Virus record (IMG/VR): IMGVR_UViG_3300031772_007968
Coordinates: 1 to 55,946 of that record
From: a virus
Direction: 5' to 3' (one strand)
DNA: 55,946 bases
Made by a program: the position numbers and the translations under genes. Below are positions 1 to 55,946 of the stretch, piece by piece (within the stretch, counting starts at the first letter, position 1; each line of letters begins with the position of its first letter). A model generated the notes under the pieces. That model was not told where the DNA came from, made no database searches, and was given only the letters and a program-made list of their open reading frames with translations.

Positions 1-2192
1 GAACTGGCCGAACTGTGGGAGCTTGGGGATGACAAACTTGATACGCTAGAACTGGATGAGCTGACGGACGAACTTGAGCTCGAACTCGATGAGCTGGAAG
101 AAACGCTGGAGCTCGAACTGGACGAGCTGACAGAACTCGATGAACTGGAACTCGAGCTCGAACTAGACGAGCTGACGGACGAACTGGAGCTGGAACTTGA
201 GGAGACGCTGGAGCTCGAAGAGGACGAACTGCTGGAGACGCTGGAGCTGGAAGAAGACGAACTGCTGGAAATGCTGGAGCTGGAACTTGAGGAACTGACC
301 GAGCTCGAACTGGAACTGGAACTGGAAGATGAGCTTGAGCTGGACGAGCTGACGGACGAACTGGAGCTCGACGATGACGAACTGACTGAGGAACTGGAAC
401 TGGATGACGAACTTCCGGACGAACTTGAGCTCTGTGACGAGCTGGAACTGCTTGAGCTTGACGACGAGCTGGAACTGCTGGACGACGAAGTTGAGCTTCC
501 TGGCGACGGGGTTGTCTTCACGACAAACACAAGGCTTCCGAACCCGCTCCACTTCACGTCGAAGAACTCCGCCCCGGCGCTCCGGGTTATCGTCTCTCCG
601 ACGAACGTGAAGACGTGTCGTCCGCCTTGGGCGTCGTCGGCGTCCCAGACGAACGACCCGCCCTCGTTGGCGACTTGGAAGTTGACGAAGTTCTTGACGA
701 CATATCCGGTGGTTCCTTCGCCCCCCGTGTAACGGACGCTGCACGTCGAACAGAGGAGATTGACTTCTTCGTCGGGGGCCAAGTCATAATGGCACAGGCT
801 GGACGACGATTCGGAGGACGGGGTTGAGGACGACTCGGAGGACTGGCTTGATGACGACGCCGACGACAGGGACGACTGGCTTGACGACGACACCGAGGAC
901 TGGCTGCTGCTTGTCGGAAGGGCATGCGTGCTGGAGCTTTCCGACGACTGGCTTGAGCTTGTCGGAAGGGCATGCGTGCTGGAGCTTGACGACGCGCTGG
1001 ACAGGGACGAACCGGAGCTGCTGGTGGACATGGCATGCGTGCTGGAGCTTGACGACGATCCCGATGAGCTTGAGCTCGTCGTCATAACCAGCGTGCTGGA
1101 TGATGCGGACGAGCTCGACGAGCTTGACTCGAATTCCGGGTCGGAGCCTTCCGCGACATACAGAGACCCTGAGACGTTGCACGCGACGCCGATGACGTAG
1201 TTAGGCGACCCCGTCCACGTCCTGATCGTCCCCGGGACGCCGTTTTTGTTTATCCTCAAAAGCCTGCTCTTGACGGAGGGCGGCGGATCGTAGTCTATGA
1301 CATAAAAGTCTCCGCTTGGATCCACGTCGCAATACTTCAACGTCTGGTAGGTGCTTGTCCATGCGTCCCCGATGTGCCATCCAGTGGCTCCGCTCCCCGA
1401 AAAGTGGTGGACATACCAGTCGGAGGTGATGGTCTTCACCTTGTGGTTGCCGCTGTCGGTGACAAACGTCCGACCCGAGCGGTCGCATGCCACGCCGTAG
1501 GGTTTCCTGAAGCGGGCCGCGTTCCCCATGCCTATCACGTCTCCTGGGATCCCGTCTCCGGCTACCGTGTGGACCCATTCGCCAGTTATGATCCTGACGG
1601 CGTGGTTCTTGGTGTCAGCCACCCAGACGTTCCCAGACGGGTCAACCGCCACGTCATAGGGGCTGCGGAACATGGCCAAATCACCCAGACCGGATGATGA
1701 CGAACTTGATCCCGGCTCGGCTGGGATATACCACGGCTTCCACACATACCCGTCAACGAATCCAGCGAGGCCAGTCGGGTCGCCAGCCAGGAGGCTGACG
1801 TTCCTGTTTGAGTCAATCTTCCGGATCTGGTTGTTGCCGACGTCGGCAACATAGACGTTGCCCGACCGGTCGCATGCCACTCCACCCGGATCCTTGAACC
1901 GTGCGTTGTATGCCGTGACCACCGACATTCCGTTGTTGCCCCAGACGCCAGCCTTGCCGGCATATGTTGACACCCTACCCGAGGGCTCGATCTTGAGTAT
2001 GATGTGTTTGACGGAATCGGAACAGTATATGTTGCCGGACGGGTCAACGGCCACTCCGCACAGGGCAACGCTCCCTCCGACATATCCGCCCTTGCCGTTG
2101 AGGAGATCGTTTTCGCCAAGGATTATGCTTCCGGAGTTGCCCACTGAGGACACATAACCCTTCTCATATCTTGTCAATCTGTTGAAAGCCAT
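1..2192 (-). CDS. NHL-repeat beta-propeller protein with polyserine tracts (3' end beyond window)
   Basis: An open frame of 730 codons starts at ATG 2192 and leaves the window at base 1 without a stop. Residues 1-345 hold about six NHL blades, seen as repeats of GVAVDPSGNIY, GVACDRSGNVYVAD and DVAVDPSGNVWVAD, each followed by a short strand and AG. Residues 346-465 are serine-rich with three STHA(L/M)(P/S)TSS repeats. Residues 466-562 form a small globular segment with CSTC. From 563 to the edge the protein is nearly pure serine broken by single valines. NHL propellers are binding platforms, and the Ser tracts look like long linkers. It is probably a tail or virion-surface protein, by inference from the neighbouring transglycosylase. 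The plus-strand E/L/D-rich frames here are shadows of the Ser codons. Confidence 0.85.
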   Translation of the reverse strand, partial: MAFNRLTRYEKGYVSSVGNSGSIILGENDLLNGKGGYVGGSVALCGVAVDPSGNIYCSDSVKHIILKIEPSGRVSTYAGKAGVWGNNGMSVVTAYNARFKDPGGVACDRSGNVYVADVGNNQIRKIDSNRNVSLLAGDPTGLAGFVDGYVWKPWYIPAEPGSSSSSSGLGDLAMFRSPYDVAVDPSGNVWVADTKNHAVRIITGEWVHTVAGDGIPGDVIGMGNAARFRKPYGVACDRSGRTFVTDSGNHKVKTITSDWYVHHFSGSGATGWHIGDAWTSTYQTLKYCDVDPSGDFYVIDYDPPPSVKSRLLRINKNGVPGTIRTWTGSPNYVIGVACNVSGSLYVAEGSDPEFESSSSSSSASSSTLVMTTSSSSSGSSSSSSTHAMSTSSSGSSLSSASSSSSTHALPTSSSQSSESSSTHALPTSSSQSSVSSSSQSSLSSASSSSQSSESSSTPSSESSSSLCHYDLAPDEEVNLLCSTCSVRYTGGEGTTGYVVKNFVNFQVANEGGSFVWDADDAQGGRHVFTFVGETITRSAGAEFFDVKWSGFGSLVFVVKTTPSPGSSTSSSSSSSSSSSSSSSSSSQSSSSSGSSSSSSSSSVSSSSSSSSSSVSSSSSSSSSSSSSSSSSVSSSSSSSSISSSSSSSSSSVSSSSSSSSSSVSSSSSSSSSVSSSSSSSSSSSSSSVSSSSSSSSVSSSSSSSSSSSSVSSSSSSVSSLSSPSSHSSAS

Positions 2193-2201
2193 AGCGGTCC
2201 A

Positions 2202-2289
2202 TTGCTGTTTAATGACTTTCTTCTTGGGAAGGGGGCTAAAACCCTTTGCTGTTTAATGACTTTCTTCTTGGGAAGGGGGCTAAAACCCT
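2202..2289. repeat. Two perfect tandem copies of a 44-bp unit
   Basis: The 44-bp unit starting TTGCTGTTTAATGACTT occurs at 2202-2245 and again at 2246-2289, between the stop of the transglycosylase gene and the start of the NHL gene, both on the minus strand. On the minus strand each unit carries TTTTAGCCCCC and a short AAGGG/CCCTT inverted repeat. It could be a duplicated promoter, leader or RNA-processing site for the NHL gene, or a replication-slippage product. Function unknown. Confidence 0.9.
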
Positions 2290-2352
2290 TGATGCGGCAA
2301 TGCAAACATAAACGATGGGAGCGACTCCAGAGGAATGGCCATGGGACGGTTT

Positions 2353-4431
2353 TCAGTCGTACAACGGGATTTCTTGGTATCCCATAAGGCTGCTTCCCCT
2401 CGACATGTAGTCGTAGGTCTTGGGGAGATGCCTCATTATGACGGCTGGATCGAAGCCGCAACGGCTGATGTTGCCTATCCCGCCGTGATACGACGCGAGC
2501 ATCAGGGGAACCTGGTCGGTCTTCCATTTGTCCCTGTTGGCGTCGAGGAAAGTCTTGATGTCCACGAGGTACTGTTGGCCGAACATCCTGTTGACCTTGC
2601 TGTCAAACCGGTATTTATTCCATGGGTACTTGCCGGCAAAATGCTTTCGGTTCAGTTCGTTCCACGTGGGCTCCATCAGCTGCATGTCGCCCGCGGCGCC
2701 TTTTGAGCTGACTTGCTTCCTCGGGTCGTATTCCAATGACAGAACGGTATTGAGGAGCTCTTGTGTCACATTGGTTGACTTCGGTTCTCCTTCCGCCTTG
2801 GCTGGCTCATACCAGCGTCTCGGTCTCGACTCGACGCTCTTTGCCGGAGGCTTGGGGGCCAACTGGGCTGGCTTACCGAAAGACCTTTGCTTCGCCGCCT
2901 CCGTTTCCGCGGCTATCATCGTCTTGAGGTCGTCAAGGCTCTTGCGCATGATGAGGATATCGGCGTCCCTTTGCAGATCGAGGTTCTGTGCAACCTCGCT
3001 TCCGGACACCCCAAACGACCTCATGGCCGTCGGCAGCGTCATCATCCCCATCATCACGGAAAGGAACATCATGACGATCGCCTTCTTCTTGTCGGACCAG
3101 TCGGCCGTCTTGACAAGCGCGGCAATCGTTCCAGGGAACGATCCGAAGACATCGGTTCCGCTCATTTCTTCCTGCATTTCCGTCAGCATTTCCACGGCTC
3201 TCTCGTTGCTGCCCATCTCGTGCATTGCTTTGGCGAAGGCCAAGAAACGTTCGTCTGCGGATCCTTCCAGACCATGCGATTCGATTACCGGGAAGATAAC
3301 ATCATAAGCTGGCACAGAAAAGTCCAAATTTCCGGTAAAGGCCATTATACTGTCTGACTTCCACGACACTGGATTGCGTATGAAGTCATCAGCCATAAGA
3401 TCGAAGACCTGCTTGGAGCCAGTTGAGGCAAGGGCAAGTCTGAGCTTGGAGGCGGCCGATGGGTGGGACAGGGGATCCTCCATCAGCTTCCTGTAGAGCT
3501 TGACCCTTTCCATTTCGGAGAGGGACGGGTTTTCAGCCATACCAACGACGGCGTGTTCAAGAATGGAGGCGGCATCCTCTGTAAGGATGTCTTCCGAACA
3601 CGACAGGATCGCCTGAATCGCCTCAATGTTGGTGAAGCTTCCCATCGTAGCCTTCATGGAGAGGAGTTTGTTCCTGACATAGCTCGGTGCCGGCTGGGTT
3701 TGGCTCTCTGGAAGGCCACGTCCAAAGACGGCGGTTGGATTGTAGGCTATGGCTACAAGGGAGTCGGGATGATATTTCGTGGATTCCAAGAGCGCAGGTA
3801 TCGGGTTGGATCTCCATCCGTTCTTCATGGCGGCCTTACCGATTACGATGCCGCTGTTGTTGTTGTTCCAGACCATGCCGTAGGTCCCCTCCAATTCCTT
3901 CATTTGTGCCAAAAACATGCGGAAAATCCCAGTACCCTCAGCTCCTCGCCACCGCTCCGGCAGCAGACCGTATTGCTGTGCTATCGCGTCAACAACGGGA
4001 AGGGGAGTTCCGTTGGTCATGAACATATAGGCCGCCATCCCCGCCGAATCGTCTGAAAGGGCTATAGCCTGCAGTGCGGACTCGTCGGAATGGTCGCAGC
4101 TTCCGGTTCGGTCACAATGACTCAGTATCTCCTTCAGCAGCGCCAGGAGAGCACCTCGGTCAAGGTTGGACATATTCTGCCTGATTAGCTTCAATGAGGC
4201 CTTTGTGAGTTCCGGAACGTCGGCTACGGATTGTTCTCGGTACAGGTTGATGAACAGCTTCAGAGCCTCCCTCGGCGGCCAAGAATACGAAGACACGTGG
4301 CCAACAACGTCCCTTGTGACAGATGGGGAGTTCCTCGCCATCTCCACAAGCTGGCTTGGGGTTTTGCCTGCGAATCTGCTTGAAAGCACCGTGATTTTCA
4401 TAGACAATGAACCGGAAATGAGAACCGCCAC
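2353..4431 (-). CDS. Virion-associated lytic transglycosylase (SLT domain)
   Basis: 692 residues. The C-terminal ~125 residues match the soluble lytic transglycosylase fold: catalytic glutamate E567 in LSLEYDP, then KGAAGDMQLMEPTW (about 577-590) and ASYHGGIGNI (646-655). These enzymes cleave peptidoglycan between MurNAc and GlcNAc. The N-terminal 430 residues look helical with no recognised domain. A hydrophobic, Met-rich stretch at 451-470 could be a membrane segment. The size and a domain at the extreme C-terminus fit a structural protein that opens the cell wall during DNA entry rather than a small holin-partnered endolysin. The GTG start has AAGGAA about 10 nt upstream; an ATG at 4401 is the alternative. 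It is transcribed away from the plus-strand operon beginning at 4565. Confidence 0.85.
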   Translation of the reverse strand: MAVLISGSLSMKITVLSSRFAGKTPSQLVEMARNSPSVTRDVVGHVSSYSWPPREALKLFINLYREQSVADVPELTKASLKLIRQNMSNLDRGALLALLKEILSHCDRTGSCDHSDESALQAIALSDDSAGMAAYMFMTNGTPLPVVDAIAQQYGLLPERWRGAEGTGIFRMFLAQMKELEGTYGMVWNNNNSGIVIGKAAMKNGWRSNPIPALLESTKYHPDSLVAIAYNPTAVFGRGLPESQTQPAPSYVRNKLLSMKATMGSFTNIEAIQAILSCSEDILTEDAASILEHAVVGMAENPSLSEMERVKLYRKLMEDPLSHPSAASKLRLALASTGSKQVFDLMADDFIRNPVSWKSDSIMAFTGNLDFSVPAYDVIFPVIESHGLEGSADERFLAFAKAMHEMGSNERAVEMLTEMQEEMSGTDVFGSFPGTIAALVKTADWSDKKKAIVMMFLSVMMGMMTLPTAMRSFGVSGSEVAQNLDLQRDADILIMRKSLDDLKTMIAAETEAAKQRSFGKPAQLAPKPPAKSVESRPRRWYEPAKAEGEPKSTNVTQELLNTVLSLEYDPRKQVSSKGAAGDMQLMEPTWNELNRKHFAGKYPWNKYRFDSKVNRMFGQQYLVDIKTFLDANRDKWKTDQVPLMLASYHGGIGNISRCGFDPAVIMRHLPKTYDYMSRGSSLMGYQEIPLYD

Positions 4432-4516
4432 TGGATATTCTTTCCTTCACAGCACGCCTTATTCCTCCGAAGTGACCCCCAGCCATGCAAGTCCGGTGCG
4501 GTTTAACCCGACAGGC

Positions 4517-4524
4517 TGTATAAT
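4517..4524 (+). promoter_or_regulatory. TGTATAAT promoter element before the 4565 operon
   Basis: A perfect -10 hexamer TATAAT preceded by TG lies 40 nt before ATG 4565, in the gap between divergent genes. No good -35 hexamer is visible at 16-18 nt upstream. The same octamer occurs before several other genes in the window. Confidence 0.55.
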
Positions 4525-4564
4525 GCGTGCGAGACGTTTTATTTCATCCGCTTTGGAGAAAACG

Positions 4565-5068
4565 ATGAACAAACTGTGCAAGCAGCCGAGTATGAGGGAC
4601 ATTTTGTCGAAGGTCGTTAAGTCGGCGGCGAAAATCAGGGTGGAGGACGTCAGCCCTAACGGAGACGTCGTCTTTTCCGCCAACCTTGACGATCTGGGGA
4701 TAACGCAGAACGACCTGAAGCACCCCATTCTCAGAACGAGGTTCTTCGTGAACTTCGTCGGGGAGCTTTTTGTCCGAAACAACGTCGAGACGTTTGCGGG
4801 CATACTCACCGGATTCGACCCCAAGCTCTATGACAAGATCATCTGCAACTGCAAGCACACAGACTTCGGGATGAGCGTCAACAACGCCGAAAGGCTGGCG
4901 AGGTGGCAGATGCACATTTCTCTCGTCCAGCAGATACTCACCGAGGACTACGACCGCGTCCTCGAATGCATACCTCAGACGGCCGGGTCGGCGGGTTTGA
5001 CGGGCATGGCAAAATCCGAGACGATAGCCGAGGAAGAGGAAGTCAGCTCCGAGGAGGACGATGAATGA
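4565..5068 (+). CDS. Uncharacterised protein with acidic C-terminal tail
   Basis: 167 residues. The ATG at 4565 is chosen because GGAG lies 6 nt upstream; the open frame extends further 5' but overlaps the divergent transglycosylase gene. No family was recognised. It has a mixed alpha/beta look, a central CNCKHTDFG segment, and ends in a Glu/Asp/Ser-rich tail. Its stop overlaps the start of the following ATPase gene by 4 bp (ATGA), so the two are translationally coupled and may work as a pair. No function can be assigned. Confidence 0.8.
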   Translation: MNKLCKQPSMRDILSKVVKSAAKIRVEDVSPNGDVVFSANLDDLGITQNDLKHPILRTRFFVNFVGELFVRNNVETFAGILTGFDPKLYDKIICNCKHTDFGMSVNNAERLARWQMHISLVQQILTEDYDRVLECIPQTAGSAGLTGMAKSETIAEEEEVSSEEDDE

Positions 5069-6255
5069 CCGCCGACGCAAACGACGCCCCACAACAGCAA
5101 GCGTTGACTTCGAGCGAATGGCCCAGGATCAGCCTGAAGAAGCTTGAGATCGTCAACTTCGGCAAACACAAAAACGTCGTCGTCGACTTCACGCACCATG
5201 GAGGGGTTATGGGGCTGGCGTGCCTTGTCGGGCCGAACGGGACTGGCAAGACCACGATCCTGAACGCCGTCCAGAACTTGTGCTCCAACTTTTCGGAATA
5301 CGACGAGCAGAGATATTTCGGCCTCATGTGCAAGTCGGTGCACGACGTGACGAACATGACTCCCGTTCAGCTTCTGAAGCTCAGGGAAGAGCCGCACATG
5401 ATGCTCAGGGGGACGTTCCAAATCGTCTCTGGAAACGAGTCCGGAACATATACCGTCGAACTGAACCAGATCCGGCCGGTGTCAACGCACCCAGAGTTCG
5501 TCCACGCAAGGATAATCAACTACTGCTTTTACGCTCGGTTCGACATGGAGCTGCACATGTTCCAGCTCAAGAGGAGCAGATGGCCGGCATTCAAGGAGCT
5601 CTTCTCCACCATTACCGGCTTCCCAGTCGAGGAGGACGACACTATCTTCAGCATGAGCTCCGACAGCAACTTCGAAAAGTCCCTGAAGGAATATGTTATG
5701 GGGTTCAGGATCAGGAAGGGCAACGACGTGTTCACGCAACGTCAGTGCAGTTCCGGCGAGAGGAAGATAGCCAAGTGCTTCTCCACGATCCTCAACAAGG
5801 ACATCCCGCCGTCCATCATCCTCATTGACAACGCCACGATGCATGTCGAGGTCGGACGCCACATTTCAGTCATCGAGAGTCTGGAGAAGTGCTTCCCTGA
5901 GAGCCAGATCATCGCCACCTGCCATAGCGTCCCGGTCGCGAAGTCCCTGCCGAGGAGGGAAAGGCTTATGGATATGAGGTTCCTGGATACCCCCCAGTGG
6001 ATCAGGGACGAGCCTTGGCGGCTCAGGCTGATTGACGACGTTTCCGAGACAGTGGAGAGGCTCCGCAACGCTGGCATGGGACAAAAGGCGGACGAGGGGT
6101 CTGCCATCCTTGCGTCGTTGCAGTCGGCTCCGACATGCGACACCGTCTACGACGACTTTGTCAAGCCGTCCTGCGAATTCCTGTCACAAGCCCCCTTCCT
6201 GCTTATGGAGGACCTCCATTCCACACCTCTCCCGAAACTTGGCCGCATTGTCTGA
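5065..6255 (+). CDS. RecF/SMC-like AAA ATPase with altered Walker B
   Basis: 396 residues. The N-terminus LKKLEIVNFGKHKNV is typical of RecF/SMC/OLD-type ATPases that sense or process DNA. Walker A is GPNGTGKT (56-63), the ABC-type signature is CSSGE (228-232), Walker B is IILIDN (251-256) and a switch histidine is at 287 (ATCHS). The family normally has Asp-Glu in Walker B; here the catalytic Glu is Asn256, so ATP hydrolysis may be slow or absent. There is no long coiled coil, so it is a compact ATPase. It overlaps the upstream gene by 4 bp. Possible roles are recombination, packaging support or defence; none is shown by the sequence. Confidence 0.8.
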   Translation: MTADANDAPQQQALTSSEWPRISLKKLEIVNFGKHKNVVVDFTHHGGVMGLACLVGPNGTGKTTILNAVQNLCSNFSEYDEQRYFGLMCKSVHDVTNMTPVQLLKLREEPHMMLRGTFQIVSGNESGTYTVELNQIRPVSTHPEFVHARIINYCFYARFDMELHMFQLKRSRWPAFKELFSTITGFPVEEDDTIFSMSSDSNFEKSLKEYVMGFRIRKGNDVFTQRQCSSGERKIAKCFSTILNKDIPPSIILIDNATMHVEVGRHISVIESLEKCFPESQIIATCHSVPVAKSLPRRERLMDMRFLDTPQWIRDEPWRLRLIDDVSETVERLRNAGMGQKADEGSAILASLQSAPTCDTVYDDFVKPSCEFLSQAPFLLMEDLHSTPLPKLGRIV

Positions 6256-6283
6256 TGCCGGCCGGTATGGAAGGGATTTGGGG

Positions 6284-6289
6284 TATAAT
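6284..6289 (+). promoter_or_regulatory. -10-like TATAAT upstream of 6324 gene
   Basis: GGGTATAATAC lies 35 nt before ATG 6324 in the short gap after the ATPase gene. No clear -35 is seen. It is a variant of the recurring TGTATAAT element. Confidence 0.4.
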
Positions 6290-6323
6290 ACGCGAAGAAT
6301 CAAGAAGCGGAGCTTTACTGACT

Positions 6324-7652
6324 ATGTTCATAACCGTGGCCAAAACAGATGGCGGATATGTGTTCGCGGCCGGAGACAATCCTTCCGACGAACCCGGAGC
6401 GTTCTTCCAGTCGCAGGAAGACTTCTTCCTTGTGAACGGACTGCCGTCGACCTATGGAACCTACGGTGAGGCTCACGCCTATGCTCACAGGCTTGTCAGA
6501 TCCATGCCGTCAATAGTCATGGCGAAAAAGGCATGGCATTACCGAACCGCCATCGAAAGCACCCCCATCCTTCTGGGATCCGAGGAGAATACCGTTTCCC
6601 TCTACAACGACCAGGTCAACATCGTCGGTGAGCGCGTTACCGATTGGAAATCAATGGATCCTGAGGATCAGGAGAAGGAGGGCGAGATATTGGCCAGCGA
6701 GATGGACGGGATCGTCGCCAACATAGAAAGCGTCCTTCAGCAGGTCGAGGAAGACGAGAACACCGAAGAGCTTGCAGACCTTGTGGAAAAAATCAAGGAC
6801 ATGAGGAAGCAGGTCACCGGGGAAGACCCCGACGAAGAGGGCAAGGAAAACGGGGAACTGTCCCTGCCTGAACTTCCCGAGGCGATGCCGGCGGCGGCCA
6901 TTCCGCCTGCCGGTTTGGGTTCGACTGGAAGCGTGAAACAGTCATGTTCCTGCGGACACCAAGCCATACGCGACGGCTTGGCAGAGTCCGCCGTCAGGGC
7001 GTTCGCGGAGGCGGCTATGTGCGCCGTGCAGCCAGCCCACCCCGAAGTCTTCGTTGGGCTGGCGACAAGGCATCCAGACGGCGGATACGAAGTCGGCCTT
7101 TCGGAGCCGGTTGACGGTGGCGTGAGGGATGTTGTTTCACTCCAGTTCGACGACAGGCTGCTGCTGAAGAGGATCGTGCCGTCACAGTCCACCCACAAAA
7201 GGTGCTCATACGGGTCGGCCGAATTCCTTGAAAAATATTGGGAGCCAGTCGTTTCGGCGGTTGGACACGTCCTTATCGGCGACGCGGACGCCGTTGCCGT
7301 ACCGGCCTTTTCGGGATCGGGATGCGGCGACATGATGGCTTTCAAGGTCTCGGACGGATCGGAATGCCGCATCAGGGTGTCGCCATCCAATGACGGCGCG
7401 TCTTGGTTCGCATCGGAAACGAACGGCGCCAAAACGGCCTCGTCTAGGTTCAAGGATGGCGATCTCAAGCCCGACGAGACGCAGGTCAGGTGCACCAACA
7501 GGGATTTGCCGACATACTATGGAAGAACCGGGACGGTCAGAAAAGTCGCCCCGAAAAGGGATTACGCAGATGTCACAGTTGACTTCATGAGGGGCCTGGG
7601 AGAAGTTGTCCTCACCGACAAGGACATAGAGATTTCACCCATGCCGTCTTGA
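6324..7652 (+). CDS. Uncharacterised protein with C-terminal KOW/SH3-like segment
   Basis: 442 residues from ATG 6324; the frame is open further upstream but that part overlaps the ATPase gene. The N-terminal half is mixed, followed by an acidic helical stretch (about 110-180) and a Pro/Ala linker. The second half is beta-rich with a CSCGH element. The last ~50 residues (YYGRTGTVRKVAP, then DVTVDF and GEVVL) resemble a KOW/SH3-type barrel that often binds RNA or protein. The stop overlaps a possible TTG start of the next gene; the ATG at 7670 follows closely. Function unknown. Confidence 0.75.
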   Translation: MFITVAKTDGGYVFAAGDNPSDEPGAFFQSQEDFFLVNGLPSTYGTYGEAHAYAHRLVRSMPSIVMAKKAWHYRTAIESTPILLGSEENTVSLYNDQVNIVGERVTDWKSMDPEDQEKEGEILASEMDGIVANIESVLQQVEEDENTEELADLVEKIKDMRKQVTGEDPDEEGKENGELSLPELPEAMPAAAIPPAGLGSTGSVKQSCSCGHQAIRDGLAESAVRAFAEAAMCAVQPAHPEVFVGLATRHPDGGYEVGLSEPVDGGVRDVVSLQFDDRLLLKRIVPSQSTHKRCSYGSAEFLEKYWEPVVSAVGHVLIGDADAVAVPAFSGSGCGDMMAFKVSDGSECRIRVSPSNDGASWFASETNGAKTASSRFKDGDLKPDETQVRCTNRDLPTYYGRTGTVRKVAPKRDYADVTVDFMRGLGEVVLTDKDIEISPMPS

Positions 7653-7669
7653 AGCCGAGCCAGCGTCCC

Positions 7670-8536
7670 ATGAAAAAGCTTTTCAAACTCCCGATCTCGG
7701 AGGCACTGCCCACGTTCGTCAGGGATCTTGACGACGGTGTTGTGGCCATAGCATATTCCAAGGAGACCGGCGACCTCCTGTCGGCCAATTTCGCCGACAG
7801 GTCAGTCAGGTTCTGCCTCAAGGACGACAGGATTCTCTTTAGGGTTCCCAGACCGGGGAAGCCTAACGGGTTGTGCGTGTCGGCGGACGGGTTCTCGGCC
7901 ATCGTCAGGGATGACTTGGGCAGGGTCGCTTGGGAAGTCGGCATCGTCACGACCGTTGTCAGGCCGCTTGCCGGCAAGAGGGGCGTTGACGCCTTTTCCG
8001 GCAGGTACAAGCAGGATGACGTTCCGGTTGACAGGATGAACGGGATATGCCAGATCCCCGGTGCCGTTCTTGTAACGGCCGACGACTCGCATTGCCTGTT
8101 CGCGGTGTGCGAAGACAGTGCGGTCAGGCTTGTCGGAGGGAACGGAACAAGGGGATTTTCCATAGCCCCATCCCTCCAGACATCCATGTTGGATTCCCCA
8201 GGCGGAGTGTGCGTTATGTCAAACAAGCTCCTTTGCGTATGCGATTCGGGCAACGCCGCGATCCGCGTCGTCAACCCGTCGGGGATGGGGCATGTCCGCG
8301 TCTTCGGCAATCCCATGCAGAAATCGAAATCTGACGGCGACGCCGCTACGGCCAGGATGGTCAGGCCAGAGGGCATATGTGCCATAGACGGCAAGGCGGC
8401 TTTTATAGACTGCGGGAACAGCATCCGCCTTCTTGACCCCAACGCCCAACTCTTACGGACGCTTTATGAGTCAAAAGGCAGGATCGGATCGGTGGCCTGC
8501 TCTCAGAACGAGATATATTTCACGGAGTCCGCATGA
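7670..8536 (+). CDS. Second NHL-type beta-propeller protein
   Basis: 288 residues from ATG 7670 (a TTG at 7649 would add seven). Repeated blades are visible: LSANFADRSVRF, NGLCVSADGFSAIV, GICQIPGAVLVTADDSHCLFAV, GVCVMSNKLLCVCDSGNAAIRVV and GICAIDGKAAFIDCGNSIRLL. Together they would close a 5-6 blade propeller filling the whole protein. Unlike the NHL protein at the left edge there is no serine tail. Its last codons overlap the TerL start (ATGA), so it is co-translated with the packaging motor gene. The role is unknown; a protein-binding scaffold is the usual job of such folds. Confidence 0.75.
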   Translation: MKKLFKLPISEALPTFVRDLDDGVVAIAYSKETGDLLSANFADRSVRFCLKDDRILFRVPRPGKPNGLCVSADGFSAIVRDDLGRVAWEVGIVTTVVRPLAGKRGVDAFSGRYKQDDVPVDRMNGICQIPGAVLVTADDSHCLFAVCEDSAVRLVGGNGTRGFSIAPSLQTSMLDSPGGVCVMSNKLLCVCDSGNAAIRVVNPSGMGHVRVFGNPMQKSKSDGDAATARMVRPEGICAIDGKAAFIDCGNSIRLLDPNAQLLRTLYESKGRIGSVACSQNEIYFTESA

Positions 8537-10278
8537 AGACCGGCAAACGACCGCAGAAAAACAAGACGTTGTCGCCCAAGGGTACGATCCGCGACGCCAT
8601 AGCCGAACTGAAGGTGTCGCACGGGCTTGTTGAGCAGGCGTCGTCGTCCGACGACATCGTGGACATCGTCAAGTTCTGCGAACGTCCCGACCTGCTGAAC
8701 CTTCCTGCCAACAACCTGAACCTGTTCATATCGCAACGGGTGGTTCTAAAGTGTCTGTATTTGGGGTCAAGGGGCAACGAGGATCTTCAACTCACCGACG
8801 AGGAGGTGCAGTGGCTAAAAGACAAGAAACAGGACAACGTCCTCAAGATGCTTCATGATCGGTCGAAGGGCGGCGTGAGAAGGAGGGTGTCTGAGCTGAC
8901 GCTGGTTCTCGGGCGGAGAGCCAGCAAGACCGTGATAGCCAGCATCATTTCGGCGTACGAGGTCTACAAGCTGCTCAAGGTCGGCAAAGGCGACCCGTAC
9001 AATTTTTACGGCATAGCCTACGACGAGGAAATCGCCATCTTGAACGTGGCGACGTCCCGCAAACAGGCCGGAAGGTTGTTCGCTCAGATCAAGGCCAGGC
9101 TCAGGAACAGCCCATTCTTCCGAGAGAAGATAGCCAAGGTTACTTCCGACGAAATCAGGCTCTATACTGACATCGACTTGAGGAAGCTGAAGGAGTCCGA
9201 AGACACCGTGCCCGTCGAGGGATCGGTTGTGATTGTGTGCGGACACTCCAATCCTGACTCCCTGCGCGGTTACACCGTGATATGCCTCATCTTCGACGAG
9301 CTTGCGTTCTACGACGAGTCCGAGAAGATCTCCGGAACAGACTTCTATGAGGCTCTGGCACCGTCGGTGCACGATTTCGCATCGCGCGGCGACGGCCTGA
9401 TCGTGGAGATATCGACCCCCGGCCCGAAGACGGGGATATTCTACAAGCTTTGGAAGAACAGCTTCGAGGTCGACGGGATGATGTCGTTCAAGATGGCGAC
9501 ATGGGACTTCAACCCGAACAAGCCGTATGACGACCCAGAACTCACAAAGTTCAGGAAGTTGGATCCCGACGGGTTTGATGTCGAGTTCGGAGCCGAATGG
9601 CCAGAGGGGGGCGTGTACGGCATCTATTTCCCGGAGGAGCTCCTGGCCAAGACGTTGAAGATTGATCTGGCTCCTGAAACCGAACCTGTCTTCGGATGCG
9701 AATACTATATGCACGTCGACCCAGGCCTGTCGGCAGACAGGTACTGCGTCGCCATAGTTAGGAAAACGGTATACCACGACTCTGGTGGAAACCTGTCACC
9801 GAGGGTGATTCTCGCCATGACCAAGGCATATGATCCCGAGAGCCAGGGCGTTGGCCTTAACTATGAGAAGATTGAAGCCGACCTCCTCGACATGTGCCGA
9901 AAGTTCAATCCCATCCTTGTAACCTTCGACCAGTGGAACTCGATTGGGAGCCTTCAGATGCTCCAGAGGAACGGCTTCAACACAAGGCAGACGACCTTCA
10001 ACCGAGGCTACAAGAACAGGATATACCAGAACCTGAAGGATCTCATGGCCAAGCCAGAGCTGGGCCTGTGGCTCTATGACGACCAGCTGTTGATGACGGA
10101 GCTCAGGAACCTGAAATACCGGCCTACGGCCAGGGGGATGAGCATCGGAGCCGACAAGAGGGGTGACTGCCCTACCGACGACATGGCAGACTGCCTCGCC
10201 GGGGCGGCATTCATGGCCTCCGGCCACCATCACGCTAGGCTCCCTGAGGTCCTGACCGTCTATACCGGGATGCGATAA
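8533..10278 (+). CDS. terL: Terminase large subunit (TerL), DNA packaging ATPase-nuclease
   Basis: 581 residues, a normal TerL length. Walker A is GRRASKT (127-133), Walker B is CLIFDELAF with D255 and E256, and a coupling-type motif STPGPKTG follows at 295-301. The nuclease half has acidic residues in the expected spacing: D396 (MHVDPG), D466 (VTFDQW) and D550/D553 (DDMADCLAG). The protein pumps DNA into the procapsid and cuts concatemers. No small terminase was recognised beside it. The start overlaps the preceding propeller gene by 4 bp. Confidence 0.95.
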   Translation: MKTGKRPQKNKTLSPKGTIRDAIAELKVSHGLVEQASSSDDIVDIVKFCERPDLLNLPANNLNLFISQRVVLKCLYLGSRGNEDLQLTDEEVQWLKDKKQDNVLKMLHDRSKGGVRRRVSELTLVLGRRASKTVIASIISAYEVYKLLKVGKGDPYNFYGIAYDEEIAILNVATSRKQAGRLFAQIKARLRNSPFFREKIAKVTSDEIRLYTDIDLRKLKESEDTVPVEGSVVIVCGHSNPDSLRGYTVICLIFDELAFYDESEKISGTDFYEALAPSVHDFASRGDGLIVEISTPGPKTGIFYKLWKNSFEVDGMMSFKMATWDFNPNKPYDDPELTKFRKLDPDGFDVEFGAEWPEGGVYGIYFPEELLAKTLKIDLAPETEPVFGCEYYMHVDPGLSADRYCVAIVRKTVYHDSGGNLSPRVILAMTKAYDPESQGVGLNYEKIEADLLDMCRKFNPILVTFDQWNSIGSLQMLQRNGFNTRQTTFNRGYKNRIYQNLKDLMAKPELGLWLYDDQLLMTELRNLKYRPTARGMSIGADKRGDCPTDDMADCLAGAAFMASGHHHARLPEVLTVYTGMR

Positions 10279-10347
10279 AAGGAATTTCCTCGGCTTTGGA
10301 AGGGAAAGACGACAGGATCGCAGAACAAATAACACAAGTAACCATGG

Positions 10348-10379
10348 TTTAATAACCCCCGTTAGGGGATGATCCGGAG
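10348..10379 (+). promoter_or_regulatory. Leader with CCCC-GTTA-GGGG hairpin and Shine-Dalgarno
   Basis: The gap after TerL holds TTTAA (10348-10352), a small C/G hairpin (10356-10368), GATCC, then GGAG at 10376-10379. GGAG is 8 nt from ATG 10388 but only 2 nt from ATG 10382, which decides the start. A near-identical leader precedes the gene at 13756. Confidence 0.6.
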
Positions 10380-10387
10380 ATATGAAA

Positions 10388-11377
10388 ATGATCACATTCA
10401 ACCTGAAGAAGTATCTTGAGCATGTCGCTGCGAAGAAAAGCGACAAAGGCGTCGTACACACCGAACTGCAGCTGAGGGAGAAGAAGCCCGTTATGGACAC
10501 CCCGACGCAGGTCACCGAAGTCCAGCTGGACAAGGATCGCGTCAATGGCGACGCCAAGCTCATGGAGGCGAGGCTGGAGAAGGTCAGGACTGGGTCGGCC
10601 GAAAGCCTGACCGAAGGTCTGTTGGACGACAGCAAGAGCAAGCTGGTTCAACACAGGAACAGCGAAGCCTCGGCGGGTAACATCGGCAAGTTGGAAGAGA
10701 AGCGGCTTGCTGGCGAAACCATGGAGAAGGAAAAGTATGAAGCCGCCTCGACAACCGAGAAGGACGGCCAATATCCGCTCGTGAAGGGCAAGGACGGCCT
10801 CAGGACCGCCGGAACCAAGACAGCCATCTATTCTCCGACGTGGCACACCAACATCGAGGACTTCCCCATCGAAGAAGAGACTGAGGGAAGGGACGCACCC
10901 GTCATCGCTCCGAGGTCGCTCGGCAAGCAGGACGTTGCTGATGTCGTGCAGGAATTCCTTCCCGAGCAGGAAGGCGGCTTCAACCTCGAGGACTTCGACA
11001 TCGGCTATACCGGGAAGGAAGGAAATCCGCGCGAAGAGGAAATGATCGAGGAGGTTCCGGATGTCGGGACAGCCACCGAAAGGGAGCTTGATCAGATCGG
11101 CAGAGAAGAGGGCGTGGAGGAATCTCCTGACGAATCCCTTTTCGATCTTGGCAACATCAACGTCTTCGATGCGGGCGGAACCAACATGGTTCAAGTCGAT
11201 TCGTCGTTCGATCCAATGGCCTTCAAGAACGCGAACGAAGCCCAAAAGCGTTCGGTCATATGGCTGAAGAGCCAGTTCCCCGAACTTTCGCTCAAGGCCA
11301 TCAGCGGCAACATGGTTCTGGACTTCAAAAAAGGCAAGCTGACGCTTGTTGTTCCCGAAGCCGTTCTCAAGCGTTGA
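10388..11377 (+). CDS. TEKQL-repeat protein with FNLKKYLE N-terminus (probable procapsid component)
   Basis: 329 residues, very acidic and apparently largely disordered. It begins MITFNLKKYLE, a start shared with the proteins at 20123 and 53546. Residues about 25-120 carry repeats of the type HTELQL, VTEVQLDKDR, LMEARLEKVR and LTEGLLDDSK, like the VTEKQLDAKR repeats in the scaffold at 33414. The last ~60 residues look folded (KSQFPELSLKAISGNMV). By analogy it may be a scaffold, a core protein or capsid cargo; this is inference. The 3' end overlaps the convergent methyltransferase gene by 11 bp. Confidence 0.8.
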   Translation: MITFNLKKYLEHVAAKKSDKGVVHTELQLREKKPVMDTPTQVTEVQLDKDRVNGDAKLMEARLEKVRTGSAESLTEGLLDDSKSKLVQHRNSEASAGNIGKLEEKRLAGETMEKEKYEAASTTEKDGQYPLVKGKDGLRTAGTKTAIYSPTWHTNIEDFPIEEETEGRDAPVIAPRSLGKQDVADVVQEFLPEQEGGFNLEDFDIGYTGKEGNPREEEMIEEVPDVGTATERELDQIGREEGVEESPDESLFDLGNINVFDAGGTNMVQVDSSFDPMAFKNANEAQKRSVIWLKSQFPELSLKAISGNMVLDFKKGKLTLVVPEAVLKR

Positions 11378-11936
11378 ACAGGTCGGGTTCTTCCGCATCC
11401 TGACGGGTAGCCGGTATAGCTATCTCCACGCTGAAGCTCGGTATGCCTAACCTCCGGCACACCGTTTCAACCGTCTTCGACCCCGCACACGGGTCATATA
11501 CCGTACCGTATCCCGGATAGTGGTTCAAGATCAGCCTCTCTATGAGGCTTTCTGGCTTCTTCCACTGGTGTTCCGCATTTGATATCAGGCAGTCTGTGAA
11601 TATCCCAGTGCGGTTCGACCAATGCAACTCCTTGTGAAACTTCACGAACCAAAATGTGATGGCTTCCACAAAACGGCTGTAATGCCTTGACGAGTTTTTT
11701 GTGGAGACTGGCTTGACCCAGTAGCCCAGCTGGTGGGGGCGGTTTGTCAGGCCCACCAGATCCTCGGGGTACATGAAGATGCACGACGGCATGTTGCGGG
11801 AGATGGCAAGATCAATGATGTCGTGCACCATCTTTGTGTTGTAGACTGGATCTGCTATCATGAGGGTGGTGTCGGCGGGAGGGGGGTTGACCCTGAAGTC
11901 CCCGTTCACAAACGTGTGTGCAGATCCTTTATCCAT
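11367..11936 (-). CDS. Beta-class DNA methyltransferase with degenerate DPVY motif
   Basis: 189 residues from ATG 11936; a GTG at 11960 is possible but the -10 box sits inside that extension. Motif IV is ADPVYNT (D29-Y32), where DPPY is usual. Motif I follows it (TVYDPCAGSKT, about 145-155), giving the beta-class order of N6-adenine/N4-cytosine methyltransferases, with EHQWKKPESLIERLI before it as in that family. It lies opposite to its neighbours. It could modify phage DNA against host restriction. The Pro-to-Val change may alter activity or base specificity. Confidence 0.75.
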   Translation of the reverse strand: MDKGSAHTFVNGDFRVNPPPADTTLMIADPVYNTKMVHDIIDLAISRNMPSCIFMYPEDLVGLTNRPHQLGYWVKPVSTKNSSRHYSRFVEAITFWFVKFHKELHWSNRTGIFTDCLISNAEHQWKKPESLIERLILNHYPGYGTVYDPCAGSKTVETVCRRLGIPSFSVEIAIPATRQDAEEPDLFNA

Positions 11937-11943
11937 GGGGTTG

Positions 11944-11951
11944 ATTATACA
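11944..11951 (-). promoter_or_regulatory. TGTATAAT promoter, leaderless spacing, for the 11936 methyltransferase
   Basis: On the minus strand TGTATAAT is followed by 7 nt and then ATG 11936. Transcription normally starts about 7 nt after a -10 box, so the mRNA would begin at or next to the start codon. It faces away from the plus-strand promoter at 11980. Confidence 0.6.
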
Positions 11952-11979
11952 CGGTGTCACGATTTTTCAGCCATCTAGT

Positions 11980-11987
11980 TGTATAAT
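11980..11987 (+). promoter_or_regulatory. TGTATAAT promoter for 12015 gene
   Basis: TGTATAAT sits 27 nt before ATG 12015, with AGGAGG in between, so this transcript would have a normal short leader. It forms a divergent pair with the minus-strand promoter at 11944-11951; the two -10 boxes are about 30 bp apart. Confidence 0.6.
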
Positions 11988-12014
11988 CCCGATCAAACCA
12001 TTAGGAGGTGTTCG

Positions 12015-12536
12015 ATGGATGCCAAAAGCGGAAAAGTAGAGATACGGAACCTAACCAAAAGCGGGATCATGATCAACAGCCTGAAGCTGGTCATCCCGCC
12101 CGAAGGAGCCATAATCAGGAACTCGGCAGATGGGGACGACCCAGATGTTGTAGGCCTGGTCAACATGGGTATGCTGTTGGTTGGCGAACCACGTCCGAAA
12201 ACCACGAAACCGCCCGCCCAACAGGTGGAGAAAAAGGCCGAAGAGGAAAAGAATCCGGCCGACGAAGAAGCTGATCAGCCTTTCAACCACGAGAGCACGA
12301 CAGCAAGCGCTGGCGACCAGATGGGCAGGGAGGCCACCATAATGGATCACGGTCAGGCGGTCAGGACAAAGATGAACCCCGGTTTGCACAACACGTCGCA
12401 GCCTCGGTTCATAGACGAGCCACCCGCTCCCGAAGCCAAACAGGAAACCAAGAGCGAAGGCAAAAAAGATGTCTCCGCCCCGCCCGCCGAAGAGGACGGG
12501 GGAAAACATCCGGCCTTCATAGAGATCGGTCGGTGA
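12015..12536 (+). CDS. Uncharacterised protein: small beta domain plus charged disordered tail
   Basis: 173 residues; ATG 12015 has AGGAGG 7 nt upstream. Residues 1-65 look like a compact beta domain (VEIRNLTKSGIMINSLKL, then VIPPEGA and VVGLVNMGMLLV). A similar segment, VYVKNLLKSCLVIQDMPL with FQPGEACDL, is seen in the protein at 49851, so this may be a shared virion module. Residues 66-173 are Lys/Glu/Pro-rich and disordered. No function can be given. Confidence 0.75.
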   Translation: MDAKSGKVEIRNLTKSGIMINSLKLVIPPEGAIIRNSADGDDPDVVGLVNMGMLLVGEPRPKTTKPPAQQVEKKAEEEKNPADEEADQPFNHESTTASAGDQMGREATIMDHGQAVRTKMNPGLHNTSQPRFIDEPPAPEAKQETKSEGKKDVSAPPAEEDGGKHPAFIEIGR

Positions 12537-12651
12537 GTTGTAGGGACGCCTCTTGTGACTGGAGTATGTGCCGATCCGTTGGGGTCTGGCAAGGGTTTCG
12601 CTCAGTTCTCTGAGAAAAACAATTCAGGAAATTGTGATCGGAGAACGACAC

Positions 12652-13701
12652 TTGAATTACAAAACAGCATGGACTTTTACTCCGTTCGAGGGCAAGGATC
12701 TGAACCCCACCACCGAAAGGTCCAGAGCCGTCCCCGCATTCGGCGGAACTGACCTCATCCAGGATATCATCAATTTCAACAGGGGGAAAACGGTTGACGT
12801 CCACAGCCGCGGCCAGTGGGCGGAAGACAGGCAGACCCACAACAAGGACGTTGATAAGGCATATCGCGAGGAAGGCGACGAATATACCATCACAAAAAGG
12901 CTTCAGGAAAAGCGCAACCGCGACTCCACAAACGATGCGAAACCAACCGAGGAATTGTGGGTGGCCCATATGCCCGGCGGCAAGGATATGGTCTTCCCGA
13001 GCCACGAGGTCGCCATAGAGGAATTGCGAAAGAGGAAACTGCCCGTCAGGATACTCGAAAGGCGATTCGCACAGGTTATTTCAGGAACCGACATCATCGG
13101 AGCGGCTCTGCAGTCGTGCGTCATGATCAGGTCGTCGGTCGGCGAGTCCACCGAAATCGGAGCCGGCTTCTGCCTCGGTGGAGGAATATTTGTGACATGC
13201 GCACATGTCGTCCAAAGGTACGACAAGTTCAACATGCCCAAGGGAAGCCCCGAAAACCGCGGAGCCGTCAGCGTCGGTCGTGAGAACCAAGCGGAACCGG
13301 CCGAGATCGTCCATATCGATTACCAGAAGGACATCGCGATACTGAAGTCGGCAATGGCCTCTGAGGCCTTGTACCTCGGGGACAGTTCGCAGCTCCAGCA
13401 GGGGGACAGGGTTTTCGCCGTGGGCAGCCCAAGGGGGTTCGAGAACAACGTTTCGGACGGTATAATCAGCGGGTTGGACAGGTCGGTGTTCTGGTACGAG
13501 GGCGCTCCGAGGTATATCTTCACGGACGCTCAGGTTCTTCCCGGCAATTCCGGAGGGCCGCTCCTGACGTACAACGACGGTAAGGTGGTTGGAATGGTGT
13601 CCATGATAGTCGGTTCCGACAAGGGACTGTACGGGCTCAACGCCGCCATCCCCGCCAGCTACATAGCGAAAATCTTGAAGGAACTTGGGCTTTCGAAGTA
13701 G
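12652..13701 (+). CDS. Trypsin-like serine protease (DegP/S1C type)
   Basis: 349 residues from a TTG start at 12652, chosen for GGAG about 8 nt upstream; GTG 12568 is an in-frame alternative without a good site. Residues 1-150 are a charged, probably disordered region. The protease domain follows: His185 in TCAHVV, Asp227 in YQKDIAIL and Ser300 in LPGNSGGPLL complete the catalytic triad, with VFAVGSPRGF between them. There is no PDZ domain and no signal peptide, so it probably acts in the cytoplasm or in the virion. It may process virion proteins, which would give the phage a second protease beside the prohead enzyme. Host-directed action is also possible. Confidence 0.85.
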   Translation: MNYKTAWTFTPFEGKDLNPTTERSRAVPAFGGTDLIQDIINFNRGKTVDVHSRGQWAEDRQTHNKDVDKAYREEGDEYTITKRLQEKRNRDSTNDAKPTEELWVAHMPGGKDMVFPSHEVAIEELRKRKLPVRILERRFAQVISGTDIIGAALQSCVMIRSSVGESTEIGAGFCLGGGIFVTCAHVVQRYDKFNMPKGSPENRGAVSVGRENQAEPAEIVHIDYQKDIAILKSAMASEALYLGDSSQLQQGDRVFAVGSPRGFENNVSDGIISGLDRSVFWYEGAPRYIFTDAQVLPGNSGGPLLTYNDGKVVGMVSMIVGSDKGLYGLNAAIPASYIAKILKELGLSK

Positions 13702-13709
13702 AATGAGTG

Positions 13710-13751
13710 TTTTAAGCCCCCGTGCGGGGGACGATCCACAATAAGGAGTTA
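13710..13751 (+). promoter_or_regulatory. Leader with CCCCC-GTGC-GGGGG hairpin and AAGGAG
   Basis: TTTTAAG is followed by a perfect 5-bp C/G hairpin (13717-13730), CGATCC, and an AAGGAG site before ATG 13756. The order and spacing match the leader at 10348, so this looks like a repeated 5' UTR element that may stabilise mRNA or set translation. Confidence 0.6.
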
Positions 13752-13755
13752 CAAA

Positions 13756-14310
13756 ATGAGCGGAAGCGTAACAACGGCGACGCAATTCACGAAACAACAT
13801 CTCATTGTCCAAGCTCTGGAGGCTGTCTGCCCCGAATGGGCTGGGAAAATTGAGATCAGGCAGGAAAACCAGAACCCCAACTCCCTGACCATGAAGACCT
13901 ACCATGGCACCGCGAAGGCGGATGTTGTCATCCGAAGCGGGAACATGCAGGGTCAGAACCAGGCCGAAAGGGGATTCGCCGACATGGGTCTCAGGCTTGA
14001 CCAGAACACGGGGTCATATGTCTGGGACATCAGCGACGTCGACAGAGGGACATACCAGAGCCAAAACCTCAACGAGACGTATGGCAAATACGGACAGGAG
14101 TTCGAGGGAGAGGTCGCATCAGCATATGCGGCTCTGGATCTCGCCGAACAGTGCGCCGCAAGGGGTGCGAGGGCTGTCAGCCCGATCGGTGTAGTCCCCG
14201 GGGAATATGTCGCGTCGGAACACGCTGGCAAGACCTGCTTCGGGGTGCTGATGGAGATCGACGAGGATCAGCTCAGGCAGATGGGCATTGCGGTACCAGC
14301 GGCACGGTAA
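13756..14310 (+). CDS. DUF1257 (Ycf35)-like protein
   Basis: 184 residues. The pattern is that of the DUF1257/Ycf35 family: VQALEAV near the start, then ADVVIRSG, GFADMGLRLDQNTGSYVW, and a helical run ending with EVASAYAALDLAEQCAARG. In cyanobacteria and other bacteria these small proteins are encoded beside DUF2997 proteins and AAA+ ATPases. Here a DUF2997-like gene follows directly and a large AAA+ ATPase is 8 kb downstream. The biochemical role is unknown. The assignment is by pattern only. Confidence 0.6.
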   Translation: MSGSVTTATQFTKQHLIVQALEAVCPEWAGKIEIRQENQNPNSLTMKTYHGTAKADVVIRSGNMQGQNQAERGFADMGLRLDQNTGSYVWDISDVDRGTYQSQNLNETYGKYGQEFEGEVASAYAALDLAEQCAARGARAVSPIGVVPGEYVASEHAGKTCFGVLMEIDEDQLRQMGIAVPAAR

Positions 14311-14337
14311 CAAGCGAAAAATGACAGGAGAACGCTC

Positions 14338-14571
14338 ATGAAGGTAACAAGCCTCAACAAGATGGCCGGAAGGAAGATCCAATTTTTCATTGTCGGCTAC
14401 CCCAACCTGGAAGCGAAGGCGGAAATGGTGAAGGGCCAGCAGCTTGGCAACTCGTGCCACAAGATACTGAGCACCATAGTCCCAGGGGTGAAGAAGGATC
14501 GGACGTCGTTCAACGACGGCCGGCCCGACGACCTCGAGTTCGAGCAGCACGAACAGCAGAGCCGAGCCTAA
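14338..14571 (+). CDS. DUF2997-like small protein
   Basis: 77 residues; AGGAG lies before ATG 14338. The core (FFIVGYPNLEAKAE, then GNSCHKIL and TIVPG) resembles DUF2997 proteins, which have a beta hairpin followed by a G-x-S-C helix. Its place directly after the DUF1257-like gene supports the call, because these two families are usually neighbours. The last ~20 residues are polar and disordered. A strong terminator follows. Confidence 0.55.
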   Translation: MKVTSLNKMAGRKIQFFIVGYPNLEAKAEMVKGQQLGNSCHKILSTIVPGVKKDRTSFNDGRPDDLEFEQHEQQSRA

Positions 14572-14606
14572 CGGCCTCGACTTGTGAACATGTTGCGTAA
14601 GCCCAG

Positions 14607-14650
14607 AAGGGGCCTCCTAGGCCAGGAATCCGGTCTGGAGGCCCCTTTCC
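14607..14650 (+). terminator. Rho-independent-type terminator after the DUF1257/DUF2997 pair
   Basis: GGGGCCTCC at 14609-14617 pairs with GGAGGCCCC at 14636-14644, extended inward by AG-CC pairing around a short loop. It is followed by TTTCCTTTCC rather than a pure T run. Confidence 0.8.
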
Positions 14651-14691
14651 TTTCCAAAGGGAAAAACCGTTCCAACGGGGAATAACACTTT

Positions 14692-17600
14692 ATGGCCGAA
14701 ATAGGTTTCAACACTTTTTTGCAGATGAAGGATCAGCTCCGCTGGTCGCGCGTCTCCCAGTGGGTCAAAGGACAGGGTGCCGTCAAGCACCTCATTTGGA
14801 AGGCGTTCAAGGTGACCGAGGGCAAGGTCGTCGACATTCCCCTGTTTTTCGCCTATGTCAATGTGAATTCGGCCACCAACAAGGCATCCGTTGCCTTGGC
14901 CGCGAATGTGCGTTTTGACCCAAGGGGATCTGGACAGCAGGTGATAGACTCCTTCCCGATAGGGGACATCGGATTGTTCGACGACCTGTTCGTCAAAGAA
15001 ATACTCTCCGACCGATATGGTATGAAGGAGGTTGACTTCTCCTTGACACCCGTCGGAATCGACACAAGAGTTCCCGTCGAGAACATAGTCAGGAGAACTT
15101 TCCTGGTCAACAAAACCAACAAGACTATCACCAACGTCTACCTGAGGAAGATCTCATATTCCAACGGCCGCGTCTCATACCGTGTGGAGACCGTATCGGT
15201 CAGCATGGTGATCGGCATTGCCAAGGGGGCAGAACCACAGAGGATCAAGCCTCAGGTACAATCCATACGCGAAGGCATGGACGACTTCGACAGAACCGTC
15301 AGGCAGTTCAAGTCGGTTGGCTATGAGGAAAGCGCAGAATCTCCAGAGGGGGCGAATGAGGCGAACTGGGACTTCGGTCTGAACCTTCCGCGTGGCATGG
15401 CCGAAGGGATAAGAAGGGTTCTTGGCAAGCAGGATCTCTCCACGGAAAACGAAAAGTTGGAAAACCTGTTGGCCGACCTTCCACAAAATGAAGACCGCAT
15501 ACCCGTTGCCGCTGCGGCGGCGTTCGAAAAAACATCGCAGAATGGATCAATCTCCCAATGGTACAGCGGCCCGATTCCGGATCCATCCGTGCTCGAAAGA
15601 TATGTCGGCACCCCGTCCGTAGAGGCTTCTCAGATCAAAGGAATGTTCGGTGGCGTCGACGAGGCTATATCCCTCGTCAACCAATATAACTCCTCGCTGT
15701 TGTCCAATATCGCCTTCATCTACAATTTCGCGACTTCTGGGGCATACGGTGTGTATCTGTCCGCACTCGACACCAAGATTAAGCATGCTGAGGTCAAGGA
15801 CGCCATGCGCGGCGAAGGATATGCCATCGAGGAAATGCCCAACGGCTCCTTCACTGCGTCACACCCCAAGAAGTCCGAGAAGGAGATCTCCGACGAAATG
15901 AAGAGGCACTATCAGGAGGTTGCCAACATGGGTGGAACAACCTTCGGGATCAACATGAACAAGGTCATGGATGCCGCCAGAAAGGACATAGGGGAGTCGC
16001 AGGGTATGACCCAGGACGACTGGTATGACATAGCCACAATGCATTTGGCCTCCACAATGGTTCATGAAGCAACTCACGCCAAGGGCGCCCAAAGTGAGGG
16101 GCCGGCTGAGTCTGCCGAGTCCAATTTCCTCCAGTGGATACTTCCGAAGATCAATGAGAAGAGACTGCAGAGGTTTAGAGCCGAAGGCAAGGAGGACCAG
16201 TTCGCACCGCTGTTGGTCAACCCCATGGCTCGCAGGGCTTCGTTCGAGAAGTCGGCTCAGTACGGAGCCCAGTTCATCACCCAGATCCCGCATTCGGGAG
16301 TCGGGCCTGCTCCTTGGGTGGGAACGATGTGGGATGCCGGAGGCGGGCCGATTGAATCCATGTTGGAAGGCGGACGTGCGGCCGGAGACTTCCACAAGCA
16401 CAACTCGATTGAAAAGCAGATGGCGACCATACGCGAAAAAAGGAATCCTGGGAAAGTCACAGCTTCTGACACCTATGAGGATCTGCTTGGCAAGGACAGG
16501 CAGCCGGTTGACGCATACAGTCACATCGAGACCCTCATGGAGGGCAGGCGCGAGCGCCCGCTCATCCTCCCAGTCAGGACGGCCGAGTCGGTTGGCGGGA
16601 TCATGAAAATCGCATACATGTTCGACAGGGACGGATCGTGTTTCGGATGGATGAACAACCTCGATCTGCCCATGGACGACCGCATGATGCCGTGGCCGAC
16701 ATCCAAGGAAGCTCTGATGTTCGACTGGGACAAGGTCAGGGAGCAGCCCAGGTACAATCCAGAATACGATCCGATGGGGATCTACTCGCGGTGGAAGGAG
16801 CCGAGGTTCGAGCCCGAATTGTGGGACAGGATGCTTGACGAGAGGCCGGTGTTCATGACTTCGCCAGCGAGAAGATTCGCATCGTCTGACGACGGCGACG
16901 GCAAACTTCACACCGGCATCATGGCGGCGATCCTCCTGTCGGCCTACAGGGCCATCCAAACTGGGATGATGAGGGGAACGAGGTTCATAAGCCCCAAAAC
17001 GATGACGGAAGCCATCAAGAAGTTTTACGGCTCCGACGGCGACCTGAAGGTGTGCGTCTTCGACGGGCCGCAGGGACACGACTCGGTGTGGGTCGTTAAG
17101 ACCTCCATCCCAGACGGGAAGATTGAGCTGGCTGACAAGTTCCTGGCAAGGAAGAATTTTGATCCGGTTTCAGAGGCTGTCTGCGACTATGTCTGCGGTT
17201 TGTCGTCATCGAAACGCCGTGCCATCAAGAGAATCATGGACTCGGTCTGCGGCCTGTCCAAGAAATGCGGCTTGTCCGACATCATGGCTTTCGGGGACTT
17301 CCCGATGGCCACGTATCTTGGCGACCCGCTCTTCTATGTGGGGGAAATCGAATTCGCCGGGTCTGACCCCGACCGCTGCGTCAAACTCGGCGAGCTTGTC
17401 GCAAAAGACCTTGGCGCGAAGGTCACGAACATCGGGCAGGATCCGTTCAGGCTGTCATGGGAATGGTCCGGCATCAGGTGCGGGTTCGACGGCGAGAGAA
17501 GCCTTGACGACGGGATGAAGGCTGTTTCAGACAGCGTTTCAAACCCCTCGCGGCATATGGCTGGCCTGACGGCAGAGATGCTGTCGTACAATCCGATGGA

Positions 17601-17955
17601 CAGGAAGGTCACGGACGTTTACGGGGTGGCCGACGCCGACCTCAAGGCCAAGACTGCCAGAACGGCTGTCAGCCCAGATGCCGCGCTGAACTGCAAGCCG
17701 TCGTCAGGAATACGAGCGGTAAGGCTCTCCATCAGGAACGGATTCAAGATCGAAGACGGCCTCCTCAGGGCAATCATGGAGCGCATGGACAAGCTGGTGG
17801 GCAGCACGTCGGAGGACGGCGTCTGCATACCGATCGTGGGGGATGTGCTTTCCAGGGATTTGGACAAGATACGAGAGAGCCTTGCGGGGTCTTTGAGGGG
17901 AACTGGGACTATAATCACGGAGGAGCAAAATGCCGACGCCACTAAGACCGAATAA
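14692..17955 (+). CDS. Large probable virion protein with HEATH zinc-metallopeptidase motif
   Basis: 1087 residues. No whole-length family was recognised. The N-terminal 170 residues are beta-rich. Residues 440-480 contain STMVHEATHAKG, an HExxH motif at 458-462, followed about 12-20 residues later by acidic residues (AESAESNF) that could be the third zinc ligand of a gluzincin. The C-terminal 350 residues have repeated Cys-containing segments (VCDYVCGLSSS, SVCGLSKKCGLSD). Size and position among structural genes suggest a virion or internal protein, perhaps one injected with the DNA. The 3' end overlaps the next gene by 26 bp. Confidence 0.75.
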   Translation: MAEIGFNTFLQMKDQLRWSRVSQWVKGQGAVKHLIWKAFKVTEGKVVDIPLFFAYVNVNSATNKASVALAANVRFDPRGSGQQVIDSFPIGDIGLFDDLFVKEILSDRYGMKEVDFSLTPVGIDTRVPVENIVRRTFLVNKTNKTITNVYLRKISYSNGRVSYRVETVSVSMVIGIAKGAEPQRIKPQVQSIREGMDDFDRTVRQFKSVGYEESAESPEGANEANWDFGLNLPRGMAEGIRRVLGKQDLSTENEKLENLLADLPQNEDRIPVAAAAAFEKTSQNGSISQWYSGPIPDPSVLERYVGTPSVEASQIKGMFGGVDEAISLVNQYNSSLLSNIAFIYNFATSGAYGVYLSALDTKIKHAEVKDAMRGEGYAIEEMPNGSFTASHPKKSEKEISDEMKRHYQEVANMGGTTFGINMNKVMDAARKDIGESQGMTQDDWYDIATMHLASTMVHEATHAKGAQSEGPAESAESNFLQWILPKINEKRLQRFRAEGKEDQFAPLLVNPMARRASFEKSAQYGAQFITQIPHSGVGPAPWVGTMWDAGGGPIESMLEGGRAAGDFHKHNSIEKQMATIREKRNPGKVTASDTYEDLLGKDRQPVDAYSHIETLMEGRRERPLILPVRTAESVGGIMKIAYMFDRDGSCFGWMNNLDLPMDDRMMPWPTSKEALMFDWDKVREQPRYNPEYDPMGIYSRWKEPRFEPELWDRMLDERPVFMTSPARRFASSDDGDGKLHTGIMAAILLSAYRAIQTGMMRGTRFISPKTMTEAIKKFYGSDGDLKVCVFDGPQGHDSVWVVKTSIPDGKIELADKFLARKNFDPVSEAVCDYVCGLSSSKRRAIKRIMDSVCGLSKKCGLSDIMAFGDFPMATYLGDPLFYVGEIEFAGSDPDRCVKLGELVAKDLGAKVTNIGQDPFRLSWEWSGIRCGFDGERSLDDGMKAVSDSVSNPSRHMAGLTAEMLSYNPMDRKVTDVYGVADADLKAKTARTAVSPDAALNCKPSSGIRAVRLSIRNGFKIEDGLLRAIMERMDKLVGSTSEDGVCIPIVGDVLSRDLDKIRESLAGSLRGTGTIITEEQNADATKTE

Positions 17956-18958
17956 CAGCGACAACGACCAGTCGGGGTATTTCGACATGAGTCTCGAATC
18001 CCTGCAGTCTTCCATTTTCGCATCGCCGCTTGGCCTAAGGCAGGCTGGGATGCCCGACAAGGTGGCGGACGCCCTTTTCGAGTTCTGGGACAGGAGTTCC
18101 CCCGTGGGAGGAGAGGGGAGCGATGTGGAATTCAAGATCCCCGACGGATATCCCCAGGAAAAGGTGCTTATGCTCAAAACCGAGAACCTCGTTTTCGGGG
18201 ATGCGAACGTCGTCAAACTCACCGAGAAGGCCAAAGCGGCCATCACGACAATGATCCTCGCGGAAGAGAACAACGTCAAGAGGGGAGCAGTGAAGAAACC
18301 CTACAGCGTCCTTTTGGCAGAATCGAAGATGCCCAGGAGGAGTAGGCTGGCTTTCGCGTCGGTTGACCTGACGGGAAAGACTGCTCAAGGGACAAACCTC
18401 GTTGTCCGAGCCGACACCAGCACATCTCCGAACGCCCCCCTTCCCGCCGACAAGATGCCGAACAGCAGAACGACATTTGTGTGGTCGCAGAGGGTTACTT
18501 ACACCGACGGGTCGTCGAACAAACAGTATATCGTAAGGGTGTACGAATATGACGACGGGACATATGGTGTGGTGGCCTTCAACGGGCGCATAGGACACGG
18601 TCTTGCCGTGCAGCCGAAGGGGATGTTCAGGAACCGTGGCGTGGCTGAAAGCCTTGCCGAGGAAGTAGTGAACTCGAAACTCGCCAAGGGCTACCGACGG
18701 GAAGGCGACAACATGCAGGCGCCAGGCCGGCCTTACGTGATTGACGCCGCAAGAGGACGTAGTGAACGTCCGCGCGACCTCGGAGTTTCGCCAGCCATCA
18801 CCCCCGACAGGACGAGAGTCGCCCCGGCCCGGCCCCGTGCAAAGCCCGTTCCGAAGCCGGAGCCGGAATACAACATTGACAAGGTGCTGAGGGAATGGAA
18901 GCCGGCTGACATTTCTGAACTTACAGGTGATGACGATGACACGCCAGTCTTTTCATAA
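17930..18958 (+). CDS. WGR-like domain protein
   Basis: 342 residues, starting inside the end of the 1087-residue gene, with TATAAT (17910-17915) and GGAGG just upstream of the ATG. Residues about 165-240 read as a WGR-type domain: SNKQYIVRVYEYDDGTYGVVAFNGRIG is split here as SNKQYIVRVYEY and VVAFNGRIG, followed by AVQPKGMF and SKLAKGYR. WGR domains in PARPs and bacterial proteins contact nucleic acids or modify neighbouring domain activity; the W of the name is N here. The C-terminal 80 residues are Pro/Arg-rich. Its end overlaps the next gene. Confidence 0.7.
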   Translation: MPTPLRPNNSDNDQSGYFDMSLESLQSSIFASPLGLRQAGMPDKVADALFEFWDRSSPVGGEGSDVEFKIPDGYPQEKVLMLKTENLVFGDANVVKLTEKAKAAITTMILAEENNVKRGAVKKPYSVLLAESKMPRRSRLAFASVDLTGKTAQGTNLVVRADTSTSPNAPLPADKMPNSRTTFVWSQRVTYTDGSSNKQYIVRVYEYDDGTYGVVAFNGRIGHGLAVQPKGMFRNRGVAESLAEEVVNSKLAKGYRREGDNMQAPGRPYVIDAARGRSERPRDLGVSPAITPDRTRVAPARPRAKPVPKPEPEYNIDKVLREWKPADISELTGDDDDTPVFS

Positions 18959-19373
18959 AAGGGCCGCCAAGCCTCCGTCTTCAGATTCCCTCTCAATGAG
19001 AGCTTTCGACAAGAGGGAAAAACACGAGGATAATTTTGTACTGAAGGCGTTCGCGAATGAGGAGGGGCAACCCGACAGCTTTGTCATGAGGGCTTTTGAC
19101 AGGTTCTCGAAGTCTGATTTTTCGTCAAGGGCTTTCGACAGTTACGACAGGGAGACAGGCAAGCCAACCGAAACCAGGGCGGTGCTGTCGGTGCGGATTC
19201 CGCCACACATGAGGAAGGCGGATGTTCTGAAGGCGGTTGTCGCAAGGCTGCCTGTCGGATCCCGTGCGGGGATGTCGGGATCGATGCTCATGACGGTCGA
19301 GTGCGACAAGAGGGAAGTCGGGAACGCCACCGACGTTCTTGGGTCGTCAGGTTTGCATTGGCAGGAGGAATAG
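18936..19373 (+). CDS. Small protein with four SF-x-x-RAFD repeats
   Basis: 145 residues from ATG 18936, preferred for AGGTGA 5 nt upstream (GTG 18927 and ATG 18930 are alternatives). Residues 15-70 carry four short repeats: SLSMRAFDKRE, NFVLKAFANEE, SFVMRAFDRFS and DFSSRAFDSYD. The second half is a small alpha/beta fold (AVLSVRIPPHMRKADVLKAVVARL, quoted here only in part). The repeats could be docking or cleavage sites. It overlaps the upstream gene and ends one base before the next start. No family recognised. Confidence 0.7.
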   Translation: MTRQSFHKRAAKPPSSDSLSMRAFDKREKHEDNFVLKAFANEEGQPDSFVMRAFDRFSKSDFSSRAFDSYDRETGKPTETRAVLSVRIPPHMRKADVLKAVVARLPVGSRAGMSGSMLMTVECDKREVGNATDVLGSSGLHWQEE

Positions 19374-20078
19374 ATGCCAGTAATCAGGGCAGAGGTTGCA
19401 AGGCGGCATGATGAGCTTTCAGCGGGCCTGATGTGTCGAAAACGCCTGTCGAAGGACGCCGGGATGCTTTTCATCTTCGGATCAGAGAAGCCGCTGTCGT
19501 TCTGGATGGCCAACACTTATATCCCACTCCAGATAGCGTTCATCCGTGGAGACGGAACCGTGGGGCAGATAGAGAGTATGGTGCCGCTCAGCACCAAAGC
19601 CGTACGGTCATCGGAGTCATACAAGTACGCCCTTGAGGTCAATGACGGATGGTTCGAGAAGAACAACGTCAAGGTGGGGGCGAAGGTTGAGGCCCCGTTC
19701 CTTGGCATGGAGCAAGGCGCCCCAGTGGGTCAACAGCCCCAACAGCCCCAACAGCCCCAGATGACCATAGAGCAGTCTTTCAAGGACATCCTCAAGGCCG
19801 TTGACGAAACAGGGAGCAAAGTCATCGTCGAATATTCTCCGAAGGAGGGGACCGACCCGATCATCAGGGCGGTCGAGACCCCCATAGTCTTCGGCGACAC
19901 CGCCGACGGCGACACTGACGGGCTTGCCACCGTATGGGACTCTGGAAAGGCCAGATATACCAGTTTCATCATAGACAACATTCTTTCAATCAAGGATCTC
20001 AACGGGAACCCCATCACGTCCTCCGAGCAACTGAGGACGGCGGCGAATGCAGGAAAAGGCCGTCTTGTGACCGAATGA
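19374..20078 (+). CDS. DUF192-like protein with Q-rich linker
   Basis: 234 residues. Residues 28-108 match the DUF192 (COG1430) pattern: GMLFIFGSEKPLSFWMANTY, then PLQIAFI, a DG turn, YALEVNDGWFEKN and VKVGAKV. A QQPQQPQQPQ linker, made by three 9-bp DNA repeats at about 19731-19761, leads to a second beta-rich domain (ARYTSFIIDNILSIKDLNG) that faintly recalls a WYL-type barrel. GGAGG precedes the ATG. DUF192 proteins have no firm function. A phage copy fused to a second domain is unusual. Confidence 0.75.
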   Translation: MPVIRAEVARRHDELSAGLMCRKRLSKDAGMLFIFGSEKPLSFWMANTYIPLQIAFIRGDGTVGQIESMVPLSTKAVRSSESYKYALEVNDGWFEKNNVKVGAKVEAPFLGMEQGAPVGQQPQQPQQPQMTIEQSFKDILKAVDETGSKVIVEYSPKEGTDPIIRAVETPIVFGDTADGDTDGLATVWDSGKARYTSFIIDNILSIKDLNGNPITSSEQLRTAANAGKGRLVTE

Positions 20079-20122
20079 GAGGTGTGTAGACGTTTCGGCT
20101 GACAACCAAAGGAGAACGGAAA

Positions 20123-20509
20123 ATGACATTCAATCTGAAAAAGTACCTTGAGAAGACGGCGAACTACGAGGGTGCACAGGGCTATTTCCTCGGCCAGACG
20201 CGGGCTTGGATCAACTGCACGAAGAGGCATTTGGATGCCGGTTCCACGCCCAACGACGCATGGAACGGATGCCTTGACGAGTACCAGAAGGGCGACGGCT
20301 GCATGTCGTGGGTGAAGAAGTATGCCGCCGACCTTGCTGACGAGCTCCAGAAGAGGGGGCAGATATCCGGCGGGGACTATCAGCTTCAGATGGCTCCGTA
20401 CTGGGACAGAATTGACAAGAAGGTCAAGGCTGGCAAGTCGGTCGGGGAGGCGGTCATGGAGACCCTTGACGAATGCAAAAAGGATGCCGACAAAATACCA
20501 CCCAAGTGA
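20123..20509 (+). CDS. Small Cys-containing protein with FNLKKYLE N-terminus
   Basis: 128 residues with AAGGAG before the ATG. It begins MTFNLKKYLEKTA, almost the same as the protein at 10388 and close to that at 53546. The body is helical with four spaced cysteines (INCTKRH, NGCLDEY, DGCMSW, DECKK), recalling the EQCMKDHVG and AETICNALKKKY helices of the scaffold at 33414. The shared N-terminus may be a procapsid-targeting sequence; this is inference. Confidence 0.75.
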   Translation: MTFNLKKYLEKTANYEGAQGYFLGQTRAWINCTKRHLDAGSTPNDAWNGCLDEYQKGDGCMSWVKKYAADLADELQKRGQISGGDYQLQMAPYWDRIDKKVKAGKSVGEAVMETLDECKKDADKIPPK

Positions 20510-20512
20510 TCA

Positions 20513-21109
20513 ATGCAGATCGTTCAGATATCTCAGGTCACCAGCAAGAAGAACGTCCGCTCCATTCCGGGGTCGGACGGCAGGCTCCAGTCTGCTGTGA
20601 TGCGCGCCCTTGACGAGATGGAGGAAACCGGAAGGAAGATCCACAACGAGACCAAGCCTTATGCCCCCGGAAAGCCCAGCGGGAGGATGGCTCCAGATTA
20701 CCCGATCCGGTGCATGGACGTATCGATCTCAGCTTCCGCCTCGTCTGCGCCGTCAATAGGCTCCCTGTTTTTCGAGGAGGACGACGCCTCAAAGTCATTT
20801 TGGACGGTCAGCAGGGACGGTGAGCGCGTCAAAATAACGGTCGGGGAACTCTTTCCGAGCGGGAAGTACGACGTGAACCAGATCCGGTCTGACGATTTCG
20901 GAAGGGCTCTGGAGTCCAGGATGCTCAGCCACAGCGGAAGCTTGGACGAGGCGAAGAAGGATTTGACCTCAAAGAATTCCTCGATGCCGTCGTTGGATGT
21001 CTCCTTGGAAAGCGTTCCTGGCAAGCCGATACTCACCGCCGTCTGCGATTCCATCCCGCTGAACGACTACGAGAGGGAAATAACCGACATCCTGAGGGGG
21101 GCTGTGTAA
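20513..21109 (+). CDS. Uncharacterised 198-residue protein
   Basis: It starts 3 nt after the preceding stop, and its stop codon overlaps the next ATG (TAATG). The fold looks alpha/beta with polar low-complexity parts (SISASASSAPS). There are no Cys motifs and no membrane segment. No family was recognised. It lies in a run of small genes that ends at the terminator at 22141. Confidence 0.75.
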   Translation: MQIVQISQVTSKKNVRSIPGSDGRLQSAVMRALDEMEETGRKIHNETKPYAPGKPSGRMAPDYPIRCMDVSISASASSAPSIGSLFFEEDDASKSFWTVSRDGERVKITVGELFPSGKYDVNQIRSDDFGRALESRMLSHSGSLDEAKKDLTSKNSSMPSLDVSLESVPGKPILTAVCDSIPLNDYEREITDILRGAV

Positions 21110-21360
21110 TGGGCGTCAAAGCCATAGACGACATCAACACGCCCTTGAAGGACGCCTTGGCCGTCCTCAAAGAGGGCAGGTTGGACAAGGAAATCATACG
21201 CTGCCGAAGGAAGGACGCCGACGCCGTGATCTACACCATCACGAAGGCTTCCATGAACCTGGATTTCCTCAGCTCGAACCTCGCCAGCAGGGGCTACGGC
21301 GATCACAGCCTGCTGGGAAGGCTGAAGGCGGCATTCAGCGGTCTGTTCGGGGGGTTCTAA
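21109..21360 (+). CDS. Uncharacterised 83-residue protein
   Basis: A small basic helical protein sharing one base with the stop of the previous gene (TAATG), so it is probably translated by re-initiation. Its C-terminal end (LLGRLKAAFSGLFGGF) is amphipathic and could touch a membrane or a partner protein. No family recognised. Confidence 0.7.
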   Translation: MGVKAIDDINTPLKDALAVLKEGRLDKEIIRCRRKDADAVIYTITKASMNLDFLSSNLASRGYGDHSLLGRLKAAFSGLFGGF

Positions 21361-21407
21361 AGAAACGTTTTTGTAGAAGGGAATGGGGACGGAGGTTGGG
21401 AATAACA

Positions 21408-21467
21408 ATGAAACGGGCCCGCAGGGGCGGGCGAAAAATGCCGGCAAAAAGCCGGTGCAATCAATAA
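21408..21467 (+). CDS. Possible 19-residue Arg-rich leader peptide overlapping two hairpins
   Basis: An ATG at 21408 opens a 19-codon frame (MKRARRGGRK, then MPAKSRCNQ) ending at TAA 21465-21467, just before the AAGGAG of the next gene. GGAGG lies about 11 nt upstream. The same DNA forms two hairpins: CCCGC/GCGGG near 21418-21432 and GCCGGC-AAAAA-GCCGGT near 21440-21457. It may be a translated leader controlling the 21479 gene, or just part of a structured UTR. Confidence 0.3.
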   Translation: MKRARRGGRKMPAKSRCNQ

Positions 21468-21478
21468 GGAGAATGCAA

Positions 21479-22123
21479 ATGAAAATGGTTTTCCCTGCTG
21501 GTGGGAAGAGGGTGGAAACGGCTCAGGTGCTGGAAGGCATCGGCGATGAGGAGAAGGCAGTCGTCGTTGACGATCTCGATGCGCAGTTCAACGCCATCAA
21601 GGGTCTTCCCGGATTCGAGAAGGAAGTTGCCGAACTCGAAAAGGACGAAGGCTCTGCGGTGAAGGAGGTCGCTGACCTCGCCGAGAAGGCGAAAGAGGCG
21701 ATCGACGACGTGGTTGACAAGGCGAAGGAAGCCGTCCAGGTTTCCGAGACCGAAGGCAAGGCCGAGAAGAAGGAAGAGAAGGCCGAGGACAAGCCCTGCG
21801 ACAAGAAGGACGACAAGAAGGACGGGGTCGAGGTCGAGGTCGCTCTCGACGAGAAGGCTCCGGACGAGGTCGAAATCGAGGTGAAGGAAGACGGGACAGT
21901 CAACATCCCCGGCGTCAAGGACGTCGACGGGGTCGCGAAGGAAAGCGAAGGCTGTGCCGCCAAGGCGAAGGGCAAGACGGAAAAGGAAGCGGCGAAGGAG
22001 CCCCAGTTCGTCAAGATCTCCATGCTCTCCCCCGAGAACAAGGTTGACCTTGAGAAGTTCTGGAAGGGTATCTTCCCGACCGAGTTCGTGGACGCGATGC
22101 TCAAGAACTACGAGACGAAGTAA
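21479..22123 (+). CDS. Highly charged Lys/Glu-rich protein
   Basis: 214 residues from ATG 21479, 7 nt after AAGGAG (ATG 21473 is too close). It is dominated by Lys, Glu, Asp and Ala, with KEVADLAEKAKEAIDDVVDK-type helices and a stretch of EKKEEKAEDK. A short folded C-terminus (KFWKGIFPTEFVDAMLKNY) ends it. Its own structured leader and a perfect terminator suggest a separately controlled, strongly expressed gene. Internal capsid, scaffold or DNA-condensing proteins often look like this, but nothing proves it. Confidence 0.75.
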   Translation: MKMVFPAGGKRVETAQVLEGIGDEEKAVVVDDLDAQFNAIKGLPGFEKEVAELEKDEGSAVKEVADLAEKAKEAIDDVVDKAKEAVQVSETEGKAEKKEEKAEDKPCDKKDDKKDGVEVEVALDEKAPDEVEIEVKEDGTVNIPGVKDVDGVAKESEGCAAKAKGKTEKEAAKEPQFVKISMLSPENKVDLEKFWKGIFPTEFVDAMLKNYETK

Positions 22124-22140
22124 TTCGTCACAATGTTGGA

Positions 22141-22180
22141 AAAGGGGCCCGATCCGCAAGGATCGGGCCCCTTTGTTTTT
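22141..22180 (+). terminator. Perfect 15-bp rho-independent terminator
   Basis: AAAGGGGCCCGATCC at 22141-22155, loop GCAA, and the exact complement at 22160-22174, followed by GTTTTT. It ends the transcript of the charged protein. Confidence 0.95.
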
Positions 22181-22299
22181 CCGGCAAGGTGTCACAAATC
22201 ATTTCTCCAAATAAAGGGAAGTTGACCCCCCTCGTGGAATATATCTTTATGGCCAACCCCGGCACTGCCGGACTGTCAATAACCGACTGGAGTCGAACA

Positions 22300-25200
22300 A
22301 TGAAGAAACAGGCTCTGAATCTCTTTAGGACCTACAGGAAAAAAACCGACAAGGATACTACTGAGAGGAAATGGGTACTCAGCGAGGAGGATCTCAAGGA
22401 GGCCAACCCCATCATCGGGAAGATCCTCGGCGTGGCCAAGTACCGCAAGATCATCGACGAACTGAGGAGCAAGGTTCAGACGGCCACGGCGGGCGTGGTC
22501 AACTTCGTTATCGGCAGGGAGACGATGATAGCCGACGCCATCCTCAAGGCGGCCTTCCCTCCTGGATCGGGCATAGTCTACAAGGGCGTTGACGGATACC
22601 AGATCGATTGCAGCAACCCCGCCATGTTCGGCAACCCAACGGAGGCGGTGCACAAGCTTTCCTCGATCCTCAAGGGCGGAGCGAGGATGATCAACATGGA
22701 CGATCTCAAGATCATCAGAGGTCTCCTGCAGGACATTCCCGGGGCGCTGACGGTTTTTGAAGGCGGATCCGGCGGAGCCCCGTCGCGGCCGAACGCAGCT
22801 CCAGCCATAGCGCCGAGAGGCCAGCCTGCCCAGGCCGCTCAACCCGCCCAAGTCAGCCAACTTGAGAACGTCCTGAACCAAATAGCGGTCCTGCTCGGGT
22901 TCCTTGACAAGCTTAGGGACAAGATCCGCGGCACCGACAGGATCAAGGATTCGAAGAACTACCAGTATCTCTGCATGGTGGAAAAGGCCCATACGGACAA
23001 GATCAGGGATCTCCAAACTCAGCTTGTTCCCTATATGGACTGGCTCGGGCAGATTGACGAATATGACGGCACCGGATTCATGGACTTTGAATATGACATG
23101 AGACGGATCGCGACCATCGTAGGTCCCATCATGGATCCGAACGCCCTCTTCAAGAACCTGAGCGACGACCAGCACATTCCTCTTGCGACCATGACGGATG
23201 AGGTAAAGATCAAGGCTCTCATGTCGGCCATGGAGCGGGCGAGCGCCGAACTGTCTCGGGTTGTGACCTCTTCGACTGGCGACATCAAGAAGACTGCCGA
23301 AGAGCTTCTGTCCTTCATCAAGACCGGCGACCCCAAGGAGGCCGCAAAGACCGTAATGACGTCGGGCACGATCGTCAAGGGCAAGGTACAGAAGCTGTTC
23401 CGGGCTCTCAAGGAAACCAACAAGATACTGATTTTGAACAACGTCGATGACGGTCCCCTGGTCTCGCGAGGCCACGAAGGTGCTCAGACGTTCGTCCATT
23501 CTCCGGTGTTTTCGAACGAATTCGTCAACAGGGATGCGAGGAAGCAGCGGTCGGCCGTTCTGGTCAGCAGGGATCCCATAAGGTTCAGGTTCGAGGGGGT
23601 TGAATATGTCACGCTCAGCGACCTTCCCGTTGACGACGAGGAGGCTCAGGCACTGATCGAATACTACAGGGACATGTACCAGGACCTGTTCCGATCAGCC
23701 GGCAAGAAGATCTCCGACGTCCGGATAGGTGCGAGCGACCTCGCCCGAGTCAGACTCGTTCTCCAGGGAAAGTCGCACGAGGCGTCGAAGGGTATTCTCA
23801 ACAACGCCTTTGCCGCCGCCCACAACAAAGAAAAGGGGATCGTCGACGGACAAATGCTTTGGAAGAAGTCGGTTGAGCTCAGCAACAAGATGGTGCAGGA
23901 CGGTGCGGCGGGGCAGTCCAGGACGGGGGAACGTCGCGGCTGCTATATGATGACCCCGAAGAAGACGATGGAGAGATTCATCCGCGACCCCGACACCGCA
24001 TTCGGAAAGCTGGTTGACACGAATAACCGCAGGATCGAGAAGGCCGGCCAGTGGTATGCGAGGCAGGACACCGCCAGGAACGAGCTTTACGACAGGGAAC
24101 AGAAGGGTTCCCTCGACATGGTCACAAGGGCAAAACTGGAAAGAAAGATCGCCAGGTGCGGAGAAGTAGCCAAGTCAAAGCTGGCGAGGATCCCCCACTT
24201 CCTCATCCTTTACGGCCCCGCAGGAAGCGGCAAGTCGTCATACGCTGAAGTGTTCGCTGGCAAATCGAATTTCCAATTCCTTGAGGCGGACTTCGGGTCG
24301 ACCCGCGGAAGCCTCGTTGGCGAAACGGAACAGTGGTCGAAGGCACTCATTGACTCATGGGAGAAGATGGCCAACGTCGTCATCCGGTTGGACGAAATTG
24401 ACGGCCAGATAGTCAGCGGCGAACAGGAGGCTCGGGAAAGCTACAATGCCGCTGTTGTGAAATACCTCCTGAACTTCCTCGAAGTCAAAAAGGACGTCCT
24501 GAGGGAGAGGAACGTGTTCATCATCGCGACGACGAACAACCCACACCGCATCAGGGCTCAGCTCCAGAACAGGGCTACTACCGTCGAAGTTCCTATCCCC
24601 ACGACGAAGGATGGGTATCTGTCGTGGCTCCAGAACGCCGTTCCGAATATCAAGGCGGAGACGGGATCTGGCTTCATCTACGGCGCCGACCCCGAGGACG
24701 ATGCCATCGCATCATCCGAGGACATGTGGAAGGCTACCGAAGAGCTGATGGGGGAAGTACAGCCTGATTATCCGAAAATAGCCGAGGCACTTGTCCCGAC
24801 AGGCATGAACTTCAGAAAGCTTGCGTTCTGGTTCGCCGACGCATGGGACGCCCATATGAGGTTCATCGAGAGCTCCAGGGATGTCATGATCTTCAACAAC
24901 GACAAGGATCGCTTCACCAAGGAGAATCCTGACCACATCGTCAAACAGGCCGACGGCAAGACGAAGATCAAGGCTCCGATGATCGAGGGTTTCCCGTTCA
25001 CGACCGAAAACCTTGTCAAGGCCGCAACTCTGTCGCGGCCCTATCACCTTGACCCGCGCCAGGGTGCCATGAGCCAAGCCGAAAGAAGTTCCGGAGAGGA
25101 ATGCATGATTTCCGACGGCGTCGCAACGCTGGAGTCCCAGTTGGCCCGCGTCTACAACAAGACCGGCGTTAAGGAGGAGGGCGGGCAGATGGCTCTGCCT

Positions 25201-25503
25201 CTGATGGGCGAAGCGGAGACGGAGGAGACCTTGACTGACCTCCTCAGACCGGCCGAACCCAGCACAATGGCGTCGACGGACTATTATTTCGAACAACTTG
25301 TGAAATCTGGCCTCGTTGCCACGCCCCAGAAGAAGGAAGCTCAGGAGGCGGCCGCAAAGGCTCCTGGAATCGAAAAGACTGCTTGGACAGACCCAAGGAC
25401 CGATCCCAAGGTCATAGGCTCGTTCGTCTGGGGAACGGTGATGCTCGCCCCGATCAAGACCAAATTCGGGGCTGGCAAATGGGTCACAATGGAAGGCAAA
25501 TAG
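22300..25503 (+). CDS. Large AAA+ ATPase
   Basis: 1067 residues from ATG 22300, chosen for GGAG 8 nt upstream; the frame stays open to GTG 22189, and ATG 22249 is another option. The AAA+ core is in the second half: Walker A GPAGSGKS (639-646), Walker B VIRLDEID (D698, E699) and sensor 1 ATTNNP (from 743), followed by NRATTVEVPIPT as in Cdc48/FtsH-type or Ycf46-type modules. The first ~500 residues are helical with an Ala/Pro linker near 195-215. It would remodel protein or DNA complexes with ATP. The DUF1257/DUF2997-like pair upstream is a possible partner. Confidence 0.85.
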   Translation: MKKQALNLFRTYRKKTDKDTTERKWVLSEEDLKEANPIIGKILGVAKYRKIIDELRSKVQTATAGVVNFVIGRETMIADAILKAAFPPGSGIVYKGVDGYQIDCSNPAMFGNPTEAVHKLSSILKGGARMINMDDLKIIRGLLQDIPGALTVFEGGSGGAPSRPNAAPAIAPRGQPAQAAQPAQVSQLENVLNQIAVLLGFLDKLRDKIRGTDRIKDSKNYQYLCMVEKAHTDKIRDLQTQLVPYMDWLGQIDEYDGTGFMDFEYDMRRIATIVGPIMDPNALFKNLSDDQHIPLATMTDEVKIKALMSAMERASAELSRVVTSSTGDIKKTAEELLSFIKTGDPKEAAKTVMTSGTIVKGKVQKLFRALKETNKILILNNVDDGPLVSRGHEGAQTFVHSPVFSNEFVNRDARKQRSAVLVSRDPIRFRFEGVEYVTLSDLPVDDEEAQALIEYYRDMYQDLFRSAGKKISDVRIGASDLARVRLVLQGKSHEASKGILNNAFAAAHNKEKGIVDGQMLWKKSVELSNKMVQDGAAGQSRTGERRGCYMMTPKKTMERFIRDPDTAFGKLVDTNNRRIEKAGQWYARQDTARNELYDREQKGSLDMVTRAKLERKIARCGEVAKSKLARIPHFLILYGPAGSGKSSYAEVFAGKSNFQFLEADFGSTRGSLVGETEQWSKALIDSWEKMANVVIRLDEIDGQIVSGEQEARESYNAAVVKYLLNFLEVKKDVLRERNVFIIATTNNPHRIRAQLQNRATTVEVPIPTTKDGYLSWLQNAVPNIKAETGSGFIYGADPEDDAIASSEDMWKATEELMGEVQPDYPKIAEALVPTGMNFRKLAFWFADAWDAHMRFIESSRDVMIFNNDKDRFTKENPDHIVKQADGKTKIKAPMIEGFPFTTENLVKAATLSRPYHLDPRQGAMSQAERSSGEECMISDGVATLESQLARVYNKTGVKEEGGQMALPLMGEAETEETLTDLLRPAEPSTMASTDYYFEQLVKSGLVATPQKKEAQEAAAKAPGIEKTAWTDPRTDPKVIGSFVWGTVMLAPIKTKFGAGKWVTMEGK

Positions 25504-25576
25504 GTAAAATGATGGGAGTTGGCGAATAATAAGCCGTTATGAATTGCAACAACGGCAATGAAGAAGGGGATTCAAG

Positions 25577-26614
25577 ATGAGTACCATCGCAAAGACTTGG
25601 GACAACCACAGCGCTCCGACCTGGTTTGACAGTGTGAAAACAGCCGAAAGTAAGGAGGCTACTGTGCCCTCAAGAGTCGAGGCCTTCCCGAAGGATCTTG
25701 ACGAGGAAGCCATGGTCGCTGAAATGGACTGTGTGGAGAAGTGCGCCTCCGAAGGCCGCCCCTATTTCTACAAGGCCGATTGGCCAGAGGAATCCGTGTC
25801 GCAGCTCAGGGAATTCGCCTGCGCGTGCGGCGTGAAGGCCGAAGCGGCCGACGAAGCCAAAAGCGTCGACGCCGAACCCGAGGCCGAGGAAACCATGTCC
25901 AAGTCCGCCAGCACGGTGACGGCATCTGCCCAAGCGGTTCCGGCTGCCGACATGAGTGTGCTTGTAGGAGATCCGTTCCACCTCGCGGATTTGGCTCCTG
26001 AGACCAGAACTCCGAAGGAAATCAAGGAGGCCCGCAAGGCCGAGAGAATTGCCGAATGGCAGAAGCCCGTTCCCGAGCGCAAGATGGATCATCCTGATGT
26101 GATGATGACCTCCCACGCCATCATCACCGTCCCCGGCGGAGACAAGCCGATGACGAGCAGGGCAGTCGGTGTCGGGCGGGGAGAGAACAGCATCGCATCC
26201 CCCAACGCCATAGGAGAGTTCGCCAAGACCGACGACTCCGGAGAGAAGCTCCATGCGGCGGCCAAACAGCGCGATGCGGCACGCAAGGCCGAGAAGAAAC
26301 TCTGGCAGAAGGAAATGGTCGATAACGCAAAGGAGACTGGTGCGGGGGCGCTTTCGCGCGGATCGGTCTTCATGACTGAGTCCTTGAACGCCCAACCCGG
26401 CCTCAGGGGTGAGGTCTTCCCGACCAAGAGCGAGATCCCAGACCTGACCGCAGGCGAGATGCTCAAGGCCAAGGCCAATGATCACAAGGCGTCCATCAGC
26501 AGGCCCGCCGTCGACAAGAACGCATGGCAGGCCGTCCAGGGAGCGTCAAGGCACGAGATCAGCGAAATTTTCGCCCAGGAGCTTGAAAGCAAGCTGGGCA
26601 TCAAAGCCAAGTAA
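25577..26614 (+). CDS. Uncharacterised probable structural protein
   Basis: 345 residues. It has a Cys-bearing N-terminal segment (MDCVEKCASEGRPYFYKADWP, cited in part, and ACACG), an Ala/Glu/Ser linker, and a long charged helical middle (EARKAERIAEW, RKAEKKLWQKEM). It lies directly before the 505-residue gene and the portal gene, so a head-related role is likely by position. No family recognised. Confidence 0.75.
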   Translation: MSTIAKTWDNHSAPTWFDSVKTAESKEATVPSRVEAFPKDLDEEAMVAEMDCVEKCASEGRPYFYKADWPEESVSQLREFACACGVKAEAADEAKSVDAEPEAEETMSKSASTVTASAQAVPAADMSVLVGDPFHLADLAPETRTPKEIKEARKAERIAEWQKPVPERKMDHPDVMMTSHAIITVPGGDKPMTSRAVGVGRGENSIASPNAIGEFAKTDDSGEKLHAAAKQRDAARKAEKKLWQKEMVDNAKETGAGALSRGSVFMTESLNAQPGLRGEVFPTKSEIPDLTAGEMLKAKANDHKASISRPAVDKNAWQAVQGASRHEISEIFAQELESKLGIKAK

Positions 26615-26625
26615 GGAGCCGAAAA

Positions 26626-28143
26626 ATGGCAAAGTTCTTCACCAGTCCAGGCGACCTCGCCGATTGGGTGCTCGAAGCGGGCTCCCCCGACAAGGCGATT
26701 GACAGGATCGGAAACCTTCCCGGCGTGGAGGCCGGTCGGCGCCTCGACATCGAGGAGACGGTCAAGAGAATATTCTCCAAGGCCGACGCGGCCAACGCCG
26801 CCGAAGTGCTCAACGGGATTCTGGCCGGAGCTGGCATCACCGAGGAGGCGGTAAGGACCGCCGAAGCGAAGGCCGACAAGGCTCAGGCGATCGACGACCT
26901 CAGGAAATCGGGGGTCATCACGTCCGACGAGCATTCCAAGATGATCAAGGAAGCCCAGATCATGAGGCAGCCTGGCGAATACGTCATGCCGCTGCGGTTC
27001 TGCCCGAAGCTCCCCAAGCAGTCCGCTGGCCAGGGGCTCATCAGCACCTACAACTGCAGGCACTACTGCCTCGACAGCATCGTCCTAGACGACGACCCCG
27101 AGAGGGTGTATTGCGCCGAGGCCATGTGGCGCCGCCACGTCATGGACAAGTTCAGCAGGGAATGGAAGGACCGCGAAACCGGACGGTGGGTGGGCGGATA
27201 CATCAACGACAGGTTCCATGTGTTCCCGACAGCTGGGACGCCGGCGAACAAGGACGTTGACACCATGGGCGGCAACCAGATGGAACTCAGGCCAGACGAG
27301 AGGACTCGCATACCGAGGCCGCATCAGTGGTCTACCGAACGCAGGCTGCAGGAGCAGAGGGAAAAGGGTTCTGGGTACGACCTCACCGTGAACACATTCG
27401 GGAAGCAGGTCGTCAAGAAGGCGGCGGCGGACGGCGGGCTCAAGGTTGACACACTGGGGCGCCATGTCGGTTTGGACAAGATCCCGCATATGCCGAAGGC
27501 GGATGTCGTAGGACTCGTCAGCAACGATCCCAAGGACGACGTCTGGCGCTGCCCCAGTTGTTCCGCCGTCAACGTGTGGAGCAACGCGATAGGAGAGGTC
27601 TTCGCTCAGGTGCTCGGCCAAGAGGTCTATTCGCCCTCAGGATCGGCCTTCGACAACGTCTGCGGAAAGTGCCATACGGACTTCGTCAGATGGGACTCGC
27701 CGATACGGGCGGAGGTCTACACCCATGAGCCTCAGAAGAGGCCGCGCAGGACGACGGCAGGTTCCGTGGAAGAGGAGATCATCAACCTGGCTCCTGAGCG
27801 CACCACGCTTTCGGAGAAGGAACACTTTGACGGGGACGACATTGTGAAGGAGGCGTTCACGCTTGCCGTCGATCTCAAGGAACAGGGTTTGGGGAACGAG
27901 GATGCGGCAGTCGAGATGGCCAACAAGCTTTCGATTCCAGTCGCCAAGGCCGTGGCCATGCAGTCAGCCGCCCTCAGGAAGTTCGCCAGCCACGTTTCCG
28001 ACGCATACGAGATGGAAAAGGCTGCGGTTGTGAAGCCCATGGAGGGGAAACCCGCCCCTGCGGTCGTTCCCAGGAAAAGCAAGCTTTCCAAGGCCGTCGA
28101 AGAGGACGCCGCGGAACTGGGCCTAACAGATCCGGCCAAGTGA
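26626..28143 (+). CDS. Head-region protein with zinc ribbon
   Basis: 505 residues; AAGGAG precedes the ATG. The N-terminal 110 residues are helical. A central region has CRHYCLDS and many aromatic/Arg segments. A zinc ribbon is formed by CPSC (near 308) and CGKC (near 346). The C-terminal third is helical with a UBA-like look (LGNEDAAVEMANKLSIPV). It sits between the 345-residue protein and portal. It may be a structural or portal-associated protein; no family recognised. Confidence 0.75.
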   Translation: MAKFFTSPGDLADWVLEAGSPDKAIDRIGNLPGVEAGRRLDIEETVKRIFSKADAANAAEVLNGILAGAGITEEAVRTAEAKADKAQAIDDLRKSGVITSDEHSKMIKEAQIMRQPGEYVMPLRFCPKLPKQSAGQGLISTYNCRHYCLDSIVLDDDPERVYCAEAMWRRHVMDKFSREWKDRETGRWVGGYINDRFHVFPTAGTPANKDVDTMGGNQMELRPDERTRIPRPHQWSTERRLQEQREKGSGYDLTVNTFGKQVVKKAAADGGLKVDTLGRHVGLDKIPHMPKADVVGLVSNDPKDDVWRCPSCSAVNVWSNAIGEVFAQVLGQEVYSPSGSAFDNVCGKCHTDFVRWDSPIRAEVYTHEPQKRPRRTTAGSVEEEIINLAPERTTLSEKEHFDGDDIVKEAFTLAVDLKEQGLGNEDAAVEMANKLSIPVAKAVAMQSAALRKFASHVSDAYEMEKAAVVKPMEGKPAPAVVPRKSKLSKAVEEDAAELGLTDPAK

Positions 28144-28161
28144 CGGCTTCCGCCCCAGGGA

Positions 28162-28169
28162 TGTATAAT
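28162..28169 (+). promoter_or_regulatory. TGTATAAT promoter upstream of the portal gene
   Basis: TGTATAAT lies 45 nt before ATG 28215, and GTGACG at 28140-28145 is a fair -35 at 18-bp spacing. The element would start a transcript for the head module (portal onward). Confidence 0.55.
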
Positions 28170-28214
28170 GGCGGCAAGAACCCCTGCGCCGGATGACGGG
28201 GGAACGGAGAAGCC

Positions 28215-31200
28215 ATGGCCGGACAGATAATCACGAGAAACTTGGAAATGACGTTCAAGGCCCTCAGGAGCGGCATGCCCATCCCAGAGATGCCTGAAAC
28301 CCACATCATGTCCCCCGACATGAGCTCATATGCCCCGCCCGTCATGGCCAGCACCGGCAGCGGACTGGTCAAAACGGCCTCAAGCGGCATCATCTACACC
28401 CAGCCCCAGTTCTTCAGCCCCATCCACACCCCCATCAACTGGCAAATCCCGAGCAAGCGCAAGGAGCTGTACCAGTGGTCCCGCTACTATTGGGAAAACG
28501 AGCCCAAGGTTGCCACGGCGATAGAGTTCCTGTCCCGCTTCCCTGTGAATGGGTTCACACATGAGTGCAAGAACAGGCACGTTAAACGCTTCTACGACCA
28601 GTTTGCCAAGGATATCCGCCTCCTGAGGTGGCTCAGGATCATCAGCCACGAGGTGCATCTCTTGGGCGACTGTTTCCCCTTTCTTGAGATCGAATGCCGT
28701 AAGTGCGGCGGAGCGGGATACATCGGCGACCAGACGTGCGAGCACGGCGGTGGATCGTTCAAACGTCTCGTCATCCTCAATCCTGAATATGTCGAGGTGT
28801 ATTCGACCCCGTTGGTTCCCGATCCGGTCATCGCCTTCATCCCCAACGACGAGCTGAGGAACCTCGTCATGCGCCGTGGCCCAGGCCACGAGAAGCTTAC
28901 CGAGGAGCTCCGGAAGCTCATAGGAGCCGGAAAGCCCATCTCCCTCGACAACCGGTGCGTGTCCCACATCAAGTACATGGACAACGGCTACAACCGGTAC
29001 GGCGTCGGAATCGTCCGCAGGCTCTTCCCCATCCTCGCCTACAAGACGAAGCTAATGACGGCCCAGTGGATCGTCGCCGAGCGGCTCATCCTCCCGATCA
29101 AGGTTGTCAAGGTCGGAAGCGAGGAGAGGCCGGCCAGCGCCCAGGACTTGGCCAACGTGCAGGCGCAGCTTGCCCAGACGGCCAACGACCCCAACCTGAC
29201 ACTCGTCACCCACCATGCGTTCGAACTTGATTGGTTCGGTGCTTGCCACGACGACCAAACGGAAGTCCTGACAGAAACAGGGTGGAAGAAATTCACGGAT
29301 GTGACAGTGGGCGAAAAAGTTATGGGATACGATTCCCAAACCGGAACGATGAGCTATCAATTGCCCGAGGCAAGGCAAGAATACGACTACAACGGAACAA
29401 TGGTAACGATTTCTGGCAAACACATGGACGCTTGTGTGACCCCCAATCATACGATGCTTGCCAAGGTCAGAAAATGGAATAACGACAAACTTGGCTATGA
29501 TCATTCTGAATGGTGCAAGATCAGAGCCGACCAAGTTGTAGAAAACACGAAGTTCAAAGTGACGGCTGAATGGATTGGGGCCATCCCCCACGATCTTCCA
29601 TATAAGAAAATCCAGAAATTGTCACATCTCCCGTTGAATAACTATCTGACATTCCTTGGATATTTCCTTTCCGAAGGAGGATTCAAGGTTGACAACGGTG
29701 TAATCAATGCGTTCCACATTTCGCAATCCGAAGGAAGTTATTGTCTTGAGGATATTCGAAGGATAATGGGATTGCTCTCAAACAAGGTTCAAGAATCCAG
29801 GGATGAGAGAAGAGAACTGGCAAACATACAGTTCATAATCAATGACAGCGCGTTTGCAAGGGAACTTGTGACACATACTGGTCTCAAGGCTCACGAAAAG
29901 AGAATCCCAAGATGGGTTCTTGATCTTCCAAAAAGCGAATTGACAATCTTGTTGAATGCCTTGATGGCTGGAGACGGCAATGTAAGATTTTCTCCAAGCA
30001 CGTTGCCGAGGTTCAAATATTCTTCCGTATCTGAAGGACTTGCCGACGATGTATTGGAACTGACATTCAAACTTGGTTACAATTCAAAACTTGCTTTGGA
30101 AAAATCTGACAATCCTGACCACAGGGATATTTATCGCGTCTGCTGGGCATGCGAGTGCATGGAGGCGTCTGGCGGTGAAAGAACCGTCAAGGATAGGAAT
30201 ATTGGAAGAACCGAATATAACGGTAAGGTTTACTGTTTTACTATGCCGACTGGATTTCTTGTAACCCGCCGCAACGGCAAGATCGGCATTCATGGAAATT
30301 CGGGGAAGATTCTCCAAGTCACCGGAGAGTTTGAACTGATCAACCAGGAGATCCTTGACGGTCTCGGGATCAACAAGGCACTGCTTAACGGTGAAGGGCC
30401 CACATATTCGAACGCAGCGATCGGTGTCGAGGTGATGATCGACAAGCTGGAATCATGGCGGCAGGATTTGGCCGAGTGGGTCGAGCAGAAGATCTACCTT
30501 CCGCTTGCCATCATGAAAGGCTTCACCCAGAAGAACGAGTGGGGTGAGGACGAATGGGTGTATCCGCGCCTGAAGTGGAACATCATGCATCTCCGCGACC
30601 AGCAGCAGTATCGGCAGTTCATGCTGCAACTTCACGAGAAGCAGGCCATTTCAACACAGAGGCTTCTGGAATCGTTCGACATCAACTATGACGAAGAGGT
30701 CGAGCTCCTCAGGTATGAACGTGCACAGGGAGCCATTGGAGGCCCGCAGCCTGGAGCCGGCGGTCCTGGGATGGGCGGTGGGTTCGGCGGCGGGGCACCA
30801 GGCGGGATGCCCGACCTCAGCGGCCTCGGCGGCGGCGGGGGGATGCCTCCCATGCCTGAGCTTGGCGGGGCCCCTGGCGGCGGCGGGGCACCTGGCGGGG
30901 CCCCTGGCGGCATGCCCGGCGGCGGGGCTGGCGGGGCGCCCGCTCCTACGGCCGGAGCCAAACTGTCTGCGACAACGGCCAACATACAGGATTTTGGCGG
31001 GAAGGTTCTCAAGGAGAAGACTCGGGGCAAACTTGAGAAACAGAGGCAGAAACTCTTCGAGACCAATTCTGGACCGTCTAGGGATGAGAAGGGCAGGGTG
31101 ATGTTCACTGGTCCCGAAAGGCAGATCATGAAGGAGATCATCGCCTCATCCAGGAGGGGCGACATCAAGCAGCGGATCTTCCCGCAGTACCCGGTCAAGT

Positions 31201-31475
31201 TCGGATCGGAGGAATACACGATTGATTTCGCCATGCCGGACATCAAGCTTGGCGTTGAGGTGGACGGCGAACTTTTCCATTCGACGCCCGAACAGATATC
31301 CTCCGACAGGCAGAGGGATTCCAAACTCTCCTCGCTCGGTTGGACTATGCTAAGGTTCACTGACAGGGAGGTAGACTCCGAGATGAGGCAGGTCATGGAA
31401 ACGGTCATCAAATATGTGACTCAGAAAGAGGCACTTCTGAAAAGTGCATCCGAATCCCAGACTCCCCGAAAGTGA
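28215..31475 (+). CDS. Portal protein with intein and C-terminal DUF559/Vsr-like nuclease domain
   Basis: 1086 codons: N-extein 1-343, intein 344-695, C-extein 696-1086 (734 residues after splicing). The exteins look like a phage portal: NWQIPSKRKELYQWSRYYW, VATAIEFLSR, MDNGYNRYGVG and GKILQVTGEFELI. A metal-binding-like CRKCGGAG...CEHGG element lies near 160. After the portal core comes a Gly/Pro linker (about 843-915), then a domain (about 968-1070) resembling DUF559/Vsr PD-(D/E)XK nucleases: FPQYPVKFG, IDFAMPD (D1004), GVEVDGELFH (E1015, D1017), QRDSKLSSLGW and MLRFT. The portal forms the dodecameric DNA gate at one capsid vertex. Confidence 0.85.
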   Translation: MAGQIITRNLEMTFKALRSGMPIPEMPETHIMSPDMSSYAPPVMASTGSGLVKTASSGIIYTQPQFFSPIHTPINWQIPSKRKELYQWSRYYWENEPKVATAIEFLSRFPVNGFTHECKNRHVKRFYDQFAKDIRLLRWLRIISHEVHLLGDCFPFLEIECRKCGGAGYIGDQTCEHGGGSFKRLVILNPEYVEVYSTPLVPDPVIAFIPNDELRNLVMRRGPGHEKLTEELRKLIGAGKPISLDNRCVSHIKYMDNGYNRYGVGIVRRLFPILAYKTKLMTAQWIVAERLILPIKVVKVGSEERPASAQDLANVQAQLAQTANDPNLTLVTHHAFELDWFGACHDDQTEVLTETGWKKFTDVTVGEKVMGYDSQTGTMSYQLPEARQEYDYNGTMVTISGKHMDACVTPNHTMLAKVRKWNNDKLGYDHSEWCKIRADQVVENTKFKVTAEWIGAIPHDLPYKKIQKLSHLPLNNYLTFLGYFLSEGGFKVDNGVINAFHISQSEGSYCLEDIRRIMGLLSNKVQESRDERRELANIQFIINDSAFARELVTHTGLKAHEKRIPRWVLDLPKSELTILLNALMAGDGNVRFSPSTLPRFKYSSVSEGLADDVLELTFKLGYNSKLALEKSDNPDHRDIYRVCWACECMEASGGERTVKDRNIGRTEYNGKVYCFTMPTGFLVTRRNGKIGIHGNSGKILQVTGEFELINQEILDGLGINKALLNGEGPTYSNAAIGVEVMIDKLESWRQDLAEWVEQKIYLPLAIMKGFTQKNEWGEDEWVYPRLKWNIMHLRDQQQYRQFMLQLHEKQAISTQRLLESFDINYDEEVELLRYERAQGAIGGPQPGAGGPGMGGGFGGGAPGGMPDLSGLGGGGGMPPMPELGGAPGGGGAPGGAPGGMPGGGAGGAPAPTAGAKLSATTANIQDFGGKVLKEKTRGKLEKQRQKLFETNSGPSRDEKGRVMFTGPERQIMKEIIASSRRGDIKQRIFPQYPVKFGSEEYTIDFAMPDIKLGVEVDGELFHSTPEQISSDRQRDSKLSSLGWTMLRFTDREVDSEMRQVMETVIKYVTQKEALLKSASESQTPRK
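29244..30299 (+). mobile_element. Intein with LAGLIDADG endonuclease in the portal gene
   Basis: 352 codons in frame. It begins with Cys (CHDDQTEVLTETGWKKF, block A), has block B around VTPNHTMLAKV, LAGLIDADG-type helices FLGYFLSEGGF and LLNALMAGDGNV, and ends in FLVTRRNGKIGIHGN before Ser696. The penultimate residue is Gly instead of the usual His, a known variant. Splicing would join DWFGA to SGKILQV. Lower GC and different codon choice than the flanks indicate transfer. Confidence 0.9.
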
Positions 31476-31598
31476 CTTGTGTTGAGAACCCCGTTACGCA
31501 GTGGAACGATTTCCGGTATCTTTGTGAAGGGAAATCCACTGGGGATGGAGAATTGTGTCACTAGTGGATCCGATTAGTCGTTTTGGAGGCTCAAGATT

Positions 31599-33401
31599 AT
31601 GACTGATGTGGCCTTTTCCAACAGGTTGGCAAAAACCAAATTGGCCGAAAAGCCCATTGTGTGGTCGGAGGCATACACTGACAGGGCAAAATTCCTCAAG
31701 GAGCAGTTTGAGGACGTCGTGGGCGAGGGAAGCTATTTCAGGTTCGAGGGCAGGGACAGTGAAAGTGGGGACGAATATTTCGTCGTAGTAGGCCCCGCAA
31801 GAGTCAAGACTCCGATGGCGATGTTCTTTGCTGGCGTCAGGAAGCTCCCATCAGACTATGCAGCGGGCGGACTCTATTTTGCCGAAATGAAGGAGGCCAT
31901 GGAATATGCCGAGGAGACTTGGGGCGTCTCGAGGCCGAAGAACATGGGATATTTTGACGCATCCGACCTCCGCGGCATAGGCAAGCGTCTGAAGGAATGG
32001 CGCAGCGAAAAGGATGAAGGTTCCGAGAAGGCAGAGGAAGCTTCCACGTCACCGGTTATCGGAACGGGGAAAGATATTCCGGCCGCCAATCCAACCCCCT
32101 CCCAGAGCGTGACGCAGCCTGCTCAAACCACAGTGTCTGAAATCGAGAAGTCGGCCATGGCCGAACGGCGCAAGGGCAGGACGGGCTACCGGTGGTTCGA
32201 TCTCGACAACGTCATCGCGGGGAATTCCGAGTTCGAAAGGGAGTCGGCGACGCAACCCAGTCTCAAGGCCGCCCTGAACGAGGCTCTCAACGAGAGGGCG
32301 AAAAGGCGCATGCAAATCGCCAATTGGTACGGTCCCGAAAACATGGAGGCCGACTTCTACAAGATATGGCTTTCCCACAAGCCCGACGAGGGGACGTACA
32401 TGGTCGCCGTCGGTCCGTATCTCGGCACGCACTACGGTCAGGCCAAGGACAAGTTCTACATGGGTGTCAAGAAGCTCAACTTGGCCGACCAGCACGAGAT
32501 TGACGAGAAGGTCAGGAGCCTGATCGAGGAGTACGCACGCGAATATGGCGTCAGGCTGACGCGAGACGACCTCAATATCCCGCTCGACGACAAGCCCATG
32601 GTGGGCGAAATAACCGTCGGCAGGACGGGGAGACAGAAGATTTATGATTCCAGCAAATGGAAGCAGAACATCCTCGACTATTACGGCGTCGAGGACGGAA
32701 AGGGAGCTGTCTCCAAGCTGAAAGAGGAATATAAGAGGCGCAAGGCCGAATGGAAAACTCAGATGGATGCGGCATACGCCAGGAGCCAAGAGTCAGGAGA
32801 GGCGTTCATGAGCCAACAGCCGCCTCCCCCGAAGGTCGACCTTTCCAAGAGGGCGTACGGCCAGCAGCAGTTCGAGGCCGTATACCGCGAGGACAAGCCC
32901 GCCGAGGTTGAGGGCGAGGAAGCTGTCGTCAAGTTCGGTTTCGACAGCCTGCAGGAGGCGGTCGGAAGGCTTGGAGCCACGATGTGGGAGGGCGTCCCGA
33001 TGTCCGAAGTCCCGCCAACCACCTCAGAGGATCTGACAAATGCAAGGTTGGCACACGAGGAGAGAGTCAGAAGAGGAGAAACTCCCGCAGTATCAGTTCC
33101 TCCGAGAACGGCTCCGTCGAGGATCCCTCATCAGCCAGAGGTAAGAACAGAACCTGCACCGGCCGTTCCGGCTGGGAAACCGCAGGAGGCCAAGGCTCCC
33201 GCCGCAAAACCTCCTGAAAAACCTGTGACAAAGCCTCCGGTGAAAAAAGTGGAGGAAGTTCAGGAAACGGTTGACGTCCCCGACTTTTTCGCAAAGGCCG
33301 TCGAAGGTCTTGTGAAGCTCGCTCAGTCGTTCGACGAAAGGGGGATGCACGACAAGGCCGAAGAGGTGCACCGCATACTGAGGAAACACGTGGATTTCTG
33401 A
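31599..33401 (+). CDS. 600-residue head-region protein with a duplicated domain
   Basis: GGAGG precedes the ATG. Two related units are seen: one around 40-115 (EYFVVVGPARVK, MFFAGVRKL, YAEETWGVSR) and one around 240-335 (TYMVAVGPYLG, KFYMGVKKL, YAREYGVRLT). They look like tandem copies of one domain. Pro/Ala-rich linkers follow (about 485-560), and a short C-terminal helix pair (FFAKAVEGLVKLAQS) ends the protein. It lies between portal and protease/scaffold. Portal adaptor, internal or scaffold-associated roles are possible. Confidence 0.8.
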   Translation: MTDVAFSNRLAKTKLAEKPIVWSEAYTDRAKFLKEQFEDVVGEGSYFRFEGRDSESGDEYFVVVGPARVKTPMAMFFAGVRKLPSDYAAGGLYFAEMKEAMEYAEETWGVSRPKNMGYFDASDLRGIGKRLKEWRSEKDEGSEKAEEASTSPVIGTGKDIPAANPTPSQSVTQPAQTTVSEIEKSAMAERRKGRTGYRWFDLDNVIAGNSEFERESATQPSLKAALNEALNERAKRRMQIANWYGPENMEADFYKIWLSHKPDEGTYMVAVGPYLGTHYGQAKDKFYMGVKKLNLADQHEIDEKVRSLIEEYAREYGVRLTRDDLNIPLDDKPMVGEITVGRTGRQKIYDSSKWKQNILDYYGVEDGKGAVSKLKEEYKRRKAEWKTQMDAAYARSQESGEAFMSQQPPPPKVDLSKRAYGQQQFEAVYREDKPAEVEGEEAVVKFGFDSLQEAVGRLGATMWEGVPMSEVPPTTSEDLTNARLAHEERVRRGETPAVSVPPRTAPSRIPHQPEVRTEPAPAVPAGKPQEAKAPAAKPPEKPVTKPPVKKVEEVQETVDVPDFFAKAVEGLVKLAQSFDERGMHDKAEEVHRILRKHVDF

Positions 33402-33413
33402 CGGAGGAAGCAG

Positions 33414-36400
33414 ATGATCGAGAAATATGCCATATGCAGTTTTGTTGACATCGAGAGGATCGAGGGTGGATCCGCCGATCAGCTCATGAGCATGGTGAAG
33501 ACGGCCGCCAACAAGATCAGCATACACGAACACACTCCGTACAAGGATGTGATCGAGGCTGAAATCAAAAAGCATGCGACAGCTCTGTTTTTCAAGGCCA
33601 AGGCCATCGTCGCCGACGAGATGAACACCAACGGCGACTATTTCTCCAAGGAAGAGCTCAAGCGTGCCGCTCAGACGTTCGTCGGGGTTCCGTTCTATAC
33701 GAACCACAACAACAAGGACATCGAGCAGGCTCGCGGGAAGATAATCTTTTCCGAGTGGAACGAGAAGGACAACGCCATCTACGTCATCGCCTTCGTCGAC
33801 AGGGAAGCCTACCCCCACGTGTGCAGGGGCATCGAACAGGACTACATGACCGGCGTCAGCATGGGATGTTCGGTTGAATATTCCGTCTGCAGCATCTGCG
33901 GCCAAAAGGCCGAGAAGGTCGAGGAATACTGCTCCCACATCAAGAATCTCAAGGGCAGGAAGTTCTCCGGAACCGCCAAGGACGTGAGGACGGGGGTCGT
34001 CCGCCAGTTCAAGAACGCCCTCGTCTATGAGGACAACTACGGCGTCAGGTTCATCGAACTGAGCGGAGTCGGCGACCCAGCATGCAGGAGCTGCCACATC
34101 CAGGGCGTATTCGACAACCACGAAGCTCTTCTTCACAAGGCCGCATCCGTCGAGAACAACATCTACATGTATCGAGAGTCGTCCATGGCCAAGGAAGCGA
34201 GCCAGGAGGAGATCCAGCAGCTCCAACAGGCTCTTGCGACGCTTGAACAGATATCAATCGGCCTCATCAAGAACCGACAGAACGTCGAGGTGGAGTTCGC
34301 CAGCGACCTTGTGGCTATCCTTTCCGACCTCCAGAAGTTCACGGACGAACTGGTTGCGGCGGGATACGGACAACTTCAGGGCGCTCCAGCCGTTCCAGGA
34401 ACCGAACCCGTTCCTGGTATGGACTCTGGTGCGACAGCCCTCCCTCCCCCCGCCGCCGGGATGCCGAGTGTGGCTCCCGCAGTCGAATTTGGGTTGCCGT
34501 CTGCCACCCCAATGCCTGCCGTTGAGTCCGCTCCTGCCCCGGCTGCTGCCGTCGGAAGGGTTTCCGGAGCCCCAGGCAGGCCTTCCGTGAACAGGCCGAC
34601 CATGCCCACCCCTCCCGCCAAACCCATGGCTGCTGCGGCGGTCGTCAATTTGATGGCGAAAATAGCTGAAAAGGCCTCCGAAGTGTTTTCCCTTATTTCA
34701 CACTCGGATGCAGGAAAAACCGAAGAAATCAAGGAACAGGAGAGTTCAATGAAGGAAAACGAGAAAATTTCAGCGAATATCACTGAGCATAAGACCAGTT
34801 CAATCACAAACGGAGGATCCGCAATGTCTGATGTGAAAACCGCGGCAAGGACGGAAGCGCCGGAAGTTGTCAATGAGAAGCAGCTCGACACCGGCATCAA
34901 GTATCATCCGAGGACGGATTCGGCCCCGGATCAGGTGACCCAGGCGCAGCTCGAAGCGAAGCGCTCGGGCCAGGAACCCGAGGTTCTGAGCGAGAAGCAG
35001 CTTGATGCGAAGCGCACGGACGGGACTCCGACCGTCGTGACCCAGAAGCAGCTCGATCCCGCCCGCAAGGACGACGAGAAGGATCAGGTGACCCAGGCGC
35101 AGCTCGCGGTCCAGAGGACCGACAAGGAGCTGCAGTCCGTCACCGAGAAGCAGCTTGACGACAAGCCCGCCGACGTGTGGTCCAGGTCGGCCTTTGCGAG
35201 GAAGGCTGTGAAGACCGCCGCCGAGCATCTGGCCTCCGTGGTCAGCGTGCTGGCGAAGGTGGCTGTGAAATGCTCCGCGACTCCCGCCCAGATCAGGACG
35301 GCAGCCGGCGAAATGGTGTCCGGAACCAAGCAGAAGTCTGCCTTCCTCGACGCCATCACCTCGACCGACGCCAAGCCCGAGGCCACCGACACGCTCGACG
35401 TGGCGGCCAGGGCGAAGTATTGGGGCGGAAGGGGCATCACCATCGCATCGGCGACGGCGGCCGACATCATGGACACGGTCCGTTCCGGCCTGAAGTCCCT
35501 TGTCGCATCCGATGAGAAGATCCACCCTGAGACGGTGGCGGACGTTCTCGAAGTCGTCGCCGAAGAGGCGGACAGCGAGAAGGAAATTTCTGCGGCGGTT
35601 GACGCCATGATGGATGCCAAGCAGGCGGACTCCAAGCCAGCCGCATCCGCGAAGGACGACATCCGCAAGGCCCTGAAGACCGACAAGTCCCCGGCGGCGA
35701 AGCCGGAGGCCGTCCAGGCACGGGCTGACGAGCGGAAGAAGATCCTCGCGGCGGTTAGCAAGCCGACCCACAAGATCGAAGCCTCGATGAGCGAAATCGG
35801 AATCACAAGGGAGATGCTCAAGTCCGACGAGAAGGCGGCTCGGAAGCTCATCGTCGGTTTCGCGAAGGGCGCGATGGCCGGACAGAACAAGAAGGTCGCC
35901 GCAGTCACCAACGTGACGATTGACGGCGACGTCATCCAGATCGCGGTCTCGACGGACGAGAGTGCGGCCGAGGTGGAGGTCCCTTTGGCGGGTGAGGGCA
36001 TAGGCCCCGAAGCCGCCCCGAAGGAAGGCGACGTGACGGGCGAGAACCTTGACGCCCTTACGATGCCGCCCCCGGCGGCAGCCGCCCCTGCCCCTGCGGC
36101 CCCCGGACTCGGACTGCCTCCCGCTGAGGCTCCGCTGCCCGTTGCCGGTGCGAAGGTTGAATTGAAGAAGGAAGCCCAGGTCGGCGGAGGCCAGCCCGGA
36201 ACGGCTTCGAACATGCCTTCGGTAGGCGGACCTGGCGATGCAGGAACAGCGGTTCCAGAGCCGCCCCCCGCGATGGACGCCGGACTTGAGTCCTTCACGA
36301 AGGACGAGGCCAAGGGCGAGCTGCCCGAAGCCGGCGAACAGATGATGCCCGGAGCGATCTGCCCGTTCTGCCGCTCGACCGACACGACTGTCGGCCAGGA

Positions 36401-38504
36401 AGGCAGGGAGGCCGGCGTGTTCGAGTGCAACAACTGCGGAGCGGTGTACAGCTACGAGGTTTCCGTCACGGTCCTTAACCCCGAGAACGTCTCGTTCGAG
36501 GAGGAAGGCAAGAAGGGCCCCGAGGGCGAGGGCGAAGTCGAAGAACCCAAGCTCCCCGAAATGCCGGTTGCGGCGGTGGCGAAGCTCGACAAGGTCATGC
36601 TTGAGAAGATCGCCAGCAACGAGAAGAAGTTCGGCCACGTCTGTCCCGCATGCGGGACGGCCGACTGCAAGCCGATCGAACAGGCCGCCGGAAGCACGCG
36701 GTATATCTGCCCGAAGTGCGAAACCGAGGTCAAGAAGGACATCGTCGTCAACAAGGACGACCCCTCCGACACCTATATGAGGATCGCATGGGTCCTGAAG
36801 CCCTCCAAGGTCTCCAAGGTCGGATGCGGCGGATGCAAGAAGGCCGCCAACGAGTTCTCGGCCAGGGTGAAGGTCGCCAAGATGATCCACACGGCCGGAG
36901 TCAACTCGGCGAAGCCCGAGACGGCCTTCCCGATGGCCAACTGCGTCGAGAGGATCGCCAAGAAGTACGGCTCGAACGCCGTCGCGACATTCGGCCCCTG
37001 CAAGGGCAAGCCGCTGACGAAGTGTGTCTGCGACCAGCTTGAGGCGTTCGGCCTCAGGAAGGTGCGGCACCTCGAGAAGCTGGCGTCGGTGTACGCCCAG
37101 CCCGATCCGATGGAGCAGTGCATGAAGGACCACGTGGGCAAGAAGTACACGCAGGCCCAGGCGGAGACGATCTGCAACGCCCTGAAGAAGAAGTACGCCA
37201 CCGAGGCCGACGATAACGGCTTCATCATGGCCTTCGGGGAGTCGAAGGAATTCTCAATCGATGAGTTGAGAATCATGAAAGAAAGGTATGACGCAATGAC
37301 AAAGCAAGCACAGACCGCGGCTCCGGTTGACCTCGACGAGGACATCGGCGCCCCCATGGCTCCCGAGGCACCTGCCGAGGAGTTCGTCACGATCGAGCTG
37401 CCCGCGGATGTCGCCGCCGACGTCCAGGCTCAGCTGACCACGCAGACCGAACAGGCCGCCCCCGAGGCTCCCGCAGGGATCCCCGAGACGCCAGTCGCGG
37501 TCGCGGCCGGATCGGACAAGGCCGTGAAGACGGCCGCCAAGCCCGTCAAGGTTGAGAACATCGAGGGCGAGGTCGAGGCCAAGATCCCGCGCGGCAAGGC
37601 CACGCTGGGCAAGGAAGGCCCCGCCAACATCGACGTCAAGGAAAACAAGCCCAACATCCCCGAAGGCGGAACGAAGGCCAGGATGGGCGGCGAGAGCGAG
37701 AAGAACATCGATGTGAAGGCCGAGCTGCCTGACCTCCCGATCGACAGCTCCCTGATCGGCGGCGAGAAGGAGACCCAGAAGGGCATGCCTGCGGTCAGCG
37801 ACAAGATCAAGGGCACCGTCATCGCCGAGAAGGGCAAGGAACTGACCAAGGAAGCCACCAAGCCCGTCAAGGTCGAGAAGATCGAGGGCGAGGTCGAGGC
37901 TGGCATCCCCCGCGGGAAGGCCACCCTTGGCAAGGAAGGCCCCGACAACGTCGACGTGAAGGAGAACAAGCCCAACATCCCGAGGTCGCCCGAAGGAGCC
38001 CGCATGGGCAACGAGGGGCCCGAGAACATCGATGTGAAGGCAGACCTGCCTGACCTCCCGATCGACAGCGCCACGATGGGCGACGAGGCCAATGTCCAGA
38101 AGGGCATGCCTCCTATCAGTGACAAGATCAAGGGAACGGTCATCGCCGAGAAGCACCAGAAGCATATGGACAAGATCTCGATCGCAAGGTACAAGAAGGC
38201 CTGCCAGGTCGTGTCCAAGCTGGTGGCGCTCGGCAAGGTCGCCGAGTCCGATCACGAGGCCGTCATTGACGACCTGTCGAAGCTCGAGCTCGAAAGGATC
38301 GAGGCGTTCGCCGAGAGGATGTTCCGCTCCGCGTCAGCCCAGCCCCAGAAGCAGTCTGGACCGGTTCTGAGCACCCCGATCGTCCAAGAGGCGTCGTCCT
38401 ACGCGCCCGCGCAGCCGAAGTCCCTGAAGGACCAGCTCGCCGAGGCGTTCACCGTCGGAAGCGACAAGCTGAACGAAGCCATCAGGGAGGACGAGGAGAA
38501 GTAG
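33414..38504 (+). CDS. Prohead protease-scaffold fusion
   Basis: 1696 residues; GGAGG before the ATG. Residues 1-235 read as a prohead protease: ADEMNTNGDYFSKEEL, VPFYTNHNN with His98, an IIFSEW strand, and TGVSMGCS with Ser149. An inserted cysteine cluster (C159, C162, C173, H175; C224, C227) may bind zinc. Pro/Ala linkers (310-420) lead to VTQAQL/VTEKQLDAKR repeats (about 500-590), then long acidic helices. Two zinc ribbons follow (CPFC...CNNC near 985-1010; CPAC...CPKC near 1080-1110). After them come a 107-residue tandem repeat and a C-terminal coiled coil. The protease would cut scaffold and head proteins after procapsid assembly. Confidence 0.8.
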   Translation: MIEKYAICSFVDIERIEGGSADQLMSMVKTAANKISIHEHTPYKDVIEAEIKKHATALFFKAKAIVADEMNTNGDYFSKEELKRAAQTFVGVPFYTNHNNKDIEQARGKIIFSEWNEKDNAIYVIAFVDREAYPHVCRGIEQDYMTGVSMGCSVEYSVCSICGQKAEKVEEYCSHIKNLKGRKFSGTAKDVRTGVVRQFKNALVYEDNYGVRFIELSGVGDPACRSCHIQGVFDNHEALLHKAASVENNIYMYRESSMAKEASQEEIQQLQQALATLEQISIGLIKNRQNVEVEFASDLVAILSDLQKFTDELVAAGYGQLQGAPAVPGTEPVPGMDSGATALPPPAAGMPSVAPAVEFGLPSATPMPAVESAPAPAAAVGRVSGAPGRPSVNRPTMPTPPAKPMAAAAVVNLMAKIAEKASEVFSLISHSDAGKTEEIKEQESSMKENEKISANITEHKTSSITNGGSAMSDVKTAARTEAPEVVNEKQLDTGIKYHPRTDSAPDQVTQAQLEAKRSGQEPEVLSEKQLDAKRTDGTPTVVTQKQLDPARKDDEKDQVTQAQLAVQRTDKELQSVTEKQLDDKPADVWSRSAFARKAVKTAAEHLASVVSVLAKVAVKCSATPAQIRTAAGEMVSGTKQKSAFLDAITSTDAKPEATDTLDVAARAKYWGGRGITIASATAADIMDTVRSGLKSLVASDEKIHPETVADVLEVVAEEADSEKEISAAVDAMMDAKQADSKPAASAKDDIRKALKTDKSPAAKPEAVQARADERKKILAAVSKPTHKIEASMSEIGITREMLKSDEKAARKLIVGFAKGAMAGQNKKVAAVTNVTIDGDVIQIAVSTDESAAEVEVPLAGEGIGPEAAPKEGDVTGENLDALTMPPPAAAAPAPAAPGLGLPPAEAPLPVAGAKVELKKEAQVGGGQPGTASNMPSVGGPGDAGTAVPEPPPAMDAGLESFTKDEAKGELPEAGEQMMPGAICPFCRSTDTTVGQEGREAGVFECNNCGAVYSYEVSVTVLNPENVSFEEEGKKGPEGEGEVEEPKLPEMPVAAVAKLDKVMLEKIASNEKKFGHVCPACGTADCKPIEQAAGSTRYICPKCETEVKKDIVVNKDDPSDTYMRIAWVLKPSKVSKVGCGGCKKAANEFSARVKVAKMIHTAGVNSAKPETAFPMANCVERIAKKYGSNAVATFGPCKGKPLTKCVCDQLEAFGLRKVRHLEKLASVYAQPDPMEQCMKDHVGKKYTQAQAETICNALKKKYATEADDNGFIMAFGESKEFSIDELRIMKERYDAMTKQAQTAAPVDLDEDIGAPMAPEAPAEEFVTIELPADVAADVQAQLTTQTEQAAPEAPAGIPETPVAVAAGSDKAVKTAAKPVKVENIEGEVEAKIPRGKATLGKEGPANIDVKENKPNIPEGGTKARMGGESEKNIDVKAELPDLPIDSSLIGGEKETQKGMPAVSDKIKGTVIAEKGKELTKEATKPVKVEKIEGEVEAGIPRGKATLGKEGPDNVDVKENKPNIPRSPEGARMGNEGPENIDVKADLPDLPIDSATMGDEANVQKGMPPISDKIKGTVIAEKHQKHMDKISIARYKKACQVVSKLVALGKVAESDHEAVIDDLSKLELERIEAFAERMFRSASAQPQKQSGPVLSTPIVQEASSYAPAQPKSLKDQLAEAFTVGSDKLNEAIREDEEK
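34824..38504 (+). CDS. Possible nested in-frame start producing free scaffold
   Basis: Inside the protease-scaffold gene, in frame, GGAGG lies 7 nt before ATG 34824, and AGGAG lies 6 nt before a second in-frame ATG at 34749. Both come right after the Pro/Ala linker that ends the protease part. Starting here would give a 1226-residue scaffold without protease, as in the lambda C/Nu3 arrangement. The sites are visible; their use is inferred. Confidence 0.5.
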   Translation: MSDVKTAARTEAPEVVNEKQLDTGIKYHPRTDSAPDQVTQAQLEAKRSGQEPEVLSEKQLDAKRTDGTPTVVTQKQLDPARKDDEKDQVTQAQLAVQRTDKELQSVTEKQLDDKPADVWSRSAFARKAVKTAAEHLASVVSVLAKVAVKCSATPAQIRTAAGEMVSGTKQKSAFLDAITSTDAKPEATDTLDVAARAKYWGGRGITIASATAADIMDTVRSGLKSLVASDEKIHPETVADVLEVVAEEADSEKEISAAVDAMMDAKQADSKPAASAKDDIRKALKTDKSPAAKPEAVQARADERKKILAAVSKPTHKIEASMSEIGITREMLKSDEKAARKLIVGFAKGAMAGQNKKVAAVTNVTIDGDVIQIAVSTDESAAEVEVPLAGEGIGPEAAPKEGDVTGENLDALTMPPPAAAAPAPAAPGLGLPPAEAPLPVAGAKVELKKEAQVGGGQPGTASNMPSVGGPGDAGTAVPEPPPAMDAGLESFTKDEAKGELPEAGEQMMPGAICPFCRSTDTTVGQEGREAGVFECNNCGAVYSYEVSVTVLNPENVSFEEEGKKGPEGEGEVEEPKLPEMPVAAVAKLDKVMLEKIASNEKKFGHVCPACGTADCKPIEQAAGSTRYICPKCETEVKKDIVVNKDDPSDTYMRIAWVLKPSKVSKVGCGGCKKAANEFSARVKVAKMIHTAGVNSAKPETAFPMANCVERIAKKYGSNAVATFGPCKGKPLTKCVCDQLEAFGLRKVRHLEKLASVYAQPDPMEQCMKDHVGKKYTQAQAETICNALKKKYATEADDNGFIMAFGESKEFSIDELRIMKERYDAMTKQAQTAAPVDLDEDIGAPMAPEAPAEEFVTIELPADVAADVQAQLTTQTEQAAPEAPAGIPETPVAVAAGSDKAVKTAAKPVKVENIEGEVEAKIPRGKATLGKEGPANIDVKENKPNIPEGGTKARMGGESEKNIDVKAELPDLPIDSSLIGGEKETQKGMPAVSDKIKGTVIAEKGKELTKEATKPVKVEKIEGEVEAGIPRGKATLGKEGPDNVDVKENKPNIPRSPEGARMGNEGPENIDVKADLPDLPIDSATMGDEANVQKGMPPISDKIKGTVIAEKHQKHMDKISIARYKKACQVVSKLVALGKVAESDHEAVIDDLSKLELERIEAFAERMFRSASAQPQKQSGPVLSTPIVQEASSYAPAQPKSLKDQLAEAFTVGSDKLNEAIREDEEK
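37539..38160 (+). repeat. Tandem 321-bp (107-codon) coding repeat in the scaffold
   Basis: The first copy starts at KPVKVENIEGEVEA (37539) and the second at KPVKVEKIEGEVEA (37860). Both contain IPRGKATLGKEGP, DVKENKPNIP, LPDLPIDS and SDKIKGTVIAEK. The exact 321-bp offset and high identity show a recent duplication. Confidence 0.9.
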
Positions 38505-38532
38505 CAGCAACTTGGCACAAGCCAACGGTTTG

Positions 38533-38567
38533 GAAGCCCCGCGGGAAGCCGCGGGGCTTCTTTTTTT
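38533..38567 (+). terminator. Rho-independent terminator after protease-scaffold
   Basis: GAAGCCCCGCG and its perfect complement around a 6-nt loop, followed by seven T. Confidence 0.95.
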
Positions 38568-38811
38568 AACCCCCGAACAGAATCGCATCACTTTTTCGAC
38601 ACAAAAGGAAGGAATCCGGACCGGTTTCGGAGAATAGGTAGGTTGTGAAGCCGCCTGTGGCGGCAGACCGAACGACGCGAAGTATCACCGACGGGGAACT
38701 AGGATGGCTCAAGGGACGGCTCAAACGACATTCGAACACTACGGCTGAATGCGGACGCTGGCGGATCCCGAAGCGGTTTTGAGCGAACGAACGAACAACA
38801 AGGAGAAAATC
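38568..38811 (+). other. Non-coding leader before the decoration and capsid genes
   Basis: About 244 bp with no convincing gene. It begins AACCCCCG, like the hairpin leaders at 10348 and 13710, and contains GCCGCC/GGCGGC inverted repeats near 38651-38667. A 14-codon frame from ATG 38704 is too short to support. AAGGAG at 38800 serves ATG 38812. No clear -10 box was seen, although a terminator just upstream implies a promoter here. Confidence 0.5.
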
Positions 38812-39381
38812 ATGGCCTTAGTAGAGAAATATCATGTGGTGGCCGCCATGTACCCCGTCGACAACACGACGTCGGTAAGTGGTGGATCAGCACCGGCCGA
38901 CATCAAGGAAGGCCAGTGGGTCTTCCTGGGAACCGGCGTGCTGGGCGTGCGCAGGGTTGACGCGACGGCAGGGGCGGTTACGAAGGTTCTCGGAGTCGCC
39001 GGCGACACCAAGAGCTCGACAGCCTCCTCCATGCCTGGCGTCAAGACCGGCTGGCAGAACAGGGTGTCGGATGGCTTCAACGAGACGAAGGCCTCGGCGA
39101 AGATCACCGTGTACTACGGCGGCGGCGAGTTCGCCACCGACCAGTTCACGAATGCCGGAACGGCCCTGAACGCGGCCGCGGTCGGCAGCTACCTGAAGGT
39201 TAACACCGACGGGGTGCTGGCTTTCGACCACGCGACTGTCAAGTCGACTTCGACTGTCGCTATGCTGACCAGGGCTGCCGGGGTTTACCCCTCGGGAGTG
39301 CCCGGAACGGACATCAACGGAGACATGGCCCTCGGTGGGGACAACGCGAACACGTACATCGAATTCAAGATGCTGATCTAA
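38812..39381 (+). CDS. Probable capsid decoration or head-fibre protein
   Basis: 189 residues; AAGGAG 6 nt before ATG 38812. It is beta-rich and small-residue-rich (YPVDNTTSVSGG, KEGQWVFLG, ITVYYGGGEFATDQF, GSYLKVNTDGVLAF), with no Cys. The KEGQWV and LKVNTDGVL patterns are common in small proteins encoded right before major capsid genes, which decorate the shell. Position between scaffold and capsid protein supports this. No specific family is certain. Confidence 0.65.
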   Translation: MALVEKYHVVAAMYPVDNTTSVSGGSAPADIKEGQWVFLGTGVLGVRRVDATAGAVTKVLGVAGDTKSSTASSMPGVKTGWQNRVSDGFNETKASAKITVYYGGGEFATDQFTNAGTALNAAAVGSYLKVNTDGVLAFDHATVKSTSTVAMLTRAAGVYPSGVPGTDINGDMALGGDNANTYIEFKMLI

Positions 39382-39452
39382 GCATCCAGAGTCCGGTGTG
39401 GAACAGAGTTTGAGCTAACCAGAACAAGGTCACTCAAGCAAGGAGAACGCAA

Positions 39453-40322
39453 ATGTTGGACAAGAAAGCAGTCAATGAAAAGCGGGCAGAGCTCATCGCT
39501 CAGGCGATGGACACTCCCGAAGGTCGTGTCGCGCTCGCACAGGCGATGGTGGAACCGATCCGCAGGGCCCTGGAATACCAGGCGGTCGGCCGCAAGCTTC
39601 TGTTGGTGGACGAGCTGCCGCAAGGCGCCTATGCCCGCTATGAGAAGGACGTCCGCGCTACGGCGTGGGTCGTCTCCCGCAGGGGATCGGTGCCCGACAA
39701 TATCGTCGAAGGCGAGGAAATCCTCGTCCCGACATTCGAGATCGCGGTCAATCCGACCGTCCGTATCTCGGAAGTGAAGGCCCGCCGGTTCTACATCGTG
39801 GACCGCGCCCAGATCAAGGCCAAGGAAGCCATCCAGAAGGAAGAGGACAGCAACATTTTCGCAGCGATCAACACGGCCGTCGCGGCCGTCGCGGCGAACC
39901 TGATCGTGTCCACTGGCGGCGCCCTGAGCATCCAGGCCCTCAACCAGGCCTTCGCCGCGGTCGAGAGCCACGACCTGACAGTCGGCAAAGTCGTTTGCCA
40001 CGCCCTCCGCTATGCGGACATCAGGGCTTGGGGACAGACTGTGTTCGACCAGGCAACGATGAAGGAAGTCCTGACGACCGGACTGTTTGGTCACATCTTC
40101 ACGGCTGACATCCATGTCAGCTCGAGGGTGCCGACCACGTACGTGTTCGTCATGGCCCCCGCCGAGTACGTCGGAGCGTTCCCGGTACGCCAGGACATCA
40201 CGGTCCTGCCCGCGGATGACCCCAAAAAGCTGCGGCTGGGTTGGGTTGTGTACGAGGAGGTGGGCGTCGTGATCGTCAACGACTACGCCATCGCCAGAGT
40301 CGAAGTCAGCGTCGGTTCCTAA
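39453..40322 (+). CDS. Major capsid protein (HK97 fold)
   Basis: 289 residues; AAGGAG 7 nt before ATG. The order scaffold, decoration, capsid, then strong terminator fits the major capsid gene. HK97-like features include an N-terminal helix, AVGRKLLLVDELPQGAYARY, EGEEILVPTFEIAVNP, and a C-terminal domain with FPVRQDITVLPADDPKKLRLG cited in part and EEVGVVIVNDYAIARV. The short length implies a compact subunit. A LAGLIDADG gene follows directly downstream. Confidence 0.85.
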   Translation: MLDKKAVNEKRAELIAQAMDTPEGRVALAQAMVEPIRRALEYQAVGRKLLLVDELPQGAYARYEKDVRATAWVVSRRGSVPDNIVEGEEILVPTFEIAVNPTVRISEVKARRFYIVDRAQIKAKEAIQKEEDSNIFAAINTAVAAVAANLIVSTGGALSIQALNQAFAAVESHDLTVGKVVCHALRYADIRAWGQTVFDQATMKEVLTTGLFGHIFTADIHVSSRVPTTYVFVMAPAEYVGAFPVRQDITVLPADDPKKLRLGWVVYEEVGVVIVNDYAIARVEVSVGS

Positions 40323-40348
40323 TCCGCCGTTGTTCGATTGAAAATAAA

Positions 40349-40386
40349 AAGAACCTCCGGCAGAAATGCTGGGGGTTCTTTTTTTT
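40349..40386 (+). terminator. Rho-independent terminator after the capsid gene
   Basis: AAGAACCTCC pairs with GGGGGTTCTT around a 12-nt loop, followed by a run of T. Confidence 0.9.
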
Positions 40387-40392
40387 AATCTA

Positions 40393-40422
40393 TTGACAAT
40401 AAAAAAGAAGGTTAGTTATATT
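40393..40422 (+). promoter_or_regulatory. Sigma70-type promoter of the LAGLIDADG gene
   Basis: TTGACA at 40393-40398 and TATATT at 40417-40422, with 18-bp spacing, in AT-rich DNA. AAGGAG follows before ATG 40457. Unlike the other promoters here it has a full -35, so it probably came with the element. Confidence 0.75.
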
Positions 40423-40456
40423 ATGGTGTAGAATTAATAAATCAAGGAGATTGTTT

Positions 40457-41437
40457 ATGCCTCCGCCACGGAAAAAAATTGACGAACACAAACTGTATGA
40501 ACAATATGTCATACAACAAAAGTCAACGACTGAAATCGCTAAGGATAGCGAATCGTTATTGGGAATTAAAGTAAGTTCTGCTTTGGTGTATTGGTCTTTG
40601 GTTCGTTACAACATACCCATACGCAACAAATCACAAAGCATTTCTATGGCGAGGTGCACACTAGATCGAAATGAGACCTATATTGATGAAGCCACCATTG
40701 AATGGATTGATGGATTTTTACTTGGCGACGGATCCATTGGTTTTCGAAAGAATGACTTTATGAATGCTAGGTTTTCTATGGGATCTGTAGAAAGGGGGTG
40801 GACTATCTATGCGGTTTCCGGTCTTAAAAAATATCAGCTTTCTAAACCAAAACAATCTGGGGAAGTCTGTACCAGAAGACCCAACCGATCTTGGTTAAGC
40901 TACAGTTTGACTCATCCTGATATTGTCCAGCAAGCAAAACGCTGGTATCCTAATGGCAAAAAAGTAGTTCCTGATGATGTCAGAATCACCCCGACAAGCC
41001 TTTTGCTTTGGTATCTTGGGGACGGCAGCTTCTGTTATGATCCTGAACACAATATCCCACACTTGAGACTTGCAACTTGTGCATTTTCTCCAACCGATAT
41101 AGAGAATATTCTTATCCCCAAATTGGCCGCCTTGGGGTTGGTCTGCTCAAGGGAAAAAAGTAAGAACGACATCGGTATCCTATCGGAGTCAATCGGCCGC
41201 TTTTTCGAGATCGTCGGGCCGAAGTCCCCGATCCCGTGCTACAGCCACAAGTTCAGCATACCCGAGTGGCTCTCCCAGATCCACCTGTGCCAGATCGTGA
41301 AAAACGACAGGGAGAAATGGCGTGCCATCTATTACATCAAGAACGGCCAAGTCGAGTGCTCCAAGAGCCCCGGCGGCCACTTCCTGCTGTTCACCAAGGA
41401 TCAGGCCGACGCCCTGTGCAGGAAACTTGGCAGGTGA
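40457..41437 (+). CDS. Free-standing LAGLIDADG homing endonuclease
   Basis: 326 residues from ATG 40457 (AAGGAG 8 nt upstream). An N-terminal helix-turn-helix-like part (STTEIAKDSESLLGI) precedes two LAGLIDADG-type helices, WIDGFLLGDGSIGF and LLLWYLGDGSF, followed by the typical GRFFEIVGPKSPIPCYSHKF end. It cuts a specific DNA site, presumably in this capsid region of related phages lacking it. Base composition changes inside the gene: the first ~720 bp are AT-rich with foreign codon use, and from about 41175 to the stop it is GC-rich like the phage. The gene is therefore mosaic. Confidence 0.85.
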   Translation: MPPPRKKIDEHKLYEQYVIQQKSTTEIAKDSESLLGIKVSSALVYWSLVRYNIPIRNKSQSISMARCTLDRNETYIDEATIEWIDGFLLGDGSIGFRKNDFMNARFSMGSVERGWTIYAVSGLKKYQLSKPKQSGEVCTRRPNRSWLSYSLTHPDIVQQAKRWYPNGKKVVPDDVRITPTSLLLWYLGDGSFCYDPEHNIPHLRLATCAFSPTDIENILIPKLAALGLVCSREKSKNDIGILSESIGRFFEIVGPKSPIPCYSHKFSIPEWLSQIHLCQIVKNDREKWRAIYYIKNGQVECSKSPGGHFLLFTKDQADALCRKLGR

Positions 41438-41497
41438 CCGCAAAAGGGTTCGGCCGCCCCGTTTGGGAATAAATAGGGAGCTTGGAGGCCGGACACC

Positions 41498-42586
41498 ATG
41501 ATAATCACAAGGGCTTTCCCGAATTTTGACGCAGGGATGAAAAAAAAGGCGATGAACAGGGAGTCCATGCTCCCGAACATTGATTTCCTTCCCGACTCGC
41601 ACCTCATGGTCAACGAGGTGATATTCCTGAAGGCCGGAACCAACAGGATCGTCTGGGCGATGGTTGACGGCCCCGGCGGCCAGCCTCGGAGGATATACCT
41701 GTTCACCTATCCCTTTAAGCTGGTGGACATCAACCTGAGCCAGCTCAACGGGAGGACGGTCGGTGAGGCCCGCGTAATGTTCAACGAGGCGATGAGCGAG
41801 GCGTTCGACGCTACGAGGAGGCACATGCCGGCCGAGGCGCTCATGCCCAAACCCGGCGTGCCGGAGGATGTCGAGGTCCCCGAGGGCAAGACCGTCTTTG
41901 ACCGCGAACTGCGCCCGATGGTTCCTGAACTGCCGTCCCCGTCGCTGCAGAGGGCTCAGGCGTCCGCCAAGGACAAGGAGATGGTTCCTGGCGGCAAGTC
42001 GGAGGGCATGACCGTCGAGGACATAGCGAAGCTGCACGGCGTACCGGCCTCAAAGATCGAGGAGCAGATCGAGAAGGGCGTCAAGGTCGAGCTTGAGCAC
42101 ACGCCGGACAGGAAGGTTGCCCGAGAGATAGCGATGGATCACCTTGTCGAGTTCGCGAACTACTACGACATGCTTGAGGCCATGGAGGAGGGCGGGGACT
42201 GCGTCCTCGAATCCCTCAGGAAGTTCGTCAAGGGGACGGGCAAGGACTGGAACTACGTCACCCCCGAGGATCTGCACAAGAAGGGGACGAAGGGGTACCA
42301 CGTCGTTGACATCAGGAAGCCCGAGGACTACGCCAAGGGGCACATCGCCGGGGCTAAGAACATTTTCTGGATGGATCTGCTGGACGAGGCGAACCTCAAG
42401 AAGCTCCCGAAGGACGGAAAGATACTGCTGGTCTGCTATGTCGGCCACACTTCCAGCCAGATGGTGGTCGCGCTGAGGCTCCTGGGATATGACGCCGTCT
42501 CACTGAAGTACGGAATGGGCAAGTCTCCGGTCGAGGGCGTCCCGGTCGCCGGATGGTTGGACTACGGATACGACGTTGTGAAATGA
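41498..42586 (+). CDS. DUF5661-like plus rhodanese-domain protein
   Basis: 362 residues; GGAGG before the ATG. Residues 1-110 are an unknown alpha/beta domain. Residues 171-231 (TVEDIAKLHGVPASKIEEQI, then VELEHTPDRKVAREIAMDHL) match the DUF5661 pattern common in phages. Residues 252-355 form a rhodanese domain: VVDIRKPEDYAKGHIAGAKN, then catalytic Cys313 in VCYVGHTSSQ, and LLGYDAVSLKYGM. Rhodaneses transfer sulfane sulfur or, when inactive, bind signals. The active Cys is kept, so sulfur transfer is possible. Its role in a phage is unknown. Confidence 0.85.
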   Translation: MIITRAFPNFDAGMKKKAMNRESMLPNIDFLPDSHLMVNEVIFLKAGTNRIVWAMVDGPGGQPRRIYLFTYPFKLVDINLSQLNGRTVGEARVMFNEAMSEAFDATRRHMPAEALMPKPGVPEDVEVPEGKTVFDRELRPMVPELPSPSLQRAQASAKDKEMVPGGKSEGMTVEDIAKLHGVPASKIEEQIEKGVKVELEHTPDRKVAREIAMDHLVEFANYYDMLEAMEEGGDCVLESLRKFVKGTGKDWNYVTPEDLHKKGTKGYHVVDIRKPEDYAKGHIAGAKNIFWMDLLDEANLKKLPKDGKILLVCYVGHTSSQMVVALRLLGYDAVSLKYGMGKSPVEGVPVAGWLDYGYDVVK

Positions 42587-42596
42587 GGGACATACA

Positions 42597-42896
42597 ATGA
42601 AAATATTCAAGCTTGGGAAGGTCGCGCAGGTCATCCATGACGACGGGATCGCCGACGGCGGGGAGCGTTACACCGACGAGGAGATGGATCTGATGGAGGG
42701 CAAGGCGGCTCTCCGAGACCCAGACCGCAAGGTGTCAAGACGGAGGTTCGTCCACGTCCTTTTCGACGACGGACAGGCCATTGGCACAACGATCAACGGC
42801 ACGAAGGACGAAATCGAGTCGTACTACATCGGGCAGGAGTTCGAAAAGTCCGACGAGACGATACACAAGGCGACCAAGGTCGAGTTCATCAGCTGA
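42597..42896 (+). CDS. Small MKIFKL protein, unknown
   Basis: 99 residues, 10 nt after the rhodanese gene. It is beta-rich and acidic with FVHVLFDDGQAIGTTINGTKDEI cited in part. Its first residues (MKIFKL) match those of the next gene (MRIFKL), and the two lie 12 nt apart, so they may be a pair. No family recognised. Confidence 0.75.
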   Translation: MKIFKLGKVAQVIHDDGIADGGERYTDEEMDLMEGKAALRDPDRKVSRRRFVHVLFDDGQAIGTTINGTKDEIESYYIGQEFEKSDETIHKATKVEFIS

Positions 42897-42908
42897 GGAT
42901 GGTGCGGG

Positions 42909-43322
42909 ATGAGGATATTCAAGCTTTCGGCAATGGACTGCGGCGGCTTCTGGCCGGCGGGCAAGGGCAAGCACCTGGACACACAGATGTTCCCAGAGTG
43001 CAAGAACTGGCCGTCGTACCAGCACAAGGGCAAGAAGAAGACCAAGAAGGCAGACGCCGACGAAGGCCTTCGGACAGAGGCGGCCAAGCTCAGATGCTCC
43101 AACTGCGGTCACCCCGTTCTCAGGAGGCACCGTTCCGGCCGCGAGGGCCTGTATGAGTGCACCGGCTGCGGCCTTGCCGTCAGCACCAACGCCATCCCCT
43201 ATGAGGGGTCGTGGGCCCACAGCGAGGAGGTCAGGAAGCGCGAGGGCAAGCCCATCCCAGGCGCCGAACTGCGCAAGCTCCCCTCGGAGGGGAACATGGG
43301 ATACCCCCCTTCGGCCAAATGA
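42909..43322 (+). CDS. Zinc-ribbon protein, unknown
   Basis: 137 residues. MRIFKL start, an N-terminal part with CGGFWP and ECKNWP, a Lys-rich linker, then a zinc ribbon with CSNCG (about 64-68) and CTGCG (about 85-89). Such ribbons bind nucleic acid or proteins. It ends a four-gene run that started at the LAGLIDADG gene. Confidence 0.75.
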   Translation: MRIFKLSAMDCGGFWPAGKGKHLDTQMFPECKNWPSYQHKGKKKTKKADADEGLRTEAAKLRCSNCGHPVLRRHRSGREGLYECTGCGLAVSTNAIPYEGSWAHSEEVRKREGKPIPGAELRKLPSEGNMGYPPSAK

Positions 43323-43383
43323 CCTGCCGCCCCGACAATAACCCGATTTTGCACAATAAACCTCCCAACTTTAGTGTGGAAAT

Positions 43384-44022
43384 ATGGCTTACGTTGAAGA
43401 CAGCCTCGACATGCCGCTGAGGGACGTCCTTGCGGCCATGCAGGAGCGCATCCAGAAGCGGACGACTTATTTCGGCGTCAAGGCTATGAAGAGCCCGATT
43501 GACCACTGGGTCTACCGCGAGCTGATCTGCGAGGCTCGCCCCGACTTCATCGTTGAGATAGGCAACGCATGCGGAGGGAGCACGCTTTCGCTGGCTCACA
43601 CCTGCGACCTGCTGGGGCACGGAAGGGTCGTGGCGGTTGACTTGTCGCACGCCGGAATTCACGAGAGCGTCAGGAGCCACCCCAGGATCAGCTTCGTCGA
43701 AGGCGACGCCTGCTCAAGATTCCCGGAGGTCATGGGGATCGTTGACCCAGGATCCAAGGTTCTTGTCATAGACGACAGCTCGCACACCTTTGCCAACACC
43801 CTGAAGGTCCTGTGGACGTATTCGCCGCTGCTCAAGGTGGGCGACTATTTCATCGTCGAGGACGGCATCTGCCGGCACGGCCTTGATGTCGGGCCGAAAC
43901 CTGGGCCCTACGAGGCCGTAGAGGCGTTTGTGAGGGAGAACCCTGACTATGCCATTGACAGGGATCGGGAGTCGTTTCTCATAACTTGGAACCCGAAGGG
44001 CTATCTGAGGCGGGTGTTCTGA
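43384..44022 (+). CDS. CmcI/cephalosporin-hydroxylase-like SAM methyltransferase
   Basis: 212 residues. GVKAMKSPIDHWVYRELI followed by RPDFIVEIGNACGGSTLSLA (56-67 is the SAM loop), VVAVDL, VLVIDDSSHT and YFIVEDGI is the pattern of the CmcI (COG3510) family. Members act as O-methyltransferases or hydroxylases, often in sugar or cell-surface decoration clusters. With the GT4 gene at 48436 it may modify glycans on virions or the host surface; this is inference. The last 44 bp overlap a minus-strand gene. Confidence 0.8.
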   Translation: MAYVEDSLDMPLRDVLAAMQERIQKRTTYFGVKAMKSPIDHWVYRELICEARPDFIVEIGNACGGSTLSLAHTCDLLGHGRVVAVDLSHAGIHESVRSHPRISFVEGDACSRFPEVMGIVDPGSKVLVIDDSSHTFANTLKVLWTYSPLLKVGDYFIVEDGICRHGLDVGPKPGPYEAVEAFVRENPDYAIDRDRESFLITWNPKGYLRRVF

Positions 44023-44170
44023 CAGCCTCTTCGACTTCGACTATCGCCACCCTCAGCGGCCTGTACCACGGGCAGTCCCTGTTGTTGGGATGGTGGCTGT
44101 CGTCCACGTCCCTGACGCAGTCAGGACATCTGCCAATGATGCTGTTGACGTACTCTATGGCTGTCACCAT
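43979..44170 (-). CDS. Small Cys/His protein on the opposite strand
   Basis: 63 residues. GGAGG lies 7 nt before ATG 44170. CPDC (15-18), HH (26-27) and C33 in DDSHHPNNRDCPWY could bind one zinc. The gene overlaps the 3' end of the CmcI-like gene convergently, and its start faces the TGTATAAT promoter at 44225. Confidence 0.55.
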   Translation of the reverse strand: MVTAIEYVNSIIGRCPDCVRDVDDSHHPNNRDCPWYRPLRVAIVEVEEAVRTPASDSPSGSKL

Positions 44171-44224
44171 GTTCCATCCTCCCCGTCTTATCATTCGACA
44201 GGAACGGTTCCTTACCCTCCCGAA

Positions 44225-44232
44225 TGTATAAT
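44225..44232 (+). promoter_or_regulatory. TGTATAAT promoter with leaderless spacing (stranded)
   Basis: TGTATAAT is followed by 6 nt and then ATG 44239, the start of a broken methyltransferase gene. It has the same geometry as at 11944 and 48421. It is probably the original promoter of the methyltransferase now starting at 45357. Confidence 0.55.
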
Positions 44233-44238
44233 GACCCA

Positions 44239-44379
44239 ATGGAACCCCGTAATGCCATCTTGGGCGGCCGATGGGAGGATGTCCTACCAATCCCGGCTCC
44301 ATACAGCTCTGTGTGGCTCTGTGTGGCTCTGTGGTGGCAGTCTAGTCAAGACGGTGTCTTGGGCATTGGAAAACTTTAG
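44239..44379 (+). pseudogene. Remnant 5' end of a DNA methyltransferase gene
   Basis: A 46-codon frame starts MEPRNAILGGRWEDVLP. The intact methyltransferase 1.1 kb downstream starts MENVIINAKWEDALPHLPSG, so the W-E-D-x-L-P core and its distance from Met agree. After that the frame degenerates through a 10-bp tandem repeat (GTGTGGCTCT, 44311-44330) and stops. It looks like the resident gene start, cut off by the HNH element. Confidence 0.6.
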
Positions 44380-44507
44380 GTTGTAGACTACCGAACGAAT
44401 ACGTCAGCAATCGGCTATCCAACCAAGAATGGGATATGACGGGCAACAAGGGGGCAATTCATTTTGATCACAAGCTTACTGGAAAAGATCAGAATGAGTA
44501 TTGGTAG
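44345..44507 (+). pseudogene. Possible gene remnant beside the HNH gene
   Basis: A short plus-strand frame with no start codon reads like coding sequence over its second half (NQEWDMTGNKGAIHF, DHKLTGKDQNEYW) and stops at 44507, overlapping the end of the HNH gene. It may be the 3' end of a gene carried along with the element. An alternative frame gives SAIGYPTKNG, recalling the GYPTQKP motif of methyltransferases. Weak evidence. Confidence 0.25.
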
Positions 44508-45114
44508 ATTTCTTAAAGGCCGTCCATTCATCTTCTGTCATATCCGCCTTGGCTCTGTTTTCGAACCAAGAGACAAATCTCAAGTTTTCAAGGCAAAAGG
44601 TTCCTCCCTTGCTCCGCGGATGAATGTGGTCTATTGATGGGTAGAGCCATTTGTTTTTGCCGCTGTTTATCCACAATGAATATAACTTTACAAACGAAGG
44701 ATCATTGTAGAATTTGTCTACAAACACCCATCTGTTGATGCTTTGAGATCTGACGGCCTGAATGTGTCTGGTTGTTACTTTGGTCAAGAATATGAGTCGG
44801 TCAAAGTCGGTATATTTAGTGAAATCAATGTCGGTCTTGAGTTTGATGATCATTTGTTCTTGTCTGAAGGCTAATGACATTTTTTTGCCCTTGCTCCACG
44901 GGATCAATCCTTTATGAGCAATGGATATCTTATTGCGAGTCGCTTGACTCATGGGTCTTCTTATGCGGGCGGCCCCGTCTATAGGAATACCATTTTTGAT
45001 AAGGACTCTTTTTATGCTGTGGTGATTGGTTCCAAAATGACTAGCTATCCGACGCAGTGTCCATTTTCCAACATCATAAAGTTCAACGATTTGCTGTTCT
45101 AATGTGATGTTCAT
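44476..45114 (-). CDS. HNH homing endonuclease
   Basis: 212 residues; GAGG 5 nt before ATG 45114. An N-terminal helix-turn-helix (WTLRRIASHFGTNHHSIKRVL, cited in part) and a RRPMSQATRNKISIAHKG segment, typical of NUMOD-type DNA-binding parts, precede an HNH domain: SIDHIHPRSKGG, then LENLRFVSWFENRAK. AT-rich with foreign codon use. It probably cuts the methyltransferase locus of related phages and spreads with flanking DNA. Confidence 0.85.
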   Translation of the reverse strand: MNITLEQQIVELYDVGKWTLRRIASHFGTNHHSIKRVLIKNGIPIDGAARIRRPMSQATRNKISIAHKGLIPWSKGKKMSLAFRQEQMIIKLKTDIDFTKYTDFDRLIFLTKVTTRHIQAVRSQSINRWVFVDKFYNDPSFVKLYSLWINSGKNKWLYPSIDHIHPRSKGGTFCLENLRFVSWFENRAKADMTEDEWTAFKKSTNTHSDLFQ

Positions 45115-45131
45115 TTTCCCTCAATCTTGGT

Positions 45132-45263
45132 TTAGATAGATGGTTTTCGCTCTTTGTCCCAATATGCCGAATGACATTTTGGACAAAGTACAATTTCACG
45201 CTTTCTAGGAACCCATTTATGGCCGCACCGTTTGCAGTTAACAAATCTAATATTGAATCTCAT
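45132..45263 (-). CDS. 43-residue zinc-ribbon protein
   Basis: A short frame with CKRCGHKWVPRK and LCPKCHSAYWDK, a four-Cys zinc ribbon known from small proteins of mobile elements. A -10 box TATAAT ends 7 nt before ATG 45263, with AAGGAA between. The HNH gene follows 17 nt downstream on the same strand, so they form an operon; the ribbon may help DNA binding or regulate the nuclease. Confidence 0.8.
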   Translation of the reverse strand: MRFNIRFVNCKRCGHKWVPRKREIVLCPKCHSAYWDKERKPSI

Positions 45264-45270
45264 ATTCCTT

Positions 45271-45276
45271 ATTATA
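45271..45276 (-). promoter_or_regulatory. -10 box of the zinc-ribbon/HNH operon, leaderless spacing
   Basis: TATAAT on the minus strand is followed by 7 nt and the ATG at 45263. It lies back-to-back with the plus-strand promoter at 45316. Confidence 0.55.
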
Positions 45277-45315
45277 CTCAGTGATTATGATCATATCCTC
45301 TTTTCTAAAAATCTT

Positions 45316-45345
45316 TTGATACATATTAGCCAGTATCGCTATAAT
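45316..45345 (+). promoter_or_regulatory. Sigma70-type promoter of the methyltransferase
   Basis: TTGATA at 45316-45321 and TATAAT at 45340-45345 with 18-bp spacing; ATG 45357 follows 11 nt after the -10 box with GGTGGGG between. It lies within the AT-rich block, so it came with the element. Confidence 0.75.
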
Positions 45346-45356
45346 GGTGGGGTAAT

Positions 45357-46157
45357 ATGGAAAACGTAATAATTAACGCAAAATGGGAAGATGCGTTACC
45401 CCACTTACCATCTGGCTCCGTTGATTTGGTATGTATGGATCCTCCTTATGGAGTGACCCCAGCCACATGGGATGTCAGGCCGGATTGGAATCTATTGATG
45501 TCCGAATTGGGCAGAGTGTGCGGTGATACTGGCCAATGCTGGTGTTTTGTCCGGATGCCATGGGCTATGGATGTGTATTTGGCCTCAATATCAAATGGAT
45601 GGGTTTGGGGCCAAGAAATAATCTGGGAGAAACAGAACGCCGGCGGCTGCACCGTTGGTACCTTCAGGAAGGTCCACGAGAACATATGGAACTTCAAGCG
45701 GAAAAACGCCAGGACGTTCAATCTGGAGGCCATACGAGTCCCGAAGACCACCCACGGCGACAAGTCCGTCAAAAGGAGGAAGGACTCGACGACGCAGTTC
45801 CTAGGGGCGAACAACAGCTCATATTCCGACGACGGGATGCGGCTTCCGCGCAGCGTCGTGCGCTGCAGGAACATACACAGATCCGAGGAATCGCTCGGAC
45901 ATCCGACGCAGAAGCCGCTTGACGTGGTGATCCCATTCGTCCTCTATTCTTCGAACCCCGGGGACCTCGTGGTTGACCCGTTCTGCGGGACAGGAACATC
46001 CCTTGTAGCAGCCAAGATGTATGCCAGAAGGTGGATCGGCGTCGAGAACGACCCGCAATGGCTCAAGGTGGCCCAGGAGAGGCTGAATTCGACGGCCGTT
46101 TTGGATCACAAGCCGACGGTCGGGACACAAGGAGAAAGCGACCTTTTTGCCGAATGA
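45357..46157 (+). CDS. Beta-class DNA methyltransferase (DPPY), mosaic gene
   Basis: 266 residues. Motif IV is DPPYGV (28-33) and motif I is VVDPFCGTGTS (about 205-215), with GHPTQKPLDVV before it, the order of beta-class N6-adenine/N4-cytosine enzymes. It would modify phage DNA, probably against restriction. The first ~260 bp are AT-rich with foreign codons; the rest is GC-rich phage-type, and the frame is intact across the switch. The GC-rich start of the former gene survives at 44239. Confidence 0.9.
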   Translation: MENVIINAKWEDALPHLPSGSVDLVCMDPPYGVTPATWDVRPDWNLLMSELGRVCGDTGQCWCFVRMPWAMDVYLASISNGWVWGQEIIWEKQNAGGCTVGTFRKVHENIWNFKRKNARTFNLEAIRVPKTTHGDKSVKRRKDSTTQFLGANNSSYSDDGMRLPRSVVRCRNIHRSEESLGHPTQKPLDVVIPFVLYSSNPGDLVVDPFCGTGTSLVAAKMYARRWIGVENDPQWLKVAQERLNSTAVLDHKPTVGTQGESDLFAE

Positions 46158-46192
46158 TAGTTTGCGGCATGTGAACCGCAGGAGAAACGTTT

Positions 46193-46465
46193 ATGAAGAA
46201 AATGATCAAGGAAGACGGCAAGGTGGTTCTGACGATGTCGAAGGCCGAATGGGAAAAGATCGGAAAGGACAAGGGATGGGGCATGGAGGCTCAGGAGCTT
46301 GAGAAGAGCGCACAGGCGTCTCCGAAGGCCGAACAGGCTCCCGAAGCCCCGGAAGCTTCGCCTGCGGCAATGGTGGTCTGCAAGGTGTGCAGCTACGCCA
46401 ACAGGCCCGAGGCGTTCGGAGCAGGATCGTGTCCGAAATGCGGATCCACGTTCCTTGACAGGTAA
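46193..46465 (+). CDS. Zinc-ribbon protein with SxxEWEKIG module
   Basis: 90 residues; AGGAG before ATG. The N-terminus has LTMSKAEWEKIGKDKGW, like the LTRSQWEAIG and ITRSQWEKAG segments in the proteins at 54120 and 54995. An Ala/Pro/Glu linker leads to a C-terminal zinc ribbon, CKVC (63-66) and CPKCG (80-84). Its stop overlaps the next start (TAATG). Confidence 0.8.
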   Translation: MKKMIKEDGKVVLTMSKAEWEKIGKDKGWGMEAQELEKSAQASPKAEQAPEAPEASPAAMVVCKVCSYANRPEAFGAGSCPKCGSTFLDR

Positions 46466-46776
46466 TGTCCCCCTTGCACGGTGATTCGATGTGGATGGCT
46501 ACTCTCGACGACGGCACTGTCGTGGGGGAACGCGACCGCGGATGGGGTGAAATCCGCAGCCGCGTCGTCCGCCTCAGCCTCGTCTCCAACGGCAGGCAGT
46601 TCAGCCTGCCAGACCGGCAACCCGAATATATGCAGGCTAAGACGGCCAGCGTGCCGCTGGCCGGCGGAGTCGCCGAAATAGAGAGCCGGTGGATCGCATG
46701 CCGCACCGCTGGAGGCTCAGTGGTTAGGCTAAGGGTTGACGAGAAAACCGGCAACGCTTCCATAGAGGTGGAATGA
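46465..46776 (+). CDS. Uncharacterised 103-residue protein
   Basis: Overlaps the preceding stop by one base. Beta-rich with Arg/Gly turns (LDDGTVVGERDRGWGEIRSR, in part) and a second strand set (VVRLRVDEKTGNASIEV). No family recognised; the neighbours suggest a virion accessory protein. Confidence 0.65.
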   Translation: MSPLHGDSMWMATLDDGTVVGERDRGWGEIRSRVVRLSLVSNGRQFSLPDRQPEYMQAKTASVPLAGGVAEIESRWIACRTAGGSVVRLRVDEKTGNASIEVE

Positions 46777-46777
46777 G

Positions 46778-47284
46778 ATGTCCTCTTCCTCAGAATCTTC
46801 GTTCTCTGTGTCGTCTTCGTCGTCGCTCGGCGAACTCGCCGTTACGGTAAGGACGCGAGAATGGGACCCCGTTTCCAAGACGGTGGTGTCGGATGACGCC
46901 TCGGCCGTCTTCTTCGGCCCAGTCGCGCTTCAGTCCAAGAGCCCCATCAGGGTCGTGAACATGGTTGTCGAGGGGGCGTCCCAGGTCGCCAACGTCAAGA
47001 TAGGCCTGACTCGCGTCAACGACGGCAGCTATCCGGTGAACCAGACGTTCTTCATAGGGGTCTTCGACTCCCTTGACGACGTTGTGGAGCCGACCATTCC
47101 GTTCCCTGGTGTCAACTGGCGCGAGCACAACGACGACCCGAACAACATATCGGTCGGCCTGAAAACCGGCTCTCGATTTGAGTCCAAGTTCGTAGCCATC
47201 ATGGAAAAGGCTCCGCCTAGGCCTTGCGGGCCGGTGCGGTGCTCGTTCGAATGGTTCTTCGAATTCGTTTACGAAAAGGAATAG
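46778..47284 (+). CDS. Probable tail or virion protein with serine-rich N-terminus
   Basis: 168 residues. It starts MSSSSESSFSVSSSSS and continues with a beta-sandwich-like domain (AVTVRTREWDP, RVVNMVVEGASQVANVKIGL in part, YPVNQTFFIGVFDSLDDV). The serine run matches the style of the proteins at both window edges. It is a candidate for a tail or decoration protein. Confidence 0.7.
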   Translation: MSSSSESSFSVSSSSSLGELAVTVRTREWDPVSKTVVSDDASAVFFGPVALQSKSPIRVVNMVVEGASQVANVKIGLTRVNDGSYPVNQTFFIGVFDSLDDVVEPTIPFPGVNWREHNDDPNNISVGLKTGSRFESKFVAIMEKAPPRPCGPVRCSFEWFFEFVYEKE

Positions 47285-47296
47285 GCTGGGCAAGAC

Positions 47297-47767
47297 ATGC
47301 AGAATGAAAAGAACGTGAAAGCTGGAACCGCTCCGAAGACGCTGATTGACACGAGGAAGGAGCAGATCTCGGCCCTGATTCGCATAAGGCCGTGCGAGGC
47401 GGTTTCAGTAGCCAAAAAGCTAGTCGGCGAATATCCCGACGACGATGACGCTCTCGTGCTGTGTCTGAGCACGGCCGCGAAAGCCGAGATGCTGGGTGTT
47501 ACCGGATCGATGTCTGAGGAGCTGAGCGGGCTGGCGCAAAAGGCGTCCGAAAGGCGTTTCTTCAACCCCGACCTGCTGTCGCTGTCGGTCGCCTCCAAGG
47601 TGCTGACTGGCAAGGCTCTGGCATGCGACGACATGGCTCTGCTACGGAGGGCTTATGCCCTTGACCCGCGAATAACGAATGTGACGATGAGGGCTGTGCG
47701 CGACAGGCTGTCCGGAGACGAGCGGAAGGCTGTCGAGGCCATTGTCGGAACGGAGGATGTCTTGTGA
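47297..47767 (+). CDS. Uncharacterised helical protein
   Basis: 156 residues, mostly helical with a TPR-like feel (PCEAVSVAKKLVGEYPDDDDALVL, cited in part). No motifs or Cys pattern. The stop overlaps the GTG start of the next gene by 4 bp. Confidence 0.7.
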   Translation: MQNEKNVKAGTAPKTLIDTRKEQISALIRIRPCEAVSVAKKLVGEYPDDDDALVLCLSTAAKAEMLGVTGSMSEELSGLAQKASERRFFNPDLLSLSVASKVLTGKALACDDMALLRRAYALDPRITNVTMRAVRDRLSGDERKAVEAIVGTEDVL

Positions 47768-48414
47768 AAATATCGGTGGCGTCAAAAACCGAACTGGATG
47801 CCGTCCAGCTCGCCACGTTTGCCGACTCCATAAGGCTTTCCCGACACGACAACGGCGACGGGATGGACAAGGAGATGTTGCGTCTCATAGACAACCTCCC
47901 GTCCCGCCAGGCCATACTCACAACGATGGACGACGCTGAACTGTCTCTTCTGCAGAGATCCGTCGGATACATATGGCGCAAGCTGACTGGCAAGAGCATC
48001 CAGACCATGGACATGTCGGCGAACCCGTCGTCGAAGACGTTGGACGGCTGTTATTGGATGCTCCCAGGAGGGGTGATGCTCCATGGGTTGAACCATTTCA
48101 GCACCGCCAAGGATCACAGGGACATCATATGCTCCATTCTGGGAATCAACCCGTTCATCTTCGAGCACAAGCTGTCCTCCGACCCAGAGGGCCTCGTCGG
48201 CCTTGTTGTGTCGCATGGCGGCGTCAGGGTCCTTGCCGACAGGAACAAGTCCTCCGTCTACATGCAGGTCAACGAGAAGTCGTGGCCGTGGGCTAGGGAC
48301 AAGGCTCAGCGGATGTATCACAAGAACAAGGTCATCAAGATCCTCGACCTCTCTCAGCCGTACCTCGGCTGGGAATCAGGCGTCTCCGTGATAATCAAGA
48401 GGCCGCGGAGCTGA
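47764..48414 (+). CDS. Uncharacterised 216-residue protein
   Basis: GTG start in a GTGA overlap with the preceding gene. A helical first half precedes an alpha/beta second half with CYWMLPGGVMLHGLNHF, SHGGVRVLADRNKSSVYMQ and WARDKAQRMYHKN. No family recognised. The TGTATAAT promoter of the glycosyltransferase lies 6 nt after its stop. Confidence 0.7.
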   Translation: MKISVASKTELDAVQLATFADSIRLSRHDNGDGMDKEMLRLIDNLPSRQAILTTMDDAELSLLQRSVGYIWRKLTGKSIQTMDMSANPSSKTLDGCYWMLPGGVMLHGLNHFSTAKDHRDIICSILGINPFIFEHKLSSDPEGLVGLVVSHGGVRVLADRNKSSVYMQVNEKSWPWARDKAQRMYHKNKVIKILDLSQPYLGWESGVSVIIKRPRS

Positions 48415-48420
48415 CGCGGT

Positions 48421-48428
48421 TGTATAAT
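48421..48428 (+). promoter_or_regulatory. TGTATAAT promoter with leaderless spacing for the glycosyltransferase
   Basis: TGTATAAT is followed by exactly 7 nt and ATG 48436. No Shine-Dalgarno fits between, so the mRNA is probably leaderless (a second in-frame ATG lies six nt on). Confidence 0.6.
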
Positions 48429-48435
48429 CCCCTGC

Positions 48436-49854
48436 ATGGCACCCATGAAGTCCGCATATGAACTGGCCTGGGAAGGCTCCGCTTTGGCCCGGAAGGGCGA
48501 ACGCAACGAGCCTGCCGAGGAGCCCGCAAGCAGATTCGTCGACGACCTGCCCCGCAACTTGTGCGGCTCAAGGAAGGAGATGGACGAGGCGATCAAGGAA
48601 AAGAAGCTTGACGAACTGAAGCAGAAACAGGCTCGCTTGGCCGAACGCGCAATGCTCGACATGGCCAACCATCCGAAGCCTAGGCCTCCCGCTAGGAGCA
48701 AGCTGGAGGTCACCTACGCCGGCCCGTTCCTGTCCAACAGCGGGTTTTCAAGGATGAACAGGGAAATCGCGTTCCGTCTCAGGACGAGGGGCGTCAGGGT
48801 AAAGGTCGAGACAACTGGCGAACAGGAACAGGTGTCCGCCTCCGACGCCAAGATGATCGGAGCCATGACGCGCGAAACGACGTCCGGCAAGGAGCCGAAG
48901 ATCTTCGGCATGACGATCCCGTCGCTAATGGCTCACGGCGGCAGGAAGATACTTTACACCATGGTCGAGAGCTCAAACGCCGTGCACCCCGAATATGCCG
49001 AAAGGGTCAACCTTGGCAGCGAGGCGTGGGTCCCCAGCCAGTACCTCAAGGACATCATGGAACGGAGCGGCGTCAACGTGCCCATCAGCGTCATGCCGCT
49101 GGGCGTCGACCAGAACACGTTCCGTGCCGACACGACTCCGATGCAGCTCCCGCCGTATGTGAAGTCGTTCCGGTTCCTCAGCGTCTTCTGGTGGGGCCTC
49201 AGGAAGGGCTACGACATCCTGCTGAAGGCCTACCTAAGGGAGTTCTCTGCGGATGACGACGTCTCCCTCATCATATCGTCGAAGCTTAACAAGGGGAGGG
49301 CTCCCGAGCCCGACGACATCGTTGAGAAAATCAGGCTGTATGTTCGGGCGTCGAAAAACCCCAACCCGCCTCACGTCATGCTTCAGAACGAGATGCTCAC
49401 CGACGGGCAGCTTGCGTCGCTCTACACGGCCTGCTCGGCCTTCGTCCTCATGTCCAGAGGCGAGGGGTTCGGCCTGCCCATCCTTGAGGCCGCCGCATGC
49501 GGCCTTCCGGTAATCACCACGAACTGCACAGCCCAGTCGTCCTACCTTTCGGCGGACGAGGCGTTCCTCATCGATCCGGAGGGCTACGAGACGAGCGTGG
49601 CGACGGGAGGATCGGCGTCCGACATGGCCAAAAGCTGCAGATGGTACGAGAACCAGCAGTTCCCGATTTTCAGGGACAAAACGATAACCGAACTCGGAAG
49701 GGTCATGAGATCGATCTACGAGGGCAAGTCGCAGGCGACGGCGAAGGCGGCTAAACTCCGCCGAAAGGTCGTTGAGACCATGACTTGGGACGACACGGTT
49801 GACAGGATATTGGAAAGGCTTTCGGAACTTGCTGAAAAGGAGGAACGGAAATGA
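48436..49854 (+). CDS. GT4-type glycosyltransferase (GT-B fold)
   Basis: 472 residues. A charged N-terminal extension (about 85 residues) precedes the GT-B fold: EVTYAGPFLSNSGFSRMNRE, MPLGVDQNTFR, FRFLSVFWWGLRKGYDILL and the EX7E motif in SRGEGFGLPILEAAACGLP. Family 4 enzymes move a sugar from a nucleotide-sugar to an acceptor with retention. The acceptor may be phage DNA, a virion protein or a host surface glycan. The serine-rich phage proteins are possible acceptors, as speculation. Confidence 0.9.
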   Translation: MAPMKSAYELAWEGSALARKGERNEPAEEPASRFVDDLPRNLCGSRKEMDEAIKEKKLDELKQKQARLAERAMLDMANHPKPRPPARSKLEVTYAGPFLSNSGFSRMNREIAFRLRTRGVRVKVETTGEQEQVSASDAKMIGAMTRETTSGKEPKIFGMTIPSLMAHGGRKILYTMVESSNAVHPEYAERVNLGSEAWVPSQYLKDIMERSGVNVPISVMPLGVDQNTFRADTTPMQLPPYVKSFRFLSVFWWGLRKGYDILLKAYLREFSADDDVSLIISSKLNKGRAPEPDDIVEKIRLYVRASKNPNPPHVMLQNEMLTDGQLASLYTACSAFVLMSRGEGFGLPILEAAACGLPVITTNCTAQSSYLSADEAFLIDPEGYETSVATGGSASDMAKSCRWYENQQFPIFRDKTITELGRVMRSIYEGKSQATAKAAKLRRKVVETMTWDDTVDRILERLSELAEKEERK

Positions 49855-50918
49855 ACTGCATGGTGATGTGCGAAATTACGCTGAGCAAGAAGCTGGAGAA
49901 GTTCGTCGAGCCAGGGGAACCGGTATCCATACACATCGACTCGATCCGCGGCAACAGGGGAAGGGGCATGATGAGGATAGTCCTTCCCGAGGGCATCGGC
50001 CCAGCGGCACTTAATTCCGTCGGCGAAACCAGCCTCATATTCAAGGTGGTTTCGGCCGAGGAGGACACTCCCAGCATCGGGTCTGGCCATCCAAACATCA
50101 GCATGTTTAGCGGGTCGGCCAACGTTGACGGAAAATCGGCCCTTGAGAAGAAGATGTTGGCTCATGCGGATGCAGACTCCAGCCTTGGTGATCCTCATCC
50201 GATGAGCAAGGTTCAGCCGCAGCCTCTTCCTCCGGAAGTAAGGCAGCCGAGCCCTCAGGCGCGCGAGCAGCCTGTTGTCGGCGGAATTCCACCAGTCCAA
50301 AGGCCGCAGCCCCAACCCCAGAGGCGGCCGGAGGCGATTGACGACGCAAAAGCCGTGATGTCATACGACGACCTCATGGCGGCGGTCGCCGAGGTTAGGG
50401 ACATTGACAGGGAAGTCGTCGTTCCCAAGGCTGGGATGAGCAAGGAAGCCCGCGAGGCGGCAATATCCGCCTTCAAGAACATCCCAAGGATGTCCACACA
50501 CGTCTATGTCAAGAACCTGCTCAAGAGCTGTCTGGTCATACAGGACATGCCCCTGAGCGAGCAGTCATCCGTCTGCTTCCAGCCGGGCGAGGCGTGCGAC
50601 CTATCTCGCTTCCCAGCCAAGCTGGTCAGGGACAGCAACGACCTGAGATGGTGCATCGAAACCGGCAAGATCGGCTTCTCAACCAGAGCTGAATATGTGA
50701 AGTATTACGAGTCAATGTCCGGCCAGCACGACGACGGGAGGGGCCTCAAGGTCTTCGGGTCGCGGCGCGAAGCCGAAAGGGGAATGGGTATGGGCGACGC
50801 CCCGTCCGTCGAGGACGACGGGAAGACGATAGACGTCGAGGACAGGGACGGGGAGGTGCCTTTCGGGGACGACAGGGGTATGGAAAGCCTCCTGAAGACC
50901 ATGCCGACTCAGAAGTGA
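49851..50918 (+). CDS. Uncharacterised two-domain protein, probable virion component
   Basis: 355 residues, ATGA overlap with the glycosyltransferase. The N-terminal 75 residues are beta-rich, then comes a Pro/Gln linker (about 120-165) and a second beta domain around 220-275 (THVYVKNLLKSCLVIQDMPL, FQPGEACDL) resembling the start of the 12015 protein. The C-terminus is acidic. A terminator follows. The domain pattern fits phage structural proteins; unproven. Confidence 0.7.
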   Translation: MNCMVMCEITLSKKLEKFVEPGEPVSIHIDSIRGNRGRGMMRIVLPEGIGPAALNSVGETSLIFKVVSAEEDTPSIGSGHPNISMFSGSANVDGKSALEKKMLAHADADSSLGDPHPMSKVQPQPLPPEVRQPSPQAREQPVVGGIPPVQRPQPQPQRRPEAIDDAKAVMSYDDLMAAVAEVRDIDREVVVPKAGMSKEAREAAISAFKNIPRMSTHVYVKNLLKSCLVIQDMPLSEQSSVCFQPGEACDLSRFPAKLVRDSNDLRWCIETGKIGFSTRAEYVKYYESMSGQHDDGRGLKVFGSRREAERGMGMGDAPSVEDDGKTIDVEDRDGEVPFGDDRGMESLLKTMPTQK

Positions 50919-50939
50919 TTGCCGCCTAGGGCATAAGAC

Positions 50940-50985
50940 GGGGTCGTCTAACCTGAAAGTTGAAAAAGGTTTGACGGCCCCTTTT
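50940..50985 (+). terminator. Rho-independent terminator
   Basis: GGGGTCGTCTAACCT at 50940-50954 pairs with AGGTTTGACGGCCCC at 50967-50981 (one mismatch, one G-T pair) and is followed by TTTT. Confidence 0.85.
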
Positions 50986-51051
50986 CGTGAATAAGAGGGG
51001 AGAAGAACCGTTCCGTTTGAGCTGCGGTCTTATGAAAACAAGGAGTTGGCC

Positions 51052-51798
51052 ATGTCGATAAATTTCTATCCCGACAGCGTTGTGAAAATGAGGACCCACG
51101 TCGTCGACAAGCTTCAGAAGCCCGACGTGCTGTATTCGTTCAGGGGGATGCAGGACATCACCGCGACCCCGCTCAACGTGACATGCTGGAGTCCGAGGAG
51201 CTGGGAGATCAGGCGCGTGAGCCTGCATTTCAGCAACGCCGTCGCGAAGACGTATCTCGGCGCCATCGCCATAGATGCGGGGGTTGTCACCGGAAAGAAC
51301 GACACCATATGGTTCAGGCCGAACACAACCGGATCCCAGAACATCGTCCTGAACCAGGGCGTCTACACCGGCACGACGCTGGCGGCCGAACTGAAGGCCA
51401 GGTTGGACGCCAACGCCGCATTCGTCGCACAGGGCGCAACTCCGTTCACGGTCAGCTACGCCGCGTCGACCGGCCTCTTCACAATAACGGCGAACGGAGG
51501 GAAGACGTTCTCATATGACAACGTCAATGTCACAGTCCCCATGAACCGCAACAGCAGGGCCGGGAACCTGTTCGGCCTAACCGCGGATGTTGGCCCGGCG
51601 GCATCCATCACCAGCGACACCCCCGTGATGGGTCTCGGGCAGCTGACAGGATACATAGTCGGTTCAGCCTCAACCGACACTGACATCGTGGCAACGGATG
51701 TTGTCTCGATGACGGTTGACAACGCTTTCGTGCTGACAGCAAACACCGTCGCAGCAACGGTCGCATACGAGGTGGTCTACAAGGTTCTGGACGTTTAA
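51052..51798 (+). CDS. Probable tail or fibre structural protein
   Basis: 248 residues; AAGGAG before ATG 51052. Beta-rich, with QNIVLNQGVYTGTTLAAELKA cited in part, AYAASTGLF-type strands (SYAASTGLFTITANG) and a long Thr/Val/Ala C-terminus. The GVYTGTTLAAELKARLDA style is common in phage surface proteins. It sits alone between a terminator and the PAS-GAF gene. Confidence 0.7.
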   Translation: MSINFYPDSVVKMRTHVVDKLQKPDVLYSFRGMQDITATPLNVTCWSPRSWEIRRVSLHFSNAVAKTYLGAIAIDAGVVTGKNDTIWFRPNTTGSQNIVLNQGVYTGTTLAAELKARLDANAAFVAQGATPFTVSYAASTGLFTITANGGKTFSYDNVNVTVPMNRNSRAGNLFGLTADVGPAASITSDTPVMGLGQLTGYIVGSASTDTDIVATDVVSMTVDNAFVLTANTVAATVAYEVVYKVLDV

Positions 51799-51820
51799 CG
51801 CGAGATCGGAAGACAGCGCT

Positions 51821-52810
51821 ATGACTTTGGACTCCTTTGAGGAACAGTATCGGAGCTTCTTCGACAGGGCTCCCGCGATGATATGGCACGTCAGGGAAGA
51901 CGGGGTCATCATCCGAGCCAATCCGGCCGCCCTGTCAACGTTCCAGATGCAGGCATCCGAGGTGGAGGGGCACAACATCTGCGACATATTCATCCCAGGG
52001 GAGACCGAATTCTGCGGCAACTACAGGATGGTCCTCGAAACGGGGGAGGCGGCTCAGGGAGGGGTCGAACTTGTGAAGGCGTCCAACGGGACCGAAAAAT
52101 GGGTCATGTCCAGCATGGCTCCCTACAAGACCGAGAACGGGGCCGTTGTAGCCATCTGCATATTCGCGGTTGACCTTACGGAGCAGAAAACCGCCGAATG
52201 CAAGCTCAGGAAGAGCAGCAGGTCGCTTGAAAAGGCCAATAGGATCCTCAGGCTGGAATCCAACCTGTCAAGGGCCATACTCGAGGAGGATTTCGTTGAC
52301 GTCCACGAGACCCTTGAGGATGTCGGAACGAAACTCGGCTTGAATTCGGCGTTCCTGTACCGGATGGAACGGAATGACGCCATCCTGTCGTGTTATTGGG
52401 AGACTACCGGGCTGAGGCAGTTCCCCGAACGCATCAGCCTTGGAGAATCGGCAAGAGGGGTGCTCGACTGGACGATCGACGGCAAGCCGGTGTGGGGCAA
52501 GCCAGCCAAGCTTCCCGCGGAGGTCAAGCCCCTGATCACCCCCGAAATCGAGGGGATAGTCGGCACGGCCGTCCTCATACCGATAGCGTTCCCAGACGAC
52601 AGCCTCTGCGTGATGGGCTTCGGCACCGTCAACGGACGCTACTGGAGCGAGGAGGAGGTCAAGGCTCTGTACGGCCTTGGAAGGCTGATAGCCCTGCTTG
52701 TCAAGGCGTCCCAGAGGAACCGAGAGATGCTTTCGATGATGACGAGCAAGTTTTCCGAAATATCTAGCATTTTGGAGGCTGTCAAGCCGGTGCACGAATA
52801 TGCTGAGTAA
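51821..52810 (+). CDS. PAS-GAF sensor protein without output kinase
   Basis: 329 residues. Residues 1-125 are a PAS domain (FFDRAPAMIWHVREDGVIIR in part, ANPAAL, ILFAVDLTEQK-like end IFAVDLTEQK). A coiled coil (130-165) links to a GAF domain (about 150-315: FLYRMERNDAILSCYW, then VLIPIAFPDDSLCVMGFG). PAS and GAF domains bind small ligands, haem, flavin or nucleotides. There is no kinase, cyclase or DNA-binding part. The next gene, overlapping by 11 bp, encodes a coiled-coil membrane protein that could be its output. Confidence 0.85.
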   Translation: MTLDSFEEQYRSFFDRAPAMIWHVREDGVIIRANPAALSTFQMQASEVEGHNICDIFIPGETEFCGNYRMVLETGEAAQGGVELVKASNGTEKWVMSSMAPYKTENGAVVAICIFAVDLTEQKTAECKLRKSSRSLEKANRILRLESNLSRAILEEDFVDVHETLEDVGTKLGLNSAFLYRMERNDAILSCYWETTGLRQFPERISLGESARGVLDWTIDGKPVWGKPAKLPAEVKPLITPEIEGIVGTAVLIPIAFPDDSLCVMGFGTVNGRYWSEEEVKALYGLGRLIALLVKASQRNREMLSMMTSKFSEISSILEAVKPVHEYAE

Positions 52811-53525
52811 CAATGACGTCCAGCTTTTTTACAGGCTTTTGGATTCGCTGGGAAGTTCCCTCAAGGAGCTCGCGGTCAAGTACGAGCTTCTGGTCAGGGC
52901 TTCCGACGGTAACGCCAAGGGCACGGCCGACCTGTCCAAGGATGTCGCCGGGCTCGAGCGGTCATTCGACAGGATAGAGGGATCCCTCGGTGAGTCGAAG
53001 GAAAAAATATCGTCGGGGTTTGCCGCTGTCGAGAAGGCGATCGAGAAATGCAACAACGACATATCGGAAATAAAGGAGGTGGCGACAAGGATATACAGTT
53101 CCGGCGAAATCAGGTCCCAACAGATCTCCGAGATCGTAAGCACGATCAGGCACCTTGACGGCCATATGGACGGGTACAACGAGATGCTCGGGAAAATAGA
53201 CGGGAAGGTCGGGGACGCAAGCGGGGTTGCTGGTGAGATGAAGGCCGTCCGCCAAGAGCTTGAGCCGGTCATAGCCATGTCGAAGGTTCTGAGGGGCCCG
53301 TTGGAGGCGGCGAAGGAACACCTCAAGAAGCCGGCAACCATCCTTCTGGCTGTTTACGTCCTGTTCGCATCAATAATCGCCTTCTCTAAGATGACTTCGT
53401 GGATATGGGATAGGATCCCTGAGATCAGGAAAGCCAATGTGTCGGCGCATTCGGCAACGAATGCTGTGGTGAATGCGGCGACGAACGCCGCGGTTAGCTC
53501 GAACGTGGTCGCGAGACCCAGATAA
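52800..53525 (+). CDS. Coiled-coil protein with C-terminal membrane segment
   Basis: 241 residues. Residues 1-175 are nearly all helical with heptad-like repeats (LERSFDRIEGSLGESKEKI, AVEKAIEKCNNDISEIKEV). One hydrophobic stretch at 179-196 (ATILLAVYVLFASIIAF) is followed by WIWDRIPEIRK and a polar Ala/Asn tail. It resembles spanin-like or signal-transducing membrane coiled coils. Overlap with the PAS-GAF gene implies joint translation. Confidence 0.8.
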   Translation: MLSNNDVQLFYRLLDSLGSSLKELAVKYELLVRASDGNAKGTADLSKDVAGLERSFDRIEGSLGESKEKISSGFAAVEKAIEKCNNDISEIKEVATRIYSSGEIRSQQISEIVSTIRHLDGHMDGYNEMLGKIDGKVGDASGVAGEMKAVRQELEPVIAMSKVLRGPLEAAKEHLKKPATILLAVYVLFASIIAFSKMTSWIWDRIPEIRKANVSAHSATNAVVNAATNAAVSSNVVARPR

Positions 53526-53545
53526 TGACAGTAAGGAGCAGGAAA

Positions 53546-54115
53546 ATGACAACGACAACTACTGTGTTCAACCTGAAGAAGGTTCTCGGAAGGGACTTGC
53601 CAGAGGTGCTCGACAGGCGCACCAGGAAATGCCCGCAGTGCGGCGGGGTTGGCTGGGACGACAGCACAGTCCGCGTGGCGAAATGCTGCCGGTGCTCTGG
53701 ATCTGGAATAGTGAAGCTTGCCCAGACCGATCCTCAGCAGCCCGATCCGCCGAACAATGCGGAGGCCGGGGCGGACATCCCTTCCCCAGGGGATCCTGAG
53801 CCTTCGGCGACCACTCCCCCTGTTGACTTCGGCGACACGCTGGCCGACGACGACCTTCTCGGGAACCTCCCGTCGGAAAACGAGATCCCGCCGGAACAGC
53901 TGAAGTCCGACATCGCCGCCATGCTGTCATCCAGCTTCTCACACACGGTAGCGGCAGTCTTTGACCACGTGTCGGGTTTTGACACCGAGATGTCGTCAGA
54001 CAAGAGGGCGAAGTATGCCGGACAGGACCAGCAGATGGCATACTACATCTACCAACGCCTCGACGTGATGACTCCCGAACAGCTCAGGAGCACGTTCAAG
54101 GTCTTCAGGAAATGA
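53546..54115 (+). CDS. FNLKK N-terminus protein with DnaJ-like zinc motif
   Basis: 189 residues from ATG 53546 (AAGGAG upstream). It begins MTTTTTVFNLKKVLG, the third protein with this N-terminal element. CPQCGGVGW and CCRCSGSG (33-61) have the CxxCxGxG spacing of a DnaJ zinc centre. A Pro/Asp linker and a helical C-terminus follow. It may be a targeted virion or assembly protein. Confidence 0.75.
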   Translation: MTTTTTVFNLKKVLGRDLPEVLDRRTRKCPQCGGVGWDDSTVRVAKCCRCSGSGIVKLAQTDPQQPDPPNNAEAGADIPSPGDPEPSATTPPVDFGDTLADDDLLGNLPSENEIPPEQLKSDIAAMLSSSFSHTVAAVFDHVSGFDTEMSSDKRAKYAGQDQQMAYYIYQRLDVMTPEQLRSTFKVFRK

Positions 54116-54119
54116 CCGC

Positions 54120-54377
54120 ATGAAGGTAAGGCTGACAAGAAGCCAGTGGGAAGCAATCGGAATGCAGGCCGACTGGATTGACGCCGGGTTCGGAGCCGAA
54201 AGGTTCAAGTTCTTCAGCGGCCCTGGGGTCTACTGCGTCTGCCCGTGGTGCGGGCACACCAAGGGGTCAGTAAGGATGATGCCATGCGAAAGGCTGACAT
54301 GCCCGCGCTGCGGCAGGGCGAAGATGGAGAAGAAGTACATCAGGGGGAAGGAACAGATGTCCCCGAGGCAGTTCTGA
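54120..54377 (+). CDS. Small zinc-ribbon protein with LTRSQWE module
   Basis: 85 residues. LTRSQWEAIGMQADW at 5-19 and a zinc ribbon of CPWCG (41-45) and CPRCG (61-65). Starts 4 nt after the preceding stop. Probably nucleic acid- or protein-binding. Confidence 0.75.
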   Translation: MKVRLTRSQWEAIGMQADWIDAGFGAERFKFFSGPGVYCVCPWCGHTKGSVRMMPCERLTCPRCGRAKMEKKYIRGKEQMSPRQF

Positions 54378-54378
54378 C

Positions 54379-54984
54379 ATGATGATATTGTCACAAGGGC
54401 AGGTGTCGGTTTGGCTCGAAAAGGCTGCGGCCGCGATCGAGGAGGGCCGCACATTCCCTAGATCCATGCCGTATGCCGGCATACGGGTGGCCCAGTTCGA
54501 GACGCCGGTCGATGACGACCCGCTCGCGGAACTTGAACCGGTTGACCCGAGAGTAGGCAGCGAAGAGGGTGGGAACCTCGCAAGAATGAATGCCCACATT
54601 CTGAGGATGAGGGGTCTGAAGCCAGGCGAAGCGGTCGTCAACCTGTCAGCCCGCAGGCGAGCCATAGGATCGACGGCCAAGAACCGGGCCAACAGGAGCA
54701 TCCACGAGCTGACCAAGAAGCTCTGTGACGCCATCCCACTGAAGGGGATATTCGACGCACTGGTCGCCAACGGGATGATACCGGTTGACGACGACGGCTC
54801 GCAGTGGAGCGGGATGCTGATCGGCGGGCGGGATTGCGGCGACCCGGAAGGAGCCTCCCAGAGGGCGGACATATCCCTAGCGGCGGTGCTGCCGGACTAT
54901 ACCGTGTTCCCCGCGAACGTTATGCTTCACATCTCATGGTGCAAGATCGGCGACAGGTATGAAGTAACCGCATATGTCGGATGA
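54379..54984 (+). CDS. Uncharacterised 201-residue protein
   Basis: Starts 1 nt after the preceding stop. Helical with a basic middle (SARRRAIGSTAKNRANRSIHE) and a C-terminal beta part (VFPANVMLHISWCKIG). No family recognised; operon position suggests a virion or assembly role. Confidence 0.7.
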   Translation: MMILSQGQVSVWLEKAAAAIEEGRTFPRSMPYAGIRVAQFETPVDDDPLAELEPVDPRVGSEEGGNLARMNAHILRMRGLKPGEAVVNLSARRRAIGSTAKNRANRSIHELTKKLCDAIPLKGIFDALVANGMIPVDDDGSQWSGMLIGGRDCGDPEGASQRADISLAAVLPDYTVFPANVMLHISWCKIGDRYEVTAYVG

Positions 54985-54994
54985 GGAGAGCAAA

Positions 54995-55552
54995 ATGGAC
55001 TTGAAAATAACCCCGGTCATCAAGAAGCAGAGAACGAGGGTCGAGGACTTCGAGGTCTGCCCGCACTGCATGGGGGAGATCATGGAGAAGTCCATATACA
55101 TCGATCCCGAGAACTATGTCTATCACCGTCCATGCAAGGACAAGGGGCCGATTGAAAAACTGACCCCCACGCCGTTGACATGGGGAGCCGACGGGGTACT
55201 TCGCGCCGCCAGCAAAAAGCCCGACGGCATAACGAAAAAGGCGGTGATCACCAGGTCGCAGTGGGAAAAGGCTGGCCAAAAGGCCGGATGGCTCAAGACG
55301 GCACAGTATGACGATGACGACGTCACCCTCACCGCCACGTTCAGGGGCTATTTCGATATGAACGTCGCAGGACGAGACTGGGAGTTCGAATACTCCGCAA
55401 AGATCTCAGGTGATCCGGATAGCGACAGGGTCGAGGTCGAACAGCCAGGAGAGATGCCAGACGACCTCTGGGGCCAAGTCTGGGAGCAGATTGAGGACAA
55501 GGCCAGGGAAGTCGCGGAAAACAGGTACCTCCAGAAGGTCAACAAAGCCTGA
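54995..55552 (+). CDS. Zinc-binding protein with ITRSQWE module
   Basis: 185 residues from ATG 54995, chosen for GGAG 7 nt upstream (ATG 54974 would overlap the previous gene). CPHC near the start with HRPC about 25 residues later is a Cys-His zinc site (LIM/Bro-like spacing). VITRSQWEKAGQKAGWLKTA lies in the middle, and a beta-rich C-terminus follows. Third protein with the SQWE module. Confidence 0.7.
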   Translation: MDLKITPVIKKQRTRVEDFEVCPHCMGEIMEKSIYIDPENYVYHRPCKDKGPIEKLTPTPLTWGADGVLRAASKKPDGITKKAVITRSQWEKAGQKAGWLKTAQYDDDDVTLTATFRGYFDMNVAGRDWEFEYSAKISGDPDSDRVEVEQPGEMPDDLWGQVWEQIEDKAREVAENRYLQKVNKA

Positions 55553-55575
55553 TCCAGAGGAAGGAGCTTTGAAAC

Positions 55576-55946
55576 ATGCCAGCGGTGATGACAAGGACAA
55601 TGGCCCTCCAGGGCGAGTTCGTCAGGCTGTACTGCGTCTTCGAGCACGACGGCCAACTGTACGACCCGGCCGCTCAGCCGCGGGTCATGATCGTTGACAA
55701 CAACTGGCACCAGGAGTCCAGCTCCTCCAGCACCGCCTCGTCGGCGTCGTCGCTGTCTGAGACCGAGATGTCGACCAGCAGCGGCGGAAGCTCCTTCTCG
55801 TCCAGCGAGTCCAGCGGCCCCGTGTTCGGCCCGTTCTTCGCCCAGAAGGAGAGCACCGGCGTGTGGTTCGTCGACTGGCTGGTTCCGGCCAGCCTAAGCC
55901 CAGGCAACTACTACGACGTCTGGACGTTCAGGTGGGACGGGTCGGG
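55576..55946 (+). CDS. Serine-rich probable tail protein (3' end beyond window)
   Basis: 123 codons visible, open to the right edge; GGAAGGAG lies 9 nt before ATG 55576. The N-terminal beta part (LQGEFVRLYCVFEHDGQLYDP in part, PRVMIVDN) is followed by a serine-rich insert (ESSSSSTASSASSLSE, SSGGSSFSSSESSG) and a beta segment (STGVWFVDWLVPASLSPGNYY in part). The pattern fits a tail or baseplate protein. The serine insert links it to the polyserine proteins at 1-2192 and 46778. Confidence 0.8.
   Translation, partial: MPAVMTRTMALQGEFVRLYCVFEHDGQLYDPAAQPRVMIVDNNWHQESSSSSTASSASSLSETEMSTSSGGSSFSSSESSGPVFGPFFAQKESTGVWFVDWLVPASLSPGNYYDVWTFRWDGS

Follow-up and report, generated by a model that had tools for sequence, protein, structure and literature searches.

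Portals are treated as channels and docking sites for the packaging motor, and the cutting of the genome is assigned to terminase. Enzymes fused to portals are already known as predictions, with PBECR, 2H and InPase domains among them (PMC5512222). In polyvalent proteins and MuF toxins an enzyme is likewise joined to a virion protein of the portal vertex (PMC5512222, PMC5576092); the fused domains differ from phage to phage and are RNases, phosphoesterases, ADP-ribosyltransferases and mixed toxins. The head-completion protein gp4 of phage T4 is described as a virion nuclease of the REase fold that is needed for packaging (PMC7824862).

The locus described here lies in a 55,946-bp virus record from IMG/VR, the whole of which was analyzed and is called the window below. 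Its portal gene ends in a domain that resembles the DUF559/REase_MTES_1575 proteins, such as NGO0050 (PDB 3hrl), in sequence family and fold, and the D, E-x-D-G and D..R motifs align. Unlike those proteins, which are stand-alone or have other architectures, the domain forms the C-terminus of a portal, and it carries additional conserved residues (helix T..E, H1022 and RD). It shares the catalytic-domain fold and an alignable E..G / D..R region with Vsr and with I-Bth0305I (EDxHD/Vsr-like, PDB 3r3p); it differs in that it is not encoded by a mobile intron, lacks DNA-specificity domains and is universal in its family rather than patchy. The portal and MuF fusions offer a parallel in architecture, but here one type of DNA nuclease is fixed across a portal family. 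The likeness to T4 gp4 consists in the REase fold and the virion location, and a packaging role for the portal domain would be by analogy; in contrast to that domain, gp4 is a separate TnsA-like protein that is neither part of the portal nor DUF559. The closest cultured portal found, gp14 of Bacillus phage G (about 32% core identity), has a Pro/Gly-rich tail but, unlike the window portal, ends without a nuclease domain. A literature search, run in a library with few subscription papers and no preprints, returned no account of a portal that bears a DUF559/Vsr-type domain or of a portal family in which every member has such a fusion, and the passages found in a jumbo-phage overview and a review do not mention a portal-nuclease fusion.

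The portal gene

The open reading frame at positions 28215-31475 begins with ATG, encodes 1086 amino acids and matches phage portal families in profile searches (phrog_16240 portal, 1.5e-40); Portal_Mu is matched in 13 of 18 full-length aligned relatives. When a relative without inteins (L007) was modeled at full length, all 50 of the 50 best PDB matches were portal or portal-neck entries, although the model is weak (pLDDT 55.7, pTM 0.39) and cannot place the nuclease domain in the capsid. By sequence family and fold the product is a Caudoviricetes portal, and from portals in general it would be expected to form a dodecameric ring.

All parts of the gene lie on the plus strand. The N-terminal extein (28215..29243, residues 1-343) carries the phrog_16240 match over residues 67-342 and is 63-68% identical to the portals L001-L003. 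It is followed by an intein with a LAGLIDADG homing-endonuclease domain (29244..30299, residues 344-695, 352 residues) and by the C-terminal extein core (30300..30728, residues 696-838), which is 52-59% identical to inteinless relatives. A Gly/Pro-rich linker, similar to that found in relatives, comes next (30729..30959, residues 839-915; 37 G and 14 P in 77). A basic segment (30960..31091, residues 916-959) leads from the linker to the nuclease; its motifs GGK[VI]LK.KTR and RDEKGR are conserved in the window's clade, and [YF]GGK[VI]L (31002-31019) is conserved in most of that clade. The last part (31092..31472, residues 960-1086) contains the predicted DUF559/MTES_1575 PD-(D/E)XK nuclease domain and a C-terminal tail, an assignment that draws on Pfam, an AlphaFold model, Foldseek and residue invariance.

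The intein begins with C344 and ends with HGN695, followed by S696. It matches LAGLIDADG_3 (6.9e-5, Pfam) and, weakly, intein-containing NCBIfam models, and the portals L001 and L003 are uninterrupted at the same site (ELDWYGA/AGKVL and ELDWVGA/NGQVL, the slash marking the site). The terminal residues and the inteinless alleles are as expected for an intein, and self-splicing is predicted; the spliced portal would be 734 amino acids long. A first-pass annotation, made from the letters of this DNA, had overlooked the intein. Its portal-nuclease fusion is borne out, its motifs, coordinates and residue numbers (D1004, E1015, D1017) were right, and the linker that it put at about 70 residues is indeed present and measures 77.

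Inteins occupy at least six positions in the portal gene of this family, and one gene (L018:3937-9459, which is also the L137 gene) holds four inteins at four sites within a single 1841-aa portal ORF. Locus L200 has two. One (5856-6896) shares the portal site of the window intein, and the other (7791-8951) splits the E-x-D motif of the nuclease (GLE/C...HN/CDG). Inteins tend toward highly conserved sites in important proteins, and so this second insertion is an independent sign that the nuclease active site is one of them. Dependence of the nuclease domain on an intein was considered and rejected, because most relatives have no intein and yet carry the domain.

A free-standing LAGLIDADG homing endonuclease (phrog_11023, 7e-22) is encoded at 40451-41437 of the window, just after the gene for the major head protein. 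The terminase large subunit genes of L114, L115, L120 and L121 are enlarged (frames of 970-1112 aa), probably through inteins, one of which adjoins the Walker A motif.

The nuclease domain

Residues 995-1067 match both PF18741 (REase_MTES_1575; 1.5e-10, 41.5 bits against a curated cut-off of 38.2) and PF04480 (DUF559; 4e-10, 40 bits against 20.6), and DUF559 is matched in all 18 of the full-length aligned relatives. An AlphaFold2 model of the 157 C-terminal residues, built from an alignment of 13 relatives, reaches a pLDDT of roughly 90 or higher across most of the nuclease core. The best PDB matches of this model in Foldseek were 3hrl (TM-score 0.84 by target length), 3r3p (chain B, E 5.8e-4) and PvuRts1I, with Vsr weaker (1vsr, E 0.043). 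A profile search of PDB sequences likewise had 3hrl and 3r3p as its top two, the latter at 1e-4. Profile matches and predicted structure together support assignment of the domain to DUF559/MTES_1575, of the PD-(D/E)XK restriction-endonuclease-like fold.

Eight residues are predicted to form the active site: E968, D1004, E1015, D1017, H1022, D1031, R1034 and D1035. Across 65 distinct domains G1018, H1022, D1031, R1034, D1035, G1042, W1043 and R1047 are invariant, and E968, D1004, E1015 and D1017 each deviate in just one row. For E1015 and D1017 that row is the intein-split L200, in which the N and E stem from the intein junction; by our reading of the table and of the L200 sequence, this is also the row with the gaps at E968 and D1004. 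The first-pass view of the C-terminus as a DUF559/Vsr-like nuclease had left two points open to contradiction, a non-nuclease fold and loss of the acidic residues in relatives. The predicted fold is that of a nuclease, and the acidic residues are kept in the 65 distinct sequences once the one intein is allowed for; with the Pfam matches and the presence of the domain in 74 of 74 uninterrupted ORFs, that view holds. A recurrence of this extent, together with the DUF559 matches of all 18 aligned relatives, goes well past anything that chance would give.

Distribution and inheritance of the fusion

A first scan with the nuclease alignment as query yielded about 28 portal fusions together with free-standing DUF559 proteins. 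To avoid selecting for the nuclease domain, a second scan used only the portal-core alignment as query, and it returned 80 portal loci on IMG/VR contigs. The domain is present in every one of the 74 portal ORFs that are uncut by a contig end or stop codon, within the reach of a scan whose patterns derive from domain-bearing portals and extend to cores about 43% identical or more. Set aside were five ORFs that run off their contigs and one (L194) with a single in-frame TGA in the linker (L194:6486-6488), beyond which the nuclease continues in the same frame; this TGA may be a sequencing variant, a true stop or a readthrough codon. On the contig of L002, a separate protein (L019:5242-6522) carries two short portal-like motifs (SPVHTPINWQIP, SNDPNLKITTHHA) in a sequence that is otherwise unlike the portal.

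The portal-bearing contigs reach 476 kb, with others of 379, 358, 347, 316 and 301 kb, sizes that place jumbo phages within the lineage; contigs of lesser length, the window included, may be fragments. In all 28 records searched DUF559 is found in the portal, and in 26 of them, even on contigs of 300-379 kb, this is the sole copy. Only two of the 28 have a copy beyond the portal, a second DUF559 protein (303-aa frame) at G005:222737-222967 (476 kb) and G006:10384-10614 (296 kb), the contigs of L010 and L011.

Portals further removed, those of phage G, Tunturi_5 and one 485-kb phage, do not have the domain. Scans of 84,980 GTDB genomes found no relatives in bacterial or archaeal genomes. In 50,697 records of cultured phages, no portal with the nuclease domain was among the matches listed, which were helicases, endonucleases and other or hypothetical proteins. 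PADLOC returned only weak homing-endonuclease and PDC-S37 matches.

The nuclease domain has followed the portal closely. Core and nuclease identities are correlated (Mantel r 0.96, a value not reached in any of 2000 permutations), and of 30 core splits with good support the nuclease tree recovers 22. When compared with 35 free-standing DUF559 domains, the portal-fused ones group into a single separate clan (support 0.91). These trees fit a single ancient fusion, after which the domain was passed on together with the portal. The domain is the faster-evolving part, with a mean identity of 42% against 59% for the core, and identity between the most distant nuclease domains is about 19%. Judged by a median dN/dS of about 0.05, it is under purifying selection (0.049, against 0.025 for the core, in comparable pairs; the values are rough because dS is near saturation in many pairs). 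These comparisons show the nuclease domain and its active site as fixed throughout this portal family and inherited together with the portal.

Neighboring genes and other DNA enzymes

The terminase large subunit is encoded upstream on the plus strand (8533..10278; PF03354 1.5e-6, phrog_2 4e-29), with its ATPase and intact nuclease aspartates. In an alignment of the window with its relatives the three nuclease aspartate motifs are kept in all 20 terminases, and replacement of the terminase cut by the portal nuclease was rejected on this ground; a takeover of that cut is disfavored by the sequences, and the portal nuclease would be an addition.

Downstream, also on the plus strand, a head maturation protease (phrog_2774 1.4e-34, phrog_18299 3.5e-17) forms the N-terminus of a 1696-aa protein (33414..38504) that possibly processes head proteins; long low-complexity and repeated segments and Cys-rich stretches are found in this protein. 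The major head protein follows on the same strand (39453..40322; phrog_2522 9.7e-73). A DNA methyltransferase is encoded at 45357-46157 (phrog_67, 1.6e-44). Together with the fold match to PvuRts1I it provides a lead, and only that, toward a possible modification-dependent cutting that would spare the phage's own DNA.

Two further candidate explanations were examined. RusA matches occur in 5 of 11 large contigs, 3 of them above the curated cut-off, and a role of the portal nuclease as replacement for a Holliday-junction resolvase is not supported; RuvC and Hjc were absent from the same 11 contigs, and the Endonuclease_7 part of this search had no positive control, so that in the window's clade such a role may yet apply. 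Production of a free nuclease from an internal start was rejected, since the Met before FTGPER is not conserved.

Role of the nuclease domain

Solved portal structures show the C-terminal region as the crown, on the inside of the capsid. The gene encodes a portal with a flexibly tethered, C-terminal DUF559-type nuclease domain, from which the intein must be spliced out, and we propose that this domain is a catalytically active DNA endonuclease. If the tether leaves from the crown, as portal structures in general suggest, about 12 copies would face the capsid side of the channel, where they could process DNA during its entry or once the head is full. They might, for example, clear DNA that is branched, tangled or left over at the portal and thereby allow packaging to be completed. 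The portal would then cut alongside the terminase and not in its place.

This packaging role is suggested by an enzyme that is always present, of a single type, co-inherited and tethered at the DNA channel, and a domain that stays constant and is not swapped is more in keeping with housekeeping than with an arms-race effector. We favor it tentatively, with confidence that falls somewhat short of even. Against the proposal stand the intact terminase nuclease, which leaves a second cutter without an evident purpose, the question of how a nuclease inside the head would spare the genome, and the faster evolution of the nuclease relative to the core. Of the tasks suggested in the first-pass annotation, an attack on incoming competitor DNA at the outer gate has the lowest likelihood, because the crown is expected inside the capsid. 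The ranking of these and the following readings is a judgment and not a measurement.

The main rival is a virion-loaded effector, which we consider somewhat unlikely. The domain, inside the head, would be freed by the head protease or would leave with the DNA, and in the newly infected cell would attack the chromosome, plasmids or defense-related DNA, much like the enzymatic domains on MuF or portal proteins. There is precedent: injection has been proposed for PBECR, 2H and InPase domains on portal and MuF proteins (PMC5512222), and nuclease domains occur in more than half of MuF toxins (PMC5576092). The expected position inside the head also agrees with this reading, as does the head maturation protease two genes downstream of the portal, and the long flexible linker could be cleavable. 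However, inspection by eye of the window and its relatives revealed no conserved prohead-protease site in that linker, no immunity gene was identified, and release would need the same channel to which the domain is tied. Known effectors are, moreover, often swapped, whereas the same domain type is found in 74 of 74 portals.

That constancy also weighs on the idea of a homing or interference nuclease, derived from Vsr/EDxHD homing endonucleases, that cuts co-infecting phage genomes and favors its own portal gene. The close structural match to I-Bth0305I, the resemblance of free-standing phage relatives to homing endonucleases and the attraction of inteins to the portal gene all point in this direction. 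Such elements are patchy, however, while the nuclease domain is universal and co-inherited in its portal family and is present regardless of inteins; it is also an in-frame domain of a structural protein, with no recognized specificity domain. We regard this origin of its function as improbable. Slightly less probable again is an inactive domain retained as a DNA-binding or structural module, for example gripping or organizing DNA at the portal, for although the fusion is without any known activity and DUF559 carries an unknown-function annotation, loss of catalysis is usually visible as substitutions at catalytic residues, and here all the predicted ones are invariant even as identity falls to about 19%.

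Implications

With doubt and confidence about evenly balanced, we suggest that an uncultivated phage lineage, jumbo phages included, has made an endonuclease a permanent part of its portal. Packaging or delivery would then include an obligatory cut made by the DNA gate itself. If this is true, an invariant nuclease on every portal of a broad lineage would mean that packaging or ejection includes a second cutting step, tethered to the gate. It would make testable the questions of how headful packaging terminates, how very large genomes are packaged and how a nuclease inside the head spares the phage's own DNA, and the portal would also be an enzyme acting on the DNA that it transports.
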